NCBI GenBank assembly: GCA_025359915.1
Contig: JANYDE010000030.1
Span: forward strand, 1 to 61,653
Length of the DNA stretch: 61,653 nt
Reading direction: 5' to 3'
Source: Chamaesiphon sp. 336R_metabinner_41
Lineage (GTDB): Bacteria; Cyanobacteriota; Cyanobacteriia; Cyanobacteriales; Chamaesiphonaceae
The notes under the pieces: generated by a model
What the model saw: the letters and a program-made list of their open reading frames with translations, nothing else
The model's database searches: none
What the model was told of the DNA's origin: nothing
In this document: piece by piece, positions 1-61,653 of the stretch
How positions within the stretch are numbered: position 1 is the stretch's first letter
How the letters are laid out: every line of letters begins with the position of its first letter
Position numbers and translations under genes: made by a program

Positions 1-78
1 CTCAAATGTTGCTGGGGTTACACCACATAAACGTTTGAACTCTGTCGGCTCTAAATTTTTAACTAGTGAATAACTCAC
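1..78 (-). CDS. IS5-type transposase, N-terminal end (partial)
   Basis: The minus strand reads from a GTG at 78 off the left edge of the window. The 26 visible residues include SYSLVKNLEPTEFKRLCGV, which resembles the N-terminal helix-turn-helix of IS5/IS4-type DDE transposases of cyanobacteria (lysine/leucine-rich start, then FKRLCGV). This would be the DNA-binding start of the enzyme that moves the element. The catalytic part lies outside the window, so whether it is intact cannot be judged. The element end probably falls a few tens of bases upstream, around 90-130, but no terminal repeat could be defined with one end missing. Confidence 0.55.
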   Translation of the reverse strand, partial: MSYSLVKNLEPTEFKRLCGVTPATFE

Positions 79-171
79 TTTCGATTAGTTGAATTTCTAT
101 CTATTGTACAACTCTCTCGGACTTTCGCAGGAGGTCTATTGCTCGATCGCAATTGTCAGCCTGATATTAAT

Positions 172-566
172 TCATCCCCATTTTATTTGGATTGGATACG
201 CAGCAAAAGCAGCATCACAGCTAACTAGAGTAAGAGAACGATCGATTGCTTGAGCGATGAGAATCCTGTCGAATGGATCGCGGTGATGGAGTGGTAGATT
301 CATTACCTGAACTGTATCGGTGAAAGAAATTGGTAACAAGGTAACAAGCTAATTCCAGCAGGTTCTAAACTAGCTTCAATCGATTCATAGTTCGATATGA
401 TTGACAATTTCCCAATGCTTAATTTAATCGCTATTTCCCATAGACTAGCGATGCTAAGATAAACTCGATCTGCATTTTCAATATCTATTTTTATCGATTC
501 TGGCAACTTGGTATCGTTCTCTGAATACCAGATAAAAGCATGAGTATCTAAAAGTAGATTAGTCAC
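172..566 (-). pseudogene. vapC: VapC-family PIN toxin, frameshifted by an 8-bp duplication
   Basis: PIN-domain ribonuclease toxin. The intact 5' part starts with GTG at 566, overlaps the antitoxin stop by one base (TAGTG), and shows LLLDTHAFIWY with the first catalytic Asp and SLWEIAIKLSIGKL with the conserved Glu. At 332-347 the 8-mer ggtaacaa occurs twice in tandem, so the frame shifts and stops at 303 after 87 residues. Removing one copy restores a continuous frame through SLLPISFTDTVQVMNLPLHH, RDPFDRILIAQAIDRSLTLV and SCDAAFAAYPIQIKW to a stop at 172-174. That gives 128 residues, the usual VapC length. The lost part carries the third acidic site (RDPFDR), so the encoded protein should not cleave RNA unless the duplication contracts. 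Confidence 0.85.
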
Positions 567-781
567 TACATATATTCCTGAAAATCTTCTAGTGGTTCAT
601 TAAAGTCCTCAGGCAGGGGTAAAACAAATGTGCCTTTTAGAAAACCTGCTTGCCGTTTCTTCTGTGGTAGTGGAGTATTTTTTGTATGAGCTTCTAGCAA
701 AAATTGCGTATAGTGAAGGACTTCTTGCTGAAGTGAATCGGGTATCTTCTGGAGATATTCTAAGATTGTGGTTTCTATCAT
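566..781 (-). CDS. vapB: VapB-like antitoxin (DUF2281 type)
   Basis: A 71-residue protein beginning MIETTILEYLQKIPDSLQQEVLHY, a pattern typical of the small cyanobacterial DUF2281 antitoxins paired with PIN toxins. The helical N-terminal half is followed by a basic, proline-rich linker and an acidic tail (LPEDFNEPLEDFQEYM) that likely wraps the toxin. The gene directly precedes and overlaps the toxin start by one base, the normal antitoxin-first arrangement. Because the partner toxin is frameshifted, this antitoxin is probably an orphan here. The start at 781 gives a family-typical length. Confidence 0.75.
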   Translation of the reverse strand: MIETTILEYLQKIPDSLQQEVLHYTQFLLEAHTKNTPLPQKKRQAGFLKGTFVLPLPEDFNEPLEDFQEYM

Positions 782-827
782 TTGAGAACCTCAGTTTAGG
801 TCTGTATTTATATTGTTATCTATTAAT

Positions 828-1343
828 TTACTTTAAACTCGATTCGTCGATCCATCGATCGATCGAATCCACTACCATTTCCATATTCCGCTTCACATCA
901 GCATCCGTAAACCTTAAAAATCTCACACCCAAAGATTCTAAACGTTCCTGTCTAATATCATCATTAATCTTTGCTTCTTCGCCATCGTGACTTCTACCAT
1001 CAATTTCAATAGCTAGCTTCAAATCCTTGCAGTAGAAATCGACAATGTATCGATCGATCGGACGTTGTCGATCAAAATCATAACCCCGCATCTGCTTCCG
1101 TTTCAAGCGTTGCCACAACAACACCTCACCCAAAGTCATATTCTGCCGCAACTTCCGCGCCAACTCTTTCAAATACCGCTCATACTCAATAATCTCCCTC
1201 CTCCCACTAGGGGTCAAAATCCCCTCCTCGGAGGGGTGCCCAACGGGCGGGGTGGGTAGATCTCCGCTTGCACTAATCAAATCCGAATGCTCTTTTCCTA
1301 AAGAAGGGGGATTACTCTCGATCGAGTCTTCTAATTCTGACAT
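828..1343 (-). CDS. DUF559 endonuclease-like protein
   Basis: About 171 residues from the ATG at 1343; another start at 1358 is possible. The C-terminal two thirds match the DUF559 fold related to very-short-patch-repair and restriction-type nucleases: MTLGEVLLWQRLKRKQMRGY, then FDRQRPIDRYIVDFYC, LAIEIDGRSHD and LESLGVRFLRFTDADV. The conserved Asp in VDFYC and the EIDG residues are the likely metal-binding site. The N-terminal part (DLPTPPVGHPSEEGIL) is encoded by a copy of a palindromic repeat that also lies outside the gene at 1406-1456, so that segment is probably acquired. The substrate of such proteins is unknown. Confidence 0.75.
   Translation of the reverse strand: MSELEDSIESNPPSLGKEHSDLISASGDLPTPPVGHPSEEGILTPSGRREIIEYERYLKELARKLRQNMTLGEVLLWQRLKRKQMRGYDFDRQRPIDRYIVDFYCKDLKLAIEIDGRSHDGEEAKINDDIRQERLESLGVRFLRFTDADVKRNMEMVVDSIDRWIDESSLK
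1216..1263. repeat. Palindromic repeat family A, copy 1 (inside DUF559 gene)
   Basis: This stretch carries the hairpin cccctcctcggagggg followed by a GC-rich tail ending ggggtgggtagatct. Related copies lie at 1406-1456 (opposite orientation), 30879-30926 and 46441-46487. In the DUF559 gene it is translated in frame. Confidence 0.8.
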
Positions 1344-1405
1344 TGCTAGTAGAATCAAATTACAGATTTAGTGTACCCAGGATCGATCGACGATTAGTGT
1401 GCAGC

Positions 1406-1456
1406 GTAGATCCACCCACCCCGCCCTGACGGGCACCCCTCCGAGGAGGGGATTTT
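1406..1456. repeat. Palindromic repeat family A, copy 2
   Basis: Same element as at 1216-1263 but inverted: gtagatccacccaccccgcc, then the hairpin cccctccgaggagggg. It lies just downstream of acnB on the strand acnB is read from, so its hairpin could also slow transcription leaving acnB. Confidence 0.8.
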
Positions 1457-1470
1457 CAACGCCATGTTTT

Positions 1471-4053
1471 TTAGACTTCGGCTAGCTTTCTCACATCATC
1501 CACCGAGACAGTTCGACCTTCATCTTCAAAACCAGAAATCTGGTCGAAATTGAGATAGCGATATAGATCCCCGGCAAACGGATTAATCTTCTTACTCATC
1601 AAATCCAAATACTCCGGCACCGTCGGAATCCGTCCCAACAGCGAACAAACCGCCGCTAATTCCGCCGAACCGAGATAGACTTGGGCACCTTTACCCATCC
1701 GGTTATTGAAATTGCGGGTAGATGTCGAGAATACCGTAGCATTATCGGCGGTGCGGGCTTGGTTGCCCATACACAGACTGCACCCGGGCATTTCTGTCCG
1801 TGCGCCAGCGGCATCGAAGATGGCATACATGCCTTCGGCTTTGAGTTGGCTCTCATCCATGCGGGTGGGGGGACAAATCCATAGCTGAGTGGTGACTGCG
1901 GGTTCGCCGTCGAGGACTTTGGCAGTGGCGCGGTAGTGTCCGATATTTGTCATGCAGGAGCCAACGAAGACTTCATCGATTTTATCGCCTGCGACTTCGC
2001 TTAGGAGTTTGATATTATCGGGGTCGTTGGGGGCGGCGACGATCGGTTCTGTAATAGTATTGAGATCGATCTCGATAATTTCGGCGTATTCGGCATCGGC
2101 ATCGGCGGACATCAAGACGGGATTAGCCAGCCAAGCTTCCATCTGAGCAACGCGGCGTAAAATGGTGCGGGCATCGCCGTAACCGCGTGCGACCATATTT
2201 TTGAGTAGGGCGACGTTGGAGCGGATATATTCGGTGACGGTGGCTTGGCTGAGTTTAATCGTGGAGCCAGCGCAGGAACGTTCAGCGGTAGCGTCGGTGA
2301 GTTCAAAGGCTTGCTCGACTTTGAGATCTGGTAAGCCTTCGATTTCCATAATCCGCCCAGAGAAGACGTTTTGCTTGTTTTGTTTGTCGTTGGTGAGTAA
2401 GCCTTTTTGCATGGCGACGTAGGGAATCGCATTGACGATATCGCGAAGGGTGACTCCTGGCTGTAAGTCGCCTGTGAAGCGCACTAAGACGGATTCGGGC
2501 ATATCTAATGGCATCGCGCCTAGAGCGGCGGCGAAGGCGACTAAACCGGAGCCTGCGGGGAAGGAAATACCCAGGGGGAAGCGGGTGTGGGAGTCGCCGC
2601 CAGTACCGACGGTATCGGGGAGGAGCATCCGATTCAGCCAGGAGTGGATGATGCCATCGCCAGGGCGCAGGGCTACGCCGCCGCGTTGGGCGAAGAAGTC
2701 GGGTAAGTCTTGGTGGGTTTTGATGTCTACTGGTTTGGGATAGGCGGCGGTGTGACAGAAGCTCTGCATCACTAAATCGGCACTGAAACCGAGACAGGCG
2801 AGTTCTTTAAGTTCGTCGCGAGTCATCGGCCCTGTGGTATCTTGAGAACCAACGGTGGTGATTAGGGGTTCGCAGGGTACCCCAGGTAGCACACCTGGTA
2901 ATCCACAGGCTTTGCCGACCATTTTTTGGGCGAGGGTGTAGCCTTTGCCTGTATCTACGGGTGGCGTGGGGCGAACGAACAGGGTGCTGGGGGGTAATCC
3001 CAACGCGATGCGGGTTTTGTCGGTGAGGGTACGCCCGATGAGGAGTGGGATTCTACCACCAGCACGAACTTCATCGAGGATGGTGTCGGGTTTGAGGCTG
3101 AAAGTGGAGAGGGTTTCGCCGGATTCGTTGGTAATTTTGCCAGCGTAGGGATGGATGGTAATTACCATGCCAGTTTCGAGCATGGTAATATCACACTCGA
3201 TCGGCAGACTCCCCGAATCTTCAGCAGTATTAAAGAAAATCGGCGCGATTTTACTACCCAAAATATAACCGCCCGTGCGCTTATTCGGGACGCAGGGAAT
3301 ATCTGCGCCAATGTACCAGAGGACAGAATTAATCGCCGATTTGCGCGAGGAACCCGTACCGATTACGTCGCCCACATAGGCAATTGGATGTCCTAATTCC
3401 TTCAATTTAGAGATCGATTCTAAACTCCCTGGCTGGCGGGTTTCCAGCATCGCTAAGGCATGGAGGGGAATATCGGGACGACTGGTAGCTTCAGTAGCGG
3501 GGGATAAGTCGTCGGTGTTGGTTTCGCCTGGAACTTTAAATACAGTAACGGTAATCGTTTCGGGTAATGTGGGGCGGGAGGTAAACCATTCGGCATTCGC
3601 CCAGGAGTCGATAACTTGTTTGGCGTAAGGATTGGTTTGGGAGAGTTCCCACACGTCGTTAAATGCGTCGTAAACGAGGACGATTTTGCTCAGTGCTGTG
3701 ACTGCGGCGGTGGCGAGTTCGGAATTAGCCGATTGCAGCAAATCGATGAGCGATCGCACGTTATAACCGCCTAACATTGTACCCAATAATTCGATCGATT
3801 CAACCTGATTAATCAGCGGACAAGTAACGTTACCCGTAGTAATGCTAGTCAGGAAGCCAGCCTTAACATAAGCAGCCGGATCTACTCCAGGCGGAACCCT
3901 GTCTCGCAATAATGCCAGTAAATTGGCTTCCTCACCTGCGGGAGGATTTTTCAACAGTTCGCACAATGCACTGGTTTGTTCGGCATCGAGGGGTAAGGGG
4001 GGAATGCCCAAGGCGGCTCGATCGGCTGTATGCTGGCGATATGCTTCTAACAT
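1471..4053 (-). CDS. acnB: Aconitate hydratase B
   Basis: An 860-residue AcnB-type aconitase, the length expected of the family. It interconverts citrate and isocitrate in the TCA pathway; AcnB enzymes can also act as 2-methylisocitrate dehydratase. It has the AcnB order: an N-terminal HEAT-like helical domain (MLEAYRQHTADRAALGIPPL), the swivel domain, then the catalytic core. The iron-sulfur ligands are seen as the Cys in VGSCMTNIGHYR (about residue 700) and the two Cys in GCSLCMGNQART (about 755-760). GDSHTRFPLGISF and RSCAGSTIKL are further active-site segments. It is monocistronic, divergent from the pentapeptide gene across 141 bp. No frameshift or missing key residue was seen. Confidence 0.97.
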   Translation of the reverse strand: MLEAYRQHTADRAALGIPPLPLDAEQTSALCELLKNPPAGEEANLLALLRDRVPPGVDPAAYVKAGFLTSITTGNVTCPLINQVESIELLGTMLGGYNVRSLIDLLQSANSELATAAVTALSKIVLVYDAFNDVWELSQTNPYAKQVIDSWANAEWFTSRPTLPETITVTVFKVPGETNTDDLSPATEATSRPDIPLHALAMLETRQPGSLESISKLKELGHPIAYVGDVIGTGSSRKSAINSVLWYIGADIPCVPNKRTGGYILGSKIAPIFFNTAEDSGSLPIECDITMLETGMVITIHPYAGKITNESGETLSTFSLKPDTILDEVRAGGRIPLLIGRTLTDKTRIALGLPPSTLFVRPTPPVDTGKGYTLAQKMVGKACGLPGVLPGVPCEPLITTVGSQDTTGPMTRDELKELACLGFSADLVMQSFCHTAAYPKPVDIKTHQDLPDFFAQRGGVALRPGDGIIHSWLNRMLLPDTVGTGGDSHTRFPLGISFPAGSGLVAFAAALGAMPLDMPESVLVRFTGDLQPGVTLRDIVNAIPYVAMQKGLLTNDKQNKQNVFSGRIMEIEGLPDLKVEQAFELTDATAERSCAGSTIKLSQATVTEYIRSNVALLKNMVARGYGDARTILRRVAQMEAWLANPVLMSADADAEYAEIIEIDLNTITEPIVAAPNDPDNIKLLSEVAGDKIDEVFVGSCMTNIGHYRATAKVLDGEPAVTTQLWICPPTRMDESQLKAEGMYAIFDAAGARTEMPGCSLCMGNQARTADNATVFSTSTRNFNNRMGKGAQVYLGSAELAAVCSLLGRIPTVPEYLDLMSKKINPFAGDLYRYLNFDQISGFEDEGRTVSVDDVRKLAEV

Positions 4054-4194
4054 CTGGATTTAGCTTCTGTGTCTAGGTCATTCTATTTTAAGTTATTTAG
4101 TCTAAATGCAGAATTAGCCCAGATTCTGTATGGATATAGACTGATGGTGAGTTTGGTACTTATTCGAGATAATTTGAATTGAGGAGATAAGATC

Positions 4195-4776
4195 GTGACC
4201 GCAGAGGAACTGCTACGACGTTATGCTGCTGGGGAAAGAGAATTTAGTGGGGTTGATTTGAGTGGAGTAAACTTAAATAATGCGATTCTGGTTAGAATTT
4301 TTTTAAATAATGCTGATTTAACAGGGACTAATTTAGAGAGTGCTGGATTAACAGATGCCCGCTTGGAAAATGCTAATTTGCATGGAGCTAATTTGGAAAA
4401 CGCATGGATGGAATATGCTCACCTTCATAGAGCTAATTTGAGTGGTGCTAATTTGAAAAATGTTGTCTTGTGCGATGCCCACTTATCGGAAGCCAATCTC
4501 AGTAAATCAGATCTCACTGGTTCTGATTTATATGGTGTTACTCTTGTAGAAGCTAATCTTCAAGGTGCCAATTTTTCTAATACTAATCTTAATGAAGCAC
4601 GGTTTGATGGGGCTACTTTACATGGTGCTAATTTCTCTAATGCTAATCTTAAAGAAACTAGTTTTCAAAATACTGACTTGGGTGGTGTGATTCACACTGT
4701 TCTTTCAGGTGCTTACGCTCGTAAAACTATCATGCCGGACGGTAGTTTTATCAGTGAACTTACTGAATTGACGTAA
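4195..4776 (+). CDS. Pentapeptide repeat protein
   Basis: A 193-residue protein starting at GTG 4195 with a GAGGAG ribosome site 8 bp upstream. From about residue 20 to 165 it consists of A(D/N)LxX pentapeptides (for example ANLHGANLENAWMEYAHLHR), which fold into a right-handed quadrilateral beta-helix. About 29 repeats can be counted. A short N-terminal helix (TAEELLRRYAAGERE) is common in cyanobacterial members. It has no signal peptide and no membrane segment, so it is probably cytoplasmic. The C-terminal 25 residues (TIMPDGSFISELTELT) leave the repeat, with an M-P-D-G turn often seen at the end of this family. The specific role is unknown. Confidence 0.9.
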   Translation: MTAEELLRRYAAGEREFSGVDLSGVNLNNAILVRIFLNNADLTGTNLESAGLTDARLENANLHGANLENAWMEYAHLHRANLSGANLKNVVLCDAHLSEANLSKSDLTGSDLYGVTLVEANLQGANFSNTNLNEARFDGATLHGANFSNANLKETSFQNTDLGGVIHTVLSGAYARKTIMPDGSFISELTELT

Positions 4777-4800
4777 ATATTGAGATATAACAACCTTCTC

Positions 4801-4884
4801 AATTTCATTTTTATGGGAAATAATGATGAATATGCGATCGATCTAATACTCGATCGCGATTTTATTATCTTTCTGGTAACGATC
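4801..4884 (-). pseudogene. Eroded 3' end of a RelE-type toxin gene, remnant 1
   Basis: The sequence tttcatttttatgggaaata and what follows to about 4880 aligns by eye with the last 70 bases of the intact RelE-type gene read from 6058 to 5789 (the part encoding SRVLYRSEIYRYFP), and with a second remnant at 5681-5783. No open frame remains. Downstream, 4905-4985, is another imperfect palindromic repeat (ggcgttagcctgccgtaggt). The rest of 4777-5075 holds nothing else that I recognise. Confidence 0.5.
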
Positions 4885-5075
4885 GATTCATTAGTTTGGC
4901 TTCTATATTGGCGTTAGCCTGCCGTAGGTACAGGCAGATACAGGCGTTGACGAAGCCTTGGCATTACGGCTTTGCCGAGTCGTGCTGATGATTGATGAAT
5001 ACTTGCGATCGATATCATAGAAAATAACAGTAGATGTCAGAAGTAGTAAAATGGAGGTACCCATCCATAACGCCA

Positions 5076-5288
5076 ATGAAAGCTTACGAATTTCTCGGTA
5101 AAGTTTTATCATCACAACAGATCGAAGTAGCTTGTCTCAATCTAGCAGAGATACCGATCGGCTCTAATGTCAAAGTGATTGTTTTAGTTGAAGACGACGA
5201 TACAGAGTCACCAGCGGAAAGCTTTCGCCAAGGATGGGCAGATGTTGTCGCAGGTAATACTATGCCTGCATCGCAGCTATGGGAATAA
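5076..5288 (+). CDS. Small antitoxin-like protein of a RelE-type pair
   Basis: A 70-residue protein starting at ATG 5076 (MKAYEFLGKVLSSQQIEVAC). An upstream in-frame ATG at 5034 is less likely, because the MKAYE start is the part conserved in a duplicated copy at 6390. Short beta-strand patterns (SNVKVIVLVE) and an acidic middle followed by FRQGWADVVAGNTMPASQLWE resemble cyanobacterial antitoxins that precede RelE/ParE-like toxins. The next gene starts 4 bp after its stop, so the two are surely translated together. No exact family name is assigned. Confidence 0.6.
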   Translation: MKAYEFLGKVLSSQQIEVACLNLAEIPIGSNVKVIVLVEDDDTESPAESFRQGWADVVAGNTMPASQLWE

Positions 5289-5292
5289 ACTG

Positions 5293-5640
5293 ATGTCGGA
5301 GCAATCAATTTCGATCCAAGTCGATATAACTGTAAAATTCCAAAAAAAAGTCAAAACCTTAGAGAAAAAATATCAAAATATTAGAGATGATGTTCGACCG
5401 ATTATCGAACAGTTGGAAGTAGGAGAACTACCTGGAAATAGAGTTGTTGGACTCGATATAGAAATTTATAAAGTCAGGGTAAGAAATAGGAATGCTAATC
5501 GAGGGAAGAGTGGCGGCTATCGACTGATTTACTACGTCAAAACTAGCGATCGCATAATTTTAGTGACTATTTATTCTAAATCAGAACAAGAAGATACCGA
5601 TCGCAGTGAAATTGAAGATATATTGTCAGAGTTTGAGTAA
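5293..5640 (+). CDS. RelE/ParE-type toxin-like protein
   Basis: A 115-residue protein from ATG 5293; the frame continues upstream to 5188 but would overlap the antitoxin. It has a lysine-rich first helix (VKFQKKVKTLEKKY) and a second half with GLDIEIYKVRVRNRNANRGK, SGGYRLIYYV and RIILVTIYSKSEQED. This is the charged beta-sheet core of RelE-superfamily toxins (K-x-R...GYRLIY...LLxIYSK). Such toxins cleave mRNA on the ribosome or poison gyrase; which applies here cannot be told. It lies 4 bp after its probable antitoxin. The tail IEDILSEFE is typical of the cyanobacterial subgroup. Confidence 0.7.
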   Translation: MSEQSISIQVDITVKFQKKVKTLEKKYQNIRDDVRPIIEQLEVGELPGNRVVGLDIEIYKVRVRNRNANRGKSGGYRLIYYVKTSDRIILVTIYSKSEQEDTDRSEIEDILSEFE

Positions 5641-5680
5641 TTTTGCGATTCTCTTCCAAAGATGCTACGCGATCGACCTT

Positions 5681-5783
5681 TCATTTTTATGGGAAATAAT
5701 GATGAATATTCGTTGGCGATAGCCTTTCCTTGAAGAATCAATCTAACACTCGATTGTGATTTTATTGTCTTTCTATCGGCGTT
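5681..5783 (-). pseudogene. Eroded 3' end of a RelE-type toxin gene, remnant 2
   Basis: This repeats the pattern of 4801-4884 (tttcatttttatgggaaata, then a match around acactcgattgtgattttat) but is split by about 28 bases that resemble the interspersed repeat seen at 6061-6089. It lies directly downstream of the intact RelE-type gene ending at 5789, so it looks like a tandem duplicate that decayed. Confidence 0.5.
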
Positions 5784-5788
5784 TTATT

Positions 5789-6058
5789 TTATGGAAAATA
5801 ACGATAAATTTCAGAGCGATACAACACTCGGCTCATAACGATTTCATCATCTTCCATGAAAAACCCAATCCGATAATCACCAACCCGAATTCGATAAGCA
5901 GTATCATCACCTTTGAGTTTTGATAAATTGGGAACTGTGCTTAAATCTTCCACATTGGGTATTTCCTCTAATACCAAATCACAAATTTTCTCGTAAACCT
6001 CTGTACTTTGGAGAGATTTTAAATCCTTGAGAAATTTCTTTTTGTATGTGACATTCAT
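5789..6058 (-). CDS. RelE/ParE-family toxin
   Basis: An 89-residue toxin: MNVTYKKKFLKDLKSL (helical start), then DLSTVPNLSKLKGDD, TAYRIRVGDYRIGFF, DDEIVMSRVLYRSEIYRYFP. The YRIRVGDYRIG strand pair and the terminal RxxIYRxFP are hallmarks of the RelE/ParE mRNA-interferase or gyrase-poison fold. The ATG overlaps the antitoxin stop by one base (TAATG), so translation is coupled. It appears intact, while two decayed copies of its 3' end lie downstream at 4801-4884 and 5681-5783. Confidence 0.85.
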   Translation of the reverse strand: MNVTYKKKFLKDLKSLQSTEVYEKICDLVLEEIPNVEDLSTVPNLSKLKGDDTAYRIRVGDYRIGFFMEDDEIVMSRVLYRSEIYRYFP

Positions 6059-6288
6059 TATCGTTCGCGTAGCGTCTCTGGAAGAGAATCGAGATATAAT
6101 TTGGCATTGACAAGATCGATGGTTTCATCATCTTTGGTTTCTTGCATTGCTTTGAGTAAGCCTTCATCTTCCATCTGTTGCTGTTTGAACTCCAAAAACT
6201 CAGCAAAAGTTAACACCTGTTGTTGTAAGTCCAACGGTAAACTTCGTATTTTGTCGATCGTCAATTGTTCAATAGTTGTTATAGACAT
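6058..6288 (-). CDS. DUF2281-like antitoxin
   Basis: A 76-residue protein from ATG 6288 (MSITTIEQLTIDKIRSLPLD). The frame is open to 6342, but the extra 18 residues (LYPYLLLKWWYRSK) are not family-like. LPLDLQQQVLTFAEFLEFKQQQ is the DUF2281-type helical core. It precedes and overlaps the toxin. The last residues, DSLPETLRER, are encoded by a short interspersed repeat (6061-6089) also found degenerate at 5645-5673 and within 5715-5742, so the antitoxin C-terminus seems built from that repeat. Confidence 0.7.
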   Translation of the reverse strand: MSITTIEQLTIDKIRSLPLDLQQQVLTFAEFLEFKQQQMEDEGLLKAMQETKDDETIDLVNAKLYLDSLPETLRER

Positions 6289-6365
6289 TTTTGTCGCTTT
6301 CGATCTGTACCACCATTTTAACAATAAATATGGATACAACACTCTATCCTGCCTGGAGAGATAGT

Positions 6366-6436
6366 AAAATATAGATATTCATACCGCCCATGAAAGCTTA
6401 CGAGCCTTTCGTCAAAATCTATCATCACAGAAGTAG
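6366..6436 (+). pseudogene. Truncated copy of the antitoxin leader and start
   Basis: From tagtaaaat through ATG 6390 (atgaaagcttacga) to atcatcaca and gaagtag this matches the upstream region and first codons of the antitoxin gene at 5047-5130, after which similarity stops. The frame ends within a few codons. It sits immediately before the tautomerase gene and may supply that gene's upstream DNA. Confidence 0.65.
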
Positions 6437-6444
6437 TAAAGCAG

Positions 6445-6834
6445 ATGGTACAAGTAAAAATATACGGATTAAGAACGCCACTGATAGCACATGCAGATTT
6501 ATTGTCGGCGGCGATTCATAATGCGATCGTCGAGGCATTAGTGTATTCGCCCGAGAAGAAATTTCATCGGCTGATTGGATTGGAAAAATCGGAATTTATC
6601 TATCCTGTTGATCGCAGTGAAAATTATACTATTATTGAAATATCGATGTTTGAGGGTCGATCGATTGAGACAAAGAAATCATTAATTCGATTAATCTTTG
6701 CTAAGATTGAACGAGAAGTCGGTATTCAACCTCAAGATGTAGAAATAACTATTTATGAAACTCCAAAGCACAACTGGGGAATTCGAGGTTTGTGTGGTGA
6801 TGAATTGGCTTTGGGGTACAAGGTGGATGTATAA
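6445..6834 (+). CDS. Tautomerase-superfamily protein without Pro-1
   Basis: A 129-residue protein beginning MVQVKIYGLRTPLIAHADLL. The pattern of two beta-alpha-beta halves, with YTIIEISMFEGRSIETKKSL (strand, then the amphipathic helix) and EVGIQPQDVEITIYETPKHN, matches the Tautomerase_2/MIF-like fold. Classical family members use an N-terminal proline exposed after removal of Met as the catalytic base; here residue 2 is Val. The MVQVKIYG start looks normal for a cyanobacterial subgroup as far as I recall, so the protein may have a different or no tautomerase activity. It is followed 21 bp later by a small membrane protein on the same strand. Confidence 0.75.
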   Translation: MVQVKIYGLRTPLIAHADLLSAAIHNAIVEALVYSPEKKFHRLIGLEKSEFIYPVDRSENYTIIEISMFEGRSIETKKSLIRLIFAKIEREVGIQPQDVEITIYETPKHNWGIRGLCGDELALGYKVDV

Positions 6835-6855
6835 TTTAGCCAAATAGATAAAATT

Positions 6856-7068
6856 ATGAGCAGTACAAATCTTTGGGCATCTAAGCCTTGGTGGTGTCAA
6901 CCTTGGACGATTATTTTGACTGGAGTAATGATCATTGCGGGTAGTTGGTTGTTATTTCAAACTCTCTGGTTAAGTTTACCTGTTGCAATTTTGATTGTGA
7001 TATGGTGGACTTATTTTTTGATTATTGTGCCGCGTATATTAGCGGCGCAGGATTTGGATCGATCGTAA
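6856..7068 (+). CDS. Small two-helix membrane protein (DUF6737-like)
   Basis: A 70-residue protein, MSSTNLWASKPWWCQPWTI, followed by two hydrophobic helices (about residues 18-35, ILTGVMIIAGSWLLF, and 38-57, LSLPVAILIVIWWTYFLII). The WxxKPWWCQPWTI start and the overall plan match a conserved small cyanobacterial membrane protein family that I associate with DUF6737. Function is unknown. It probably shares a transcript with the tautomerase-fold gene 21 bp upstream. Confidence 0.7.
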   Translation: MSSTNLWASKPWWCQPWTIILTGVMIIAGSWLLFQTLWLSLPVAILIVIWWTYFLIIVPRILAAQDLDRS

Positions 7069-7164
7069 TGGCGTGTCGATGAAAATTTATAAAAGTTATT
7101 GTAGATTGCATAAAACAACACAGCGAGGATCGATCGAGTCGCGAGAAGATGATGCAGATAGTTC

Positions 7165-8202
7165 TTGACGAATCAGATGCACAAGATTCCTGACTGGTAT
7201 ATTCTCCCTAGTGCTGCATTTACGATTAGTAGAAAGCAAATCAAGCACTATAATTTTCTAGATAAACAGCCAGAGAATGGTGATGTTGTTTATGGTAAAG
7301 TTAGTCGGCTTGGGCAACACGTCGAACTAGAAAATAAGTCGGGTAGAATCCACCGACTGAATGAAGGATCGACGGCGATATTTGTGTTTGGTAATCGTTA
7401 TGCGCCTGATTTCTATGAAGGGGTTATTCCGGCGGCGATAACAAATAAGGTCGATCTGTTGGCTCGATCGGGTATTATTGGAAATGTCAAGGTCAAGAAT
7501 TCATCCGTGAGCGAACCTACTCAGGTTAAGATCTTAGGCTATATTTGTGATGCCAACGGGGAAGTACTAAATACTCGTAACTATCCGCTGATTAAGCCGA
7601 AGAAAACAGAAAAGAAAGATGATCGATCTAAGTTAATTCTGTTCATTGGCACTAGTATGAACTCTGGGAAGAGTACCAGTGCAACGGCTTGTTGCTGGGC
7701 ACTTACTAATATGGGGTATGATGTCAGGGCTTCTAAGGTGACGGGTACTGCGAGTCTAAAAGATATTTTATATATGCAGGATGCTGGGGCTTCGATCGTT
7801 AATGATTTTACCCATTTTGGATTTCCATCTACTTATCTATTGGAAGAGAAGGAAGTAGTCAAAATATTTAACGATCTCGATCTCAAATATGCTAATAATC
7901 CTAAAAATTATTGGTGTGTTGAATTAGCTGATGGTATTTTACAACGAGAGACGGCATTATTATTGCGATCGCCAGATGTTCGATTGCGGATTCACAAGCT
8001 GATATTTGCCGCTCATGATACTTTTGGTGCAATTGGTGGATTGAATGTCCTCAAGCACGAATTTGGGCTAGTTCCTGATGCAATTTCAGGTGTCTGTTCG
8101 AGTTCGCCGTTGTTTCTGCGGGAATTAGCGGAGTTTACCGATATTCCGGTATTTAATAATATCGATTGCAATCTCAAGCAATTATCGGAATTATTAATCT
8201 AG
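7165..8202 (+). CDS. P-loop NTPase-like protein of unknown function
   Basis: A 345-residue protein. The start is uncertain: TTG 7165 or ATG 7177 (MHKIPDWYILPSAAF), neither with a clear ribosome site. Residues about 30-120 form a beta-rich domain (GDVVYGKVSRLGQHVELENK). A short lysine-rich linker (KPKKTEKKDD) leads to a nucleotide-binding domain with Walker A GTSMNSGKST near residue 163, then SKVTGTASLKDI, YMQDAGASIVNDFTHFG and VVELADGILQRET-like segments. The P-loop and hydrophobic strand order recall MobB/dethiobiotin-synthetase-like or DUF1611 enzymes, but no catalytic assignment can be made. It stands alone and is followed by a gene-free stretch. Confidence 0.6.
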   Translation: MTNQMHKIPDWYILPSAAFTISRKQIKHYNFLDKQPENGDVVYGKVSRLGQHVELENKSGRIHRLNEGSTAIFVFGNRYAPDFYEGVIPAAITNKVDLLARSGIIGNVKVKNSSVSEPTQVKILGYICDANGEVLNTRNYPLIKPKKTEKKDDRSKLILFIGTSMNSGKSTSATACCWALTNMGYDVRASKVTGTASLKDILYMQDAGASIVNDFTHFGFPSTYLLEEKEVVKIFNDLDLKYANNPKNYWCVELADGILQRETALLLRSPDVRLRIHKLIFAAHDTFGAIGGLNVLKHEFGLVPDAISGVCSSSPLFLRELAEFTDIPVFNNIDCNLKQLSELLI

Positions 8203-8221
8203 AGCGGTTTTTAAATACTGA

Positions 8222-8255
8222 TAAAAAAGCCAGCGGACGTATCGTGTCGGCTGGC
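8222..8255 (-). terminator. Rho-independent terminator (minus strand)
   Basis: Stem gccagc/gctggc (8229-8234 with 8250-8255), extended with one mismatch, is followed on the minus strand by six T. It ends the minus-strand RNA candidate that starts near 8379. Confidence 0.75.
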
Positions 8256-8379
8256 AAAATAGCTGTGTTGGGAGGAGAAAACTCATTACTTAGACTCTGA
8301 CAAAAACCTGTGCGATCTCGTTGTCTCTTACGGGTTCGGCTGTTGTTGCTGGATTTTAAAGCTTTTTTGTTATCTCTTA
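8222..8379 (-). ncRNA. Candidate small RNA with its own promoter and terminator
   Basis: On the minus strand a promoter (TTGCAT, 17 bp, TACAAT at 8386-8414) is followed about 160 bases later by a hairpin terminator (8222-8255). No plausible reading frame fits: an ATG near 8290 stays open through the terminator. The transcript contains ctcctccc at 8270-8277, complementary to a Shine-Dalgarno sequence and placed just before the terminator hairpin, as in base-pairing sRNAs such as PsrR1. Identity with any known RNA is not shown. Confidence 0.45.
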
Positions 8380-8385
8380 TTAAGA

Positions 8386-8414
8386 ATTGTAACGAACATA
8401 TTGTAAAAATGCAA
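8386..8414 (-). promoter_or_regulatory. Sigma-70-type promoter for the sRNA candidate
   Basis: Read on the minus strand: TTGCAT (8414-8409), exactly 17 bp, TACAAT (8391-8386). There is no protein gene downstream on that strand before the terminator at 8222. Confidence 0.6.
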
Positions 8415-8540
8415 GTAATTTCACCTAGATCCAATCTAGATGAAATTTGAGAGACGATAGATTCAGTTGTGAATTTACACCAACCGCTTTTGGGGCGGGA
8501 CTTACAGGCTATATAAGAGGCGAGAATGCTAATAGTTAGT

Positions 8541-8720
8541 TGGAAAGAAAAAGTAGAGGAGTCGATCTGTTAAGGCAGCGTTTCACTATCGTAAAATTTT
8601 GATGCTCACCAACTCCCTCACTTTGAACCAAACCACCCTGTATGTTGTTCGGAAACTACATTGATAAGAGAGTCCTCTCAAGTACACATGGGAATAGCTT
8701 AACGTCTCCAATGATGTATA
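8541..8720 (+). ncRNA. ssrS: Candidate 6S RNA
   Basis: About 180 bases with the long, internally interrupted hairpin plan of 6S RNA. The closing stem is GGAG (8558-8561) with CTCC (8706-8709) and GTTAAG (8569-8574) with CTTAAC (8698-8703). A purine/pyrimidine bulge region (ctcaccaactccctcac) lies on the 5' side, and the distal arm holds the loops ttcgga and agagagtcctctc. An extended -10 element (TGC TAATAG, 8527-8535) lies just upstream. 6S RNA binds the RNA polymerase holoenzyme and mimics an open promoter. No reading frame is present. Identification rests on fold and flavour only. Confidence 0.55.
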
Positions 8721-8795
8721 AAACGATCGAAAGGTAACTAAAAAGTCATGATTCAAGGTATGGATGTTGTTTGTATGAATCGATCTAAATCGGCT

Positions 8796-10418
8796 TCAAG
8801 CTGCTACTGTATAAGCGATAAGCTGTCCGATCCGCTGGCGGAGTATTTCTAAATTAACACGTTCTGAAGCAGCGATAAAGACGGCATTGGGGAATTCTTC
8901 GGCGGCTTCGGCGAGTCTTTCGGCATCTACTCGATCGATCTTATTAAAGACTACCAGGGATGGGCCTGGTTCGATCGGCATCTGACTGAGAATACCCATG
9001 ACCGATCGAATATGACTATGCCATGCGGGATGGGATAAGTCAATCAGATGGATCAGTGCATCGGCTTCGGTGACTTCCTCTAGGGTGGCGCGGAATGCGT
9101 CCATCAGGGGTGGTGGGAGTTCGTGGATGAAGCCGACGGTATCGGTGAGCAGGATTTGGCGCAAGTCACCTTCGTTACTGGCGGGTACTTTAAAGCGGCG
9201 CGTAGTCGGATCGAGGGTGGCGAATAATTGGTCGGCGATGTAAACTTCGGAGTTAGTCAGGATATTCAGCAGGGTGGATTTTCCGGCGTTGGTATAGCCG
9301 ACTAAGGCGACGGAGGGGACATCGTGATGTTGGCGTTGGATCCGGAGCCGCGTGCGGTGTGCCTGGAGCTGGTTTACGTCCTGCTGGAGCCGCGAAATCC
9401 GTTTTTGGATCGTCCGGCGTTCGGTCTCTAATTTGGTCTCTCCAGGGCCTCTGGTACCGATTCCACCACCTTGACGGGACATGGCTTGACCACGACCGGA
9501 GAGGCGGGGTAGCATGTATTCTAGTTGGGCTAGCTCGACTTGCAATTTACCCGCGCCAGATTGAGCGCGTTGGGCGAAGATATCTAAGATTACCTCAGTT
9601 CGATCGACTACGCGGATGCCAGTTTGAGTTTCGAGGTTGCGAGATTGACTGGGGGAAAGATTGCAGTCAAACACAATTAGATTAGCCCCAATTTTTTGAG
9701 CAGCAAGGGTAATTTCTTGGATTTTCCCTTCGCCGACAACGGTGCGAGGATGGACACGCGCTCGTTTTTGCTGGATGGTGTCGAGGACTTCTCCCCCCGC
9801 AGTCTGCACCAATTTAACGATTTCTTCTAAGCCGTCGGTAAACCGCTCCGCCGTCACAGAATCAGTTTTGACTCCTACTAATATTACTCGATCGGTATCA
9901 TCACCGACGTTCTGATTGGCAACATCTCGTGCATATTCACTCTCGATCCCATCGACGAGATCGAGAAAATCTCGATCGCTGAGATCGTCTAAACTCAAAG
10001 GTGGCGAAATTGTCCAATTCACCTCTGGATGCGGTACCAAATGCGCGAGATAGGTATCTTGAATGTATCCCGTCGCGCCACCGCCACGTTTGGTAAAGCC
10101 ACTACCCGTGATATTCAGAATCACTAATGCGTCCAGTCGCTGCAACGCCATTGCTGTCAGCGCACTGTCACTAGGAACATCGGGTTTCAGTTGGGTAGAA
10201 ATACACCGAATTCCGCTCAACCGTTCCGCACCATAGCGCGGGAGTTCTAAGGGTGGAATTTGAGTTTGGTGGGGAGTTCCAACTCCCAGCCGGATCACTT
10301 GTCCGCGCCGATTGATATACACAGTAATCGGATCGCCAACTTGAGCACTAATCGCCGCTAGCTGCTGGGCAAATTCTGGCGTAGTCAACCTGTCGCCTGG
10401 TAATCTTTGATTGTACAA
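8796..10418 (-). CDS. hflX: GTPase HflX
   Basis: Ribosome-associated GTPase that splits or rescues stalled 70S/50S particles. From TTG 10418 it encodes 540 residues: an HflX-type N-terminal region (GDPITVYINRRGQVIRLGVG; PRYGAERLSGIRCI), the ARVHPRTVVGEGKIQEI glycine-rich loop, a coiled-coil segment, RGPGETKLETERR, then the G domain with G1 GYTNAGKST (near residue 375), DTVGFI (G3) and NKID (G4). The conserved cyanobacterial N-terminus continues in frame upstream (IETIYGNLQGLKSNQ, 10481-10419), but there is no ATG, GTG or TTG before the in-frame stop at 10566-10568. An ATC at 10481 has GGAG 8 bp upstream. Either ATC is used, or the protein starts 21 residues late. Confidence 0.93.
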   Translation of the reverse strand: MYNQRLPGDRLTTPEFAQQLAAISAQVGDPITVYINRRGQVIRLGVGTPHQTQIPPLELPRYGAERLSGIRCISTQLKPDVPSDSALTAMALQRLDALVILNITGSGFTKRGGGATGYIQDTYLAHLVPHPEVNWTISPPLSLDDLSDRDFLDLVDGIESEYARDVANQNVGDDTDRVILVGVKTDSVTAERFTDGLEEIVKLVQTAGGEVLDTIQQKRARVHPRTVVGEGKIQEITLAAQKIGANLIVFDCNLSPSQSRNLETQTGIRVVDRTEVILDIFAQRAQSGAGKLQVELAQLEYMLPRLSGRGQAMSRQGGGIGTRGPGETKLETERRTIQKRISRLQQDVNQLQAHRTRLRIQRQHHDVPSVALVGYTNAGKSTLLNILTNSEVYIADQLFATLDPTTRRFKVPASNEGDLRQILLTDTVGFIHELPPPLMDAFRATLEEVTEADALIHLIDLSHPAWHSHIRSVMGILSQMPIEPGPSLVVFNKIDRVDAERLAEAAEEFPNAVFIAASERVNLEILRQRIGQLIAYTVAA

Positions 10419-10612
10419 CTTCCGTAGTTGCTTAATCTGGTTGGATTTTAATCCCTGTAAGTTGCCGTAAATCGTCTCGATATGCTGCTCTCCAACGCGG
10501 TATCTTCTAGTGTAGTAGCTGGGAGAGCTATTTGACCTGGAGCCTTGTAAAACTTTATTACTACCCTAATCGAGCATCAGTTAAAATAGCATCGATACCC
10601 GAAAAACGAATT

Positions 10613-11038
10613 ATGACTTTTACGCTGTTTGGTCGTTGGCAAATTCGAGTTTTGCTATTGGCTACCGTCGGGATGTTATTAACCATCTTAATAGTAGTCA
10701 GGTCTAGTCCATCGATCGCCGGACAAACATTTTTGACGCTAGTATACCTCGGCTTGTTTGGATTGGGTTGGGATTTTGTCTATCATCAGTTGCAGCGATT
10801 TCGCTGGGATGGCGATTGGAATGGGTTATTCCAGTTGGGTGGTGCGGTATGGGAAGGGCTATTTTTGGTGATGGTAATTAAGGCAGTAGGTTTACCTGGG
10901 ATTGATCGAGCTGAATTTAATATCCCTGGGTTCATCGGGTTTTATACTAGTTATTGTGTGTTGAACTCGATCGTCAGTCATTCGCTCCTCCGCATTCTGT
11001 CGCCATATTCCCGCTTCAATGGGGGACAATGGTTTTAA
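10613..11038 (+). CDS. Conserved membrane protein, unknown function
   Basis: A 141-residue protein from ATG 10613; the frame is open to 10532 but that part overlaps the hflX upstream region. It starts MTFTLFGRWQIRVLLLATVG. Four hydrophobic stretches are visible (about 10-32, 45-60, 75-98, 108-130), with the polar motif YHQLQRFRWDGDWNGLFQLG between helices 2 and 3. It resembles conserved cyanobacterial membrane proteins without an assigned role. It is divergent from hflX. Confidence 0.7.
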   Translation: MTFTLFGRWQIRVLLLATVGMLLTILIVVRSSPSIAGQTFLTLVYLGLFGLGWDFVYHQLQRFRWDGDWNGLFQLGGAVWEGLFLVMVIKAVGLPGIDRAEFNIPGFIGFYTSYCVLNSIVSHSLLRILSPYSRFNGGQWF

Positions 11039-11138
11039 ATTAATTAATAATTGATAATTAATAATTGAATTTTTTGATAGGAACTCGAACCTCTAATCGT
11101 TGTCAGTTGCGCAGTCCATTAATTTTACCGCCCTCACC

Positions 11139-11573
11139 ATGCTAATTCGTACTTTTGTTAGATTTGCCGCTGCGATCGTTTTATCCATGTCTACGTGGAT
11201 ATTTGCTCCTGCTGCTTTGGCGATTACGCCTATTACCTTATCAGATGTTGGCTATAAAGATTGTTCTGCGGAAGTTGCGAAAGGTGCGGTAACTAGTGGT
11301 GGGGTGACGCAAGATGCGGCATGTTTTTTGATTATTGGCAAAGCTGAGAATAAGTCGGGGAAGACTGTCTTTGATGCAGATGTCTACGGACGGATTTATG
11401 ATGCGGACAATAATAATGTGTTGCCAAATCGGGGACGGGTGGGTTTAATCGAGCAGGTACCACCAGGAATTAATGATTTTGAGATGCGAATTACGGTACC
11501 ATCGAGTGCGCGTCAGCCGTTGCAATTGAAAAAGTTTAAGGCTTCTGGTTTTACCACGAAAATTAGACAGTAA
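11139..11573 (+). CDS. Exported protein, unknown function
   Basis: 144 residues from ATG 11139 (MLIRTFVRFAAAIVLSMSTW). A Sec signal peptide is clear: basic start, hydrophobic core, and APAALA as a cleavage site near residue 28. The mature part has two Cys (VGYKDCSAEV, QDAACFLIIG) that could form a disulfide, and a beta-rich pattern (GKTVFDADVYGRIYDADNNN) like FxLYD or transthyretin-type extracytoplasmic domains. The frame extends upstream to a TTG at 11100, but the signal peptide fixes the start at 11139. No operon partner. Confidence 0.7.
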   Translation: MLIRTFVRFAAAIVLSMSTWIFAPAALAITPITLSDVGYKDCSAEVAKGAVTSGGVTQDAACFLIIGKAENKSGKTVFDADVYGRIYDADNNNVLPNRGRVGLIEQVPPGINDFEMRITVPSSARQPLQLKKFKASGFTTKIRQ

Positions 11574-11639
11574 TCTTGAATTAATAATTGATAGCTGAAT
11601 TCAGGTATAATCAATCGTAAGGATACTATCTTCACTACT

Positions 11640-11855
11640 ATGAGTAAAGAATTTAATGTAATTATCGAACGCGATCTGGATGGATACTTCGTTGCTTCTG
11701 TGCCAAATCTACCTGGTTGCCGTACCCAATCCAAATCTCTCGATGAATTAATAGAGCGGATTAAGGAAGCTATTATTTTATGTCTAGAAGTACAGTCTCA
11801 ATCGACAGATAATCTAGAATTCATCGGATTGCAAAGGGTTGCTGTCGAAATCTAA
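11640..11855 (+). CDS. hicB: HicB-type antitoxin
   Basis: A 71-residue protein, MSKEFNVIIERDLDGYFVAS, VPNLPGCRTQSKSLDELIER. This is the partial RNase H-like HicB fold (ExDxxGYFVxSVPxLPGCxTQ). It lacks a separate DNA-binding C-terminus, as in short HicB forms. It is followed 5 bp later by hicA. It should neutralise HicA by direct binding. Antitoxin-first order is less common for hicBA than hicAB but well represented in cyanobacteria. Confidence 0.88.
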   Translation: MSKEFNVIIERDLDGYFVASVPNLPGCRTQSKSLDELIERIKEAIILCLEVQSQSTDNLEFIGLQRVAVEI

Positions 11856-11860
11856 AGCTA

Positions 11861-12085
11861 ATGAGTAAATTACCAAGCGTAACAGGCAGAGAAGTAATTA
11901 CGGCACTGAAAAAGATTGGCTTTGAAGTAATTAGAATTCTTGGTAGCCATCACTTCTTACGACATCCAGACGATCGATGTACTGTTGTTCCAGTTCATTC
12001 GGGTGAAACAATTGGGATCGGATTGTTAAACCAAATTCTCAAAGACTGTCAATTGGATCGAGAGGGGTTTAGAAATTTAATTTAA
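11861..12085 (+). CDS. hicA: HicA-type mRNA interferase toxin
   Basis: A 74-residue double-stranded-RNA-binding-fold toxin. VTGREVITALKKIGFEVIRI leads to GSHHFLRHPDD, whose first conserved His (GSHH) is the catalytic residue of HicA, and TVVPVHSGETIGIGLLNQIL is the conserved C-terminal part. It starts 5 bp after hicB, so the pair is one operon. It cleaves mRNA independently of the ribosome in characterised systems. It looks intact. Confidence 0.9.
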   Translation: MSKLPSVTGREVITALKKIGFEVIRILGSHHFLRHPDDRCTVVPVHSGETIGIGLLNQILKDCQLDREGFRNLI

Positions 12086-12105
12086 GTTCGATCGCTAAAT
12101 CGGTA

Positions 12106-12303
12106 ATGGCAGTTACTTCTGATGTAAAAGAAACCGTAGTTAGTGTCAAAGCGATCGCCCGTGCGTTGGAGCAACAAAATAGAGAGCTTTCAGACGCATT
12201 GAGACAACAAAGTCGTGATTTTTTTGATGCGCTGGATCGTCATCAAGATCAGATCGATACGTTAATTAATCGTTCGGATTGGGAAACAGAAGAAGATGAT
12301 TAG
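12106..12303 (+). CDS. Small coiled-coil protein, unknown
   Basis: A 65-residue protein from ATG 12106, 20 bp after hicA on the same strand. Nearly all of it is predicted helical with heptad-like spacing (ARALEQQNRELSDALRQQSR, DFFDALDRHQDQIDTLI), ending in an acidic tail (WETEEDD). There is no signal peptide or membrane segment. Possibly co-transcribed with hicBA, but there is no evidence that it is part of the toxin system. I do not recognise a family. Confidence 0.55.
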   Translation: MAVTSDVKETVVSVKAIARALEQQNRELSDALRQQSRDFFDALDRHQDQIDTLINRSDWETEEDD

Positions 12304-12309
12304 CTAGAG

Positions 12310-12393
12310 GTAGGTTGGGTTGAAGAATGAAACCCAACATTGCTAGGGTGTTTGTGAGTGAGTTGGGTTTCGCGATTGCTCAACCTAACCTAC
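12310..12393. repeat. MITE-like palindromic repeat family B, copy 1
   Basis: The ends are inverted: gtaggttgggttgaagaatg on the left against caacctaacctac on the right, with a second inner pair gaaacccaac/gttgggtttc. Another copy is at 21087-21172. An open frame into the DUF4291 gene starts inside this element at 12358 but is probably not used. Confidence 0.85.
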
Positions 12394-12477
12394 GATTTTA
12401 AAACTACGAGTTGTTCGATCGTCGCAGGTTGGTCGCCAATAGGTTTAAATGGTGCTATCATTTCAAATTCAGTATCC

Positions 12478-13119
12478 ATGCGTCTTATTACTACGAGCTA
12501 CATAGAACAAAAGACCAAATTGCCAAAAAATGGCCGTCGCATCATAGCGCAGTTTGATGAGGAAGGAGTTGTTGTGTACCAGGCGTACCGTCCCGCCATC
12601 GGCAATTTTGCCGCCACTTATGGCTACTTTGGGGGCGACTTCAGCCTAAATCGGATGAGCTGGATTAAGCCCAATTTCCTTTGGATGATGTATCGCTCTG
12701 GCTGGGGACAAAAAGAGGGCCAGGAAGTCTTGCTGGCTGTTAAGATTAAGCGCGAAGCCTTCGATATGATTTTAGCTAACGCTGTCTGTTCTAAGCATAA
12801 TTCAGATCTCTATCTCACGGAAAAAGACTGGAAACGCGCTGTTCTCAACTCTAACGTTCGATTGCAATGGGATCCAGATCACAGCCCAACTGGGGGCAAA
12901 TTAGAGCGAAAAGCGATTCAATTAGGTTTGCGCGGGGATATGTTGGCTTCGTATGCGAGGGAGTGGATAATTTGGGTTGAGGATATCTCGGAATTCGTCC
13001 GAGAACAACATCAAAATATTGGCGATTATCATAAATTAATAGTGCCAAGTGAAACAATTTATCCTGTAAAAGATACAAAGGTAGCTACACAGTTGCAGAT
13101 CTCAGATGCACTAACTTAG
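12478..13119 (+). CDS. DUF4291 family protein
   Basis: 213 residues from ATG 12478 (MRLITTSYIEQKTKLPKNGR). The frame is open to 12358, but that extension is encoded by the repeat ending at 12393. Conserved DUF4291 blocks are seen: RRIIAQFDEEGVVVYQAYRP, FSLNRMSWIKPNFLWMMYRS, GWGQKEGQEVLLAVKIKREA, and VRLQWDPDHSPTGGKLERKA followed by IQLGLRG. The family is widespread in bacteria and fungi, and no activity is established that I know of. Single gene, soluble, apparently complete. Confidence 0.85.
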   Translation: MRLITTSYIEQKTKLPKNGRRIIAQFDEEGVVVYQAYRPAIGNFAATYGYFGGDFSLNRMSWIKPNFLWMMYRSGWGQKEGQEVLLAVKIKREAFDMILANAVCSKHNSDLYLTEKDWKRAVLNSNVRLQWDPDHSPTGGKLERKAIQLGLRGDMLASYAREWIIWVEDISEFVREQHQNIGDYHKLIVPSETIYPVKDTKVATQLQISDALT

Positions 13120-13174
13120 TAAAATGTCTAAATCGATTAGACATTCGTAAATCGTCACATGCAATCTGTTATTA

Positions 13175-13243
13175 GTGGGTGAGGGCGGGTTTGATTTAGA
13201 TTTTTAGAATTATCCGTAGATTATTCCATAAACCCGCCCCTAC
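13175..13243. repeat. Palindromic repeat family C, copy 1
   Basis: Left end gtgggtgagggcgggtttga, right end ataaacccgcccctac, inverted. Relatives lie at 28359-28391 (half element, reverse orientation, 32 of 33 bases alike), 28494-28572 and 35386-35454. It lies just upstream of polA. Confidence 0.75.
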
Positions 13244-13283
13244 GGATTGTGTATAATTTAATTAGGTTAATCTACTCGATCGT

Positions 13284-16187
13284 ATGTCTCCAACTCCGCT
13301 ATTAATTCTTGTCGATGGACACTCCTTGGCTTATCGTTCTTATTATGCTTATGCCAAAAGTAAGAGCGGCGGCTTGATGACTTCGGCTGGAGTGCCAACG
13401 AGTATTTGTTTTGGATTTGTGAAGGCTTTGGTGGAGATTATTAATAGTCAAAAACCGGATTCAATGGCGATCGCATTTGACTTACGACAGCCGACTTTTA
13501 GACATGAGGCTGATGATAATTATAAGGCCGATCGAGTGGAAACGCCTGAGGATTTCACGATCGATATTCAGAATCTTTATCTATTATTGACGGCGTTAAA
13601 TTTACCGACGATTACGGCTCCAGGATTTGAGGCGGATGATATTTTGGGGACGTTGGCGGGGAGAGGAAGTCGCGCTGGTTATCAGGTGAAAATTTTGTCT
13701 GGCGATAAGGATATGTTCCAATTGGTGAACGATCGAGACAGGGTGAGTGTATTGTATCTATCATCAGCTTACTCTCCTGGCGGTCAACCTGGAACGACGG
13801 AGATGAATGAGCAGGGGGTAATCGATAAGATGGGGGTGCGCGCCAATCAGATTATTGACTACAAGGCTTTGTGTGGGGATAAGTCGGATAGTATTCCTGG
13901 GGTGCGGGGAATTGGTGACAAGACGGCGGTGAAGTTATTAATAGAATATCAGGATCTCAAGACTGTTTACGATCGAGTGGATGAGATTCCAGGTGCGACG
14001 GGTAAACGTTTGGTTGCGGGGAAGGAAGATGCAGATCATTCACAATATTTGGCGCGGATTATTACTGATGTTCCACTGGAGTTGGAGTTAAAAGAAACTA
14101 AATTAACTGGGTTTGATTTTGGACAGGTGCAGCCATTATTACAGAGGCTGGAATTGCATCGTTTTAATAAGGATATTGAGAAGCTGCATGAAGCTTTTGG
14201 GGGGGTGACGATTTCCGATGTGATTCCTGATAGTCAGGAGGCGGTGAGTTTAATTGCACCTGATGATGAGAGTGAGGAGTTATGGTTTTTTAGTGCGGCG
14301 GATACGGAGAAATTTCAACTCAGTCGGATCTGTCCAATTCAGCCGAAGATTATCGATAGTTTAGCTAAACTTCAGGCTTTAATTATCATTCTTCAGCACC
14401 ATACAGATCCAAATCATCCTGTTAGTTGGGATACGGAAACCACCGATTTAGAACCGCGAAATGCGAAGTTAGTCGGGATTGGTTGCTGTTGGGGAGCAGA
14501 AACCGATAGCATGGCATATATTCCGATCGGGCATGAGTTTGGAGATAATTTAGAGTTAGAATTAGTCTTAGGAAACTTGCGATCGATCCTCGAATCTCAG
14601 ACATATCCAAAAGTATTGCAGAATGCCAAGTTCGATCGATTGGTATTTAAACACCAAGGCATTAATCTCCAAGGCGTTGTCTTCGATACGATGTTGGCGA
14701 GCTATGTCTTAAATCCCGACAGCAGCCACAACCTCACCGATTTATCCAGCCGCTATCTGGGAATTGTTCCCCAAAGTTATACCGAATTAGTCGCCAAAGG
14801 ACAAACTATCGCCAACATTAGCATCCCCCTCGTCGCTGAATATTGCGGGATGGATGTGTGGGGTACATATCGTCTTCACGATCTGCTCAAAGCTGAATTA
14901 GCCGCCGCGCCAAAATTACTCGCACTATTGCAAGATATCGAGCAACCCCTCGAACCAATTCTCGCCAAGATGGAAGATCGGGGAATTAATATCGATGCTG
15001 AATATCTGCAAACACTATCAGTAATTTTAGCGAAAGATTTAGATCGAATTGAAGAGGAAACCTACGCACTGGCGGGGGAGAAATTTAATCTCGGTTCACC
15101 CAAACAACTCGCCCAGATCTTATTTGAAAAGCTCGAATTGGACACCAAAGGAATCCGTCAAACTAAATCCGGCTACTCCACCGATGTAAATACTCTCGAA
15201 AAATTGCAAGGTAAACATGAAGTCGTCGATCTGATTTTACAACATCGCACTTTTTCCAAACTCAAATCAACCTACGTTGACGCGCTCCCCGCTCTAATTC
15301 ATCCTGAAACAGGCAGAGTTCACACCGATTTTAATCAAGCCGTCACCGTTACCGGAAGATTATCCTCATCCAATCCCAACCTCCAAAATATCCCCATCCG
15401 CACCGAATTTAGTCGCCAAATTCGCCGTGCATTTATTCCCGCACCAGGTTGGATTCTCGCCGCAGTTGACTACTCCCAAATCGAACTCCGTATCCTCGCA
15501 CATCTCAGTCAAGAACCCGTTTTAATCACTGCTTATAATCAAAACGAAGATATCCACAGCGTCACCGCCAAACTATTGTTTGAAACCGATACCGTCACCA
15601 GTGAACAACGCCGGATGGGTAAAATTATTAACTTCGGCGTAGTTTACGGTATGGGTGCCGCCAAATTTGCGCGAGAAACGGGGATTAAAACCAGTGAAGC
15701 AAAGATCTTTATCGATAAGTTTTACGATCGATATCCAGGCATTTTTGACTACTTAGAGCGCGTCAAACGGGAAGCAATTGCCCTCGGCTATGTCGAAACT
15801 GTCTGCGGACGGCGGCGATATTTCAAGTTTGAAAGTGGTAAATTGCGCGGCTTAAAAGGTAGCGATCCAAATCAGATTAATCTCGATGATATCGGTAATT
15901 TGGGAATGCTGGATGCCGGACATTTACGGGCTGCGGCGAATGCGCCAATTCAGGGATCTAGTGCGGATATTATTAAGTTGGCGATGATTAAAATTGATAA
16001 GTTATTAGAACAATATCAAGCGAAGATGTTGTTGCAAGTTCATGATGAATTGGTGTTGGAAATTCCGCAGGATGAGTGGGAGGAGTTGCAGCCAAAGATT
16101 AAGGCGACAATGGAAGGATCGATCGAGCTGAGTGTGCCGATGGTGGCGGAGATTGGCAGTGGGGCTAATTGGATGGATGCAAAGTAA
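13284..16187 (+). CDS. polA: DNA polymerase I
   Basis: 967 residues with all three PolI domains. The N-terminal 5'-3' flap nuclease spans about 1-300 (LVDGHSLAYRSYYAY, FEADDILGTLAGR, LSGDKDMFQLV, GDKSDSIPGVRGIG). The 3'-5' proofreading domain spans about 365-560, with DTET near residue 382, NAKFDRLVF and YCGMDVWGTYRL, so the acidic residues for editing are present. The polymerase domain spans about 560-967, with DYSQIELRILAHLS (motif A, near 729), RRMGKIINFGVVYGMG (finger helix) and HDELVLE (motif C, near 920). It fills gaps and removes RNA primers. No defect seen. Confidence 0.98.
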   Translation: MSPTPLLILVDGHSLAYRSYYAYAKSKSGGLMTSAGVPTSICFGFVKALVEIINSQKPDSMAIAFDLRQPTFRHEADDNYKADRVETPEDFTIDIQNLYLLLTALNLPTITAPGFEADDILGTLAGRGSRAGYQVKILSGDKDMFQLVNDRDRVSVLYLSSAYSPGGQPGTTEMNEQGVIDKMGVRANQIIDYKALCGDKSDSIPGVRGIGDKTAVKLLIEYQDLKTVYDRVDEIPGATGKRLVAGKEDADHSQYLARIITDVPLELELKETKLTGFDFGQVQPLLQRLELHRFNKDIEKLHEAFGGVTISDVIPDSQEAVSLIAPDDESEELWFFSAADTEKFQLSRICPIQPKIIDSLAKLQALIIILQHHTDPNHPVSWDTETTDLEPRNAKLVGIGCCWGAETDSMAYIPIGHEFGDNLELELVLGNLRSILESQTYPKVLQNAKFDRLVFKHQGINLQGVVFDTMLASYVLNPDSSHNLTDLSSRYLGIVPQSYTELVAKGQTIANISIPLVAEYCGMDVWGTYRLHDLLKAELAAAPKLLALLQDIEQPLEPILAKMEDRGINIDAEYLQTLSVILAKDLDRIEEETYALAGEKFNLGSPKQLAQILFEKLELDTKGIRQTKSGYSTDVNTLEKLQGKHEVVDLILQHRTFSKLKSTYVDALPALIHPETGRVHTDFNQAVTVTGRLSSSNPNLQNIPIRTEFSRQIRRAFIPAPGWILAAVDYSQIELRILAHLSQEPVLITAYNQNEDIHSVTAKLLFETDTVTSEQRRMGKIINFGVVYGMGAAKFARETGIKTSEAKIFIDKFYDRYPGIFDYLERVKREAIALGYVETVCGRRRYFKFESGKLRGLKGSDPNQINLDDIGNLGMLDAGHLRAAANAPIQGSSADIIKLAMIKIDKLLEQYQAKMLLQVHDELVLEIPQDEWEELQPKIKATMEGSIELSVPMVAEIGSGANWMDAK

Positions 16188-16225
16188 AAGGTGATTGAAT
16201 CAAGAAAGTAGAGACATTATTTTAA

Positions 16226-16345
16226 GCGGTATTTTCTTTAGGCGAACAAAGATTAGAATGGGCAATTGCTTATGTTGAGAATCAGAAACAACACCATTCA
16301 ACAGGAGACATTGTTAAAATACTCGAACAAACTGAGTCGATTTAA
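16226..16345 (+). pseudogene. C-terminal scrap of an IS200-like / REP-associated transposase
   Basis: An open fragment just after polA encodes VFSLGEQRLEWAIAYVENQK, then QHHSTGDIVKILEQTESI and a stop. The AIAYVENQKQHH segment matches the C-terminus of Y1-type (TnpA/RAYT) transposases of cyanobacteria. An in-frame stop at 16223 and the lack of any upstream HUH motif show that the rest is gone. Confidence 0.6.
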
Positions 16346-16351
16346 TCTACT

Positions 16352-16744
16352 CTAGTCCAAAACCATAAATTGTGTATCGATAGATCTACGATCGAGTAGT
16401 TTTAGTAAATCAACCTCACCAACTTGTCTAATTCCCGCATTGATAATTCGATTTACCATGATCAGGGAGAACTCTGATGATTGACGCAAAACTGATTCTA
16501 CCACTAGTCGATCAGAATTAGGATGATACGTTTCAATGCCGTGGAGAATCGACCAAAATATTCCGCCGCCATCGCCAGTGGGGAAACGTTCGTAGATCCG
16601 AAACCAAACATTTAAATTATCGCCAGCTTGAGGATGAGCGAAATAAAGATCGACGAATTCTTGCAGTCGGGTGAGATCTTCCGCACTGTCTATTGTTGTT
16701 AATTTGTCGATCGAATTGACTATTTCTTGAATACTAGTTTCCAT
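16352..16744 (-). CDS. Hypothetical protein
   Basis: 130 residues, METSIQEIVNSIDKLTTIDS. It is mostly helical and acidic, with the conserved-looking block VWFRIYERFPTGDGGGIFWS, LHGIETY and SEFSLIMVNRIINAGIRQVG. The size and this W-x-RIYERFP...GIFWSxLHG pattern recall small proteins linked to polymorphic-toxin immunity, but that is only an impression. It is soluble. It lies after the rpoC2 terminator on the same strand and presumably has its own promoter near 16750-16775. Confidence 0.6.
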   Translation of the reverse strand: METSIQEIVNSIDKLTTIDSAEDLTRLQEFVDLYFAHPQAGDNLNVWFRIYERFPTGDGGGIFWSILHGIETYHPNSDRLVVESVLRQSSEFSLIMVNRIINAGIRQVGEVDLLKLLDRRSIDTQFMVLD

Positions 16745-16776
16745 TGATAGCTCCTAAATCTTTAAGTCTAATCGAT

Positions 16777-16812
16777 AAAAAAGAGCTTACATATTTGTAA
16801 GCTCTTTTTTTA
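16777..16812. terminator. Bidirectional terminator after rpoC2
   Basis: A perfect stem agagcttaca/tgtaagctct with a 4-base loop, flanked by runs of A on the left and T on the right, works on either strand. On the minus strand it ends the rpoB-rpoC1-rpoC2 transcript about 85 bp after the rpoC2 stop. Confidence 0.9.
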
Positions 16813-16895
16813 ATAGAGATGATGGTGCGTGATTCTAACGCACTAACTATGGTTTATCTAACCACCCAATTGATAATTAATAATTATCAATTAAT

Positions 16896-19800
16896 TTAAG
16901 AGTAATCTTCTTCTTCTTCCTCATCGGCGTTATCAGGTTTCCAGTCATCGTCATCATCGCTGCTGGCGGAAGATTTGACGGTATCGCCGTAGAGTCCGGC
17001 AAATTCGTCTTCTTCTTCCTTGCTGGAAGGTTTGATGATCGATAAACCACCGAGGCTGACATCATCTAGATCGTAGCTGCGGGCGGTACGATCGTCGAGA
17101 ATCATGTCTTCATCAGTGCCGATCATTCCCTCATAGGCACCATACATACCTGGAGTGCCGTAATCGTTGTCCATAATCGGGCTGGAGAAGTTTGAGTCCT
17201 CGTAGGCATTAAAGCCTGTTCCAGCGGGAATTAAGCGACCGATGATCACGTTTTCTTTCAAGCCTCGGAGCCAGTCGGATTTACCTTCGATCGCGGCTTC
17301 TGTCAATACCCGTGTAGTTTCTTGGAAACTCGCGGCGGAGATGAAGCTGTCGGTATTTAGGGATGCTTTGGTGATACCGAGCAACATTGGGGTATATTCG
17401 GCTGGAGCTGCACCGGTAATCGACATGGCTTCGTTTACCTGTTCGACTTGGCGGAGTTCTTGGAGTTCGCCGGGGAGCATGGTGGTATCGCCACCGTCGT
17501 CGATGCGGACTTTGGAGGTCATTTGACGCACGATCACTTCGATGTGTTTATCGGAGATTTCTACGCCTTGGGATTGATATACAGATTGAACTTCGTTTAC
17601 CAGGAATGCTTGCGCTTTCTGGAGGGCGAGTAGAGCTGCTTCAAATACGCCATTTTCCTCGCGGAAGTGGTTGAAGTAGACATCGAGAATCTCGTGGGGG
17701 TTCATTTGTCCGTCGGTGAGCAAGTGTCCGGCTTTGACGACGTTCCCATCTGATACTAACAAGTTTTGACCAGGGCCGAGGAAGTATTCTTCGACTGCGC
17801 CGCTGTTGTCAATTACTTTGATTTCGGTGGGTTCGTTATCTTCGTTGTAAATAACGGAGGCGGTACCATCGCGACGGTTGAGGATACATGGTTCTTTGGG
17901 TTTCCGCGCTTCGAGCAGTTCTTCGATCCGTGGTAAACCTTGGATAATGTCTCCGGTTTTCGATCGCTCAAATACCAGTAAGACTAAGTTATCACCACGT
18001 TGAACTAGATCGCCTGTATCGATGTGCAGAATTGCGCCAGGAGATACGCGATAAGGGCGGGAGATGCGGAGGACGACTTTGGAGTCGGTGACTTCCACAA
18101 CTTGACCGGAATCGGGGCTGTTGATGCCTTCAGCGATCGGAGTACCGGAAACTACCAATTTACCAACTTTGACGGTGGGAGCGACTCCAGCGGTGTCAAT
18201 GGTGACTCGATCGGTATCGCGGACAACTAGGACGCGACGGACGGATTCGGCACCTTGACGAATTCCGCGTACTTCACCTGGATGTTTACAGCGGATTTCA
18301 GTTCGAGCGACTACTGCACCTGGGGCGATTTTTTGCCCGTCGGTGACTAGTGCTTCGGTGTAAGTGCTACCACCTAAGTTGTCGCCAGCGGTGTCGCGAC
18401 GAATTGTTAGTGATTCGAGGATCACTAGTTGGAGGCGGAGTTCGCCAGTTTTTTCGTCTTTAATTAGTTCGATATCAGCGGCGAGTTGGGGGGTGCTGGT
18501 GGATTCCAGTTCTAATACCAGTTGGGTACGGAGTAGTTCGACTCCATCAACTGATTTAACCCGTTCGCCGTCTTTGTAAGGTACGCGCTGTACTGCTCGG
18601 AGTTCGATCGTTGCAGCTTTTCCTTCGACAATTACACCTTTCGCCGCAGCTTGGTTTACTGATGCTTGAGATGGGAGGTTTGGTTCGTCGGGAACTTGAT
18701 ATTCGACGACGGGGCGGATTAGTAACGCTGAACCTTCGGGGGTTTCGACGTATTCTAAGTACTTGAGTTCGGTGACTGCTTCAAGTTCGGGAACTGGTTT
18801 GTTACCCGGGTAGCAGATGGTTCCGGTGACGGATTGTCCAGATTCTGGATCGTCGAGGAGATGCAACTCACCTGGTTTGATGGTGATTTCGCGGAGAATG
18901 TCATTCTTTTGAACGACTTCAATAATTCCGCTAATTCCGCAGAAGATATCCCGAATTACTTCGGTACCAGCTTCGACGAATTGACCATCTTCGACGTTGA
19001 GCAGGGAGATGTCTTTGTTGACTTCGTGGGACTCTTCGGGGATCCAGAGGATTGTACCGCCTTGAACGACTTCGTAGCCCTGTTTGGCTTTACCTTTCTT
19101 CTGGACATCTAACCCAGCAAATTTGACAATCCCACCAGTGCGGGTGCGGTATTTATCGTCGATTAATTCGGCGACGGCTGTACCACTTTGGACTTTGGTT
19201 CCTGGTGCGGTGAGCAGTTGGAAGCGTTGATTTTCGTCAGTAACGATCGAGTATTGTTCGCGTCCAGATTCGGTATCAACTTCGACTTTCGATCGATCAA
19301 GGGACACAGAAGCGGTGATAATATCGATCTCCCGTTCGCCGCGTAGTCTGACGACACCACCGCTGACGGAGATTAATCGAGTTTCAGCGAGTACGCCTTC
19401 GGTGTCAATTTGGTCGCCGTTTTTGACCATTGCTTCGGCTCCAGGTGGTAAGTTGTAGACTTCCCCTGAGAGTACCCAAATCAATCCACCCCGTTGAGCG
19501 ATCCGCGTCATGTTACCTTGACGATCGACTTTCTCTTCCGGTACGATGTCGGCAAACAAGACTTCACCAGCAAGATCTGCGGCTACGTCTTTGGTGGCTT
19601 TCTCGGTAGAGCGTCCACCTTTACTGAGGGCGATTTCGGCTAATAGATCGCCAGTTTTGACTTCTGCACCGTCGGCGACGAGGAGGAGCGAACCAGGGGT
19701 AAGGTTAAAGGTCTTTTTCTTACCTTTACCTTTTGGTTCGAGTACTAAGTCACCGTTGACTTCTACTTGTTCGCGATCTTCACCGTGCTTGGTTCGGACG

Positions 19801-20921
19801 GAACGGACGCGGAGGTTCAAGAATTTGACGGTACCATCGTGAGGAGCGCGAATTTGTTGTTCGACTTCTCCGGTAAATACCCCGCCCGTGTGGAATGTCC
19901 GCATGGTGAGCTGGGTACCTGGTTCGCCGATCGATTGCGCGGCGATAATTCCGACGGCTTCACCGAGATCTACGAGATGTCCGTGGGCTAGACTCCAGCC
20001 ATAGCACAACTGACAAACAGAACGAGCTGCTTCACAGGTTAATGGCGATCGTGCAAACACCTTTTTGACATCAGCTTTGACGATGGCGGCGATCGTATCT
20101 TCGTCTAATTGTTGGTTGCGGCTGGCGATTAATTCCTTAGTTTCGGGATGGAAGACATCTAATGCTAGTACGCGCCCGTGCATCCGATCTTTGAGCGGAA
20201 TCAAGACCCGATCTCCATCCTTCATCGCTTGGACGGTTAAACCGCGAGTTGTGCCGCAGTCATGTTCGCGAACGATAACATCCTGGGAAACGTCTACCAG
20301 ACGACGAGTAAGGTACCCAGAGTCAGCAGTACGCAGGGCAGTATCTACGAGTCCTTTGCGGGCACCATAGGAGGAAATAATGTACTCGGTTACGGTTAAG
20401 CCTTCTTTAAAGTTGGTCTTAATTGGTAAATCGATGATTTCCCCTTGAGGATTCGCCATCAATCCCCGCATCCCTACGAGCTGGCGGACTTGGGACAGAT
20501 TTCCCCGCGCACCGGAGAATGCCATCATGTAGACGGAGTTGAGCGGATAGTTTTCGCGGAAGTTGACTACTACCTGGTCTTTGAGGCTTTCTGAGGTGAT
20601 GTTCCAGGTATCGATTACTTTTTGGAACCGTTCTACTTCGGTGATTTCGCCGCGAGTGTATTTGGCTTCGGTTTCGTCGATGGTGTTTTCGGCGGCTTCG
20701 AGCATATCCTTCTTGATGGGAGGGATTTTCAAGTCGTCGATACTGATGGATACACCCGCTCTGGTGGCGAACCGGAAACCCAGTTCTTTGAGTTTGTCGG
20801 CCATTTGCGCGGTTCTGGCGGTACCATAGTGGCGGAATGACCAGGTAATCAGTTTTTTCAACTGTCCTTTATCAACCATGCGGTTGTTAAATGCGATCGG
20901 CTTTCTCTCTTTTTCGCTCAT
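16896..20921 (-). CDS. rpoC2: RNA polymerase subunit beta'' (RpoC2)
   Basis: 1,341 residues: the C-terminal half of beta' that cyanobacteria and plastids encode separately. It starts [20 protein letters not shown]. The trigger-loop region is seen in [20 protein letters not shown] (near residue 335). Between about 350 and 970 lies the large beta-barrel insertion (SI3) typical of cyanobacteria, with repeated SBHM-type segments. The core resumes at [20 protein letters not shown] and ends in an acidic tail ([20 protein letters not shown]). Cys residues of the zinc site are visible in [16 protein letters not shown]. It is the last gene of the rpo block. Confidence 0.97.
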
Positions 20922-21028
20922 GATCTAGGGTGTAGGGTGTGGGGTGTCGGGTGTGGGGAAGAGGGGGAAAGGGGAAAGGGTAAAGGGGAAAGGTTTAATA
21001 CTTCTATCCTAGTTACTGTCAGAGATCC

Positions 21029-21066
21029 TTTTTTTTAACCGCAGAGGCGCAGAGGGCGCAGAGGGA
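21029..21066. repeat. GC-rich repeat family D, copy 1
   Basis: The sequence runs T-run, aaccgcagaggcgcagaggg, cgcagaggg. An inverted copy lies at 26667-26704 on the other side of rpoC1-rpoB. This is a widespread cyanobacterial intergenic repeat type. 20930-20990 is additional low-complexity DNA (ggtgtggggtgtcgggtgtg). Confidence 0.8.
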
Positions 21067-21086
21067 ATAAAGAAAGGAGTAGATCT

Positions 21087-21172
21087 GTAGGTTGGGTTGA
21101 ACGAATGTGAAACCCAACAACCTCACCAATCACTTGTGGGGACGTTGGGTTTCATTCTTCAACCCAACCTAC
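21087..21172. repeat. MITE-like palindromic repeat family B, copy 2 (supplies rpoC1 stop)
   Basis: Left gtaggttgggttgaacgaat, right ttcttcaacccaacctac, with inner gaaacccaac/gttgggtttc. It is 86 bp and nearly a perfect inverted repeat. The rpoC1 stop codon (21169-21171) is formed by its terminal cctac. Confidence 0.88.
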
Positions 21173-23043
21173 ACTGATAAGACTTCCTGAATCGTTTTGT
21201 TGTAGATCATCCGTCCTGGGGTGGTGTAGATGTATTGAGAGATAAATTCGCCTGTTTTTGATTCGCGGATGCGGCGGAATTTATAGAGTTTGGTAACTGT
21301 ACCGTCGGCTCCGTCGATCGTTTCTAGGGGTTCTTGTTCGTTATCGTCGCACTCCATTAAGCCGTCGTAGCGTACCCAGACGAAGGTGTGGATGTTGAGT
21401 TCGGCTCTGTCGTAGGCGCGAATTGCATCTTCTAGGTTGGCGAAATATCGATCGGTTTCTTCTAGGGCTGGGTTACGGGCGGTGAGGTAATAACAACCTA
21501 GTACCATATCCTGGGACGGTGCGACGATCGGCGAACCTGTTGCTGGGGAGAGGATGTTGTTACTCGCCAACATTAGTAGTCGCGCTTCTGCTTGGGATTC
21601 CAAGGAGAGGGGAACGTGAACCGCCATTTGGTCTCCGTCGAAATCGGCGTTAAATGCCGGACAGACGAGGGGATGGAGTTGGATGGCGCGTCCTTGGACG
21701 ATGATGGGTTCAAAGGCTTGAATCCCTAGTCGGTGCAGGGTTGGTGCCCGATTGAGCATGACTGGGTGTCCGGCGATGACTTCTTCTAGTACGTCCCATA
21801 CCATTGGGTCGCCTTTTTGAATCATCTTTTTGGCGGCTTTAATGTTGTTAACTAAGTTGTTTTTAATTAACCGATGAATGACGAATGGCTGGAATAATTC
21901 GATCGCCATTTCTCGTGGTAATCCACACTGATGAATCTTCAGTTTTGGACCAACGACAATTACTGAACGTCCAGAATAATCTACCCGTTTACCGAGCAAG
22001 TTTTGACGGAATCGACCCTGTTTACCTTCGATAATATCGGAGAGGGATTTGAGGGCACGGTTGTTGGCACCAACTACTGTACGTCCACGTCTACCGTTAT
22101 CGATCAGGGCATCGACGGCTTCTTGGAGCATCCGTTTTTCGTTACGGACGATGATTTCTGGGGCGAGGATTTCTTGCAATCTGGCGAGACGATTATTCCG
22201 GTTAATTACGCGGCGATAAAGGTCGTTTAAGTCGGAAGTTGCAAATCGTCCACCATCCAATTGCACCATTGGGCGCAAGTCGGGTGGAATGACGGGAATA
22301 TAACTGAGAATCATCCATTCTGGACGGCTTCCTGTGGCGATAAAGTTATCAATTACCCGCAGGCGTTTGATTAATTTAGCGCGTTTTTGACCTTTAGAAT
22401 CGCTAATTTGTTCGCGCAACATTTCGGCAACTTCTTCTAGTTGCAAATCTTCGAGCAGTCTCTGAACGGCTTCGGCTCCAATCCCGACTTCGACACCTTC
22501 GAGTTCGGAATCTTCACTGTAGATCCGCTCTTCGATTTCTAACCATTGCTCTTCTGTCAATAGCTGCTTATAACCGAGGGTATCATCGTTACCAGGGGCT
22601 AAGACGACATAAGAGTTGAAGTAAACAATTTGCTCGACATCCCGCAGGGGCATATCTAGCAAGATACTCAAATAACTCGGAATCCCTTTCAGGTACCAAA
22701 CGTGTGACACTGGCGCGGCTAATTTAATAAAGCCCATCCGATGACGACGCACGCGAGATTCGGTTACTTCTACCCCACACCGTTCGCAGACAATCCCACG
22801 ATGGCGCACCCGCTTGTACTTACCACAATGGCATTCCCAATCCTTCGCTGGGCCAAAAATCCGCTCGCAGAATAAGCCATCCATTTCCGGCTTCAATGTC
22901 CGGTAGTTAATGGTTTCAGGCTTGGTAACTTCACCAACAGGCGTTCCATTCGGGAGATTTCGAGAACCCCACTCGCGGATTCGATCGGGCGAAGCAATCC
23001 CAATCTTAACGTAATCAAACTTAGTTTCTAGCTTTTGACGCAT
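21169..23043 (-). CDS. rpoC1: RNA polymerase subunit gamma (RpoC1)
   Basis: 624 residues, the N-terminal part of beta' encoded separately in cyanobacteria. [20 protein letters not shown] leads to the zinc site [20 protein letters not shown], the clamp and lid region, [16 protein letters not shown], and the catalytic magnesium loop [12 protein letters not shown] near residue 467. The C-terminal end, [10 protein letters not shown], closes on a stop codon contributed by an inserted palindromic repeat. That may have changed the last two or three residues but leaves the conserved core untouched. Confidence 0.98.
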
Positions 23044-23119
23044 TTTCTCTAGGGCTTAGTGATTAGGAATTGGGAGGGAAGTGGATAGTGACTGGTTGAT
23101 GGTGGTTAGTTGTTGGTGG

Positions 23120-23250
23120 CTAGTGATGGAAGTGGATAGTGAATAGTGGATTGATGATCTGTAAGTAGCAGTCAAAACGCGCAAGTGCGTTCAACACTAT
23201 TCACTATCCACCATTCACCTCTATTCACTATTCACTATTCACCATCCACT
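23120..23250. repeat. Inverted and tandem short repeats in the rpoB-rpoC1 spacer
   Basis: tggatagtgaatagtgga near 23135 is matched in reverse by cactattcactatcca near 23195, and ctattcactattcac units recur to 23245. It could form a long hairpin in the polycistronic mRNA. No gene. Confidence 0.7.
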
Positions 23251-23253
23251 TCC

Positions 23254-26200
23254 TTACACTTCTTCGTTGTCGTCTCCACGAGCAAAGGACTCATAAGTCG
23301 GACGCGATGGAGCACGGCGGGTATTAACATCTGCCATCAGATCGACTTCCACGTCGCGGCTATCTCCGTCGGCTGTCTGTTCGACTTTATGTACGGCGAT
23401 ATCCAAACCGAGGGACTGTAACTCGCGCATCAGTACTTTGAAGGATTCAGGCGTACCAGGGCTAGGAATCGACTTACCTTTTACGATCGCATTGAGCGCA
23501 TCATTCCGTCCTTGCATATCGTCAGACTTAACGGTAAGTAGCTCTTGGAGCGTATACGCTGCACCGAATGCTTCCAGTGCCCATACTTCCATTTCTCCAA
23601 ACCGCTGTCCACCTTGCTGCGCTTTACCACCGAGGGGCTGTTGCGTCACGAGGGAGTAAGGGCCGGTAGAACGGGCGTGAATCTTGTCATCGACTAAGTG
23701 GACGAGTTTGAGCATGTACGCCTTGCCGACGGTTACAGGTCGATCGAATGCTTCGCCTGTGCGTCCATCGTAAACTGTAGTTTTACCTGGCTCTTCTTTG
23801 TCGAAGATCCACGGCTTGTTCTGGGCTTTGGCAGCCTGTTTGAGCTTACTATGGACTGTCGATCGAGATGCTTCAGGTGCATACATTTCATCGAATGGGG
23901 TAACTTTAAACCGCATTCCTAAATTATGCCCAGCCCAACCGAGCAAGCATTCAAATACCTGTCCGACGTTCATCCGTGACGGTACACCCAGGGGGTTGAG
24001 TACGATGTCTACAGCGGTACCATCGGGGAGATAAGGCATATCTTCCACAGGCATAATCCGAGACACAATCCCTTTATTCCCATGTCGTCCCGCCATTTTA
24101 TCGCCGACTTGGATTTTACGTTTTTGAGCAACGTAGATCCGGACGACCATGTTCGCGCCAGGTGGCAATTCATCGCCCTGTTCGCGGGTAAATACCCGGA
24201 CATCGACGACGCGACCTTTTTCACCATTGGGGACGCGGAGCGAGTTATCGCGCACGTCACGAGCTTTTTCACCGAAGATCGCCCGTAATAGTTTCTCTTC
24301 AGGTGGCTGATCTGATTCACCTTTGGGAGTCACTTTACCAACGAGAATGTCACCAGACATGACCCAGGCACCTTTACGGATGATTCCGGTTTCGTCAAGG
24401 TTTCGCAATGATTCTTCACTAACGTTAGGAATCTCACGAGTGATTTCTTCAGGTCCGAGTTTAGTTTGACGAGCTTCGATTTCAAACTTCTCAATGTGGA
24501 TACTAGTATAGAAATCCTGGGACACTAATTTCTCACTAATCAGAATCGCATCCTCATAGTTGTAGCCTTCCCACGGCATATACGCAACGAGAATATTCTG
24601 TCCTAGAGCCAGTTCCCCGCCTTCAGTCGCCGAACCATCTGCGAGTACTTGACCTGCGACCACTCGATCGCCGATATTGACTAGAGGACGTTGATTTAGG
24701 CAAGTATCCTGGTTAGAACGGTGATATTTTTGGAGTAAGTACTTCTGGGTACGTCCATTATCGCCTTTGACATCGATCGATTCAGCTTCAATAAAGCTAA
24801 CTTCTCCATCGAATTTGGCAACGACTACCATCCCTGAATCTCGCGCTGCTTGGACTTCTAAGCCCGTACCGACTAACGGACGCTCAGGACGTAGTAATGG
24901 CACCGCCTGACGTTGCATGTTGGAACCCATCAGGGCGCGGTTAGCATCGTCATGTTCGAGGAACGGAATCAACGATGTCGCGACAGAAATAATCTGGACG
25001 GGAGAAATCGCCACATAATCCACCTGATCCGGTGTGGTAGTAGTAAATTCATGCCGATAACGCACGGGAATCGTCGAACCTAAGATATAACCATTTTCAT
25101 CGGTGGTAATATCTCCAGGTGCTACCCGCAGATCGTCTTCCATATCCGCTGTCATGTATTCAGCTTCTAGCTCCCGTTTCACCCGACCATTTTCGACAGG
25201 TAAGAACGGAGTTTCGATAAATCCATACTGATTCACCCGCGCGTGAGTAGCCAAGGAACCGATCAAACCAGCGTTAGGACCTTCAGGAGTCTCGATCGGA
25301 CAAATCCGCCCGTAGTGGGACGTGTGGATGTCTCGTACGGCGAAACCAGCCCGTTCTCGTGTCAAACCACCAGGGCCTAATGCTGACAGACGGCGTTTGT
25401 GTGTCAATTCCGCGAGGGGATTGGTTTGATCCATAAACTGGGAGAGCTGGGAGGAACCGAAAAATTCCTTGACAGCCGCTACCAATGGTTTAGGATTGAC
25501 CAAACTTGCAGGCGTTAAGCTACTAGTCTCAGAAACTGTCATCCGTTCGCGGATAATCCGTTCGAGGCGATTTAAACCAACCCGAATTTGGTTCTGGAGT
25601 AGCTCTCCAACGGATCGGACGCGACGATTACCTAAGTGATCGATGTCATCGGTACTACCGATATCAAATTCGAGATTGATCAGATAATCGATCGCACACA
25701 AGATATCCTGAGGAGTCAATACTCGAATCGAATCAGGTGTAGTCAATCGCAATTTACGATTTAATTTATACCGACCAACTTTACCCAGATCGTAACGTTT
25801 AGGGTCAAAAAAGCGCGAGTCAAGTAATTGCTGACCGCCACTGACAGTAGGCGGCTCACCTGGACGTAGCTTTTTATACAACTCCATCAAAGCTTCTTCT
25901 TCGGTCAGGTTGCCCTCTTTATCGATCGTCTTTTGATAAAATTCAGGGTGACGCAACGAGTCAAAAATCTCGTTATCAGTTAAACCCAACGCCTTCAATA
26001 ATACCTGCGCCGATAGCTTCCGAGTCTTATCGATCCGTACCCAGACGATATCATTTTTATCAGTCTCAAACTTCAGCCACGCCCCACGGTTAGGAATCAA
26101 CGACGCACTATAAGTCCGGCGACCATTCTTGTCCAACTCAGACTTATAATAAACCCCAGGCGATCGCACGATCTGATTGACAATTACCCGTTCGGCACCG

Positions 26201-26556
26201 TTAATAATAAACGTACCTCGATCGGTCATCAATGGCAAATCGCCAATAAAGACATCCTGCTCGATGATTTTGCCCTTATCTTCCTTATTAATCAACTGAG
26301 TCGGTACATACATCTGCACCGCATAACTAGCGTCACGTCGCTTCGACTCATCCACGTCATACTTAGGACGTTTGAGCTTATAATTCTTCGCCAGGAACCG
26401 CAATTCCAATTTGCCAGTATAATCAGTAATTGGTGAAAAACTGTCTAATTCTTCGATTAAACCTTCTTCCAAGAACCAGCGGAAACTAGAACGCTGAATC
26501 TCTACTAAATCGGGCAACATGTAAGTGGATGCCGTAGTAGTAATCTGACTAGTCAT
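23254..26556 (-). CDS. rpoB: RNA polymerase subunit beta (RpoB)
   Basis: 1,100 residues, the usual cyanobacterial length. Landmarks: [17 protein letters not shown] near the start; the rifampicin region with [40 protein letters not shown] and [20 protein letters not shown]; the GNKG loop ([15 protein letters not shown]); and the C-terminal [20 protein letters not shown] anchor. The residues usually changed in resistant strains (D-Q-x-N, H-K-R, S-A-L) are wild type. It is transcribed with rpoC1 across a 210-bp spacer (23044-23253) of repeated tggatagtgaatagtg units and their inverse. Confidence 0.98.
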
Positions 26557-26666
26557 GTATAATCCTCAGTTTAGTGGAAAATTGAAAGTGGAAAATTGAA
26601 AGCGAAATTTCTACTTAAATAATGGAGGAGCGTTAACTCACTCTGAGAATCTATCTTGTCTTTCTC

Positions 26667-26704
26667 TTCCTCTGCGCCCTCTGCGCCTCTGCGGTTTAAA
26701 AAAA
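26667..26704. repeat. GC-rich repeat family D, copy 2 (inverted)
   Basis: ttcctctgcgccctctgcgc continuing to ctctgcggtttaaaaaaa is the reverse complement of 21029-21066. Nearby in 26557-26832 are a tandem gtggaaaattgaaa pair (26574-26601) and a tetranucleotide run of aaat (about 26808-26829). The rpoB promoter should lie in this interval but no clear boxes were picked. Confidence 0.75.
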
Positions 26705-26832
26705 CATCATCTCCGCAGTACTATCAAACCTGAAAATGATATAGGATTGCGATGTAAATCAAAGTGCATCTTCGTCTCAATATATTGAACCAGAACGTAG
26801 CGAACAAAAAAATAAATAAATAAATAAATAGA

Positions 26833-27627
26833 TCAGTTAATAGTAGATAATATAGGTAGTTTAAATAATTGTTGGGCATTAGCAGTAGTAAAAGCGGCAA
26901 AATCGTCGAGACTTTCGCCCCGTAACTGAGCCAGATAAATAGCTACATGGCTGACAAAAGCAGGTTCGTTCCGCTTACCGCGCTTGGGCACAGGTGCCAA
27001 AAACGGACAGTCAGTTTCAATCAGTAACTTATCCGCAGGGACGATTTGAGCCGAAGCTTGAATCTGTGTTGCATTCTTGAAAGTCACTACCCCGCTAAAG
27101 CTGATCAAGAACCCCAACTCCAGAAACCACTGGGTTTCTTCTGGGTTTCCCGACCAACAGTGCATTACACCCCGAACTTGTCCAAATTCTTTCCAGAATT
27201 CCTGACACACTTGGCGCATCATCACCGCAGCATCGCGACAGTGAATAATCACTGGTAAGTCTAGCTCTTTAGCAATGTGTAATTGCGATCGAAAGACCTC
27301 AATTTGCCACTCCTGGTTATCAGCCTTAAAAAAGTCTAACCCCATTTCGCCGATCGCTACCACCCGTTTGTCACTGACGGCAAGATCTCGAATTTGCTTG
27401 CCCATTTCCGCCACCCACAAAGTCGCATCCAACGGATGTAAACCTACGGAAAAAAACAGTTCGGGAAACCGATCTGCTAGCCTCTGGGTCTTCACAAACT
27501 CGGCTGGAGTAACACAAGAGTGTACTAATTGTACAACCCCATGTTCCCGCCAGCGATCGCGTACTGCTTCTAGATCCGCCTCGAAGGTGTCAAAGTTGAT
27601 ATGAACGTGAGTGTCAATTAGCTGCAT
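26833..27627 (-). CDS. tatD: TatD-family metal-dependent DNase
   Basis: 264 residues, [20 protein letters not shown]. The TIM-barrel amidohydrolase metal ligands are visible: HVH near residue 7, GEMGLDFFK (Glu), PVIIHCRDA (His), GVMHCWSGN (His) and [12 protein letters not shown] (Asp). TatD enzymes are 3'-5' exonucleases or hydrolases acting on DNA ends. It lies between rpsT and rpoB on the same strand, the conserved cyanobacterial order, 67 bp after rpsT. Confidence 0.96.
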
Positions 27628-27694
27628 TTAGCACAGGTTAACTGGTTTTTTGTCGTTGGCGGAGCCTACCGGAAGTAATCGATAACTGATTCGA

Positions 27695-27982
27695 TTAAGC
27701 AGCTTTAACTGCGATCGCTTTAGCTAAACGAGATTTTTTGTTAGCACCATTGTTACGGTGCAATACGCCTTTTTGAACGGCTTTATCAATCTTTTGGAAT
27801 GCTTCATTCATACACTTTTGGACTTCAGCAGAAGTTTCATCTGAAGGTGTCGCAGTATGTTTCTCGACGGCTGTGAAATATTTTTTCATCAGTGTCCGTA
27901 CAGCAGACTTGTGGGACTTGTTGCGAAGTCTATTGCGCTCGGCGACTTCGACACGTTTGATTGCAGACTTAATATTTGCCAT
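27695..27982 (-). CDS. rpsT: 30S ribosomal protein S20
   Basis: A 95-residue basic helical protein, [55 protein letters not shown]. It is the usual S20, binding 16S rRNA in the small subunit. It is first in the rpsT-tatD-rpoB-rpoC1-rpoC2 series typical of cyanobacteria. It is complete. Confidence 0.98.
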
Positions 27983-28021
27983 ATGCTCTAATCTCGCTAT
28001 TTCCTATTATTTCGCATTAAA

Positions 28022-28701
28022 GCGTCGCCACGCGAGCCTGTCACTTTAGATCTTTAATTATAAAATTTGACATAATGCCAGACATACAATCATAGCATAG
28101 GGATCTAGAAATTAGCAAGATGTTTTTTGAGGAATCGAATATCATCACCTCAATCCCCACAACCTTTATCAAACATCACCATAAATGAACCGTCTCCATC
28201 AGATGATCGCTTCATGTAAATTTGGTATCAATTTATCCCAGCTATCTCCTCCTGACGCACAGCCTGGGATTGCGGGTACTTCTGCCCAATAGCCGCCTTC
28301 GTTGGTGGTAGCGGAGCGTTTGTTCGTGCCTATGGCAGGCTAACGCATAATTCTCAAAATCTAAATCAAACCCGCCCTCACCCACCAATAATCGATCGCA
28401 TGTCATCATTCACGATTCCCAACGATCGAATCAAATATCATCATATCGATCTAATTATCATCATCCACACACGATCGAATCGCGATCAAAATTGGCTGGT
28501 GGGGTTGGGCGGGTTCGTTCAATATTTCTGGAATTTGGCGATGATTATTAGCATAAACCCGCCCTCACCCACCAACAACCGATCGATCGTCACCATCCAT
28601 GAATCCTAATAATCGATCGAATATCATTTCCGAAACCTGATCGAATCAAATATCATCATCATGAATCCAGATCGATCGAACATTATTTTATCCACACACG
28701 A
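28022..28701. other. Gene-free, repeat-rich stretch
   Basis: 680 bp upstream of rpsT with no convincing gene on either strand. It holds a half copy (28359-28391) and a full copy (28494-28572) of palindromic repeat family C, a fragment of another interspersed repeat near 28300-28350, and loosely repeated phrases such as gatcgaatcaaatatcatcat (28425 and 28643) and ccacacacgatc (28465 and 28691). CGATCG words are dense. It looks like an accumulation zone for small repeats. Confidence 0.7.
28494..28572. repeat. Palindromic repeat family C, copy 2
   Basis: Left ggctggtggggttgggcggg, right ataaacccgccctcacccac, inverted, with an AT-rich middle. Similar to 13175-13243 and 35386-35454. Confidence 0.75.
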
Positions 28702-28821
28702 TCAAATCACAATCGACTTTGGCTGAAATTTATCCCAGCTACCAATTAATGCAGCACCTAATCCAAATAAGCCTGCAATTATTGCAGCAATGGCTTCCTT
28801 ACTTATCTTTTTATTACTCAT
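28702..28821 (-). CDS. Very small membrane protein, unknown
   Basis: 39 residues from ATG 28821, MSNKKISKEAIAAIIAGLFG, then LGAALIGSWDKFQPKSIVI. One hydrophobic helix (about 9-28) with a lysine-rich N-terminus. The frame is open upstream to 28896, but that part overlaps the terminator of the neighbouring transketolase-like gene. Single-helix proteins of this kind are common in cyanobacteria; there is no family assignment. Moderate doubt that it is expressed. Confidence 0.45.
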   Translation of the reverse strand: MSNKKISKEAIAAIIAGLFGLGAALIGSWDKFQPKSIVI

Positions 28822-28860
28822 GCTCAAATTCAGACGGGGCAGAAGAATTATCCTATAATA

Positions 28861-28905
28861 ACAAAAAATAACGCACGAGCCGGAATCAGCTTCCAACTCG
28901 TGCGT
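28861..28905 (-). terminator. Rho-independent terminator after the transketolase-like gene
   Basis: Stem acgcacgag/ctcgtgcgt (28871-28879 with 28897-28905), followed on the minus strand by a T-run (28863-28868), 18 bp after the stop of the upstream gene. Confidence 0.9.
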
Positions 28906-28922
28906 CTCAAAACCTAAATATC

Positions 28923-30824
28923 CTAGCCCATCAACTTCTTAACCGCAGCCATAATCCCAGCCGGATCGATACCCTGATGTGGGAACTGCTCCCACAGACC
29001 GCCACAACCCTCGATATGCGTACCGAGGTGATTGTAATTAGGCTTATAACCGCGCTCCAATAACTGCGAACCAAAGCGACTGCCCAAACCAGTTTTACGG
29101 TTGAAAGATTCGACTACTAATACCATTGGTGATTTACCAATTTTCGCCATCATTTCTTCATCAATGGTATTCAATGTTGGCTTATTAATCAGACCGATAT
29201 CAATTCCCTCTTGTTTGAGACGTTCGACGGCATCTAATGAACGGTATAAAGCTTCACCAAAACTGACAATATAGCCTTGAGTACCTTCACGAATTACTTC
29301 ATCTTTACCGGAGACAAACTTGTAATCGCCGCCGAAGAAATCCTTACCGTTGGTATCTAAAATAGCGGGGACTTTAGAACGAGTGGAGAATACAAAGCGC
29401 AAACCTGGATTGTGGAAAATTGTTTCCAAACAGGCTTTCATTTGATGAGGATCGGCGGGGAAGTAGAGGTTGGTGGCATAACCATCGCTCAAACCATTGT
29501 CGGCGAACATATTGTTCAAACCAAAGTGGCAAGTGTTGTCCGCCATATCGTCAATCCCAGAGTGGGAGAAGTGACTGAGGACGTTGGAATTGTTCAACCG
29601 CGCCATTGTGATTTCGGAAATACACATTTCTAGGAACGCACTGAAGGTGCCGAAAATCCCTTGTTTGCCTGGTTCCATGCCGAAGCCAGCAGCGGCGGAG
29701 AAGTTACCGCGCTCCATGATACCAGAGGAAATGAAGACTTCAGGATAGGCATCGTGAATCTTTTTCAGACCGCAGGAGCCTTCGAGGTCGCTATCGATCA
29801 CCTTGACTTTTTCGACGCGCTCGGCTTCGCTCATCCGTCCGAGAATGGCGACAGCAGCATCGCCGAAGACGTTGCGATTGGCATCCCATTTGTCGCTGGA
29901 ACCCAGGAAGGTGTATTCGTTCTTGGGTGCGACGATGGTTTTGAGGTGATCGGCGGCGGCTTGTTGGCTGCGGGATTCGAGATAGGAGATCGCCAGTTTG
30001 ACCGAGATTACGTCGTGTCCGTGGGTTTGACCTTCTAAACCGACGATCCCAGGGCACATCGGGCGATGGTTAATTACGGCGATCGGTCCAGCAGTATTGA
30101 CAGCTTTACAGATTCGTGCATACAGGTCATCTATGTCTTCGCCGTTACCTTCGAGGACTTGTAAGCCGTGACCGAGTAAGGTTTTGGCGGTAGTTGTACC
30201 TTTGAGATAGGTGGAAGGATGACCCGCGATCGTGACATCATTATCATCGATAATCAGTTTGACATTGAGCTGTTGAGCGACGGCTAACCGTGCGGCTTCA
30301 GCGTCGTTACCTTCTTGCTGCGAACCATCGGAACCCAAGCAGAAAGCGATTTTACTAGGGTTTGCCATCGCTACACCGTTGACATAGGGCCACATATGAC
30401 CCAACCGACCGGAACTAAATTTAACTCCAGGCGTAAAGCCGAGTTCAGGGTGTCCGGGTAGGTGAGAATGGGCTGCACGGTACTCCATCAACCGTTCGGC
30501 GGGTAAATCGCCATTCAGGGTAGACATGAGGTACTGGGTCGCCACACGGTGCCCAGCTTCATCAAAGAAAATCGGGACATATTTCTCAGCCGCGCCACGG
30601 AATAGGGCATCGAGAATCATTACTTCAGGAACGGTATCATATGGGCCGCCTGTATGTCCGCCAACGCCACGCGCTGCGCCAGTTGCGGTGAAAAAGACGA
30701 TCGCATCGCGACAGAGTTGGATATTGGCAATCAGGGTCGCTTTCTGCTCAGGAGTAAGAGTGGGTTTGCTAGCATCGAGGCTGATGCGTTGGTACTTGGT
30801 GAGATCGATCGGAAATGTACTCAT
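28923..30824 (-). CDS. Transketolase-like thiamine diphosphate enzyme (atypical)
   Basis: 633 residues from ATG 30824 (MSTFPIDLTKYQRISLDASK); the frame runs on to 30932 through repeat DNA. The thiamine-diphosphate site is present: GSDGSQQEGNDAEAARLAVA ... IIDDND (near 160-195), the GDG-type motif with its Asn/Asp partner, and GHTGGPYDTVPEV, GFGMEPGKQGIFGTFSAFLE for the pyrimidine side. A C-terminal transketolase domain follows (GLINKPTLNTIDEEM; VVESFNRKTGLGSRFG). It lacks the sequence flavour of the Calvin-cycle tkt, so it is probably a paralogue with its own substrate. Single gene ending in a strong terminator. The substrate cannot be read from sequence. Confidence 0.8.
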   Translation of the reverse strand: MSTFPIDLTKYQRISLDASKPTLTPEQKATLIANIQLCRDAIVFFTATGAARGVGGHTGGPYDTVPEVMILDALFRGAAEKYVPIFFDEAGHRVATQYLMSTLNGDLPAERLMEYRAAHSHLPGHPELGFTPGVKFSSGRLGHMWPYVNGVAMANPSKIAFCLGSDGSQQEGNDAEAARLAVAQQLNVKLIIDDNDVTIAGHPSTYLKGTTTAKTLLGHGLQVLEGNGEDIDDLYARICKAVNTAGPIAVINHRPMCPGIVGLEGQTHGHDVISVKLAISYLESRSQQAAADHLKTIVAPKNEYTFLGSSDKWDANRNVFGDAAVAILGRMSEAERVEKVKVIDSDLEGSCGLKKIHDAYPEVFISSGIMERGNFSAAAGFGMEPGKQGIFGTFSAFLEMCISEITMARLNNSNVLSHFSHSGIDDMADNTCHFGLNNMFADNGLSDGYATNLYFPADPHQMKACLETIFHNPGLRFVFSTRSKVPAILDTNGKDFFGGDYKFVSGKDEVIREGTQGYIVSFGEALYRSLDAVERLKQEGIDIGLINKPTLNTIDEEMMAKIGKSPMVLVVESFNRKTGLGSRFGSQLLERGYKPNYNHLGTHIEGCGGLWEQFPHQGIDPAGIMAAVKKLMG

Positions 30825-30878
30825 AAATTTAGTGAATAGTGAACAGTTAATAGCTTTACTACCTAGAGGGCTAGCGTG

Positions 30879-30926
30879 GAAAATCCCCTCCAAGGAGGGG
30901 TACCGCAGGTGGGGTGGGTAGATCTC
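30879..30926. repeat. Palindromic repeat family A, copy 3
   Basis: aaaatcccctccaaggaggg, then gtggggtgggtagatctc, upstream of the transketolase-like gene. Same family as 1216-1263. Confidence 0.8.
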
Positions 30927-31065
30927 CGCCACACCTCAATAACCTAATATTTGATTCTAATTTTTTGCGTGAAAATGCGTTATTTTATGATCCCCAGCGA
31001 ATAAACGCAGTAAACCAGCACTAAAAAGAGTATATACTAACAAACACGATCGAATTGAGGTGATA

Positions 31066-31413
31066 ATGTTAGGGGGGCGACTATATAAGACAGCTCTGGT
31101 AAATGTCGGTACGGATGCGATCGAATCTTTACGCACAATTAGAGCGGATATCTGTATGCTAGGTGTATGCAGTCTCCATCCTGAAGTAGGAATTAGTGTG
31201 GCAAATCTCGATGAGGCGCATGTCAAACGGGCGATGATTGCGGGAGCGGCTGAGGTAATTGGGTTAGCGACGGAGGCAAAGTTGGATACAGCTTCTAACT
31301 ATGTTGTCGATACGATTAGGGCGTTAACTTATTTGGTAACTGCTCCGAGTGTATCACTCGATCGACTAAAAACTTATACGGATTTGGGTTTGACGATCGT
31401 GCAGGGTGTCTAA
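31066..31413 (+). pseudogene. DeoR-type regulator, sensor-domain remnant
   Basis: From ATG 31066 (MLGGRLYKTALVNVGTDAIE), 115 residues match the C-terminal two thirds of a DeoR-family sugar-phosphate sensor: DICMLGVCSLHPEVGISVAN, LDEAHVKRAMIAGAAEVIGL, ATEAKLDTASNYVV, IRALTYLVTAP. The winged-helix DNA-binding domain and the beginning of the sensor (normally about 130 residues) are missing, and no trace is found in the other frames upstream. A GAGG lies 5 bp before the ATG (gaattgaggtgataatg), so it could still be translated. It is probably a deletion remnant; a free-standing effector-binding protein is possible. Confidence 0.65.
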
Positions 31414-31473
31414 ATATAAATTTTTAGGATTTGATATAATTAAAGGCCATAACTGTCATCATTAGTCGATCGC

Positions 31474-32277
31474 ATGGTAGAAATCAAGCTCGCACAACTT
31501 CGCAATTTATTCATAGAGATGGAACAGGCATTAATTGCCTATTCTGGCGGAATTGATAGTACTTTGGTTGCCAAAATTGCTTATGATGTTTTAGGAGATC
31601 GAGCTTTGGCGGTCACGGCAAAGTCGCCATCTTTATTACCTGAAGAACTGGAAGATGCGATCGATCAGGCAAGTTCGATTGGTATTGCTCATCAGATTGT
31701 GGAAACTCATGAAATGGACAATCCTAATTATGTTTCTAATCCAGTTAATCGGTGTTATTTTTGCAAGAGTGAACTCCACGATACACTCAAACCATTAGGG
31801 CTGAAACTTGGATATTCGTATGTAATCGATGGTGTTAATGCTGACGATTTACAAGACTATCGTCCAGGTATCCAAGCCGCGAAAGAACGCGGTGCTAGGT
31901 CGCCATTAGCCGAACTAGGTATCACGAAAATGGAGGTGCGTGAGATTGCTAAATTCCTTGGTTTATCGTATTGGAATAAACCCGCCCAACCATGTCTAAG
32001 TTCGCGGTTTCCCTATGGCGAAGAGATTACAGTTACTAAATTAAATCGGGTCGGTAGAGCTGAGATCTATTTACGTCGATTGGGATATGAAAATATCAGA
32101 GTTCGATCAACTGGTGATACTGCTAAAATTGAATTACCAGCAGAATTAATTCAACAGTTTGTCGCTAATACTAATCTAGTAGAATTAACCGAAATCTTTC
32201 GATCGTTCGGCTTTATATATGTCACCCTAGATCTAGAAGGATATCGTAGTGGTAAATTAAATCAGGTATTGAATTAA
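31474..32277 (+). CDS. larE: ATP-dependent sacrificial sulfur transferase LarE
   Basis: 267 residues. PP-loop ATPase motif AYSGGIDSTLVAKIA (residues 24-30 core), then NRCYFCKSELHDTLK, YVIDGVNADDLQDYRPG and RSPLAELGITKMEVREIAK, and PAQPCLSSRFPYGEEIT near residue 170, where LarE enzymes carry the sulfur-donating Cys. LarE thiolates the pyridinium dicarboxylate precursor of the nickel-pincer cofactor of lactate racemase. No larB or larC is in the window, so whether this copy serves that pathway is unknown. The CYFC pair could instead point to the iron-sulfur type. Confidence 0.88.
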   Translation: MVEIKLAQLRNLFIEMEQALIAYSGGIDSTLVAKIAYDVLGDRALAVTAKSPSLLPEELEDAIDQASSIGIAHQIVETHEMDNPNYVSNPVNRCYFCKSELHDTLKPLGLKLGYSYVIDGVNADDLQDYRPGIQAAKERGARSPLAELGITKMEVREIAKFLGLSYWNKPAQPCLSSRFPYGEEITVTKLNRVGRAEIYLRRLGYENIRVRSTGDTAKIELPAELIQQFVANTNLVELTEIFRSFGFIYVTLDLEGYRSGKLNQVLN

Positions 32278-32443
32278 TTGATAATTAATAATTAATAATT
32301 ATGGCTTGAGAATGAGGCTTTCAACCTCTTGTCCTTCTTGAACTCCTAGAAATAGATAGCTGTTTCAGTAAGATTTGCTGAAATCTAGATAGTCGATATT
32401 ACTCATCATCTAAATTACTGTCAATTATCAATTATCAATTAAT

Positions 32444-33016
32444 TTAGCCTTGCTTATTTAGTTTAGTTAGTAACCACAAAGCACTAACAATCCCAATAAA
32501 ATGAGCCGTAACTGTGTGCGTATTTGCCAGCACAATAAAAATATCTAACGGTTGAATAATTTTGCTCAAAGCATCAGGACTAAACATCCCAAATGAGGCG
32601 GCCGAAGACAGTGATTTACCCAACAACGTTCCAGCGATAGATTCTGCACCCATCACACTTGCCCCCATACCGAGGACAGACGACATTAAACCCCACTGAA
32701 CGAGCTTAATTGTATCAGCTCTTTTCGGGCGAAGATCGGGATTTTTGAGCTTACGGGAAGTTAATACGTAGCGAAATGACCAGTAAGTGCTGACATATAA
32801 GATCAACAGCCCACTCAAAGCAAAGATCAGACTTCCACCTGTGCCAGGGTTGCTAACCCCTGTACTAGCGAAGGGAGCCGCAAATAGAAAAATCAAAGTT
32901 GAAACAACTGCTAAGACAAGTTGCAGCCAAAATCCGGCCCAGCCGACTCGTCGTAGTTGGGCAGCGATTTTCCTAACAGTTTGTGGCGTGTTGTCGTTAA
33001 TTTCTAGATCTGACAT
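32444..33016 (-). CDS. DUF3611 membrane protein (Tic21/PIC1-like)
   Basis: 190 residues, MSDLEINDNTPQTVRKIAAQ. Four membrane helices are visible (about 28-48, 62-82, 108-128, 160-182). Helix 1 is preceded by LRRVGWAGFWLQLVLAVVST, and the loop after helix 2 contains SRKLKNPDLRPKRADT; both are typical of the DUF3611 family. Plant Tic21/PIC1 of the chloroplast inner envelope and cyanobacterial homologues belong here, and roles in iron transport or protein import have been proposed. Flanked by short AT-rich tcaattatcaattatcaatt repeats. Monocistronic. Confidence 0.88.
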   Translation of the reverse strand: MSDLEINDNTPQTVRKIAAQLRRVGWAGFWLQLVLAVVSTLIFLFAAPFASTGVSNPGTGGSLIFALSGLLILYVSTYWSFRYVLTSRKLKNPDLRPKRADTIKLVQWGLMSSVLGMGASVMGAESIAGTLLGKSLSSAASFGMFSPDALSKIIQPLDIFIVLANTHTVTAHFIGIVSALWLLTKLNKQG

Positions 33017-33256
33017 AAATATTAGTTAATGAATTCAGAAGAAAATAGAATAATTATCCCTTTGCGTAAATTTGATGAGTTAAGCTAGATACTGGGTAGC
33101 TATATTTTTCTAATAATCAGTCAAGCTCATTACACTCATAAATTGTTTTCGCTGTCTAGTTCTGACAGGTTTATCTCAATTCGTCGTTGCATCCAGCTTT
33201 GGAGCTAGGTGAGGATTGGAACGGACGAACATCAACATTATAAGGTGGTAACAGCT

Positions 33257-33646
33257 ATGAATTTTGAAGATATCTATTGCTTTTTCCGAGATCCGCCACC
33301 ACTCTATCTCAATCAGGAGTTGGCGGTTTGTTATATTCTCGATATTTTGCTTCAAGGTGATTCTTACGGTACTGAATTGATTGCGAGATTGGAGCATGAA
33401 TCTTCAGTCTATCGACTCTCAGATACCGTTTTGTATAGTGCTGTGAAATTCTTGGAAGCTTCTGGTACCATTGTTGGCTACTGGAAAAAAGTTGAAGGTC
33501 GCGGTCGTCCGCGCCGGATGTATCAAATTGACTCCCAGTGGCGAGAGAAAGCCGAAGAACTTGCCTCTTTCTGGACACAATATTCCCACCCCCATTCTAA
33601 ACCAATATCAGCTTTTGAGAGCCGAGCATTATCGATCGGTAGTTAG
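33257..33646 (+). CDS. PadR-family regulator (Pex-like)
   Basis: 129 residues from ATG 33257 (MNFEDIYCFFRDPPPLYLNQ). A PadR winged helix is recognisable: YILDILLQGDSYGTELIARL, YRLSDTVLYSAVKFLEASG, and GRGRPRRMYQI forming the wing. The C-terminal tail is short, without the usual effector coiled coil, which matches the compact Pex type of cyanobacteria, where Pex represses kaiA in Synechococcus. No kai genes are near, so the target is open. It ends about 100 bp before a hairpin terminator. Confidence 0.85.
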   Translation: MNFEDIYCFFRDPPPLYLNQELAVCYILDILLQGDSYGTELIARLEHESSVYRLSDTVLYSAVKFLEASGTIVGYWKKVEGRGRPRRMYQIDSQWREKAEELASFWTQYSHPHSKPISAFESRALSIGS

Positions 33647-33745
33647 ACATTTTTGCAGTCTGCACCAACTAAAATATATCTGGTTAATGGTGCAGATGTG
33701 AAATCGATCGGGAATTTTAAACCTATTTTAGATTGTCAATTATCC

Positions 33746-33767
33746 GCAGGCGTTATGCCTGCTTTTT
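33746..33767 (+). terminator. Rho-independent terminator after the PadR gene
   Basis: Stem gcaggc/gcctgc with a 5-base loop, followed by ttttt. Confidence 0.7.
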
Positions 33768-33856
33768 GATGAATGTGTTAAATTATGTTTCGGGGACGAT
33801 CTAAACGATTGGATTTTCCCCATAGATATATCCCCAAACTCCTTTCCTCGGATCTA

Positions 33857-35368
33857 ATGGCTGCTAAACGAATTTTGCTTTGGTATCGTAACGATCTACG
33901 ATTACACGACCATTTACCCCTCAATCAGGCACTAGCAGAATGTGCTAGTGTGATTCCATTATATTGCTTTGATGATCGACATTTTGGTAAGACAAAATTT
34001 GGGTTTCCCAAGACAGGTGCATTTCGATCTCAGTTTCTGATTGAAAGCATTGCTGATTTAAGGAACTCTTGGCAATCTCGTGGGAGTGATTTAACGATTA
34101 GGCGGGGATTACCAGAAGTTGTTATTCCCGAATTAGTCGAGCAGTTGGGAATTACTGATATCTATTATCATCGTGAAGTTACTGCCGAAGAAGTTGCAGT
34201 AAGTACGGCATTAGAACAAGCATTAAAGCTAATTGGTGTCAATTATAAATCTTTTTGGGGTCAAACTCTCTATCAACTTCAGGATTTACCATTTAATCTC
34301 GCAAATATTCCCGAACTATTTACCAAATTTCGGAAGGATGTAGAACGAGATTGCCAGATTCCAATGCCTTTGATTGCTCCAGCTAGTTTAGCTCCATTAC
34401 CAGTAGATCTAGATCCTGGCAATCTTCCCAACTTGAAGGATTTGGGGCTAGAATTACCTGAAGTTGATTCGCGGGGAGTCTTGGTATTCAAGGGCGGCGA
34501 AACTGCTGGGATCGATCGATTGAATCAGTATATCTGGCAACGCGATAAGTTGCGAATATACAAAGAAACTCGCAATGGAATGCTAGGTGCGGATTATTCT
34601 TCTAAGTTTTCACCCTGGCTAGCTTTGGGTTGTCTTTCGCCTCGATATATTTCCCAACAAGTCAAAAAGTATGAGAATGAACGTATCGAAAATGATTCGA
34701 CTTATTGGTTGATTTTTGAGTTATTGTGGCGGGATTATTTTCGATTCATTTGTGCGAAACATGGTAATCAAATTTTTCAGCAATCAGGACTTCAAGGTGT
34801 CGAGATGAGTTGGAAGGAAGATTGGGAAAGGTTCAATCTTTGGCGGGAAGGTAAGACCGGATTTCCGTTGGTAGACGCTAATATGCGCGAATTGGCGGCG
34901 ACGGGATTTATGTCCAATCGGGGACGGCAAAATGTTGGCAGTTTTCTCACCAAAAATCTTGGTATCGATTGGCGCATGGGCGCAGAATGGTTTGAATCGC
35001 TCTTAATTGATTACGATGTCTGTAGCAATTGGGGTAATTGGAATTATACGGCAGGTGTCGGTAATGATGCGCGTGGTTTCCGCTTTTTTAATATTATCAA
35101 ACAGTCTCAAGATTACGATCGAGACGGCAAATACGTCAAGCATTGGTTGCCTGAATTAGCCCAGATTCCAGCCGCAAAAGTACACGAACCTTGGAAACTT
35201 TTACCCGTGGAACAAGAGCGATTTGGTGTGAATATTGGGGTGAGTTATCCTCAGCCTATAGTGGATTTATTTAAGTCAGCTCGAACAAATGAACTAATTT
35301 ATAATATGGCTTTTAATATATCTAGCCATTCTGTGGATCGATCCGCACCAAAACGCCGATCTAAGTAG
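33857..35368 (+). CDS. DASH-family cryptochrome/photolyase
   Basis: 503 residues from ATG 33857 (MAAKRILLWYRNDLRLHDHL). N-terminal photolyase domain (about 1-150), then the FAD domain: YSSKFSPWLALGCLSPRYIS, LIFELLWRDYFRFI, GFPLVDANMRELAATGFMSN, RGRQNVGSFLTKNLGIDWRM, EWFESLLIDYDVCSNWGNWN, YTAGVGNDARGFRFFNIIKQ. The N-W-x-Y-T-A-G-V-G-N-D segment and N-x-x-K-Q-S-Q-x-Y-D are DASH signatures. DASH proteins repair cyclobutane dimers in single-stranded or looped DNA with FAD and a folate antenna, and some act as blue-light sensors. Apparently intact and monocistronic. Confidence 0.93.
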   Translation: MAAKRILLWYRNDLRLHDHLPLNQALAECASVIPLYCFDDRHFGKTKFGFPKTGAFRSQFLIESIADLRNSWQSRGSDLTIRRGLPEVVIPELVEQLGITDIYYHREVTAEEVAVSTALEQALKLIGVNYKSFWGQTLYQLQDLPFNLANIPELFTKFRKDVERDCQIPMPLIAPASLAPLPVDLDPGNLPNLKDLGLELPEVDSRGVLVFKGGETAGIDRLNQYIWQRDKLRIYKETRNGMLGADYSSKFSPWLALGCLSPRYISQQVKKYENERIENDSTYWLIFELLWRDYFRFICAKHGNQIFQQSGLQGVEMSWKEDWERFNLWREGKTGFPLVDANMRELAATGFMSNRGRQNVGSFLTKNLGIDWRMGAEWFESLLIDYDVCSNWGNWNYTAGVGNDARGFRFFNIIKQSQDYDRDGKYVKHWLPELAQIPAAKVHEPWKLLPVEQERFGVNIGVSYPQPIVDLFKSARTNELIYNMAFNISSHSVDRSAPKRRSK

Positions 35369-35385
35369 CATCAATTGACGTTGAT

Positions 35386-35454
35386 GGCGGGGTTGGGCGG
35401 GTTTGTTTTTGCATTATTAGTGCAGCCTTAGACATTAGCATAAACCCAACCTGC
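35386..35454. repeat. Palindromic repeat family C, copy 3
   Basis: ggcggggttgggcgggtttg on the left, gcataaacccaacctgc on the right. It lies between the convergent cryptochrome and fur genes and may serve as a two-way hairpin. Confidence 0.7.
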
Positions 35455-35461
35455 AAGATAT

Positions 35462-35923
35462 CTAGACGGGTAAAATCGATCGCTGACAAGCTGGACAAAC
35501 AGCATGAATTGTTAGCTGACAATCGAGGAGATGATAACCTTCTTTTTTGGAAGTCTTATCGCCAATTTTCAAGACAGATTCATTCTTGAATTCGATCGTT
35601 TGATTGCAACGGACACAGATTAAATGATGGTGGTGATGGTGTGGCTGATTGATTTCATAGTGTTTGTGATCTTCTGCTAATTCCAGTTCCCGCAGAATTC
35701 CCATCCGTGCCATCAGTTTGACTGTGCGGTAAATAGTGGACAAACTAATATCATGTCCTTCTGTATGTAGCAATTCACAAAGATCTTCTGCACTCAGGTG
35801 TTTCCCTGCGGCTAAGTTCTGAAAAATATCGAGAATAATTTCTCGTTGCGGCGTAAGTCGCCAGCCCCGTTCGTGTAATTCAGCTTTGAGAGAGTCTGCT
35901 GTGTAGAATGACATACTCATCAC
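35462..35923 (-). CDS. furA: Ferric uptake regulator FurA
   Basis: 153 residues; start at MMSMSFY (35923) or 2-3 residues later. LKAELHERGWRLTPQREIIL and SAEDLCELL...ISLSTIYRTVKLMARM form the winged helix. The His-rich metal segment YEINQPHHHHHHLICVRCNQ is followed by a second Cys pair, CPACQ, for zinc. The sequence is very close to the FurA branch known from Anabaena rather than Zur or PerR. It represses iron-uptake genes when iron is sufficient. An iron-box-like palindrome 58-77 bp upstream (35981-36000) suggests autoregulation. Confidence 0.93.
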   Translation of the reverse strand: MMSMSFYTADSLKAELHERGWRLTPQREIILDIFQNLAAGKHLSAEDLCELLHTEGHDISLSTIYRTVKLMARMGILRELELAEDHKHYEINQPHHHHHHLICVRCNQTIEFKNESVLKIGDKTSKKEGYHLLDCQLTIHAVCPACQRSILPV

Positions 35924-35980
35924 CCAATTTTATGGTCAGCTATTATCATATCTGACTAGGGTTCTATTTGCAACAAGCAA

Positions 35981-36000
35981 CTCTTATTGAGAATAAGTCT
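35981..36000 (-). promoter_or_regulatory. Iron-box (Fur-binding) candidate upstream of furA
   Basis: Palindrome cttattgagaataag centred near 35990. On the minus strand it reads agacttattctcaataagag, close to the cyanobacterial Fur-box pattern (A/T-rich, TTCTCAATAA). Confidence 0.6.
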
Positions 36001-36111
36001 CTTTTGAAGGAGGTAGATGGGAGATGGGGAAATTAGTGTGTTGCACCAAATAGTCAACCATACCTGAATTCAACAACGCCTAATTATCAATTATCAATTA
36101 TCAATTATCAA

Positions 36112-37398
36112 TTATCCTCTTCCTGTCACAGAAAGCCCTTCCACGATCAATGATGGTGTATAGTAGGGGCCATTCCAATCAATATCTGCACCGATTGCTA
36201 TGACTTGTTTTAGAGCTGCATAGACATTGCCACTAACCATTGTATCTTTGATCCGGCCGACGATTTCGCCGTTGCGGACGCGATAACCTAGTTCGACATT
36301 GATCGAAAAATCGCCGGACATTCCAGCACCACTACCAAGAATTTGGTCGATAATAATCCCCGAATCGAGATGTTTGACTAATTCTGGAAAGCTCATCGTA
36401 CCAGGTGCAACGGTGAAATTGACCAGATCTGGGGTAGGATAACTACCTAAACCAGATCGAAAGCCACTTCCGGTAGAGCCACAGCCAAGTTGATGACCGA
36501 TGGTGCGATCGGCATAAAATAATTTTAGTCTACCGTCCTGAATTAGTATCAAATTGCGAGTCGGTGAACCCTCGTCGTCGAAGGGACAACTAAATGGTCC
36601 CAGATCTGGCTCTTGTTTGAGCGTGAGCAGCGGAGAAATCACTTGTTCACCCAATCTGTCACTCCAGGGCGAAGCCCCTTCAAAGACCTGTTTACCGTTC
36701 ATTGCGGCTTGCACTGTTTCCCACAACATATCGGCGGCTTTGGCGGTAAATAAGACGGGTACTTTGCCTGTGGGCGGTTTAACATTCTTTTTCGCCCACT
36801 CTAACCGTTTAATTACACTTTGGGCGATTTTAGCCGGATCTAGCTGTCCGCGTTGAGTTTGTCCATCGCCTATGCTCAAAAAGTCATCACCGCGAATCCA
36901 TTCTACGCCGAGATAACCGCTCAATGTGGTGTCGCTATAACTACAGTCCAGCCCTAGGCTATTCACTAATCTAGTGGTTTCGATGTCGCAATCCCATTGA
37001 CTGCTACAAATCACGTCGGGGAATTTGGCTCGAACTAATTCGATCGCAATTTTGCCCATTTCTAGCAATTCTTCGGTCGAAATTGTTGTGCCTAAATTGG
37101 GGTAAGTAGTGCGATTGGCTTCGTTTAATTCTGGTGTTTCTCGATCGTTAAGTGCGGATAATTCGATGCTTTTCGCAACTAAGATACTCGGCTCGACTGC
37201 CCCATAAGCCACAGCTATTCCTGGTTTACCATCTTTCCACAACCGCAACGCAATTCCCTCGCTCTGTGTCGATTCCAATTGTTTAAGTCGATTTGCTTCA
37301 AAAAAAACTGGGCGAGCTAATGATTTAGCTTGATAAACTTCTGCTGCTTGGGCACCCGCTTTGGTAGCTAAATCTAGGAGTTGTTCGGCGATATCCAT
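36112..37398 (-). CDS. TldD/PmbA-family metalloprotease-like protein
   Basis: 428 residues from ATG 37398 (MDIAEQLLDLATKAGAQAAE); the frame is open to 37461 through repeat DNA. It is the PmbA-type half of the TldD/PmbA family: an N-terminal domain with VFFEANRLKQLESTQSEGIA, the middle SSQWDCDIETTRLVNSLGL, and the C-terminal metalloprotease-like domain ending DTMVSGNVYAALKQVIAIGA and GPYYTPSLIVEGLSVTG. E. coli TldD-TldE process microcin B17 and degrade CcdA. The HExxxH-type motif belongs to TldD, not PmbA, and is not seen here, which fits a PmbA-like subunit. No tldD partner in the window. Confidence 0.88.
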   Translation of the reverse strand: MDIAEQLLDLATKAGAQAAEVYQAKSLARPVFFEANRLKQLESTQSEGIALRLWKDGKPGIAVAYGAVEPSILVAKSIELSALNDRETPELNEANRTTYPNLGTTISTEELLEMGKIAIELVRAKFPDVICSSQWDCDIETTRLVNSLGLDCSYSDTTLSGYLGVEWIRGDDFLSIGDGQTQRGQLDPAKIAQSVIKRLEWAKKNVKPPTGKVPVLFTAKAADMLWETVQAAMNGKQVFEGASPWSDRLGEQVISPLLTLKQEPDLGPFSCPFDDEGSPTRNLILIQDGRLKLFYADRTIGHQLGCGSTGSGFRSGLGSYPTPDLVNFTVAPGTMSFPELVKHLDSGIIIDQILGSGAGMSGDFSINVELGYRVRNGEIVGRIKDTMVSGNVYAALKQVIAIGADIDWNGPYYTPSLIVEGLSVTGRG

Positions 37399-37444
37399 TT
37401 TGGGGATGGGAGGTGGGAGATGGGAGCGAAAAGCAGCAGTTCTC

Positions 37445-37476
37445 AGGTAGGGGCAATTCATGAATTGCCCCTACCT
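37445..37476. repeat. Perfect 32-bp palindrome
   Basis: aggtaggggcaattca followed by its exact reverse complement. A dispersed element of this type (tagggg-caattcatgaattg) is common in cyanobacterial genomes. It lies upstream of the PmbA-like gene. Confidence 0.9.
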
Positions 37477-37535
37477 GGAAAATGGCTGAGGCGAAGGAAA
37501 ATCCTGATCTTATTTAATTAAATTACTTACCAGTC

Positions 37536-38390
37536 TCAACTTGGTTCGTATAGTAGCCAGAATCCAGCGAATTCTTCACTTTCGGGGTTAGATTGGATAG
37601 CGATGAAGTGGACTCCTTTAGCCTGTTTTTTACTGGCTTCAAACTGAGCGGCTTCTGATTGAGTGGTGCCATCGAGACGGGCTAAAATCCAGCTTTCGCT
37701 TGCACCTGTTTCTAATAGCAGTGTGGATTTTGGGGCGGGTTGATATTCTATGGCGACAATTTCCAATCCTGACATCCACGCAGCCATTGGTACAGAGCGG
37801 GGGGAATAGAGGATTAAGCCAGGAATCTGCATTTCTGGTGTGACGGCAAACATTTCGAGCGGGAAGGATTCGCCGAATCCGATTTGCCAATCGCTCATGT
37901 CGTCGAATTGACTGGCGGCTAAACTCACGAATGCCCACTTTTCACCGATGAGGGCTTCGGGTAGTGGTTGCGGTGGATCTGAGAACATCTGCACTGACGC
38001 GCTATTGACAGCTTGATAGTTGGGCTGAATGGGATAGAAGTTCTCCATTCTCTCATCTAACCATTGTCGGAGCGAGATCGATCGACGACTAGCCGCCGAA
38101 GGAATTCCAATATCCTTACAGGCTTTGGTAATCATGTTGTTCATCTGTCGTCGAAAGAACCGAATCCGCTGGGGGGATTGTTTTGCTTCCAACATGGCTG
38201 CTTGTAAAGCTTCGCCCAGCCACAGTGAGTTTACTTTATCACTCGGACAATATTGCGCGTAGCGAAATAGTTCGCTGCTCGATTGCTGAGTACTGGATGG
38301 ACTTTCACACACCAACAATTCCCAAACTTTTTTCTGTCGCTCATCTACCAGAGGGCGTGAGTAAAAGTCGATCTCCCAAATCACTCCCAT
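37536..38390 (-). CDS. Tab2/Atab2-family RNA-binding-type protein
   Basis: 284 residues, MGVIWEIDFYSRPLVDERQK. W-E-I-D-F-Y-SRP-L at the N-terminus, IRFFRRQMNNMITKACKDIG, PLPEALIGEKWAFVSLAASQ, and AAWMSGLEIVAIEYQPAPKS are the typical blocks of the family. In Chlamydomonas Tab2 and Arabidopsis ATAB2 are needed for translation of the psaB mRNA and assembly of photosystem reaction centres. The cyanobacterial role is presumed to be similar but is not established. Soluble; single gene. Confidence 0.87.
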   Translation of the reverse strand: MGVIWEIDFYSRPLVDERQKKVWELLVCESPSSTQQSSSELFRYAQYCPSDKVNSLWLGEALQAAMLEAKQSPQRIRFFRRQMNNMITKACKDIGIPSAASRRSISLRQWLDERMENFYPIQPNYQAVNSASVQMFSDPPQPLPEALIGEKWAFVSLAASQFDDMSDWQIGFGESFPLEMFAVTPEMQIPGLILYSPRSVPMAAWMSGLEIVAIEYQPAPKSTLLLETGASESWILARLDGTTQSEAAQFEASKKQAKGVHFIAIQSNPESEEFAGFWLLYEPS

Positions 38391-38459
38391 TATTTTAAGT
38401 CGTGCTGCTTGCTTTGTGATTTTTACATTTAGTACCCAATTATCGGCGATCGCAGCACA

Positions 38460-38622
38460 TTAGGGAATAGGGGATAGGGGATAGGGAATTATTGGTTCTA
38501 TTTTAGATCCATAACAGTCGGAATCGAAGATTGCCCAAGCAAAACAGCTATGATTTATTAAGATCGGGATAAATTCATCCTATCGACTTTCTGAACCCTA
38601 GTCCCTATCCTCTATCCCCTTC
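38460..38622. repeat. Inverted pair of gggatagg-type repeats before gshA
   Basis: taggggataggggataggga near 38467 is mirrored by tccctatcctctatcccc near 38602, the latter ending 3 bp before the gshA start. The leader could fold into a long hairpin hiding the ribosome site. Confidence 0.6.
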
Positions 38623-38624
38623 CT

Positions 38625-39758
38625 ATGCTACTTTCCAAAGGATTTGAAATTGAAGTCTACACTGGTACACCCCAAGGCGAGATTGTCGGTTTGTCCGATC
38701 GAATTGTGGCAGACTTGGATGGGTTTATCATCGAGCCAGATAGTCGGAATGTCGAATATACCACCGCGCCATTCAATTCATACGAGCGGTTGCTCTGCGC
38801 TTTAGTTCGCCCCCGCAGACAGTTACGCGCTTATCTTCAGACGCTTGGTGACTATACTCTGATTCCAGGTAGTACTTTATCCCTGGGTGGTACGGAAAAA
38901 TTTTATCGTTCCGATCCTGAGAATCCTTACCACACATACATCGAACAGACTTACGGCACCGATGTTGTCACGGCTAGCGTGCATATTAATATTGGAATTA
39001 GCGATCCAGAATTATTGATGCGGGCTTGTCGGCTGGTGCGCGTGGAAGCTCCGCTGTATCTAGCCTTGAGTGCTGCGTCTCCGTTTCTCAATGGCGCGCC
39101 AACTGGCTATCATTCCACCCGATGGGGCTTATTTCCCAAGACACCAAAACACGTACCGTTATTCAAAAGTCACGCTCACCATATCCAATGGGTGAACGAG
39201 CAATTGGAACAAAAGACGATGCAAAATGTTCGTCATCTTTGGTCATCTGTGCGTCCTAATGGCGATCGCCGCCCCTACAACCTCAATCGACTCGAATTGA
39301 GGATTTGTGACCTCATCATCGATCCGATCGCCTTACTCGCCGTTACCAGCCTGATTGAGGCGAGATTATGGCAACTGATGGCAAATCCCGATCTCGATCC
39401 GTTGGTGATGAGTAGTTTGTCTGCTGATGAATTAGTCGAACTCGCCGATGAAAATGAAATGCTGGTAGCTAAATCTAGCCTTGATGCTACTCTAAAACAT
39501 TGGCAGGATGGTCGATCGATTACCGCTCATGACTGGATCGAGGAGTTATATGATGAGGTACATGATTTTGCCAAGCAACGTGGCTTTGCTTGCTTCCTCT
39601 CCCCTGTCAAGAAAATTCTCCGCGAGGGTAATACGGCTCAACAATGGCTCAGAGCCTTCGAGCAGTCTGGCGATGCTCCTGCTGTGCTGATGCAAGCAAT
39701 ATCTCAAGTCGAACAGCAGGAAATAGAATTGGATAATTATATCTGTCAGTCTGTTTAA
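38625..39758 (+). CDS. gshA: Glutamate-cysteine ligase (cyanobacterial type)
   Basis: 377 residues, MLLSKGFEIEVYTGTPQGEI. It fits the cyanobacterial/plant-related glutamate-cysteine ligase group: GFEIEVYTG (substrate Glu site), DSRNVEYTTAPFNSYERLLC, GTDVVTASVHINIGI, SAASPFLNGAPTGYHSTRWG, RPYNLNRLELRICDL. The enzyme couples glutamate and cysteine with ATP, the first step to glutathione. It has no gshB neighbour here. The unusually short spacer (repeat DNA) before the ATG lacks a classic ribosome site. Appears complete. Confidence 0.88.
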   Translation: MLLSKGFEIEVYTGTPQGEIVGLSDRIVADLDGFIIEPDSRNVEYTTAPFNSYERLLCALVRPRRQLRAYLQTLGDYTLIPGSTLSLGGTEKFYRSDPENPYHTYIEQTYGTDVVTASVHINIGISDPELLMRACRLVRVEAPLYLALSAASPFLNGAPTGYHSTRWGLFPKTPKHVPLFKSHAHHIQWVNEQLEQKTMQNVRHLWSSVRPNGDRRPYNLNRLELRICDLIIDPIALLAVTSLIEARLWQLMANPDLDPLVMSSLSADELVELADENEMLVAKSSLDATLKHWQDGRSITAHDWIEELYDEVHDFAKQRGFACFLSPVKKILREGNTAQQWLRAFEQSGDAPAVLMQAISQVEQQEIELDNYICQSV

Positions 39759-39982
39759 GCTTTAGGGGAAATGGGAAATGGGATATTATCTTCCAGTCTC
39801 CCATCTCATTTAAAATTCCAATTGATCGAAGCGTAGATCCAAACATAAAGAAAATCTATATATTACGAAAGATTGCAATTTGTTAATAAAATATCATGAA
39901 CCCAGATCTGATGGCTGTTTAAGCTATCTTTCAGACAGCATATTGACTAAATTCCATTTTTGCGACGGCCGATTTTGAACTT

Positions 39983-40441
39983 ATGCCTCAGTTAGTTTTA
40001 GTCAATCCCCAAATTCCACCCAATACGGGAAATATCGCCCGAACTTGTGCCGCTACACGTACTCAATTACACTTAGTTGGGCCATTAGGCTTTGAAATCA
40101 CCGATCGATACCTCAAACGGGCTGGACTAGACTACTGGCCTTATGTTAACCTCAAAATTCACGAGTCGATCGATTCATTTCTCGAATTTAGACTCCAGCA
40201 GCCTGGACGTAATGTGGGGTTTAGCGTTCGGGGTGCTGCCAGTCTGTTTGAATTTCAGTTTCAGGCTGATGACTGGTTATTATTTGGCAGTGAAACTGAT
40301 GGACTGCCAGAGCGGATATTAGAGCAATGCGCCGCAAAGGTATATATTCCCATGAGCGAACCAGGGGTGAGAAGCCTCAATCTGTCTGTAAGTGCCGCTG
40401 TCGGGTTATTTGAAGCCCAACGTCAATTGAGCTGGACGTAG
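39983..40441 (+). CDS. trmL: tRNA (cytidine(34)-2'-O)-methyltransferase TrmL
   Basis: 152 residues, MPQLVLVNPQIPPNTGNIAR. A SPOUT trefoil-knot methyltransferase: NPQIPPNTGNIARTCAATRT (motif 1), LLFGSETDGLPERILEQ (motif 2), YIPMSEPGVRSLNLSVSAAV (knot, motif 3). TrmL methylates the ribose of the wobble base in tRNA-Leu isoacceptors using S-adenosylmethionine. The size is typical. It is followed 34 bp later by a strong hairpin terminator, so it is a single gene. Confidence 0.95.
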   Translation: MPQLVLVNPQIPPNTGNIARTCAATRTQLHLVGPLGFEITDRYLKRAGLDYWPYVNLKIHESIDSFLEFRLQQPGRNVGFSVRGAASLFEFQFQADDWLLFGSETDGLPERILEQCAAKVYIPMSEPGVRSLNLSVSAAVGLFEAQRQLSWT

Positions 40442-40474
40442 GAACAGAAGATCTTCTATACCGTAAACACCAGC

Positions 40475-40513
40475 AATAATGCCGATTGACAAATGTCGAT
40501 CGGCATTATTTTT
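40475..40513 (+). terminator. Rho-independent terminator after trmL
   Basis: Stem aataatgccgat/atcggcattatt with a 12-base loop, followed by a T-run. Confidence 0.9.
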
Positions 40514-41159
40514 ATAGATATTAGCTATAAGGTAAATGCTAATTTTAGATAAGAAATTTCTATCATTCGTTTGCTCGATTTGTGCGGATTAAATTAGTAA
40601 TTATCGATTGAGCACATCACAAATTAGGTTGATAATTGAGAGTGAAATTATACAGGCTGATTTTTTTTGTGTTTTTTGATACAAATGCTTATCCCATCAG
40701 AATCCACTTAAGCAAATCTACTGTTGTCAATCCAAGAATCTGTGCTTTGAGATCTTATCGTCCATCAACAGTCAATCTGAATCGATTAATTAATCACCGC
40801 CAAAAAAATTCGCTTAAAGACTGTGACTGCAAGGCTTGGAGTCTAATATGTCGGCCAATACAAATCATTCTAAAATACTAATCGATCGCCAAAAACTTGC
40901 AAATTAGGGCATCTTCACTTAAAGTAACGTTAGCGGTAGGGATCGCTAACGACACGCGGCAATTCGTTGCTTTTATTTGGATCGAACGAACGATCGTCAC
41001 AAAAATGCAGCCGAAAAAATTAGCTCATCCTATAACTGCCGCCGTGTCAATATTATTTTTTGGTGTGAATGGAGTGAGAAGTCAGTTATGCAGTGAATTA
41101 ACTCAAACTAATTCATCTTGCCGACTGCTGTTGTACTCAAGTTTAGGAGGTTATTTTTG
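40514..41159. other. Long gene-free leader before the M23 peptidase gene
   Basis: About 650 bp without a believable gene; short open frames at 40636-40881 and 40897-41163 lack family features and ribosome sites. A hairpin gttagcg/cgctaac lies at 40929-40950 (gttagcggtagggatcgctaac). The promoter and possibly a structured 5' leader for the downstream gene should be in here, but I cannot assign a riboswitch class. Confidence 0.5.
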
Positions 41160-42110
41160 TTGAAACCCGAAATTACGCAGAAGGTTAAATTAGTTCATCC
41201 GTCGAATACTCAGGAGGATTTGCTAGCAAGTCAATATTTAGCAAAAATTACCGAGCAACCATCAGGATTTGCCAAGATTGCTGCTCTGTTTGGTAATCAT
41301 CGGAGTCGTACCTCCGCAGTGATACTGGGATTAACAGTTCTAATGGGAATACTCAGTTTCCCCACCAATTCCGTCGATACTGTTGCGGTAGCGGCAGAGT
41401 CAACTACCACAGCGACTGAATTTGGCTCCACCGCAAATGGATATGAGAAACAATTGCGCAGTGATGTCTCTGCAATGCGGACAAAATACGCCCAACAGCC
41501 ATCAGTACTAGTCGCTCAGGCTTATCCTCTATCAGTTCCCACTCGGACTGAAACGAATAATTTACAGTTTACAGGTGAAGCCTCCATTCCGATCGAGGTC
41601 GCTCAACCAAAAGCCAAAACCTTTAAGCCAGCACCCACCGGACAAGCATATTCCAACCAGAGTGGATCTGAAGGTGAATCCAAAGAGTACGAAGATCGTG
41701 CTCCCGCCACTCATCCTGGGACGACAACAATTGGCTTTTCCTGGCCAGCAGCAGGTAAACTGACCTCCAGATACGGTCGTCGCTGGGGTAGAATGCACAA
41801 AGGCATCGACATTGCTGGGCCAATCGGTACGCCAATCAACGCCGCAGCCGATGGTACTGTGATCGCATCAGGTTGGAATTCTGGTGGTTATGGCAACTTG
41901 GTAGAAATTAGGCATAGCGATGGGACTACCACCCGTTATGGTCACAACAGTCGGTTATCGGTTAGTGTCGGTCAAACTGTTCGTCAAGGTCAACAACTAG
42001 CAGAAATGGGTAGTACTGGTCATAGCACTGGCTCTCACTTGCATTTTGAGATCCGTCCTAGTGGTGGAGCTGCTGTCAATCCGATCGCTCATTTGCCCGC
42101 CAATAGTTAG
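41160..42110 (+). CDS. M23-family peptidoglycan endopeptidase
   Basis: 316 residues from TTG 41160 (reads KPEITQKVKLVHPS after the initiator), chosen because GGAGG lies 9 bp upstream; the frame is open to 41118. One membrane anchor at about 55-80 (VILGLTVLMGILSF). A low-complexity linker follows, then the LytM/M23 domain: FSWPAAGKLTSRYGRRWGRM, HKGIDIAGPIGTPINAAADG, YGHNSRLSVSVGQTVRQGQQ, SHLHFEIRPSG. The zinc ligands (H in MHKGID, D in the same loop, and HLHFE) are intact, so it should be an active glycyl/DD-endopeptidase in the periplasm. Confidence 0.9.
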   Translation: MKPEITQKVKLVHPSNTQEDLLASQYLAKITEQPSGFAKIAALFGNHRSRTSAVILGLTVLMGILSFPTNSVDTVAVAAESTTTATEFGSTANGYEKQLRSDVSAMRTKYAQQPSVLVAQAYPLSVPTRTETNNLQFTGEASIPIEVAQPKAKTFKPAPTGQAYSNQSGSEGESKEYEDRAPATHPGTTTIGFSWPAAGKLTSRYGRRWGRMHKGIDIAGPIGTPINAAADGTVIASGWNSGGYGNLVEIRHSDGTTTRYGHNSRLSVSVGQTVRQGQQLAEMGSTGHSTGSHLHFEIRPSGGAAVNPIAHLPANS

Positions 42111-42195
42111 GTTTGAGCATTAAACTCCAATAATTTTATATTTATTGTGTTTGAACTGCATTTTTCATGTTATGATGGGATACGTTAAATGCCAC

Positions 42196-42268
42196 GGCTC
42201 AATAGCTCAGTCGGTAGAGTAGGGGACTCATAAGCCCTTGGTCGTCAGTTCAAGTCTGACTTGAGCCA
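42196..42268 (+). tRNA. tRNA-Met (CAU)
   Basis: 73 bases fold as a cloverleaf: acceptor GGCTCAA/TTGAGCC, D arm with AGCTCAGTCGGTAGAG, anticodon loop ctCATaa, T arm gtcag-TTCAAGT-ctgac. CCA is not encoded. The acceptor stem lacks the C1-A72 mismatch of initiator tRNA, so it is elongator Met; a lysidine-modified Ile(CAU) cannot be fully excluded. One mismatch (A-G) closes the anticodon stem. Confidence 0.93.
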
Positions 42269-42358
42269 TATTTCATCTAGTTGCCAGTAGTAATATCCTA
42301 ACTTTAAAATTTAAGATTAGGTATTACTGCTGGTAATTTCTTTACATTTATCGATCTG

Positions 42359-43429
42359 GTGGAAAACTGGCAATCGGAATTACAGTTGGAGTGGCGAGGT
42401 CAACTCAACGATCTAGTGACAGCCCTAGCTTGTTCGCCAAAAGGCGGTTGGGCGGCAAGCTCTGCGGCGGGAGATGCGATCTGGAATGCCGGACTGACAG
42501 ATCCCGTCGAATTGCTGGCAGCGAGTGGCGAATCGATCGATAGTATTGCCTTTAGTGCCGATAGTCGGTGGCTAGCTGCGGGTGGACAAGCCGGAGAATT
42601 ATCTATTTGGAATTGTGACGATTCGCACCTGCCACCACAATTAGTTCGTAAAATCAGGATAGGTAAGTGGATCGAGCAGTTAGCTTGGCACCCGATCGAA
42701 TCATATCTAGCTATAAGTTATGGTTCGCAAGTGAAAATTTGGGACATCCCTAATTTTACCGAGGTTTCCACCTGGAAATGTGTGGGCGCAGCCTCCAATT
42801 CAGCACAATCAACTGAGCATCGATCTTCCATCTTCGATCTAGCTTGGCATCCTACCGGAGCATACCTGGCAATGTCTGGAGCTAAAGGTGTCCGCATCTG
42901 GTCAAATCTGGACAGCAAGGCACCAATTGGCAGGATTGAGGTAGATACTGCCAGTATTGCCATTACCTGGGCTAGAAATGGTCGCTACCTAGCTGCTGGT
43001 AATCTCGATCGGACTCTGACGACGATCGATTGGCAACATCCCGAAGATCCGTGGACGCTCACGGGTTGTCCTGGCAAAATTCGGCAAATGGTCTGGATCG
43101 AAGGCGGCACGGCACCCTGTCTCGCCGTAGCCAGTGGCACGGCGATTCTGCTTTGGCACTTGACTGCCGATGCAACTAGCTGGGAGGGTCAATGCTTAGA
43201 GGGTCATCAGGATATGGTCATGGCACTTGCTGCCCATCCCAGCGAGCCAATTCTGGCATCGGGATCTGCTGATGGTTACATCTGCCTGTGGTCGATCCAG
43301 GGCGAGATTGGGCAAATTATGACAGATGGCTTCAGTAAATTTACGACATTGGCATGGCATCCCCATTCCAAATCTTTACTCACAGGTAGCCAAACGGGAT
43401 CGATCAGATTGTGGACTATCCCAGCATAA
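42359..43429 (+). CDS. WD40 repeat protein
   Basis: 356 residues from GTG 42359, MENWQSELQLEWRGQLNDLV. Seven WD-type blades are visible, e.g. ASGESIDSIAFSADSRWLAA, GGQAGELSIWNCD; HRSSIFDLAWHPTGAYLAMS, GAKGVRIWS; GHQDMVMALAAHPSEPILAS, GSADGYICLWSI; FTTLAWHPHSKSLLTGSQTG, SIRLWTI. One closed propeller without any extra domain, signal peptide or membrane part, so it is likely a protein-binding scaffold in the cytoplasm. It starts 90 bp after tRNA-Met. The partner is unknown. Confidence 0.88.
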   Translation: MENWQSELQLEWRGQLNDLVTALACSPKGGWAASSAAGDAIWNAGLTDPVELLAASGESIDSIAFSADSRWLAAGGQAGELSIWNCDDSHLPPQLVRKIRIGKWIEQLAWHPIESYLAISYGSQVKIWDIPNFTEVSTWKCVGAASNSAQSTEHRSSIFDLAWHPTGAYLAMSGAKGVRIWSNLDSKAPIGRIEVDTASIAITWARNGRYLAAGNLDRTLTTIDWQHPEDPWTLTGCPGKIRQMVWIEGGTAPCLAVASGTAILLWHLTADATSWEGQCLEGHQDMVMALAAHPSEPILASGSADGYICLWSIQGEIGQIMTDGFSKFTTLAWHPHSKSLLTGSQTGSIRLWTIPA

Positions 43430-43826
43430 ATACGGATGGGGGGAGAAAAAACATATGATACGATCGTGGATACAAGATCGCGAATATTCTCGACTTACCT
43501 AATTTTAGTTGGATTCAGCAATGTAACAATTGTTGCGATCACAGTCTCTGGATGTTGCTATCAGCCTGCCATTCGGCACGGATGGGCATTTGACAAACTT
43601 CATGAGAACCGCAACCCCTTAAGTTAAGCTAGTAAAGAAATCGGCGATCCTGCTACTATCGTTGTTCTCTAAGCCTATTGACTAAAAAGCTAGAGGTTAG
43701 TACCTCCAGCTTAGACAATAATCAGCCAAAAGTACTATTGACGAATTGCCTAATTTCAGTATAAGTGTTAATTACAGGCAAGTTACAGTAACTAAAACTT
43801 TTCATTATTATAGAGCTAATTCACAA
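43430..43826. other. Gene-free interval
   Basis: 397 bp between the WD40 gene and the next exported protein. An open frame at 43436-43627 has no ribosome site or recognisable feature. An imperfect hairpin aagctagaggt...acctccagctt lies at 43687-43712 without a T-run. Nothing else seen. Confidence 0.5.
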
Positions 43827-45098
43827 ATGTTAAAAATTCAGCTTTCCTGGTTGCAATCTAGTCTTGGTGTTTTAGGAACAGCGTTAGTATTGTCTAACCC
43901 GCTGACTTCCAGCGCATCACCCAATTTAGCAGCAGCCCATCGGACAACCAAAGTACCCGCACAGCCCCCCCAGTGGAGTAGCGTCAAATCTACTAGCACA
44001 AATGTCGAACAAGCATTGCTCAAAGGGGTTGCCAGCACTCCCGATCAAGCAGTACGTCAATTAGCCATCAATACGATTGTCACAAGTGGTGGACAGTCAA
44101 CTGTGGCTGCGGTGAAAACACCTCAAAACTTCAGTCCGCTAGCTAATTTTATCGGAACGCCAGCAAAGTTCCAGCAAATATCAGCTAAGGCAACTAAGCC
44201 TCAGCAGATGAAGCAATCAATTACCGCCGCATTAACTCCAGCCACAAAATCCCAGCCGAAGGTAGTAGTACCCGGATTGGCGATTGGGACTGCGGACGTT
44301 CGGGTAGCTGCGGGAGTATTGCCTACTGTCAGACCAGCCGTTCGGCTGCTGTCGGCAACCAAAGCCGTGACACCAGTTCAGTTAGCGGAAATGATGCCTG
44401 AGCAAACGGCACCCAGCCCGTACCCTGTCGTGCGTCCAGAACTGATGCAGAAAATCGACGCAAAAGTGGCTGCTAGTATTGCAGAGGTTAAGACTGCAAC
44501 ATTGGACTTAAAGTCTCTCGGAGCAATTTCGACTGGACTACCTAAAGTCATTGATACTGCTGCTCTCAATCCGATTGCCGCGATTCCATCTGGATTGCAA
44601 CAGCTATTAGGTAATAACTTTGATAGTGGCACTAAAGTTGTTGTCACCCCCGTCGCGAAAGCAACTGGACCTAATTTCCGGTCAATGGCTGCTTTGACCA
44701 AATTAGTCTCACCATCGGAGATTGTCGCACCTGCATCGGTTACAAAAACTAGTCTCCAGTTAGCGACTGCGCAAGGTTATGCTACTGCACCGACGTTTAA
44801 CATCCCTGGGGAAACAATTGTCGCTGCAAAAACTGCTAATGTCAGCGTTCAGAGCAACGTCACTACCGCAACTGCGCAGAAGAGCAACAATTATGTAGCT
44901 CTAATGAGCAATCGTCGCTTGACTGTTGCCACAAAACAATCTTGGACAGCAAATCAAATCAACAATCTAGGTGGTTTGATTCTAGGCCCTCAGCAGCTAG
45001 CTACATTGCCTAAAGTTGTCAGTTTGTTACCAGTGAATACAATTAGAAATTCTAATTTTACGGGAGTAACGGTTAGCGATTTAGGAAATATTAACTAA
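43827..45098 (+). CDS. Exported Ala/Thr/Val-rich protein, unknown
   Basis: 423 residues from ATG 43827 (MLKIQLSWLQSSLGVLGTAL), chosen because a signal peptide follows (hydrophobic core to LVLSNPLTSSASPNLAAA); the frame is open to 43746. The mature part is low complexity, rich in Ala, Thr, Val, Pro, Gln and Lys with almost no Cys or Trp. Loosely repeated proline-valine phrases appear (VVVPGLAIGTADVRVAAGV; LPTVRPAVRLLSATKAVTPV). It ends VSDLGNIN. No family recognised. It may be a disordered periplasmic or surface protein. It ends 21 bp before a terminator shared with the convergent cpc operon. Confidence 0.65.
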   Translation: MLKIQLSWLQSSLGVLGTALVLSNPLTSSASPNLAAAHRTTKVPAQPPQWSSVKSTSTNVEQALLKGVASTPDQAVRQLAINTIVTSGGQSTVAAVKTPQNFSPLANFIGTPAKFQQISAKATKPQQMKQSITAALTPATKSQPKVVVPGLAIGTADVRVAAGVLPTVRPAVRLLSATKAVTPVQLAEMMPEQTAPSPYPVVRPELMQKIDAKVAASIAEVKTATLDLKSLGAISTGLPKVIDTAALNPIAAIPSGLQQLLGNNFDSGTKVVVTPVAKATGPNFRSMAALTKLVSPSEIVAPASVTKTSLQLATAQGYATAPTFNIPGETIVAAKTANVSVQSNVTTATAQKSNNYVALMSNRRLTVATKQSWTANQINNLGGLILGPQQLATLPKVVSLLPVNTIRNSNFTGVTVSDLGNIN

Positions 45099-45119
45099 TA
45101 GTTTCCGCTCGTCCCAAGG

Positions 45120-45155
45120 AAAAGTCCCTACTTAGCTAGATAAGTAGGGACTTTT
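45120..45155. terminator. Two-way terminator between the exported protein and the cpc operon
   Basis: A perfect 15-bp stem aaaagtccctactta/taagtagggactttt with a 6-base loop and A/T runs on both sides. It closes the plus-strand gene ending at 45098 and the minus-strand cpc operon ending at 45182. Confidence 0.92.
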
Positions 45156-45181
45156 CGTATTAATTTCTTAAATTGGGATGA

Positions 45182-45478
45182 TTATTTAGACCGATTCCCA
45201 CCGCTTTTTTTCGATTGATTCCCCATATCCTCAGGAGATTGGGGTTGCGCACCTAGTTGGTGAATATTGACGATTTTGCCACCCATTCGCAAAATTTGTT
45301 GCATTTTCTCATTCATCCGATTGTATGGAACTTGCACGAAAGTGCTAGCACTAGTGCGAATCTGACTATCGGATTGAACGGTAATTTCATTTTGCTGCAA
45401 TCCGGTTACTTCGTAGACGAAGATCCGGTTATCGGCGGTTGCACTGGAACTTCTCGCAAAGGCTGATTGTCCTAACAT
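45182..45478 (-). CDS. cpcD: Phycobilisome rod-capping linker CpcD
   Basis: 98 residues, MLGQSAFARSSSATADNRIF, VYEVTGLQQNEITVQSD, TFVQVPYNRMNEKMQQILRM, GGKIVNIHQL. This is the CpcD domain that caps the distal end of phycocyanin rods and limits their length. CpcD is usually about 80 residues; here an extra tail (QPQSPEDMGNQSKKSGGNRS) is polar and basic. Last gene of the cpc operon, 26 bp after cpcC1. Confidence 0.95.
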   Translation of the reverse strand: MLGQSAFARSSSATADNRIFVYEVTGLQQNEITVQSDSQIRTSASTFVQVPYNRMNEKMQQILRMGGKIVNIHQLGAQPQSPEDMGNQSKKSGGNRSK

Positions 45479-45504
45479 TTTGTTTGCTCCTGTGATTACA
45501 AAAA

Positions 45505-46371
45505 TTATGCCAAGGTAACGCTAGCTACTTTTCCACCAATCTTGTTGATGTATTGGAGAGTGCTGTTGAGTTGTTCGTACGAGACGATAAACTCTTTGTT
45601 ACTCCGACGAACGCGGGGGTAACGTGGTAGGCTAATCGAAGCTACTTCGATCCGATAGAGTCGGTTAGATTCACCGATAGTCGATCGACCAAATACCCGA
45701 TTAGGCATCGAACTTTCAGCGGTACCTTGATAAGCAAAGCCATCATTACCACCAGAAGGGGGAATTACAGCCGAAGTAGTGTTGCTACCGAGTTCGCCAG
45801 CTAGACGGGATTTGCTACCAGCAACTTGGGATGTGTCGCTATTAGCGTAACCCCGATAGAGGCGGAACATCCGAGTAAATCCTTGGGTTTGTTGACCAAT
45901 TTGATATTGGAAACTGCGACAATAAGGGACGATCGAATCCCCAAAATTCTCGTCATATTCGTTAGAATCGATATAAGAATCGATGTCGGCATCATAGCCG
46001 TGGTTTTGATATCGATCGAGATGTTCGATTACTTCAGACTCATTATAGGGAGCGCGTCCTAGTAGATGTTTACAGTGTAACTCGATCGCGCGAGTCTGAA
46101 AAACTGCGTGAAAATATTTGTTTTTATATAGCTCAGATTTAGCCACACCGCGCACGAATTCCCGCACGGTAATTTGACCATTGCAGAGCAGGGATTCTAG
46201 TCCCACCAGGCGTTCGTTTGCCATCAGATAGTCGTTGCCGAGTACCTGACGGTAGACAGCACGGATCACGATTTCAGCCTCGGCGGGAGACCAGTTATTG
46301 CGTAGTTCGAGCGGTTTAGCATCGCTGTAGGCGGTGGTGCCTAAGCGAGCAGCTCCGGTTGTAATTGCCAC
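45505..46371 (-). CDS. cpcC1: Phycocyanin rod linker CpcC1
   Basis: 288 residues. PBS linker domain (about 15-185): [121 protein letters not shown]-terminal CpcD-like domain follows ([38 protein letters not shown]). [20 protein letters not shown] resembles the CpcC1-type linker that joins a phycocyanin hexamer to the next in the rod. Third of the linker genes, with repeat DNA between it and cpcC2. Confidence 0.93.
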
Positions 46372-46440
46372 AGATTTTGCTCCTTATATTTTATTTATTA
46401 GCTATTTGTGTACAAGCAAGTCGAAACAGACTGCGGCGGA

Positions 46441-46532
46441 GATCTACCCACCCCCCCTACGGGTAGCCCTCCTTGGAGGGGATTTTCCGGCTCCCTCCCC
46501 TTTATAAGGGGAGGGCTGGGGTGGGGTAAAAT
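46441..46532. repeat. Palindromic repeat family A, copy 4, plus cctcccctt/aaggggagg hairpin
   Basis: gatctacccaccccccctac leads to ccctccttggagggg (46441-46487), then a second hairpin ccctcccctttataaggggagg to 46515, in the cpcC2-cpcC1 spacer. It may affect relative linker expression by stopping exonucleases or polymerase. A second run of the same hairpin type is at 56085-56175. Confidence 0.75.
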
Positions 46533-47348
46533 CTAAGCTCTGTCGATACTGACAACCCGACTACCACGCTGATTCAGGCGTTGGAGCGTGCTATTGAGTT
46601 GCTCATAAGTAACCAGACACTCGCTCGAACTGCGGCGTACTTGAGTAGTGCGACTGCGGTTAGCTTGAACGATTTTGATCCGGTACATTTGACCGCGTGC
46701 GCCTTTCGCATTACCTGCTAAACCGCGACCAGAATTAGGTGTACGGACAGTGGATGCCGAACTTTGAGCCAATTCTGTCGTCAGTGCTGCACCCTTGTTA
46801 TTGCCTTGAGCGCGATCGCTATTGGCATAACCCTGGTACAGTTGGAACATCCGTGTAAAACCAGCACTTGTTTGTCCCCGTTGGGTGGCAAAACCGCGAG
46901 GGTAAGGGACAATTGCCTCACCAAAGCTGTCTTGATATTCCATCGAGTCCAGATAGGAGTCGATTTCAGCCGCGTAGCCGTTATCGACAAACCGATTTAC
47001 ATGCTCGGTAATTTCCGCTTCATTCGCGGGAGCGCGTCCCAATAAGTGCTTAAAAGTCAGTTCAATGAACCGGACTTGGGGAGTTGAATAGAAGAATTTT
47101 TGTTTATATAGTTCTGATTGTGCCAATGCACGCACAAAATCCCGCACAGTCATCGCTCCATTTTTGAGGAGTGATTCCGCACTGGTTAATCGTTCGCTTT
47201 CCATGATATGGTCGTTGCCGAAGACCTGCCGATAAGCAGCCCAAATTACAGCCCGAACATCACCCTCAGAGTTTGTCCGCAGTTCCACTGGTGAGTTACC
47301 AGCAAACGGCTCAAACCCCAACTGTCTTGCAGCCATAGAACTTGTCAT
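46533..47348 (-). CDS. cpcC2: Phycocyanin rod linker CpcC2
   Basis: 271 residues, [23 protein letters not shown] linker domain ([100 protein letters not shown]) followed by a CpcD-like domain ([40 protein letters not shown]). The [10 protein letters not shown] and shorter middle make it the CpcC2-like distal rod linker. 117 bp after cpcA. The operon order cpcB-A-C2-C1-D is that of Synechocystis. Confidence 0.93.
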
Positions 47349-47464
47349 CGTTGCTATTCCTTAATTTTCATATAGTTACAACAATCCCAGAGCTACAGGA
47401 CACCATTCGTTCCCACCCTTGAGCACGAACGACAGCCTATAGTTCTGGGAATTTTAGGAGCGAA

Positions 47465-47953
47465 TTAGCTCAATGCGTTGATCGCATAATCGATATAGGA
47501 GTTTGCTTCGCTAGCAGAGTCACCGGATAAACCGTGGTTAGCTTTGACATATTTGAGAGCTTCTACATACCAGCTAGGAGACAATTCAAACGTAGAATTG
47601 ATTTCAGCTAAACCACCAATTAGGTAGTCATCAATTGGGCCAGTACTACCAGCAATCAGGCAGTAGGAAACCATGCGAATGTAGTAACCGATGTCACGAG
47701 CACATTTAGCTTTACCGCGAGGGGTAGAAGCGTAGTTGTTGCCACTCATGGTGGTGGTGTAAGGAAATTTGCTATAAACGGCAGCAGCAGCACCATCAGC
47801 CAAGCTTTGCGCTTTGCCAGATAAAGCTTTAGCAGCATCGAGGCTAGCAGTAGCCTGACGGATGCGACCAAAAGCGACTTGGAGTTCGGTGGAGCTTAAG
47901 AAACGACCTTGGGAATCAGCGGTAGCTACAGCTTCGGTTAATGGAGTTTTCAT
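47465..47953 (-). CDS. cpcA: C-phycocyanin alpha subunit
   Basis: 162 residues, the standard length. The chromophore-binding Cys84 sits in [17 protein letters not shown], and the conserved Asp87 is present. [20 protein letters not shown] is the usual phycocyanin alpha start, and [19 protein letters not shown] is typical of the C-terminus. It forms the alpha-beta monomer of the phycobilisome rod with CpcB and carries one phycocyanobilin attached by CpcE/CpcF, which are not in this window. 64 bp after cpcB. Confidence 0.98.
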
Positions 47954-48017
47954 TGTTTTACTTATCTCTCAATCAATAATTGTGCAAAAATTAACTAGCA
48001 ATGAGTCAATCCGAGGA

Positions 48018-48536
48018 TTAACCTACAGCGGAAGCAGCGCGATCGAAATAACCACCTAACTCAGCCATCAGGGAGCTACAATCGCCTTTAGTTACGCCGT
48101 TGGGGTCGTTAGCGATCGCAATTGCTGCATCTTTCATTTTGCCGATACCAGCAGCTACAGAACCACCTGGAACGCCGAGAGCGAGGTAAGTTTCGCGTAA
48201 GCCATTGAGACAACGATCGTCGAGTACACTTGCATCACCAGTGAATGCAGCGTAAGTAACATAGCGTAGAACGATTTCCATGTCGCGGAGACAAGCAGCC
48301 ATGCGACGGTTGGTGTAAGCATTTCCACCAGGAGCGATCAAGTTTGGTTGCTCGTCAAACAAGGAGCGTGCTGCGTTAGCAACAATTGCGGAAGAATTGG
48401 ACGTGATCCGGTTGACAACATCGATCCGCTTGGTGCCATCAGCTACCATCGCTTTGAGTGCGTCAATCTGAGAATCAGTAGCAAATGTACCTTGTGCATC
48501 TGCTTGAGCAACCACTTTAGTAAAAGCGTCTAACAT
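48018..48536 (-). CDS. cpcB: C-phycocyanin beta subunit
   Basis: 172 residues. Cys82 ([16 protein letters not shown]) and Cys153 ([17 protein letters not shown]) bind two phycocyanobilins, and Asn72 (GGNAYTN) is the residue methylated by CpcM. The ATG at 48536 has ggga/ggag upstream on the minus strand (agggagtttccttag). First gene of the operon; its leader is long and repeat-bearing (48537-48900). It shares an upstream region with divergent pcyA. Confidence 0.98.
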
Positions 48537-49013
48537 CTAAGGAAACTCCCTATGTTGCAATATAAATTACTTTGAAAAATATGAATTCCCGATCGACAGT
48601 TACGTGTCAGGAATTCAATGTCTTTTGAACCAATTTGATTAAACCAATTCTCCCGTGCAAATTTTGTGCAAATTATTGTCGATTGAGCAAATTATCGAAT
48701 TAAGAAATATTAAATCGGCTCCAAAGCCATGCTGGCTAATTGCTTTAGCTTCCTGAGAATATTTTATTTACTGTAAAGAAATTGTTACATTAGCGATCCC
48801 CAATTTTTTGCACGCATTCTACACAGTCGATCTATCAAAATAATTTAGATAGGTTCAGATCCCCGACTTCTTCAAGAAGTCGGGGATCTGTGAGGCACAA
48901 TAAATTAATATTACGAGTGGCAATTTTAGCGATCGATGTGTAATGATTTAACGATCGATCTAAATTAAATTTCCCTTCCAGAAACTTAATTACGAATTAT
49001 TAAAATAAAATAT
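48537..49013. other. Shared cpc/pcyA upstream region
   Basis: 477 bp between the divergent cpcB and pcyA starts, with no gene. Features seen: gaattc repeats in inverted order around 48583-48616 (ends gaattc...gaattc), a tandem tgcaaattttgtgcaaatt near 48655-48673, and a 33-bp palindrome at 48857-48889. Promoters for both directions must lie here; the cpc transcript probably has a leader of over 100 bases. No -10/-35 pair was convincing enough to mark. Confidence 0.6.
48857..48889. repeat. 33-bp near-perfect palindrome between cpcB and pcyA
   Basis: agatccccgacttctt, one base, then its reverse complement. This palindrome type (gatccccgacttctt) recurs in many cyanobacterial genomes and may act as a transcription or recombination boundary. 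Confidence 0.85.
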
Positions 49014-49757
49014 ATGTCTACATCATTACGTGATAAACAACACCCATTAATCCGACAATTAGCAGATCGAATCGAAAGCACCTGGCAACAACATCTCACC
49101 CTCTCACCCTATCAAATTCCCCACGATCTCGGCTATGTCGAAGGGAGTCTCGAAGGCGAACGCCTAGTCATCGAAAATCGCTGCCATCAAACCGCCGAAT
49201 TCCGTAAAATCCACCTGGAACTCGCGCAGGTTGGAAAAAATCTCGACATCCTTCACTGTGTGATGTTTCCCAACACCGATTACGATTTGCCAATTTTTGG
49301 GGCGGATATCGTCTGCGGGAGAGGTGCCATTAGTGCCGCAATCGTCGATTTGTCGCCAGTGAATCGAGATCGATCCTTGCCTGTCAGTTACCAACGCGCT
49401 TTATTTGGATTACCGCCTGTCAACTTCTCCCAAGTGCGAGAATTACCAGCTTGGGGCGATATTTTCTCGGATTATTGCTTATTTATCCGTCCGACAGATG
49501 CCGCCGAAGAAGCCGATTTTCTAGACTATGTGCTGTCGATGTTGTCGATTCATTGCCAAGTTGCCAGCCAAACTCAGCCAGCTACATCCGCGCCAGAAAT
49601 TGCGACTATTTTAGCAGGACAAAAGTATTATTGCGATCGACAACAACAGAATGATAAAACTCGCCGCGTGTTAGAAAAATCCTTCGGGACTGAATGGGCA
49701 GATCGATATATGACTACAATGTTATTTGATTATGCTGCCGAAGTTGTGGCTTGTTAA
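49014..49757 (+). CDS. pcyA: Phycocyanobilin:ferredoxin oxidoreductase
   Basis: 247 residues, the PcyA type of ferredoxin-dependent bilin reductase, which turns biliverdin IXalpha into phycocyanobilin with four electrons from ferredoxin. Catalytic residues matching Synechocystis Glu76, His88 and Asp105 are seen, each shifted by 7, as Glu69 (KIHLELAQVG), His81 (HCVMFPNTDY) and Asp98 (LPIFGADIVCG). It begins MSTSLRDKQHPLIRQLADRI. Placed divergently from cpcB, so the pigment and its apoprotein are next to each other. No defects. Confidence 0.97.
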   Translation: MSTSLRDKQHPLIRQLADRIESTWQQHLTLSPYQIPHDLGYVEGSLEGERLVIENRCHQTAEFRKIHLELAQVGKNLDILHCVMFPNTDYDLPIFGADIVCGRGAISAAIVDLSPVNRDRSLPVSYQRALFGLPPVNFSQVRELPAWGDIFSDYCLFIRPTDAAEEADFLDYVLSMLSIHCQVASQTQPATSAPEIATILAGQKYYCDRQQQNDKTRRVLEKSFGTEWADRYMTTMLFDYAAEVVAC

Positions 49758-49797
49758 ATAGTAGATGGGTGCGGCGAGTTTGGTGATTAGATCGAAT

Positions 49798-52700
49798 TTA
49801 ATGGTCTAATTCTATCACTCGATCGAGTTCAGTTGCGAGCCAAGATCGATCGAAGATCGAGGCATAAATGCGATTTTGAACCCGTAGTAATTCTTGTTGC
49901 TTGACGACTAATCCTGACAACAGCAACTCCCGTTCAGCCGGAGTATTCGAGAGCGAGATTCCTAACTGCTCCAAGACTTGTTGATAGAGTGCGAGTAGGT
50001 GCGTCGATTGCTTACTTTTGAGCAATCGATCTCGAATAGTTTTGAGATGTTCTGGCTCATCTTGAGCCTCCCAATTGTTGATTATCTGCGTTTTGACTAA
50101 GTTTGCCAGCCATTCGGATTCACCATTGGGCGGAATGGGTGAGCAAGTGTTGCGAATCAGCTTACAGAGGCGTTGAGTGAGGAATGGTTGTCCGTTTGTC
50201 CAAGCCAAGACTTCTTTGAGAATTGTTTGGGGGTTGCCAAATTTCTGCGCCAAGCCTGGGAGCAATGGCTGGACTTCGTGCTCTTTAAAGCCTTCGAGGT
50301 GGATGGATTGACCGATATTAAATGGGGTAATCTGGATATTGGTAATTAATTCTGAGGGAGTCGCGACACCAAAGATGGCGAAGGTTAATCGTTGATAGGC
50401 GCGATTGAGACTGCGCTGGTTGTAACAGGAACGAATCAGGGCAAAAAAGTCATTGACGGAGAAATTTAAGCCCAAAACGCTATCAATTTCATCGATAAAA
50501 ATTACTAGTTGTGATGAGGAGTCGCCGACTTCTACTAGTAAGACTGATTCGATAAATTCACTCAACCGCTGGACGGGAGAGAGATCTAGCCGCTCTTGCC
50601 ACCAAGCTTTGAAATTAATCTTGCTGCGTAAATCAAACCGTCGCCCTAACTCAAACGCAATTCCTTTGTACCACTGATCGGGTGTAATATTCTCACTACC
50701 AATTCGGGTCATATCGATCGGTGCGCAATAGACTCCTTCATGCTGAAGATGATCGATCATTCTCACCATCAGGCTGGATTTGCCCATCTGACGGGGATTG
50801 AGGACATAGCAAAACTCGCCGCGTTTCAATGCTTTGTAGACCTGTCGATCGGCAGATCGTACTACATAGGTCGGGTCGTCCATTGGTAAACTGCCACCGA
50901 CTTGGTAGTCGAAGGTGGTAGCTGCTTCGGTACTTTTGAGTAGCTCATTTTCAAATAGTAGTTCGGTTTGAATGGCGGTGAGAATATCGAGGGTTTGAGA
51001 TAGTTCTTTTGTCCGTGCGGCTACTCTTTGCTCCAGTGTTTGGTTATAGCTTTCTAGTTTATTTTTAGCTCGTTCTAACTCAAGATTTTTTAAAGCGAGT
51101 TCTTCGCTAAACTTCACCAAATTTGCTTCCGCTTGTTTGCGTTGAGTGATGTCTTGAAATGCCGTCATTGCATAAACGACTTTACCCTTTTCATCAAAGA
51201 TTGGCATTCCCCACGATTCTGCGGGAATAATCTTGTCACCTACATGGATTTCAATATCATCAGTGCTTATCTCTTCACCATTCAGTGCTCTGACAATCGG
51301 CAATTTTTCGGAAGGGTAAACCAGGTTTGTTCCGGCGAGATAGAGTTGATAAGTTTCGGCTATTTGCTCACGGGTAGCCCCTTTGACGACTCCTTTCCCT
51401 AATAGATTCTCTGCTCTGTGATTAACATAATAAGGGCTACCACTGGCATCCAACACGCCAATCCCGATGGGCATCGCTTCCAGAAATTGAGTCAGCCTGA
51501 GCTGGTTTTCCCGTAATGATACATAAAGTTGGGCATTTTGGATGGAAATCGCCGCCTGAGAGGAGAGAAGTTTGAGCACTGCCAATCTTGCGGGGGTAAA
51601 GGTACAAGTTGTGAGGTTGTTTTCTAGGTACAAAATGCCGTTAAGCCTACCACCATCTAGCAGCGGTGTACAGAGAATTGATTTGGGGTGATTGGCGATA
51701 ATGTATGGATCGCGGATAAATTGCCCCTCATTGCTAGCATTATCTAGTACGATACTATCGTGAGTCCGAGCGACATAGTTGACAATTGCAGTTGACAAGG
51801 GGGCTGTTTGAGGCGAATCGATCGAGTCTGCTGAGATCGATCGTCGGATGGTAAGATCGAGATCGTCGGCAATCCCTTCAACTTCGATTTCCCAGTGGAT
51901 ATCTTCTGTTTCACTCTGGTATTGTAATAGTAAAAACCCTCTTTGAGCACCTGCATTTTCCATCACAGTTTTCATCAACTGTTCGAGCAATTTATCTAGC
52001 ACAATCTCACTCGAAATTGCCTGAAATGCCTCGATTACTGTGGCTAGATCTATCGATTCTGATGTTTGATTGGAAAGCGTGACCGAAGTATCGATCTTAC
52101 TAGTTTTAATGTCAGATGAAAGTTTGGCAATCGCTTGAAAATATCGAGATTCTAAATCTTTGACTTTGTGTACTGCTCCCCAAAGTTGATAACCTTGACT
52201 AGCTCTGTGGAAATAAATCTGGGCAAATTCTGCTTTGCCACGTTCTAACCAAAACTTCCCTGCTAGCTCATTAGCTAGAGCTTCATTCTGCAAAAAATCA
52301 TGCTTTTGAGCGGAAGCAATGGCTCGATCATACAAATCCATTGCTTCCTGGCATTGATCGGTAATTTGTGCCATTTCTGCTGCGACTAATAGGTGCTTAT
52401 GCAAGAAAGTTTCAGGACAATTATTTGCCCAAATTTGCATCTGGTTTTGATTTTCTATTAATTGCTGCCAATATTGTTGCTGCTGTCGATCTGACGCTGC
52501 ACTATACAGCATTGTGAGAATGAGTGAGTAGTAAAAATTATGTTCGGCGACGCAATACTGAGCAGCAATCAAAGTTAGCGAACTTTTTGCAGTGAGAATA
52601 CATTCAAGAGCTGCTGCTGTTTTACCATATAGATAGAGTACTTGAGCTTTGAAGATATAATAGATGCAAATTGCATGAGGAGAACGGCAACTATTTAGAT

Positions 52701-55700
52701 ATTCGGATTCATCAATTTCATCAGTCGAAAAAGCTAACTTGTCCTTGCTCATTCCTGCCAAATTTGACAAGGCTATCTGCACAGATCTAAGTATCTCAAG
52801 ACCTAAGCAATTTTGATGTTTTTTGCAAAAAATAGAGAAATTATTTGATTTTTCAAAGATCTGTTTGAGTGGCAAACCTTGATGAAAATCAGTGAATAAA
52901 ATATAGGCTAGGATATATCCAGTAAACTGAACTTCACCTGATTCTATCCCAGCTTTATAGCCATTTTGCAAAATAAGTTCAGTTGCTTTCAGTGGCTTCA
53001 TCCAACAGCTTAAATAATAGCCAAACACCATAGATGTTTGGCATTCTTGACTATGATTATTAAATTTCTTACTTAGATTTAAGGCAAGTAAACCAAACTC
53101 ATAAGCCGTTTGATAATCCGCCAAGATATTTATTGCGACAATACCATAACTAGAATAAAATTTTGATGCTTCAGCTAGATGACCATATTGAAGACAAAGA
53201 TTCATTTGTTTTGCGGCTGACAAGGCAAAAAGATTTGCACTTGTAATATAAGTAGCTGCATCCATTGCCGATAATATTTTGATAGCAGCTTTTTTAGATG
53301 AAATGATCATCTGTGGTTCATCGATCAATTCTGAAATTGTTCTGTTTTTCAATTTATCATTGATACCGATCATTTCTTTTTCTATTGCTAGTGGCAGATC
53401 TGTTTTAGGCATTTCAATACCTAGCAAAGCTAATCCTTTGTAACCAGCTTCAATCGCGGCTGTATATCTAGCATTGGTAGTAGCTAGAACGATCAATAGC
53501 TGATATAATTCTGCTTTCTCGATCGCCGAAATATTTCTTAATAGAGTTGAATCAATCAGACTTTCTGCTTGTGCAGAGTTACCATTCAAATATTCAACTT
53601 CAGCTAGTTTTTTGTGCAATTCAAAGAACAATCGATCTTCAGTCAAATCAGGAAGATAGCCTAATAGCTGTTTACCAATATTCAAATATTGTCGAGCTGA
53701 AATATAAGCTGTTGCATCTTTGGCTTTTTTGCCTGCGGCTAAATTCAATCGAACTAATGCTAATTTCTCATTCTCATCTTCAATTAGCTCTTGAGCCTGA
53801 TTTAGATGACCGACAATATCAAAAATTTTTTCGACTGTTCGAGCTGTTGGTGTATGCTGAAGTAATAACCTGCCAATTTGGAGATGAGCTACTTTTTGCT
53901 GTTGCTCATCAATGAGACTATCGGCAGCCTGCTGGATTTGATCGTGCCGAAATTTATAATTGAGGATGAGGATCTGAGCATCGATAGCTTCAGAGCCAAT
54001 GGTTTCCAGCTCAGAGGTAGGTACAATTACCCCTCGATCGATCGCTGGCAAAAGTGCTAAAAATGTTGCTTGTAGGGATTTTTCATGAATAATTGCTAGT
54101 GTATTGAGATCGAAACTATTGCCCACGCAAGCCGCCAAACTCAAAGCCTGTTGTGTTAGTTCTGGCAGTTGTTTTAAAGTGCTAATCATCAACTCGACGA
54201 CATTATCCGTGATGCCTTTTGTTTTGATTTTATCGACATCCCATTGCCAAATGCCTTGGCACCAATCAAAGCTGCATAAATTTTCGCGGTGCAATGTCTT
54301 TAAAAATTCATTTACAAAGAAGGGATTGCCCAAAGTTTTACCAACGATCAATTCAGCTAACGATCTAACTGTGCTTATTTCCTGAGACAAAGTATCGGCA
54401 ACTAGATGGGTAACTTCATCTAAATTTAATGAGTCTAAACTCATCTTGTTGATTTTAACACCCGCACTTTGTAGTGATTCGATTGCAATTATTAATGGAT
54501 GAAGTAGACTAACTTCATTGTCTCGATAAGCTCCAATCAAAAATAGATATTGACTCTGATCATCACTCATCATCAACTCAATCGATTTGAGACTGGCTAA
54601 ATCTGCCCATTGTAAATCATCGAGAAAAATAACTAAAGGATGATCTGCTTGACAAAATATCCGAACGAAGTTCTGAAATACTAAATTAAATCGATTTTGA
54701 TTGTCCGTTGACTCTAGCTGTTGTCCAGCTAATTGAGAGCCAATAATTAATTCAACTTCAGGAATAATATCAATAATTAGTTGAGCATTAGCCCCCAAAG
54801 CAGCTAATATTTTTTCTCGCCATTTTACTAATCGTGATTCACTTTCACTTAATAGCTGTTGGACTAACGATCTAAATGCCTGTACAATCGCTGAATAGGG
54901 AATGTCGCGCTGCAATTGGTCAAATTTGCCAGAGACAAAATATCCCCGCCGTTGAGTGATTGGTTTATAAATTTCCTGTACCAATGCTGATTTCCCAATC
55001 CCCGCAACACCAGCCACCAACATCATTTCAATCTTCGATTGGTTAAATTTCCCGTCCCCCTCTCCCCCCGTTGATACTCGCTCGAAAGCATTTAGTAAGG
55101 TGGCAATTTCTCGCTCTCTCCCATAGAGGTGTTGCGGGATTTGGAAATTTCCTGAAATATCCTGACTGGCGAGGGGAAACTCCACAATAGATCCAGTCAG
55201 CTCTAATTGACTCAGACATGCTTCTAAATCTACTTTTAGTCCAGAAGCACATTGATAACGTTCCTCCGCCGTCTTAGCCAATAGTTTCATCACTAGATTG
55301 GAGACAGCTTGCGGGATGGCTGGATTCAATTGGTGTGGCGGCGTGGGTAATCTGGCGAGATGACAATGGACTAATTCTAAAGCGTCAATTGTTTCAAATG
55401 GTAATCGATGAGTGAGGAGTTGATAAAATGTGACCCCAAGTGAATAAAAATCAGTGCGATAATCTAATGCTCGATTCATCCTCCCAGTTTGTTCTGGCGA
55501 CATATAGGCTAATGTACCTTCTAACACATTAGGATTTTTAATAGTGGTATTTTCACGCATAAATATCGTTGAAATACCAAAATCAATGATTTTTAGCTGC
55601 CCAGTTTCTGGATTGAAAATTAGATTAGATGGATTAATATCTTTGTGAATAATATTAGCACCATGGATCTCGATCAAGGTCGTAGTTATTTTAATCGCAA

Positions 55701-56022
55701 CAGTGAGAAATTCTGACAGGCTAAATTGTTTTGATTTTAGCAATATTGCTAAAGATGTACCACCAAAATCTTCGAGCAAAATCACCAGCGTATTTTGATA
55801 TTTTTGCAGGTCATATGCCCTAACAACTCCCGCTAATTCTAACGATTTTGTTATTTTATATTCTTGTTTATATCGAGTCAGCTCTATTGGTGTCGGGTAG
55901 TCTTGTTTTAAGATCTTCAAGATAACAGGTTGTCGATCGATCTGACTAATCGATCGATAAACCAGTGAATTGGCACTTTGATAAATCTGAGCTAAAATTT
56001 GGTAATTGGGAAATGTTAGCAT
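49798..56022 (-). CDS. Giant Ser/Thr kinase - AAA ATPase - GAF - PAS - AAA-like fusion
   Basis: About 2,074 residues from ATG 56022. Protein kinase domain (1-270): Lys37 (VILKIL), [13 protein letters not shown] with catalytic Asp129, and DFG at 148-150 are present, so kinase activity is possible. A large ATPase/sensor module follows (Walker [11 protein letters not shown] near 340; [10 protein letters not shown]), then about 700 helical residues of TPR-like repeats, a GAF domain near 1310-1480 ([20 protein letters not shown]), a PAS domain near 1510-1640 ([20 protein letters not shown]), a coiled coil, and a second ATPase of the AAA_35 type with P-loop [15 protein letters not shown] near 1745. 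Cyanobacterial relatives usually end in a histidine kinase; here the AAA-like module takes that place. Cytoplasmic. Its signal is unknown. Confidence 0.88.
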
Positions 56023-56252
56023 CACTATTTACTTCGATTGGTGTTTATTCTTTACTGTATATAAACAAATATCTTTGAGATGATGCGTAGATCTTTACCC
56101 CACCCTAGCCCTCCCCTTTCTAAGGGGAGGGAGCAAAGCCCCCCCTTTATAAGGGGGGGGTTGGGGGGGTAAGCCCACCGAAAACGAAGTCTAGCTGACT
56201 TGTGTATACACCGTAGTTTTGGAAGGAGAGTTGAGAGGGGTAAAATCTTCGC

Positions 56253-58160
56253 TTAACCAAAAAACTGTTGGAGATGACAGATATCTTCCCAGGGTAATCC
56301 TTTTTCATAGCGGATTCGATCGCGATAGCGGAATGGCGCGAATATTTCTGGCTCGTGCAGTTCCCAAATTTTACAGGGACAGGCAGAATTTTTAGATACA
56401 TTTAGAATAGCATTAACTGCGCGGCGAGCTGCTTCATTTGCCCCTTCCATCGTTGCTAAATCTGTATTTGTGCGCACATAGTCTGACGCGAGAAATAAGT
56501 TCGGAATTCTGGTAAAAGCATCTGGACGCAGTTGCCAAGTATTCACGAGATTGACTAACAACGGCTCTAGATTAGTTTTGCTAGTTATATCTAGCACTGA
56601 TTGATAGGTGAGATCTCCATTATCTTTGATGATTTTCTTGACAGAACCGATATCCGAAAGTGACCGGAGAAATGTTTTGGCGACTTGTTCTTTTTTGGTC
56701 AAATCTGCCGTGTCTTTAGCAAGAGTTTCGGCGGCAATTGTGACTTGCTTGTGCTCTTTGAAATTAAGTTCGTCCAGAAAATCACGAGCTGGATCAACAA
56801 TATCTGGATCGAGAAACCAACTATGTAGATTATCATCTTTGAGGATTTCTTTACCATTAATATTTAAGCTTCTTTTGAGTTGCGCCCATACCTCATCCTT
56901 AATTTCTTCATCCGTACAATCTTTGGCATTTTTTCCAAATAAAATCCCTTTACTTTCCGCTGGATTAGCTCCAATATTGTCTGTACCCCAGTCAGAGATA
57001 TCAACAGAAAGAACACCTTTTACCAAACCATCGCCATACTCACTTAGATCGATATCCTGCCAAAATTGTTTCTGAGAAATAGCCGTTAATGCCCAAGGAG
57101 TATCGACTAATAAAATATGTCCGTGGGTAATTTGGACATCTTCTTTGAGGTAAAATTGGATGCCATTCATCCAAGCAACACTCTTGGCTAATGTCCGAAT
57201 ATTCTTGAAAGTAGCATCATAACGATCGAGCTTACCATCAATAATCAGTCGATCCATCACCTCTACAGGCACCGCCGAAATATAGTAGTCACCCTTAACC
57301 TCATACGTTTGATGAGTAGTAAGATCTTCGATCGTCGCATTCTCGATTTTACCATTGATACAGTTAATTGCTGCAACTTGACTATCAAAATAATAATCCA
57401 CCCCAAAAGTTTTCAAATGAGCCAACCACGGCTCGATCCATACTTCATTTGTCGGGCCATTTAATAATCGATCTGTACTAATAGTGGGATTAATTAAATC
57501 TAGAATTAGTTGCAACAGAATATCACCAACAGTTTTAGTACTAGCTAGTTTTGCTTTCGATGCGACGAGAGATTCCGTCAAACCTTTTGCCAATAAATTT
57601 TGATATTCAATGGAGAATCGATCCGCCTCCACAAAAGTCCACCAATCAATTTTTTCGTATTCGCCAATTCGACGCTCTTTAGAGCTAGTGATTAATTGCC
57701 ACAGCTTGCGAGAAAAGAATTCTAATTCACCTGCTTTTAGTCCAGCTTGCGCCGAAATCAATTGCAAGAAAGCATCTACTAATACTTTTAAATCGTTGCT
57801 ACTTGTTGGCAATTTTGCTGGTAATACCAAGCCCTCTCGATCAAAACGCGGTACATAAATCCGCGTGGCATCTACTAAATTATCAAACACTCCTTTAGAT
57901 TGATTCTTGTAAGGAATGCGTTTCATCGTATCAGTAATATGCTGATAAAATCCTGGGAAAAATCGAAAGCCATGCTCTCCAGGTAAAGCTTTTCGCCCAT
58001 CTACACTACTCGCCGTAACCGGAATACTCCGAGCTTTGCCACCTGGGATAGTCCGAGTTTCATAAACGGCAACATCAAAACCTCTTTCTGCCAACTCCTG
58101 CGCCGCACTCATGCCAGCAACTCCACCACCTAAGATTACGACTTTTTCTTTCTTTATCAT
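56253..58160 (-). CDS. FAD-dependent amine-oxidase-like oxidoreductase
   Basis: About 635 residues from ATG 58160, with GGAG 7 bp upstream. Dinucleotide-binding GxGxxG: VVILGGGVAGMSAAQELAER, then VAVYETRTIPGGKARSIPVT, and PGEHGFRFFPGFYQHITDTM. The C-terminal FAD-closing segment is PNLFLASDYVRTNTDLATME, GANEAARRAVNAIL. This is the amine-oxidase/phytoene-desaturase superfamily (carotenoid or quinone/steroid-type substrates); which substrate cannot be read. The Cys pair in SACPCKIWELHEP after the domain is unusual. It lies between two kinase-related genes on the same strand but with wide spacing. Confidence 0.78.
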   Translation of the reverse strand: MIKKEKVVILGGGVAGMSAAQELAERGFDVAVYETRTIPGGKARSIPVTASSVDGRKALPGEHGFRFFPGFYQHITDTMKRIPYKNQSKGVFDNLVDATRIYVPRFDREGLVLPAKLPTSSNDLKVLVDAFLQLISAQAGLKAGELEFFSRKLWQLITSSKERRIGEYEKIDWWTFVEADRFSIEYQNLLAKGLTESLVASKAKLASTKTVGDILLQLILDLINPTISTDRLLNGPTNEVWIEPWLAHLKTFGVDYYFDSQVAAINCINGKIENATIEDLTTHQTYEVKGDYYISAVPVEVMDRLIIDGKLDRYDATFKNIRTLAKSVAWMNGIQFYLKEDVQITHGHILLVDTPWALTAISQKQFWQDIDLSEYGDGLVKGVLSVDISDWGTDNIGANPAESKGILFGKNAKDCTDEEIKDEVWAQLKRSLNINGKEILKDDNLHSWFLDPDIVDPARDFLDELNFKEHKQVTIAAETLAKDTADLTKKEQVAKTFLRSLSDIGSVKKIIKDNGDLTYQSVLDITSKTNLEPLLVNLVNTWQLRPDAFTRIPNLFLASDYVRTNTDLATMEGANEAARRAVNAILNVSKNSACPCKIWELHEPEIFAPFRYRDRIRYEKGLPWEDICHLQQFFG

Positions 58161-58501
58161 TTTCAACTCCAAATACGAGAACTTTGTAAATAGGACAGCC
58201 TGAATGTTTGAGATCTAAAAATTGCTTGAAAATTAGTTGCGGGTATCGATCCCCTAACTAAACTGCATTTTATCTTTAATTATGCCCAACTATTTAGATC
58301 GATCGATACAAAATATGGTAACCTCTGAATATAGACATAAAACTTAGGATAATTGTGCAGATCTGATTGACAGATAAAAGTCGGTATAAATTCGAGCAAA
58401 AGCTGATGAGGAATAGGTTTGAAGTGAATTTTTCAGCAAGAGAGGAGATCTGCCCAATATGACAATCGGATTAGATCTATTGGCAACTGGAAGATATAAA
58501 A
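58161..58501. other. Gene-free interval
   Basis: 341 bp between two minus-strand genes. Nothing recognisable beyond AT-rich sequence with several gatcgatc words. The promoter of the FAD oxidoreductase should lie in its right-hand part. Confidence 0.4.
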
Positions 58502-59962
58502 TTATTTTAACTGAAAAGAATTAATCATCGTCATTGCCGTTTCCAAGTGTTGATAATATCGAGCGGGTTCGGCTTTGTAGGTGAGGATATAAACCTTTCC
58601 TCGATCGATCGTCCATACTTCCAGCGTTTTAATTGGTAATAAATTTTCATTCTTCCCAGTGTATACCACCAAATTAGCCGGCTGTTTGGATAGAGTTGTC
58701 GAACTAGATTCAATAATTTTGGCAGCTAGATCGTATTTTTTGATTTCAGCAATTGCCAATTTTGTATAACTCGACAAAGTAGTCTGACTATCGGTCAAAT
58801 TTTCGATCCTAATTGAGATATTTTCTCGATATTTACCGGAGGAGATTTGGTTGGGACTATTAAAGATTGCAGTTTCTCCTGTCAAAATATTGTAAGCTTC
58901 TGCTTGCTCCCAATTATTTGCGTATTTTATGTTGACACCCGATATTTTGTCTACATATTGTTTCAGACCTAATCGGCTACTAATATTAGTCGATTGGGGA
59001 TCTACTGCTACTACCTTTGATGGTAATAATGGCGGTTGATTAGTCGATTGTGGAAGCAATTGTATCAATCCAAATCCAGTTAAGAGGACACAAGCAGCAC
59101 TACCAAAAATTAAATATGGATTGAATCGATGAGATTTACTGACAGGTATCTGCTCCAGTGCCAAAGATTGGAGATCTTGCAGTGCTTCCAATGCTGACTG
59201 GTATCGATTTCGATAATCAGGACGCACCATGCGATCGATAATTTTGATCGCTTTGTGGTCGATAGCTACCTCATCTTTCCATTTTAACTCATAACTATCG
59301 GGATCTCGATCGATCGGAAATTTACCAGTCAGAGCTTGGATGGCAATTGCTCCAACTGCATAAAGATCGCTATTAAATTGGGGCGCGTTTTGTGATTGTT
59401 CGTACGGAACATAACTATAATTAATCGGATCGGGCAAATAATTGTCGGAAATGTCCTCCCATTTATGCTCTAGATCTTTAATAGCACTAAATCCAATTAA
59501 ATGAAATCGACCATCTGCATTAGAGCGAATAATATTGTGAGGGTTAATATCCTGATGGATATATCTAAAACTATGGATGAAACATAAGATCCCGATTAAA
59601 TCCATCAAGAAATCAAATACTTGTGTCTGACTCCAAATTTCATCTGTGCTTAGTTCTTCAGCGATAAAGTTGCCATCGATATACTCGCGCACCAAATATC
59701 TATTTCCATTTTCCTCAAACTTGGCAACCAAAGAGGGGATTTGAGGATGCTGTCCGACTCGATAAGCAATCGATCCTTGGCTTTCAAATAGTTGCTCGAT
59801 CGATCGTGGAATCGAGCCATCATTATTCACATACTGGATTTCTTTGATAACATATAATGGAGAGTTAATTAAATCTAAATCTTCCGCTAAATAAGCAATC
59901 CCAGACTTGCCTAAACCTAAAACCTTAATTATTTTGTAATGAGAGTGCAGGATGTTTGACAT
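58502..59962 (-). CDS. Membrane Ser/Thr kinase-like protein lacking the DFG aspartate
   Basis: 486 residues from ATG 59962 (MSNILHSHYKIIKVLGLGKS). Kinase-like domain about 8-270: glycine loop GLGKSG (16-21), Lys40 (YVIKEI), HQD at 136-138 (RYIHQDINPHNII) in place of HRD, and GFS at 157-159 in place of DFG. The magnesium-binding Asp is therefore Gly, which predicts weak or no phosphotransfer. One membrane helix at about 284-305 (YLIFGSAACVLLTGFGLIQL) is followed by an outer part of about 180 residues (YVDKISGVNIKYANNWEQAE ... YYQHLETAMTMINSFQLK) with a PsbP/Mog1-like look. It probably senses something in the periplasm or lumen and signals by binding. Confidence 0.82.
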   Translation of the reverse strand: MSNILHSHYKIIKVLGLGKSGIAYLAEDLDLINSPLYVIKEIQYVNNDGSIPRSIEQLFESQGSIAYRVGQHPQIPSLVAKFEENGNRYLVREYIDGNFIAEELSTDEIWSQTQVFDFLMDLIGILCFIHSFRYIHQDINPHNIIRSNADGRFHLIGFSAIKDLEHKWEDISDNYLPDPINYSYVPYEQSQNAPQFNSDLYAVGAIAIQALTGKFPIDRDPDSYELKWKDEVAIDHKAIKIIDRMVRPDYRNRYQSALEALQDLQSLALEQIPVSKSHRFNPYLIFGSAACVLLTGFGLIQLLPQSTNQPPLLPSKVVAVDPQSTNISSRLGLKQYVDKISGVNIKYANNWEQAEAYNILTGETAIFNSPNQISSGKYRENISIRIENLTDSQTTLSSYTKLAIAEIKKYDLAAKIIESSSTTLSKQPANLVVYTGKNENLLPIKTLEVWTIDRGKVYILTYKAEPARYYQHLETAMTMINSFQLK

Positions 59963-60257
59963 ATGGTGGTGTTTGGTTCTGGGCAAAGAAATGTATTGGC
60001 TTACGATGACAGACTAGAATCGGTTATGCTAAAAGATAGCATTTTCATTCACCAAATCCAACGTCCACGCATATACTTAAGCTAATTGTTGTGATTTAGA
60101 TCTCAATTTAGCTAATACATTTAGCCGATCTATAATAACTAAACTTCAGTACATTTGCGGTCTGTCTTTAACAAGATTTTTATGAAATCATGATTATAAT
60201 AGTCGGTGAATTAGTGGTGATTTGGGTTCGTTAGAATCAGGATTGCTTTCACCTGGA

Positions 60258-60797
60258 ATGTTGACAATGCTGCCTGTAATCCGTAAATTTTCTGGTATTT
60301 TTCTACTCAGTGCGATCCTCGCCATCGACACCCACTGGACAGAGCCTAGTCTAGCTCAAGCTAGTAAAAAGTTTAGCTGTGAAATGGTCGCGGGTGTACC
60401 CACAACAGTCGTCAAAACAATACGCGGCAATATTCCGACAATCCGTTGGGTAAAATCCTTTACCGGAAAATATAATAATGTCAACCAAAGGTGTCAAGAA
60501 GTATCTACTAGACTCGATCGATTCAATCGAGATGGTAAACTAAAATTTATCCGTACTGGCAATCTCAATAGTTATCCAGTCCTCTGTGTCGATGTGGGAG
60601 TAAGTGGAAATACTTGTCCGGTAGCTAGTGTCTTAGTTACACTTGCCAAAGGCACTGATTCGAGTCAAGTCCTCCAGCAAATGCTCGATCTTCGCGCTCG
60701 TGCTGCTGGCAAAATTATTCAATTGAGTGGCGAACAACTAATCCACTATCGCAATGGCGATGCATATGTTAATATCGATCGACTATTAGGAGAATAG
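60258..60797 (+). CDS. COP23-domain protein
   Basis: 179 residues from ATG 60258 (MLTMLPVIRKFSGIFLLSAI); an in-frame TTG at 60222 is also possible. A signal peptide with cleavage near PSLAQA is followed by the COP23-type domain: FSCEMVAGVPTTVVKTIRGN, RCQEVSTRLDRFNRDGKLKF, NSYPVLCVDVGVSGNTCPVA, VLVTLAKGTDSSQVLQQML. Four Cys in two pairs may form disulfides. COP23 is a circadian-oscillating membrane-associated protein described from Synechococcus, and its function is unknown. The next gene starts directly after its stop, so they are one operon. Confidence 0.8.
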   Translation: MLTMLPVIRKFSGIFLLSAILAIDTHWTEPSLAQASKKFSCEMVAGVPTTVVKTIRGNIPTIRWVKSFTGKYNNVNQRCQEVSTRLDRFNRDGKLKFIRTGNLNSYPVLCVDVGVSGNTCPVASVLVTLAKGTDSSQVLQQMLDLRARAAGKIIQLSGEQLIHYRNGDAYVNIDRLLGE

Positions 60798-61517
60798 TTG
60801 CGTCAAAATAATTTTACTACTCAGGTAGTTAATACCATCACAATTGCGGCTGCGGGAGTATTTACCAGCTACGTATTGTGGCTGATATTAATGCCAAATC
60901 CTAGTTCTATCGCCAAAACTATCACCGTCAGGATCGATGGTGCAAATACTGGTTCGGGGGTAATCATCGAACATCAAGGAGATCGATATGTTGTTTTGAG
61001 TAACTGGCATGTCGTCAGTACTGGCGATAAACCCCTACCGCCGAACTCACTGAAAATTGAGACTGTCGATCGACGCAAACATTTAATTTCGACTAAAAAG
61101 ATCCTCAGACTTGGTAAACTGGATCTGGCGATGTTAGAGTTCCGCAGTCGGTATCGTTATGCTACTGTTTCGATCGGCAATTCCGATAAACTGAGTGAAG
61201 GATCACAACTATATGTCTCTGGCTGGGCAGATCCTAGTCCTCAGCTACCAACCCGCACCTATCAGTATTTAGTTGGCAATCTGTCCGGAAAAATCGATCA
61301 TCCCCAAGCTGGTTATGCTCTAGTATACACAGTGAATGCCTTACCAGGGATGAGCGGCGGCCCAGTCCTCGACAGTCGAGGTAATTTAGTTGCCATCAAC
61401 GGTCGCGCCACGCTCGATTTACGCACTGGAAACGTAAATTTCGTACTTGGGATCGATATCAATCGTTACCTGCGTGCTAGGGGTAATTTACCCAGTCAAA
61501 AATGGCATAAGTATTAA
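60798..61517 (+). CDS. Trypsin-like serine protease, membrane-anchored
   Basis: 239 residues from TTG 60798, placed immediately after the COP23 stop codon. An N-terminal anchor (ITIAAAGVFTSYVLWLILMP, about 14-33) is followed by an S1-type protease domain with the triad His71 (SNWHVV), Asp109 (KLDLAMLEF) and Ser186 (LPGMSGGPV), all intact. GSGVIIEHQGDRYVVLSNWH and FVLGIDINRYL are standard. There is no PDZ domain. COP23 plus trypsin-like protease is a pairing I recall from other cyanobacteria; the protease likely acts in the periplasm. Confidence 0.88.
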   Translation: MRQNNFTTQVVNTITIAAAGVFTSYVLWLILMPNPSSIAKTITVRIDGANTGSGVIIEHQGDRYVVLSNWHVVSTGDKPLPPNSLKIETVDRRKHLISTKKILRLGKLDLAMLEFRSRYRYATVSIGNSDKLSEGSQLYVSGWADPSPQLPTRTYQYLVGNLSGKIDHPQAGYALVYTVNALPGMSGGPVLDSRGNLVAINGRATLDLRTGNVNFVLGIDINRYLRARGNLPSQKWHKY

Positions 61518-61521
61518 GTAG

Positions 61522-61653
61522 CTAGACAAAATTAATTACATATTTTTCTCCAAATTCTTTAAGGATCTTTTCGACGGAGTAAACTAATGATTTCCAGCTA
61601 GAGTAAGCATCTGTTGTGAGCCATTGATATTTAATGAATCGCCATAAGATCTC
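61522..61653 (-). CDS. IS630-type transposase, C-terminal end (partial)
   Basis: The minus strand enters from the right edge and ends in a TAG at 61522. It reads ILWRFIKYQWLTTDAYSSWK, SLVYSVEKILKEFGEKYVIN. The W-x-x-IKY-x-WL...YSSWK...ILxxFGxKY-INF pattern is the C-terminus of IS630/Tc1-mariner-type DDE transposases. The catalytic domain lies outside the window, so intactness cannot be judged. Confidence 0.7.
   Translation of the reverse strand, partial: EILWRFIKYQWLTTDAYSSWKSLVYSVEKILKEFGEKYVINFV

Follow-up and report, generated by a model that had tools for sequence, protein, structure and literature searches.

By sequence definition, a kinase-fold protein is a pseudokinase when it has lost the β3 lysine, the HRD aspartate or the DFG aspartate, and the bacterial members of this class are largely unexplored by experiment (PMC12599244). 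The groups ActPs1-3, GLW, CP1, DYD and DLHK have degenerate bacterial Ser/Thr kinase domains, several of them with a transmembrane segment after the kinase domain, and EssB/YukC demonstrates that a membrane-anchored pseudokinase is a working design in bacteria (PMC12599244). In DFG-less proteins, retention of the G-loop and β3 motifs has been linked to activity (PMC2639636). Among eukaryotic proteins with glycine for the DFG aspartate, CASK and the plant protein ILK1, which both read GFG, transfer phosphate, and VRK3 and STRAD are experimentally inactive. The 2025 review of bacterial pseudokinases (PMC12599244) does not mention PsbP, and in the open-licence literature we found no description of a pseudokinase from Chamaesiphon or linked to PsbP.

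Here we characterize a gene in a 61,653-nucleotide stretch of Chamaesiphon DNA (the window) that encodes a kinase-fold domain, a single transmembrane helix and a PsbP-fold domain (Table 1). A preliminary description, made from the sequence alone, had reported a membrane kinase-like protein with GFS in place of DFG and a PsbP-like domain outside the membrane; the reading frame, start, length and GFS codons all proved correct. The kinase domain is of the Hanks Ser/Thr type, with a Pkinase match of 63 bits (cut-off 31.7) and with E188, D199 and R253 in place, and in an AlphaFold2 model built from 30 sequences (mean pLDDT of 78 at full length; the PsbP part by itself reached 90.5) its fold is nearest to Staphylococcus aureus Stk1/PknB and Mycobacterium tuberculosis PknB by Foldseek. 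The outer domain belongs to the PsbP family by both Pfam match (30.2 bits, cut-off 23.5; 24 of 30 relatives also match) and fold, its best solved structures in Foldseek being CyanoP 2xb3 and 2lnj (TM 0.71 to 0.74; E of 1.7e-10 for 2xb3). The hydrophobic stretch between the two domains is at a position common to all relatives, and the architecture predicts that the kinase side lies inside and the PsbP side outside; together with the fold, this supports the earlier placement of a sensor domain beyond the membrane. CyanoP and PsbP of photosystem II share the outer-domain fold (TM about 0.67 to 0.74), with 13 to 19% identity in the best structural matches, but here the domain is C-terminal on a membrane anchor. 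A separate, ordinary PsbP-family gene is present in the genome (G000:C22, 205 bits), and the putative PsbP-fold sensor described here is probably something other than a standard subunit of photosystem II. A scan for promoters and terminators at the locus gave no usable signal.

Table 1. Features of the pseudokinase gene and its conserved neighbours (positions in the window)
Feature	Position	Strand	Basis or remark
Whole gene, 486 aa	58502..59962	-	ATG start at 59962, in line with the starts of relatives
Ser/Thr kinase-fold domain, residues 9-261	59180..59938	-	Pfam PF00069; AlphaFold2/Foldseek match to PknB/Stk1
β3 Lys40	59843..59845	-	Invariant in 30/30 aligned proteins
Gln62 at αC Glu position	59777..59779	-	Position from alignment to S. 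aureus PknB
Catalytic loop HQDINPHN	59534..59557	-	Asn140 in place of the catalytic Lys; Asp138 and Asn143 retained
DFG replaced by GFS, residues 157-159 (GGA TTT AGT)	59486..59494	-	Alignment
Single transmembrane helix, residues 284-302	59057..59113	-	Hydropathy
PsbP-fold domain, residues 332-484	58511..58969	-	Pfam; Foldseek
COP23 protein, N-terminal signal-like segment	60267..60797	+	Pfam PF14218, 113.6 bits; divergent to the pseudokinase gene; conserved in Chamaesiphon
Trypsin-like protease, N-terminal membrane anchor	60798..61517	+	Pfam PF13365, 68.7 bits; synteny

The closest relatives of this protein outside its family are cyanobacterial receptor kinases with the same kinase-transmembrane-PsbP architecture and length (for example, L009 to L016 and L039 to L052), which appear active, can be aligned end to end with it and share 30 to 37% identity. 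The preliminary description had proposed an alignment with relatives as a check, and had named a conserved aspartate in relatives combined with a sequencing error here as grounds for rejecting its reading. In our alignment the DFG aspartate is glycine in all eight full-length orthologs from the family (six Chamaesiphon and two from a sister genus) and aspartate in all 22 outgroup proteins, which share the architecture and come from other families of the order; this distribution, with Gly157 in close relatives and Asp in distant ones, indicates a single inherited loss. The protein thus qualifies as a pseudokinase under the sequence definition (PMC12599244), having a kinase fold without the DFG Asp. 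Among 31 aligned kinase domains from this genome it is the only one lacking that residue; an apparent loss in a second kinase (L054, "ELV") was a misalignment, and its sequence reads VLDFGIAL.

Further losses, which the preliminary description had overlooked, bring to four the positions missing from the complete catalytic set (Lys, αC Glu, HRDxKxxN and DFG). The αC glutamate, present in 22/22 outgroup proteins, is Gln, Tyr or Thr in the eight pseudokinases (Tyr or Thr in two of them), and the catalytic-loop lysine, present in 21/22, is replaced throughout the clade, although Asn at this position also occurs in one active-looking outgroup protein and is not diagnostic alone. The glycine of DFG, which all of the active-looking group retain along with the DFG Asp and αC Glu, is gone in seven of the eight orthologs (S159 here) and kept in one. 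R8 and G192 are likewise lost in the clade; this comparison covered the positions that 20 or more of the 22 outgroup proteins conserve. What is kept is nonetheless substantial. The earlier statement that Lys40 and the HxD aspartate are retained holds well beyond this one protein: the 486-residue product has Lys40, His136-x-Asp138 and Asn143, all eight orthologs share K40, H136, D138, N143, the APE glutamate E188, D199 and R253, and K40, D138 and N143 are invariant across all 30 proteins (8 plus 22). Altogether, 31 kinase-domain residues are conserved in all eight as they are in the outgroup, and the GxGxxG motif is intact in the six Chamaesiphon proteins and not intact in L009, L011 and L012, the active relatives closest to them. 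An aspartate six residues after the DFG position (Asp163; 59474-59476, minus strand) is fixed in all eight, the residue being Lys, Gln, Glu or Arg in active relatives, and it may provide a new contact or a replacement for the missing acid.

We searched 11 genomes of the family and found the gene at full length at eight of nine loci, in six Chamaesiphon genomes and both sister-genus genomes; a search of 291 genomes of the class with a sister-genus protein as the query (E of 1e-75) recovered no additional clade member. In a kinase-domain phylogeny of 43 proteins the eight pseudokinases form one clade with support of 100/99, whose stem is long at 0.46 changes per column, indicating that the catalytic loss happened once, and the ancestor of Chamaesiphon and its sister genus probably lost the αC Glu, the catalytic-loop Lys, the DFG Asp and, for the most part, the DFG Gly. 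Kinase-domain dN/dS was 0.11 (NG86) or 0.13 (YN00) between C. polymorphus and a genome with a complete chromosome (G006), and 0.06 (NG86) or 0.10 (YN00) for the sister-genus pair; these values, which range from 0.06 to 0.13 and cover two close pairs, are similar to that of an active pair (0.135, NG86) and are low enough to show that the domain is still under purifying selection. At equal PsbP divergence, kinase-domain identity in the clade was 7 to 13 percentage points below that of active pairs, few of which fell in the upper bin, so that the domain is constrained, but less so than a catalyst, as expected if the catalytic constraint has been lifted and some constraint remains.

The ninth locus (L084, G008:C293, 5302-6132) is a Chamaesiphon copy that has lost about 210 kinase-domain residues in frame, so that residue ~75 leads directly into the transmembrane helix; the helix and the PsbP domain both stay open. 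In this 77% complete genome the adjacent protease occupies two different frames, and the COP23 of the module is missing, the best match that remains being at 33%. This suggests that the module is decaying there as a whole, or else an assembly fault.

The preliminary description listed an FAD enzyme, COP23 and a protease as neighbours of the gene. The last two are conserved there and the first is not: the FAD enzyme did not recur beside the gene in the loci examined, and we rejected it as a partner. COP23 and the trypsin-like protease, which has His-Asp-Ser motifs, adjoin the pseudokinase gene in five Chamaesiphon genomes (this one and four others), and in the sixth (C. polymorphus) COP23 adjoins it and the contig ends there. 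Both sister-genus genomes encode a trypsin-TPR protein near the kinase: directly beside it in one, and ~2.5 kb off in the other, behind inserted open reading frames that include a TIR-like protein (L035, 3569-5834). A trypsin-like protease also lies within ~1.5 kb of 9 of the 22 active-looking outgroup genes, compared with none of 43 control kinases (13 from relatives and 30 from this genome), a contrast somewhat overstated because flanks were shorter around the own-genome controls. Neighbours were counted with a trypsin-only profile, as a TPR-containing profile gave false ones. With eight Trypsin_2 genes in 4.2 Mb of this genome, chance adjacency would be roughly 1% per locus. At two of these nine loci, from another family, COP23, a trypsin-like protease and a trypsin-TPR protein are arranged in tandem (L087, 3548-6496; L088, 3607-6686), convergent with an active-looking PsbP kinase, indicating that kinase and protease were already associated before the catalytic residues were lost. 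In other Chamaesiphon genomes, the protease gene is followed downstream by one for a membrane protein (L083, 5397-6083; L036, 3816-4493; L084, 4118-4849), with a weak match to Peptidase_M41 and, in L084, a visible HEAGH motif; the window ends before the place where this putative Peptidase_M41-like gene would lie.

We consider it probable that the gene encodes a lineage-specific transmembrane pseudokinase that relays an outside signal by binding and has kept part of its nucleotide pocket. As it is kept by selection without most of its phosphate-transfer residues, the protein probably signals by binding and not by phosphorylation, and phosphotransfer is unlikely because the αC Glu and the catalytic-loop Lys have both been lost. 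The ancestor would have been a cyanobacterial receptor kinase of the kinase-transmembrane-PsbP type, which may have given up its catalytic residues while keeping its fold with Lys40, Asp138 and Asn143 and, in Chamaesiphon, GxGxxG. The PsbP-fold domain would respond to a ligand or to the state of some protein in the envelope or lumen, possibly jointly with the adjacent membrane-anchored protease and exported COP23; the transmembrane helix would transmit the signal, and the inner domain would change its conformation or oligomeric state and bind a cytoplasmic partner, for example an active Ser/Thr kinase. As in STRAD, nucleotide binding that needs no metal could control whether the partner is bound. 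We regard as doubtful the more specific proposal of a phosphorylation-free, nucleotide-gated receptor whose PsbP-fold sensor is cut or controlled by the trypsin-like protease and coupled to a cytoplasmic partner; were it correct, the protein would be a bacterial counterpart of HER3-type receptor pseudokinases or of STRAD-type allosteric activators.

Several observations sit uneasily with a role in binding only. A pure binding domain would not need Asp138 and Asn143, and yet both are invariant; the G-loop and β3 motif, which are linked to activity in DFG-less proteins, are both kept; and most of the kinase domain has been deleted in one genome (G008). The invariance of K40, D138 and N143, the GxGxxG of all six Chamaesiphon proteins and the newly fixed Asp163 would suit an atypical active kinase that uses Lys40, Asp138, Asn143 and the glycine loop either without Mg2+, like the metal-free CASK, or with Mn2+, which Arabidopsis ILK1 prefers. 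These precedents, along with the DFG-less Titin, which is reported to be active with its G-loop and β3 motif kept, as is CASK (PMC2639636), keep such a kinase under consideration. We judge it rather unlikely, however, given that the losses extend to the αC Glu, which orders Lys40, to the catalytic-loop Lys and for the most part to the DFG Gly, and that, measured against the PsbP domain, evolution of the kinase domain is faster here than in active relatives.

That faster evolution, or drop in relative constraint, could be read as the kinase domain being a decaying relic, with the membrane helix and PsbP domain doing the work, and the in-frame fusion of the first ~75 residues to these parts in G008 would fit such decay. 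The low dN/dS in two pairs, the 31 residues conserved in all eight proteins as in the outgroup and the full-length gene at eight of nine loci make this improbable, and the broken protease and missing COP23 in G008 point to decay of a whole module there. Far more remote still is a sequencing or assembly error at Gly157 in an ordinary kinase, an explanation we reject because relatives share the glycine with different codons (GGA, GGC and GGT) in independent genomes, including a complete chromosome and C. polymorphus CCALA 037; further catalytic losses also accompany the substitution.

Among known proteins, CASK and ILK1 resemble the Chamaesiphon protein in having Gly for the DFG Asp with the HxD Asp kept, and CASK also in its β3 Lys and G-loop, but they are eukaryotic and have been shown to be active, and the Chamaesiphon protein is in addition missing the αC Glu, the catalytic-loop Lys and the DFG Gly. 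VRK3 and STRAD share the Gly and the loss of other catalytic residues, but they have also lost the HRD Asp that is kept here and are without an outer PsbP-type sensor. The classification underlying the 2025 review comprises 42 families (PMC12599244). As described there, the bacterial groups differ from this protein in lost motifs, domains and hosts: cyanobacterial CP1 has no transmembrane segment and carries a COG3899 ATPase, in contrast to the transmembrane helix and PsbP domain here; DLHK also has no transmembrane segment and has a degraded ATP-binding Lys motif, in contrast to the helix and Lys40 here; and the hallmarks stated for ActPs1-3, GLW and DYD, such as loss of the β3 Lys in ActPs2 and GLW, do not match it in a comparison by description (PMC12599244). 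It is well supported, under the sequence definition, that this is a conserved, lineage-specific pseudokinase.

Active-looking and degenerate forms of one receptor architecture occur in neighbouring cyanobacterial families, and the single loss together with a conserved gene partner provides a natural experiment in how the function of a receptor kinase is kept after catalysis has been given up. The trypsin-like protease and COP23 form a short list of candidate partners for the PsbP-fold sensor. Elsewhere in the window (49798-56025, minus strand) lies a gene for a 2,075-residue protein with a kinase domain, in which an 11-residue stretch is intact, ahead of large regions that are ATPase-like and sensor-like; the protein looks like the CP1-type architecture (PMC12599244). 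In four other kinase domains from this genome, Asn stands in place of the HRD Asp (HRN, HKN or HQN) and DFG is kept (L079, G000:C105; L066, G000:C51; L078, G000:C52; L077, G000:C110), and these are possible further candidate pseudokinases.
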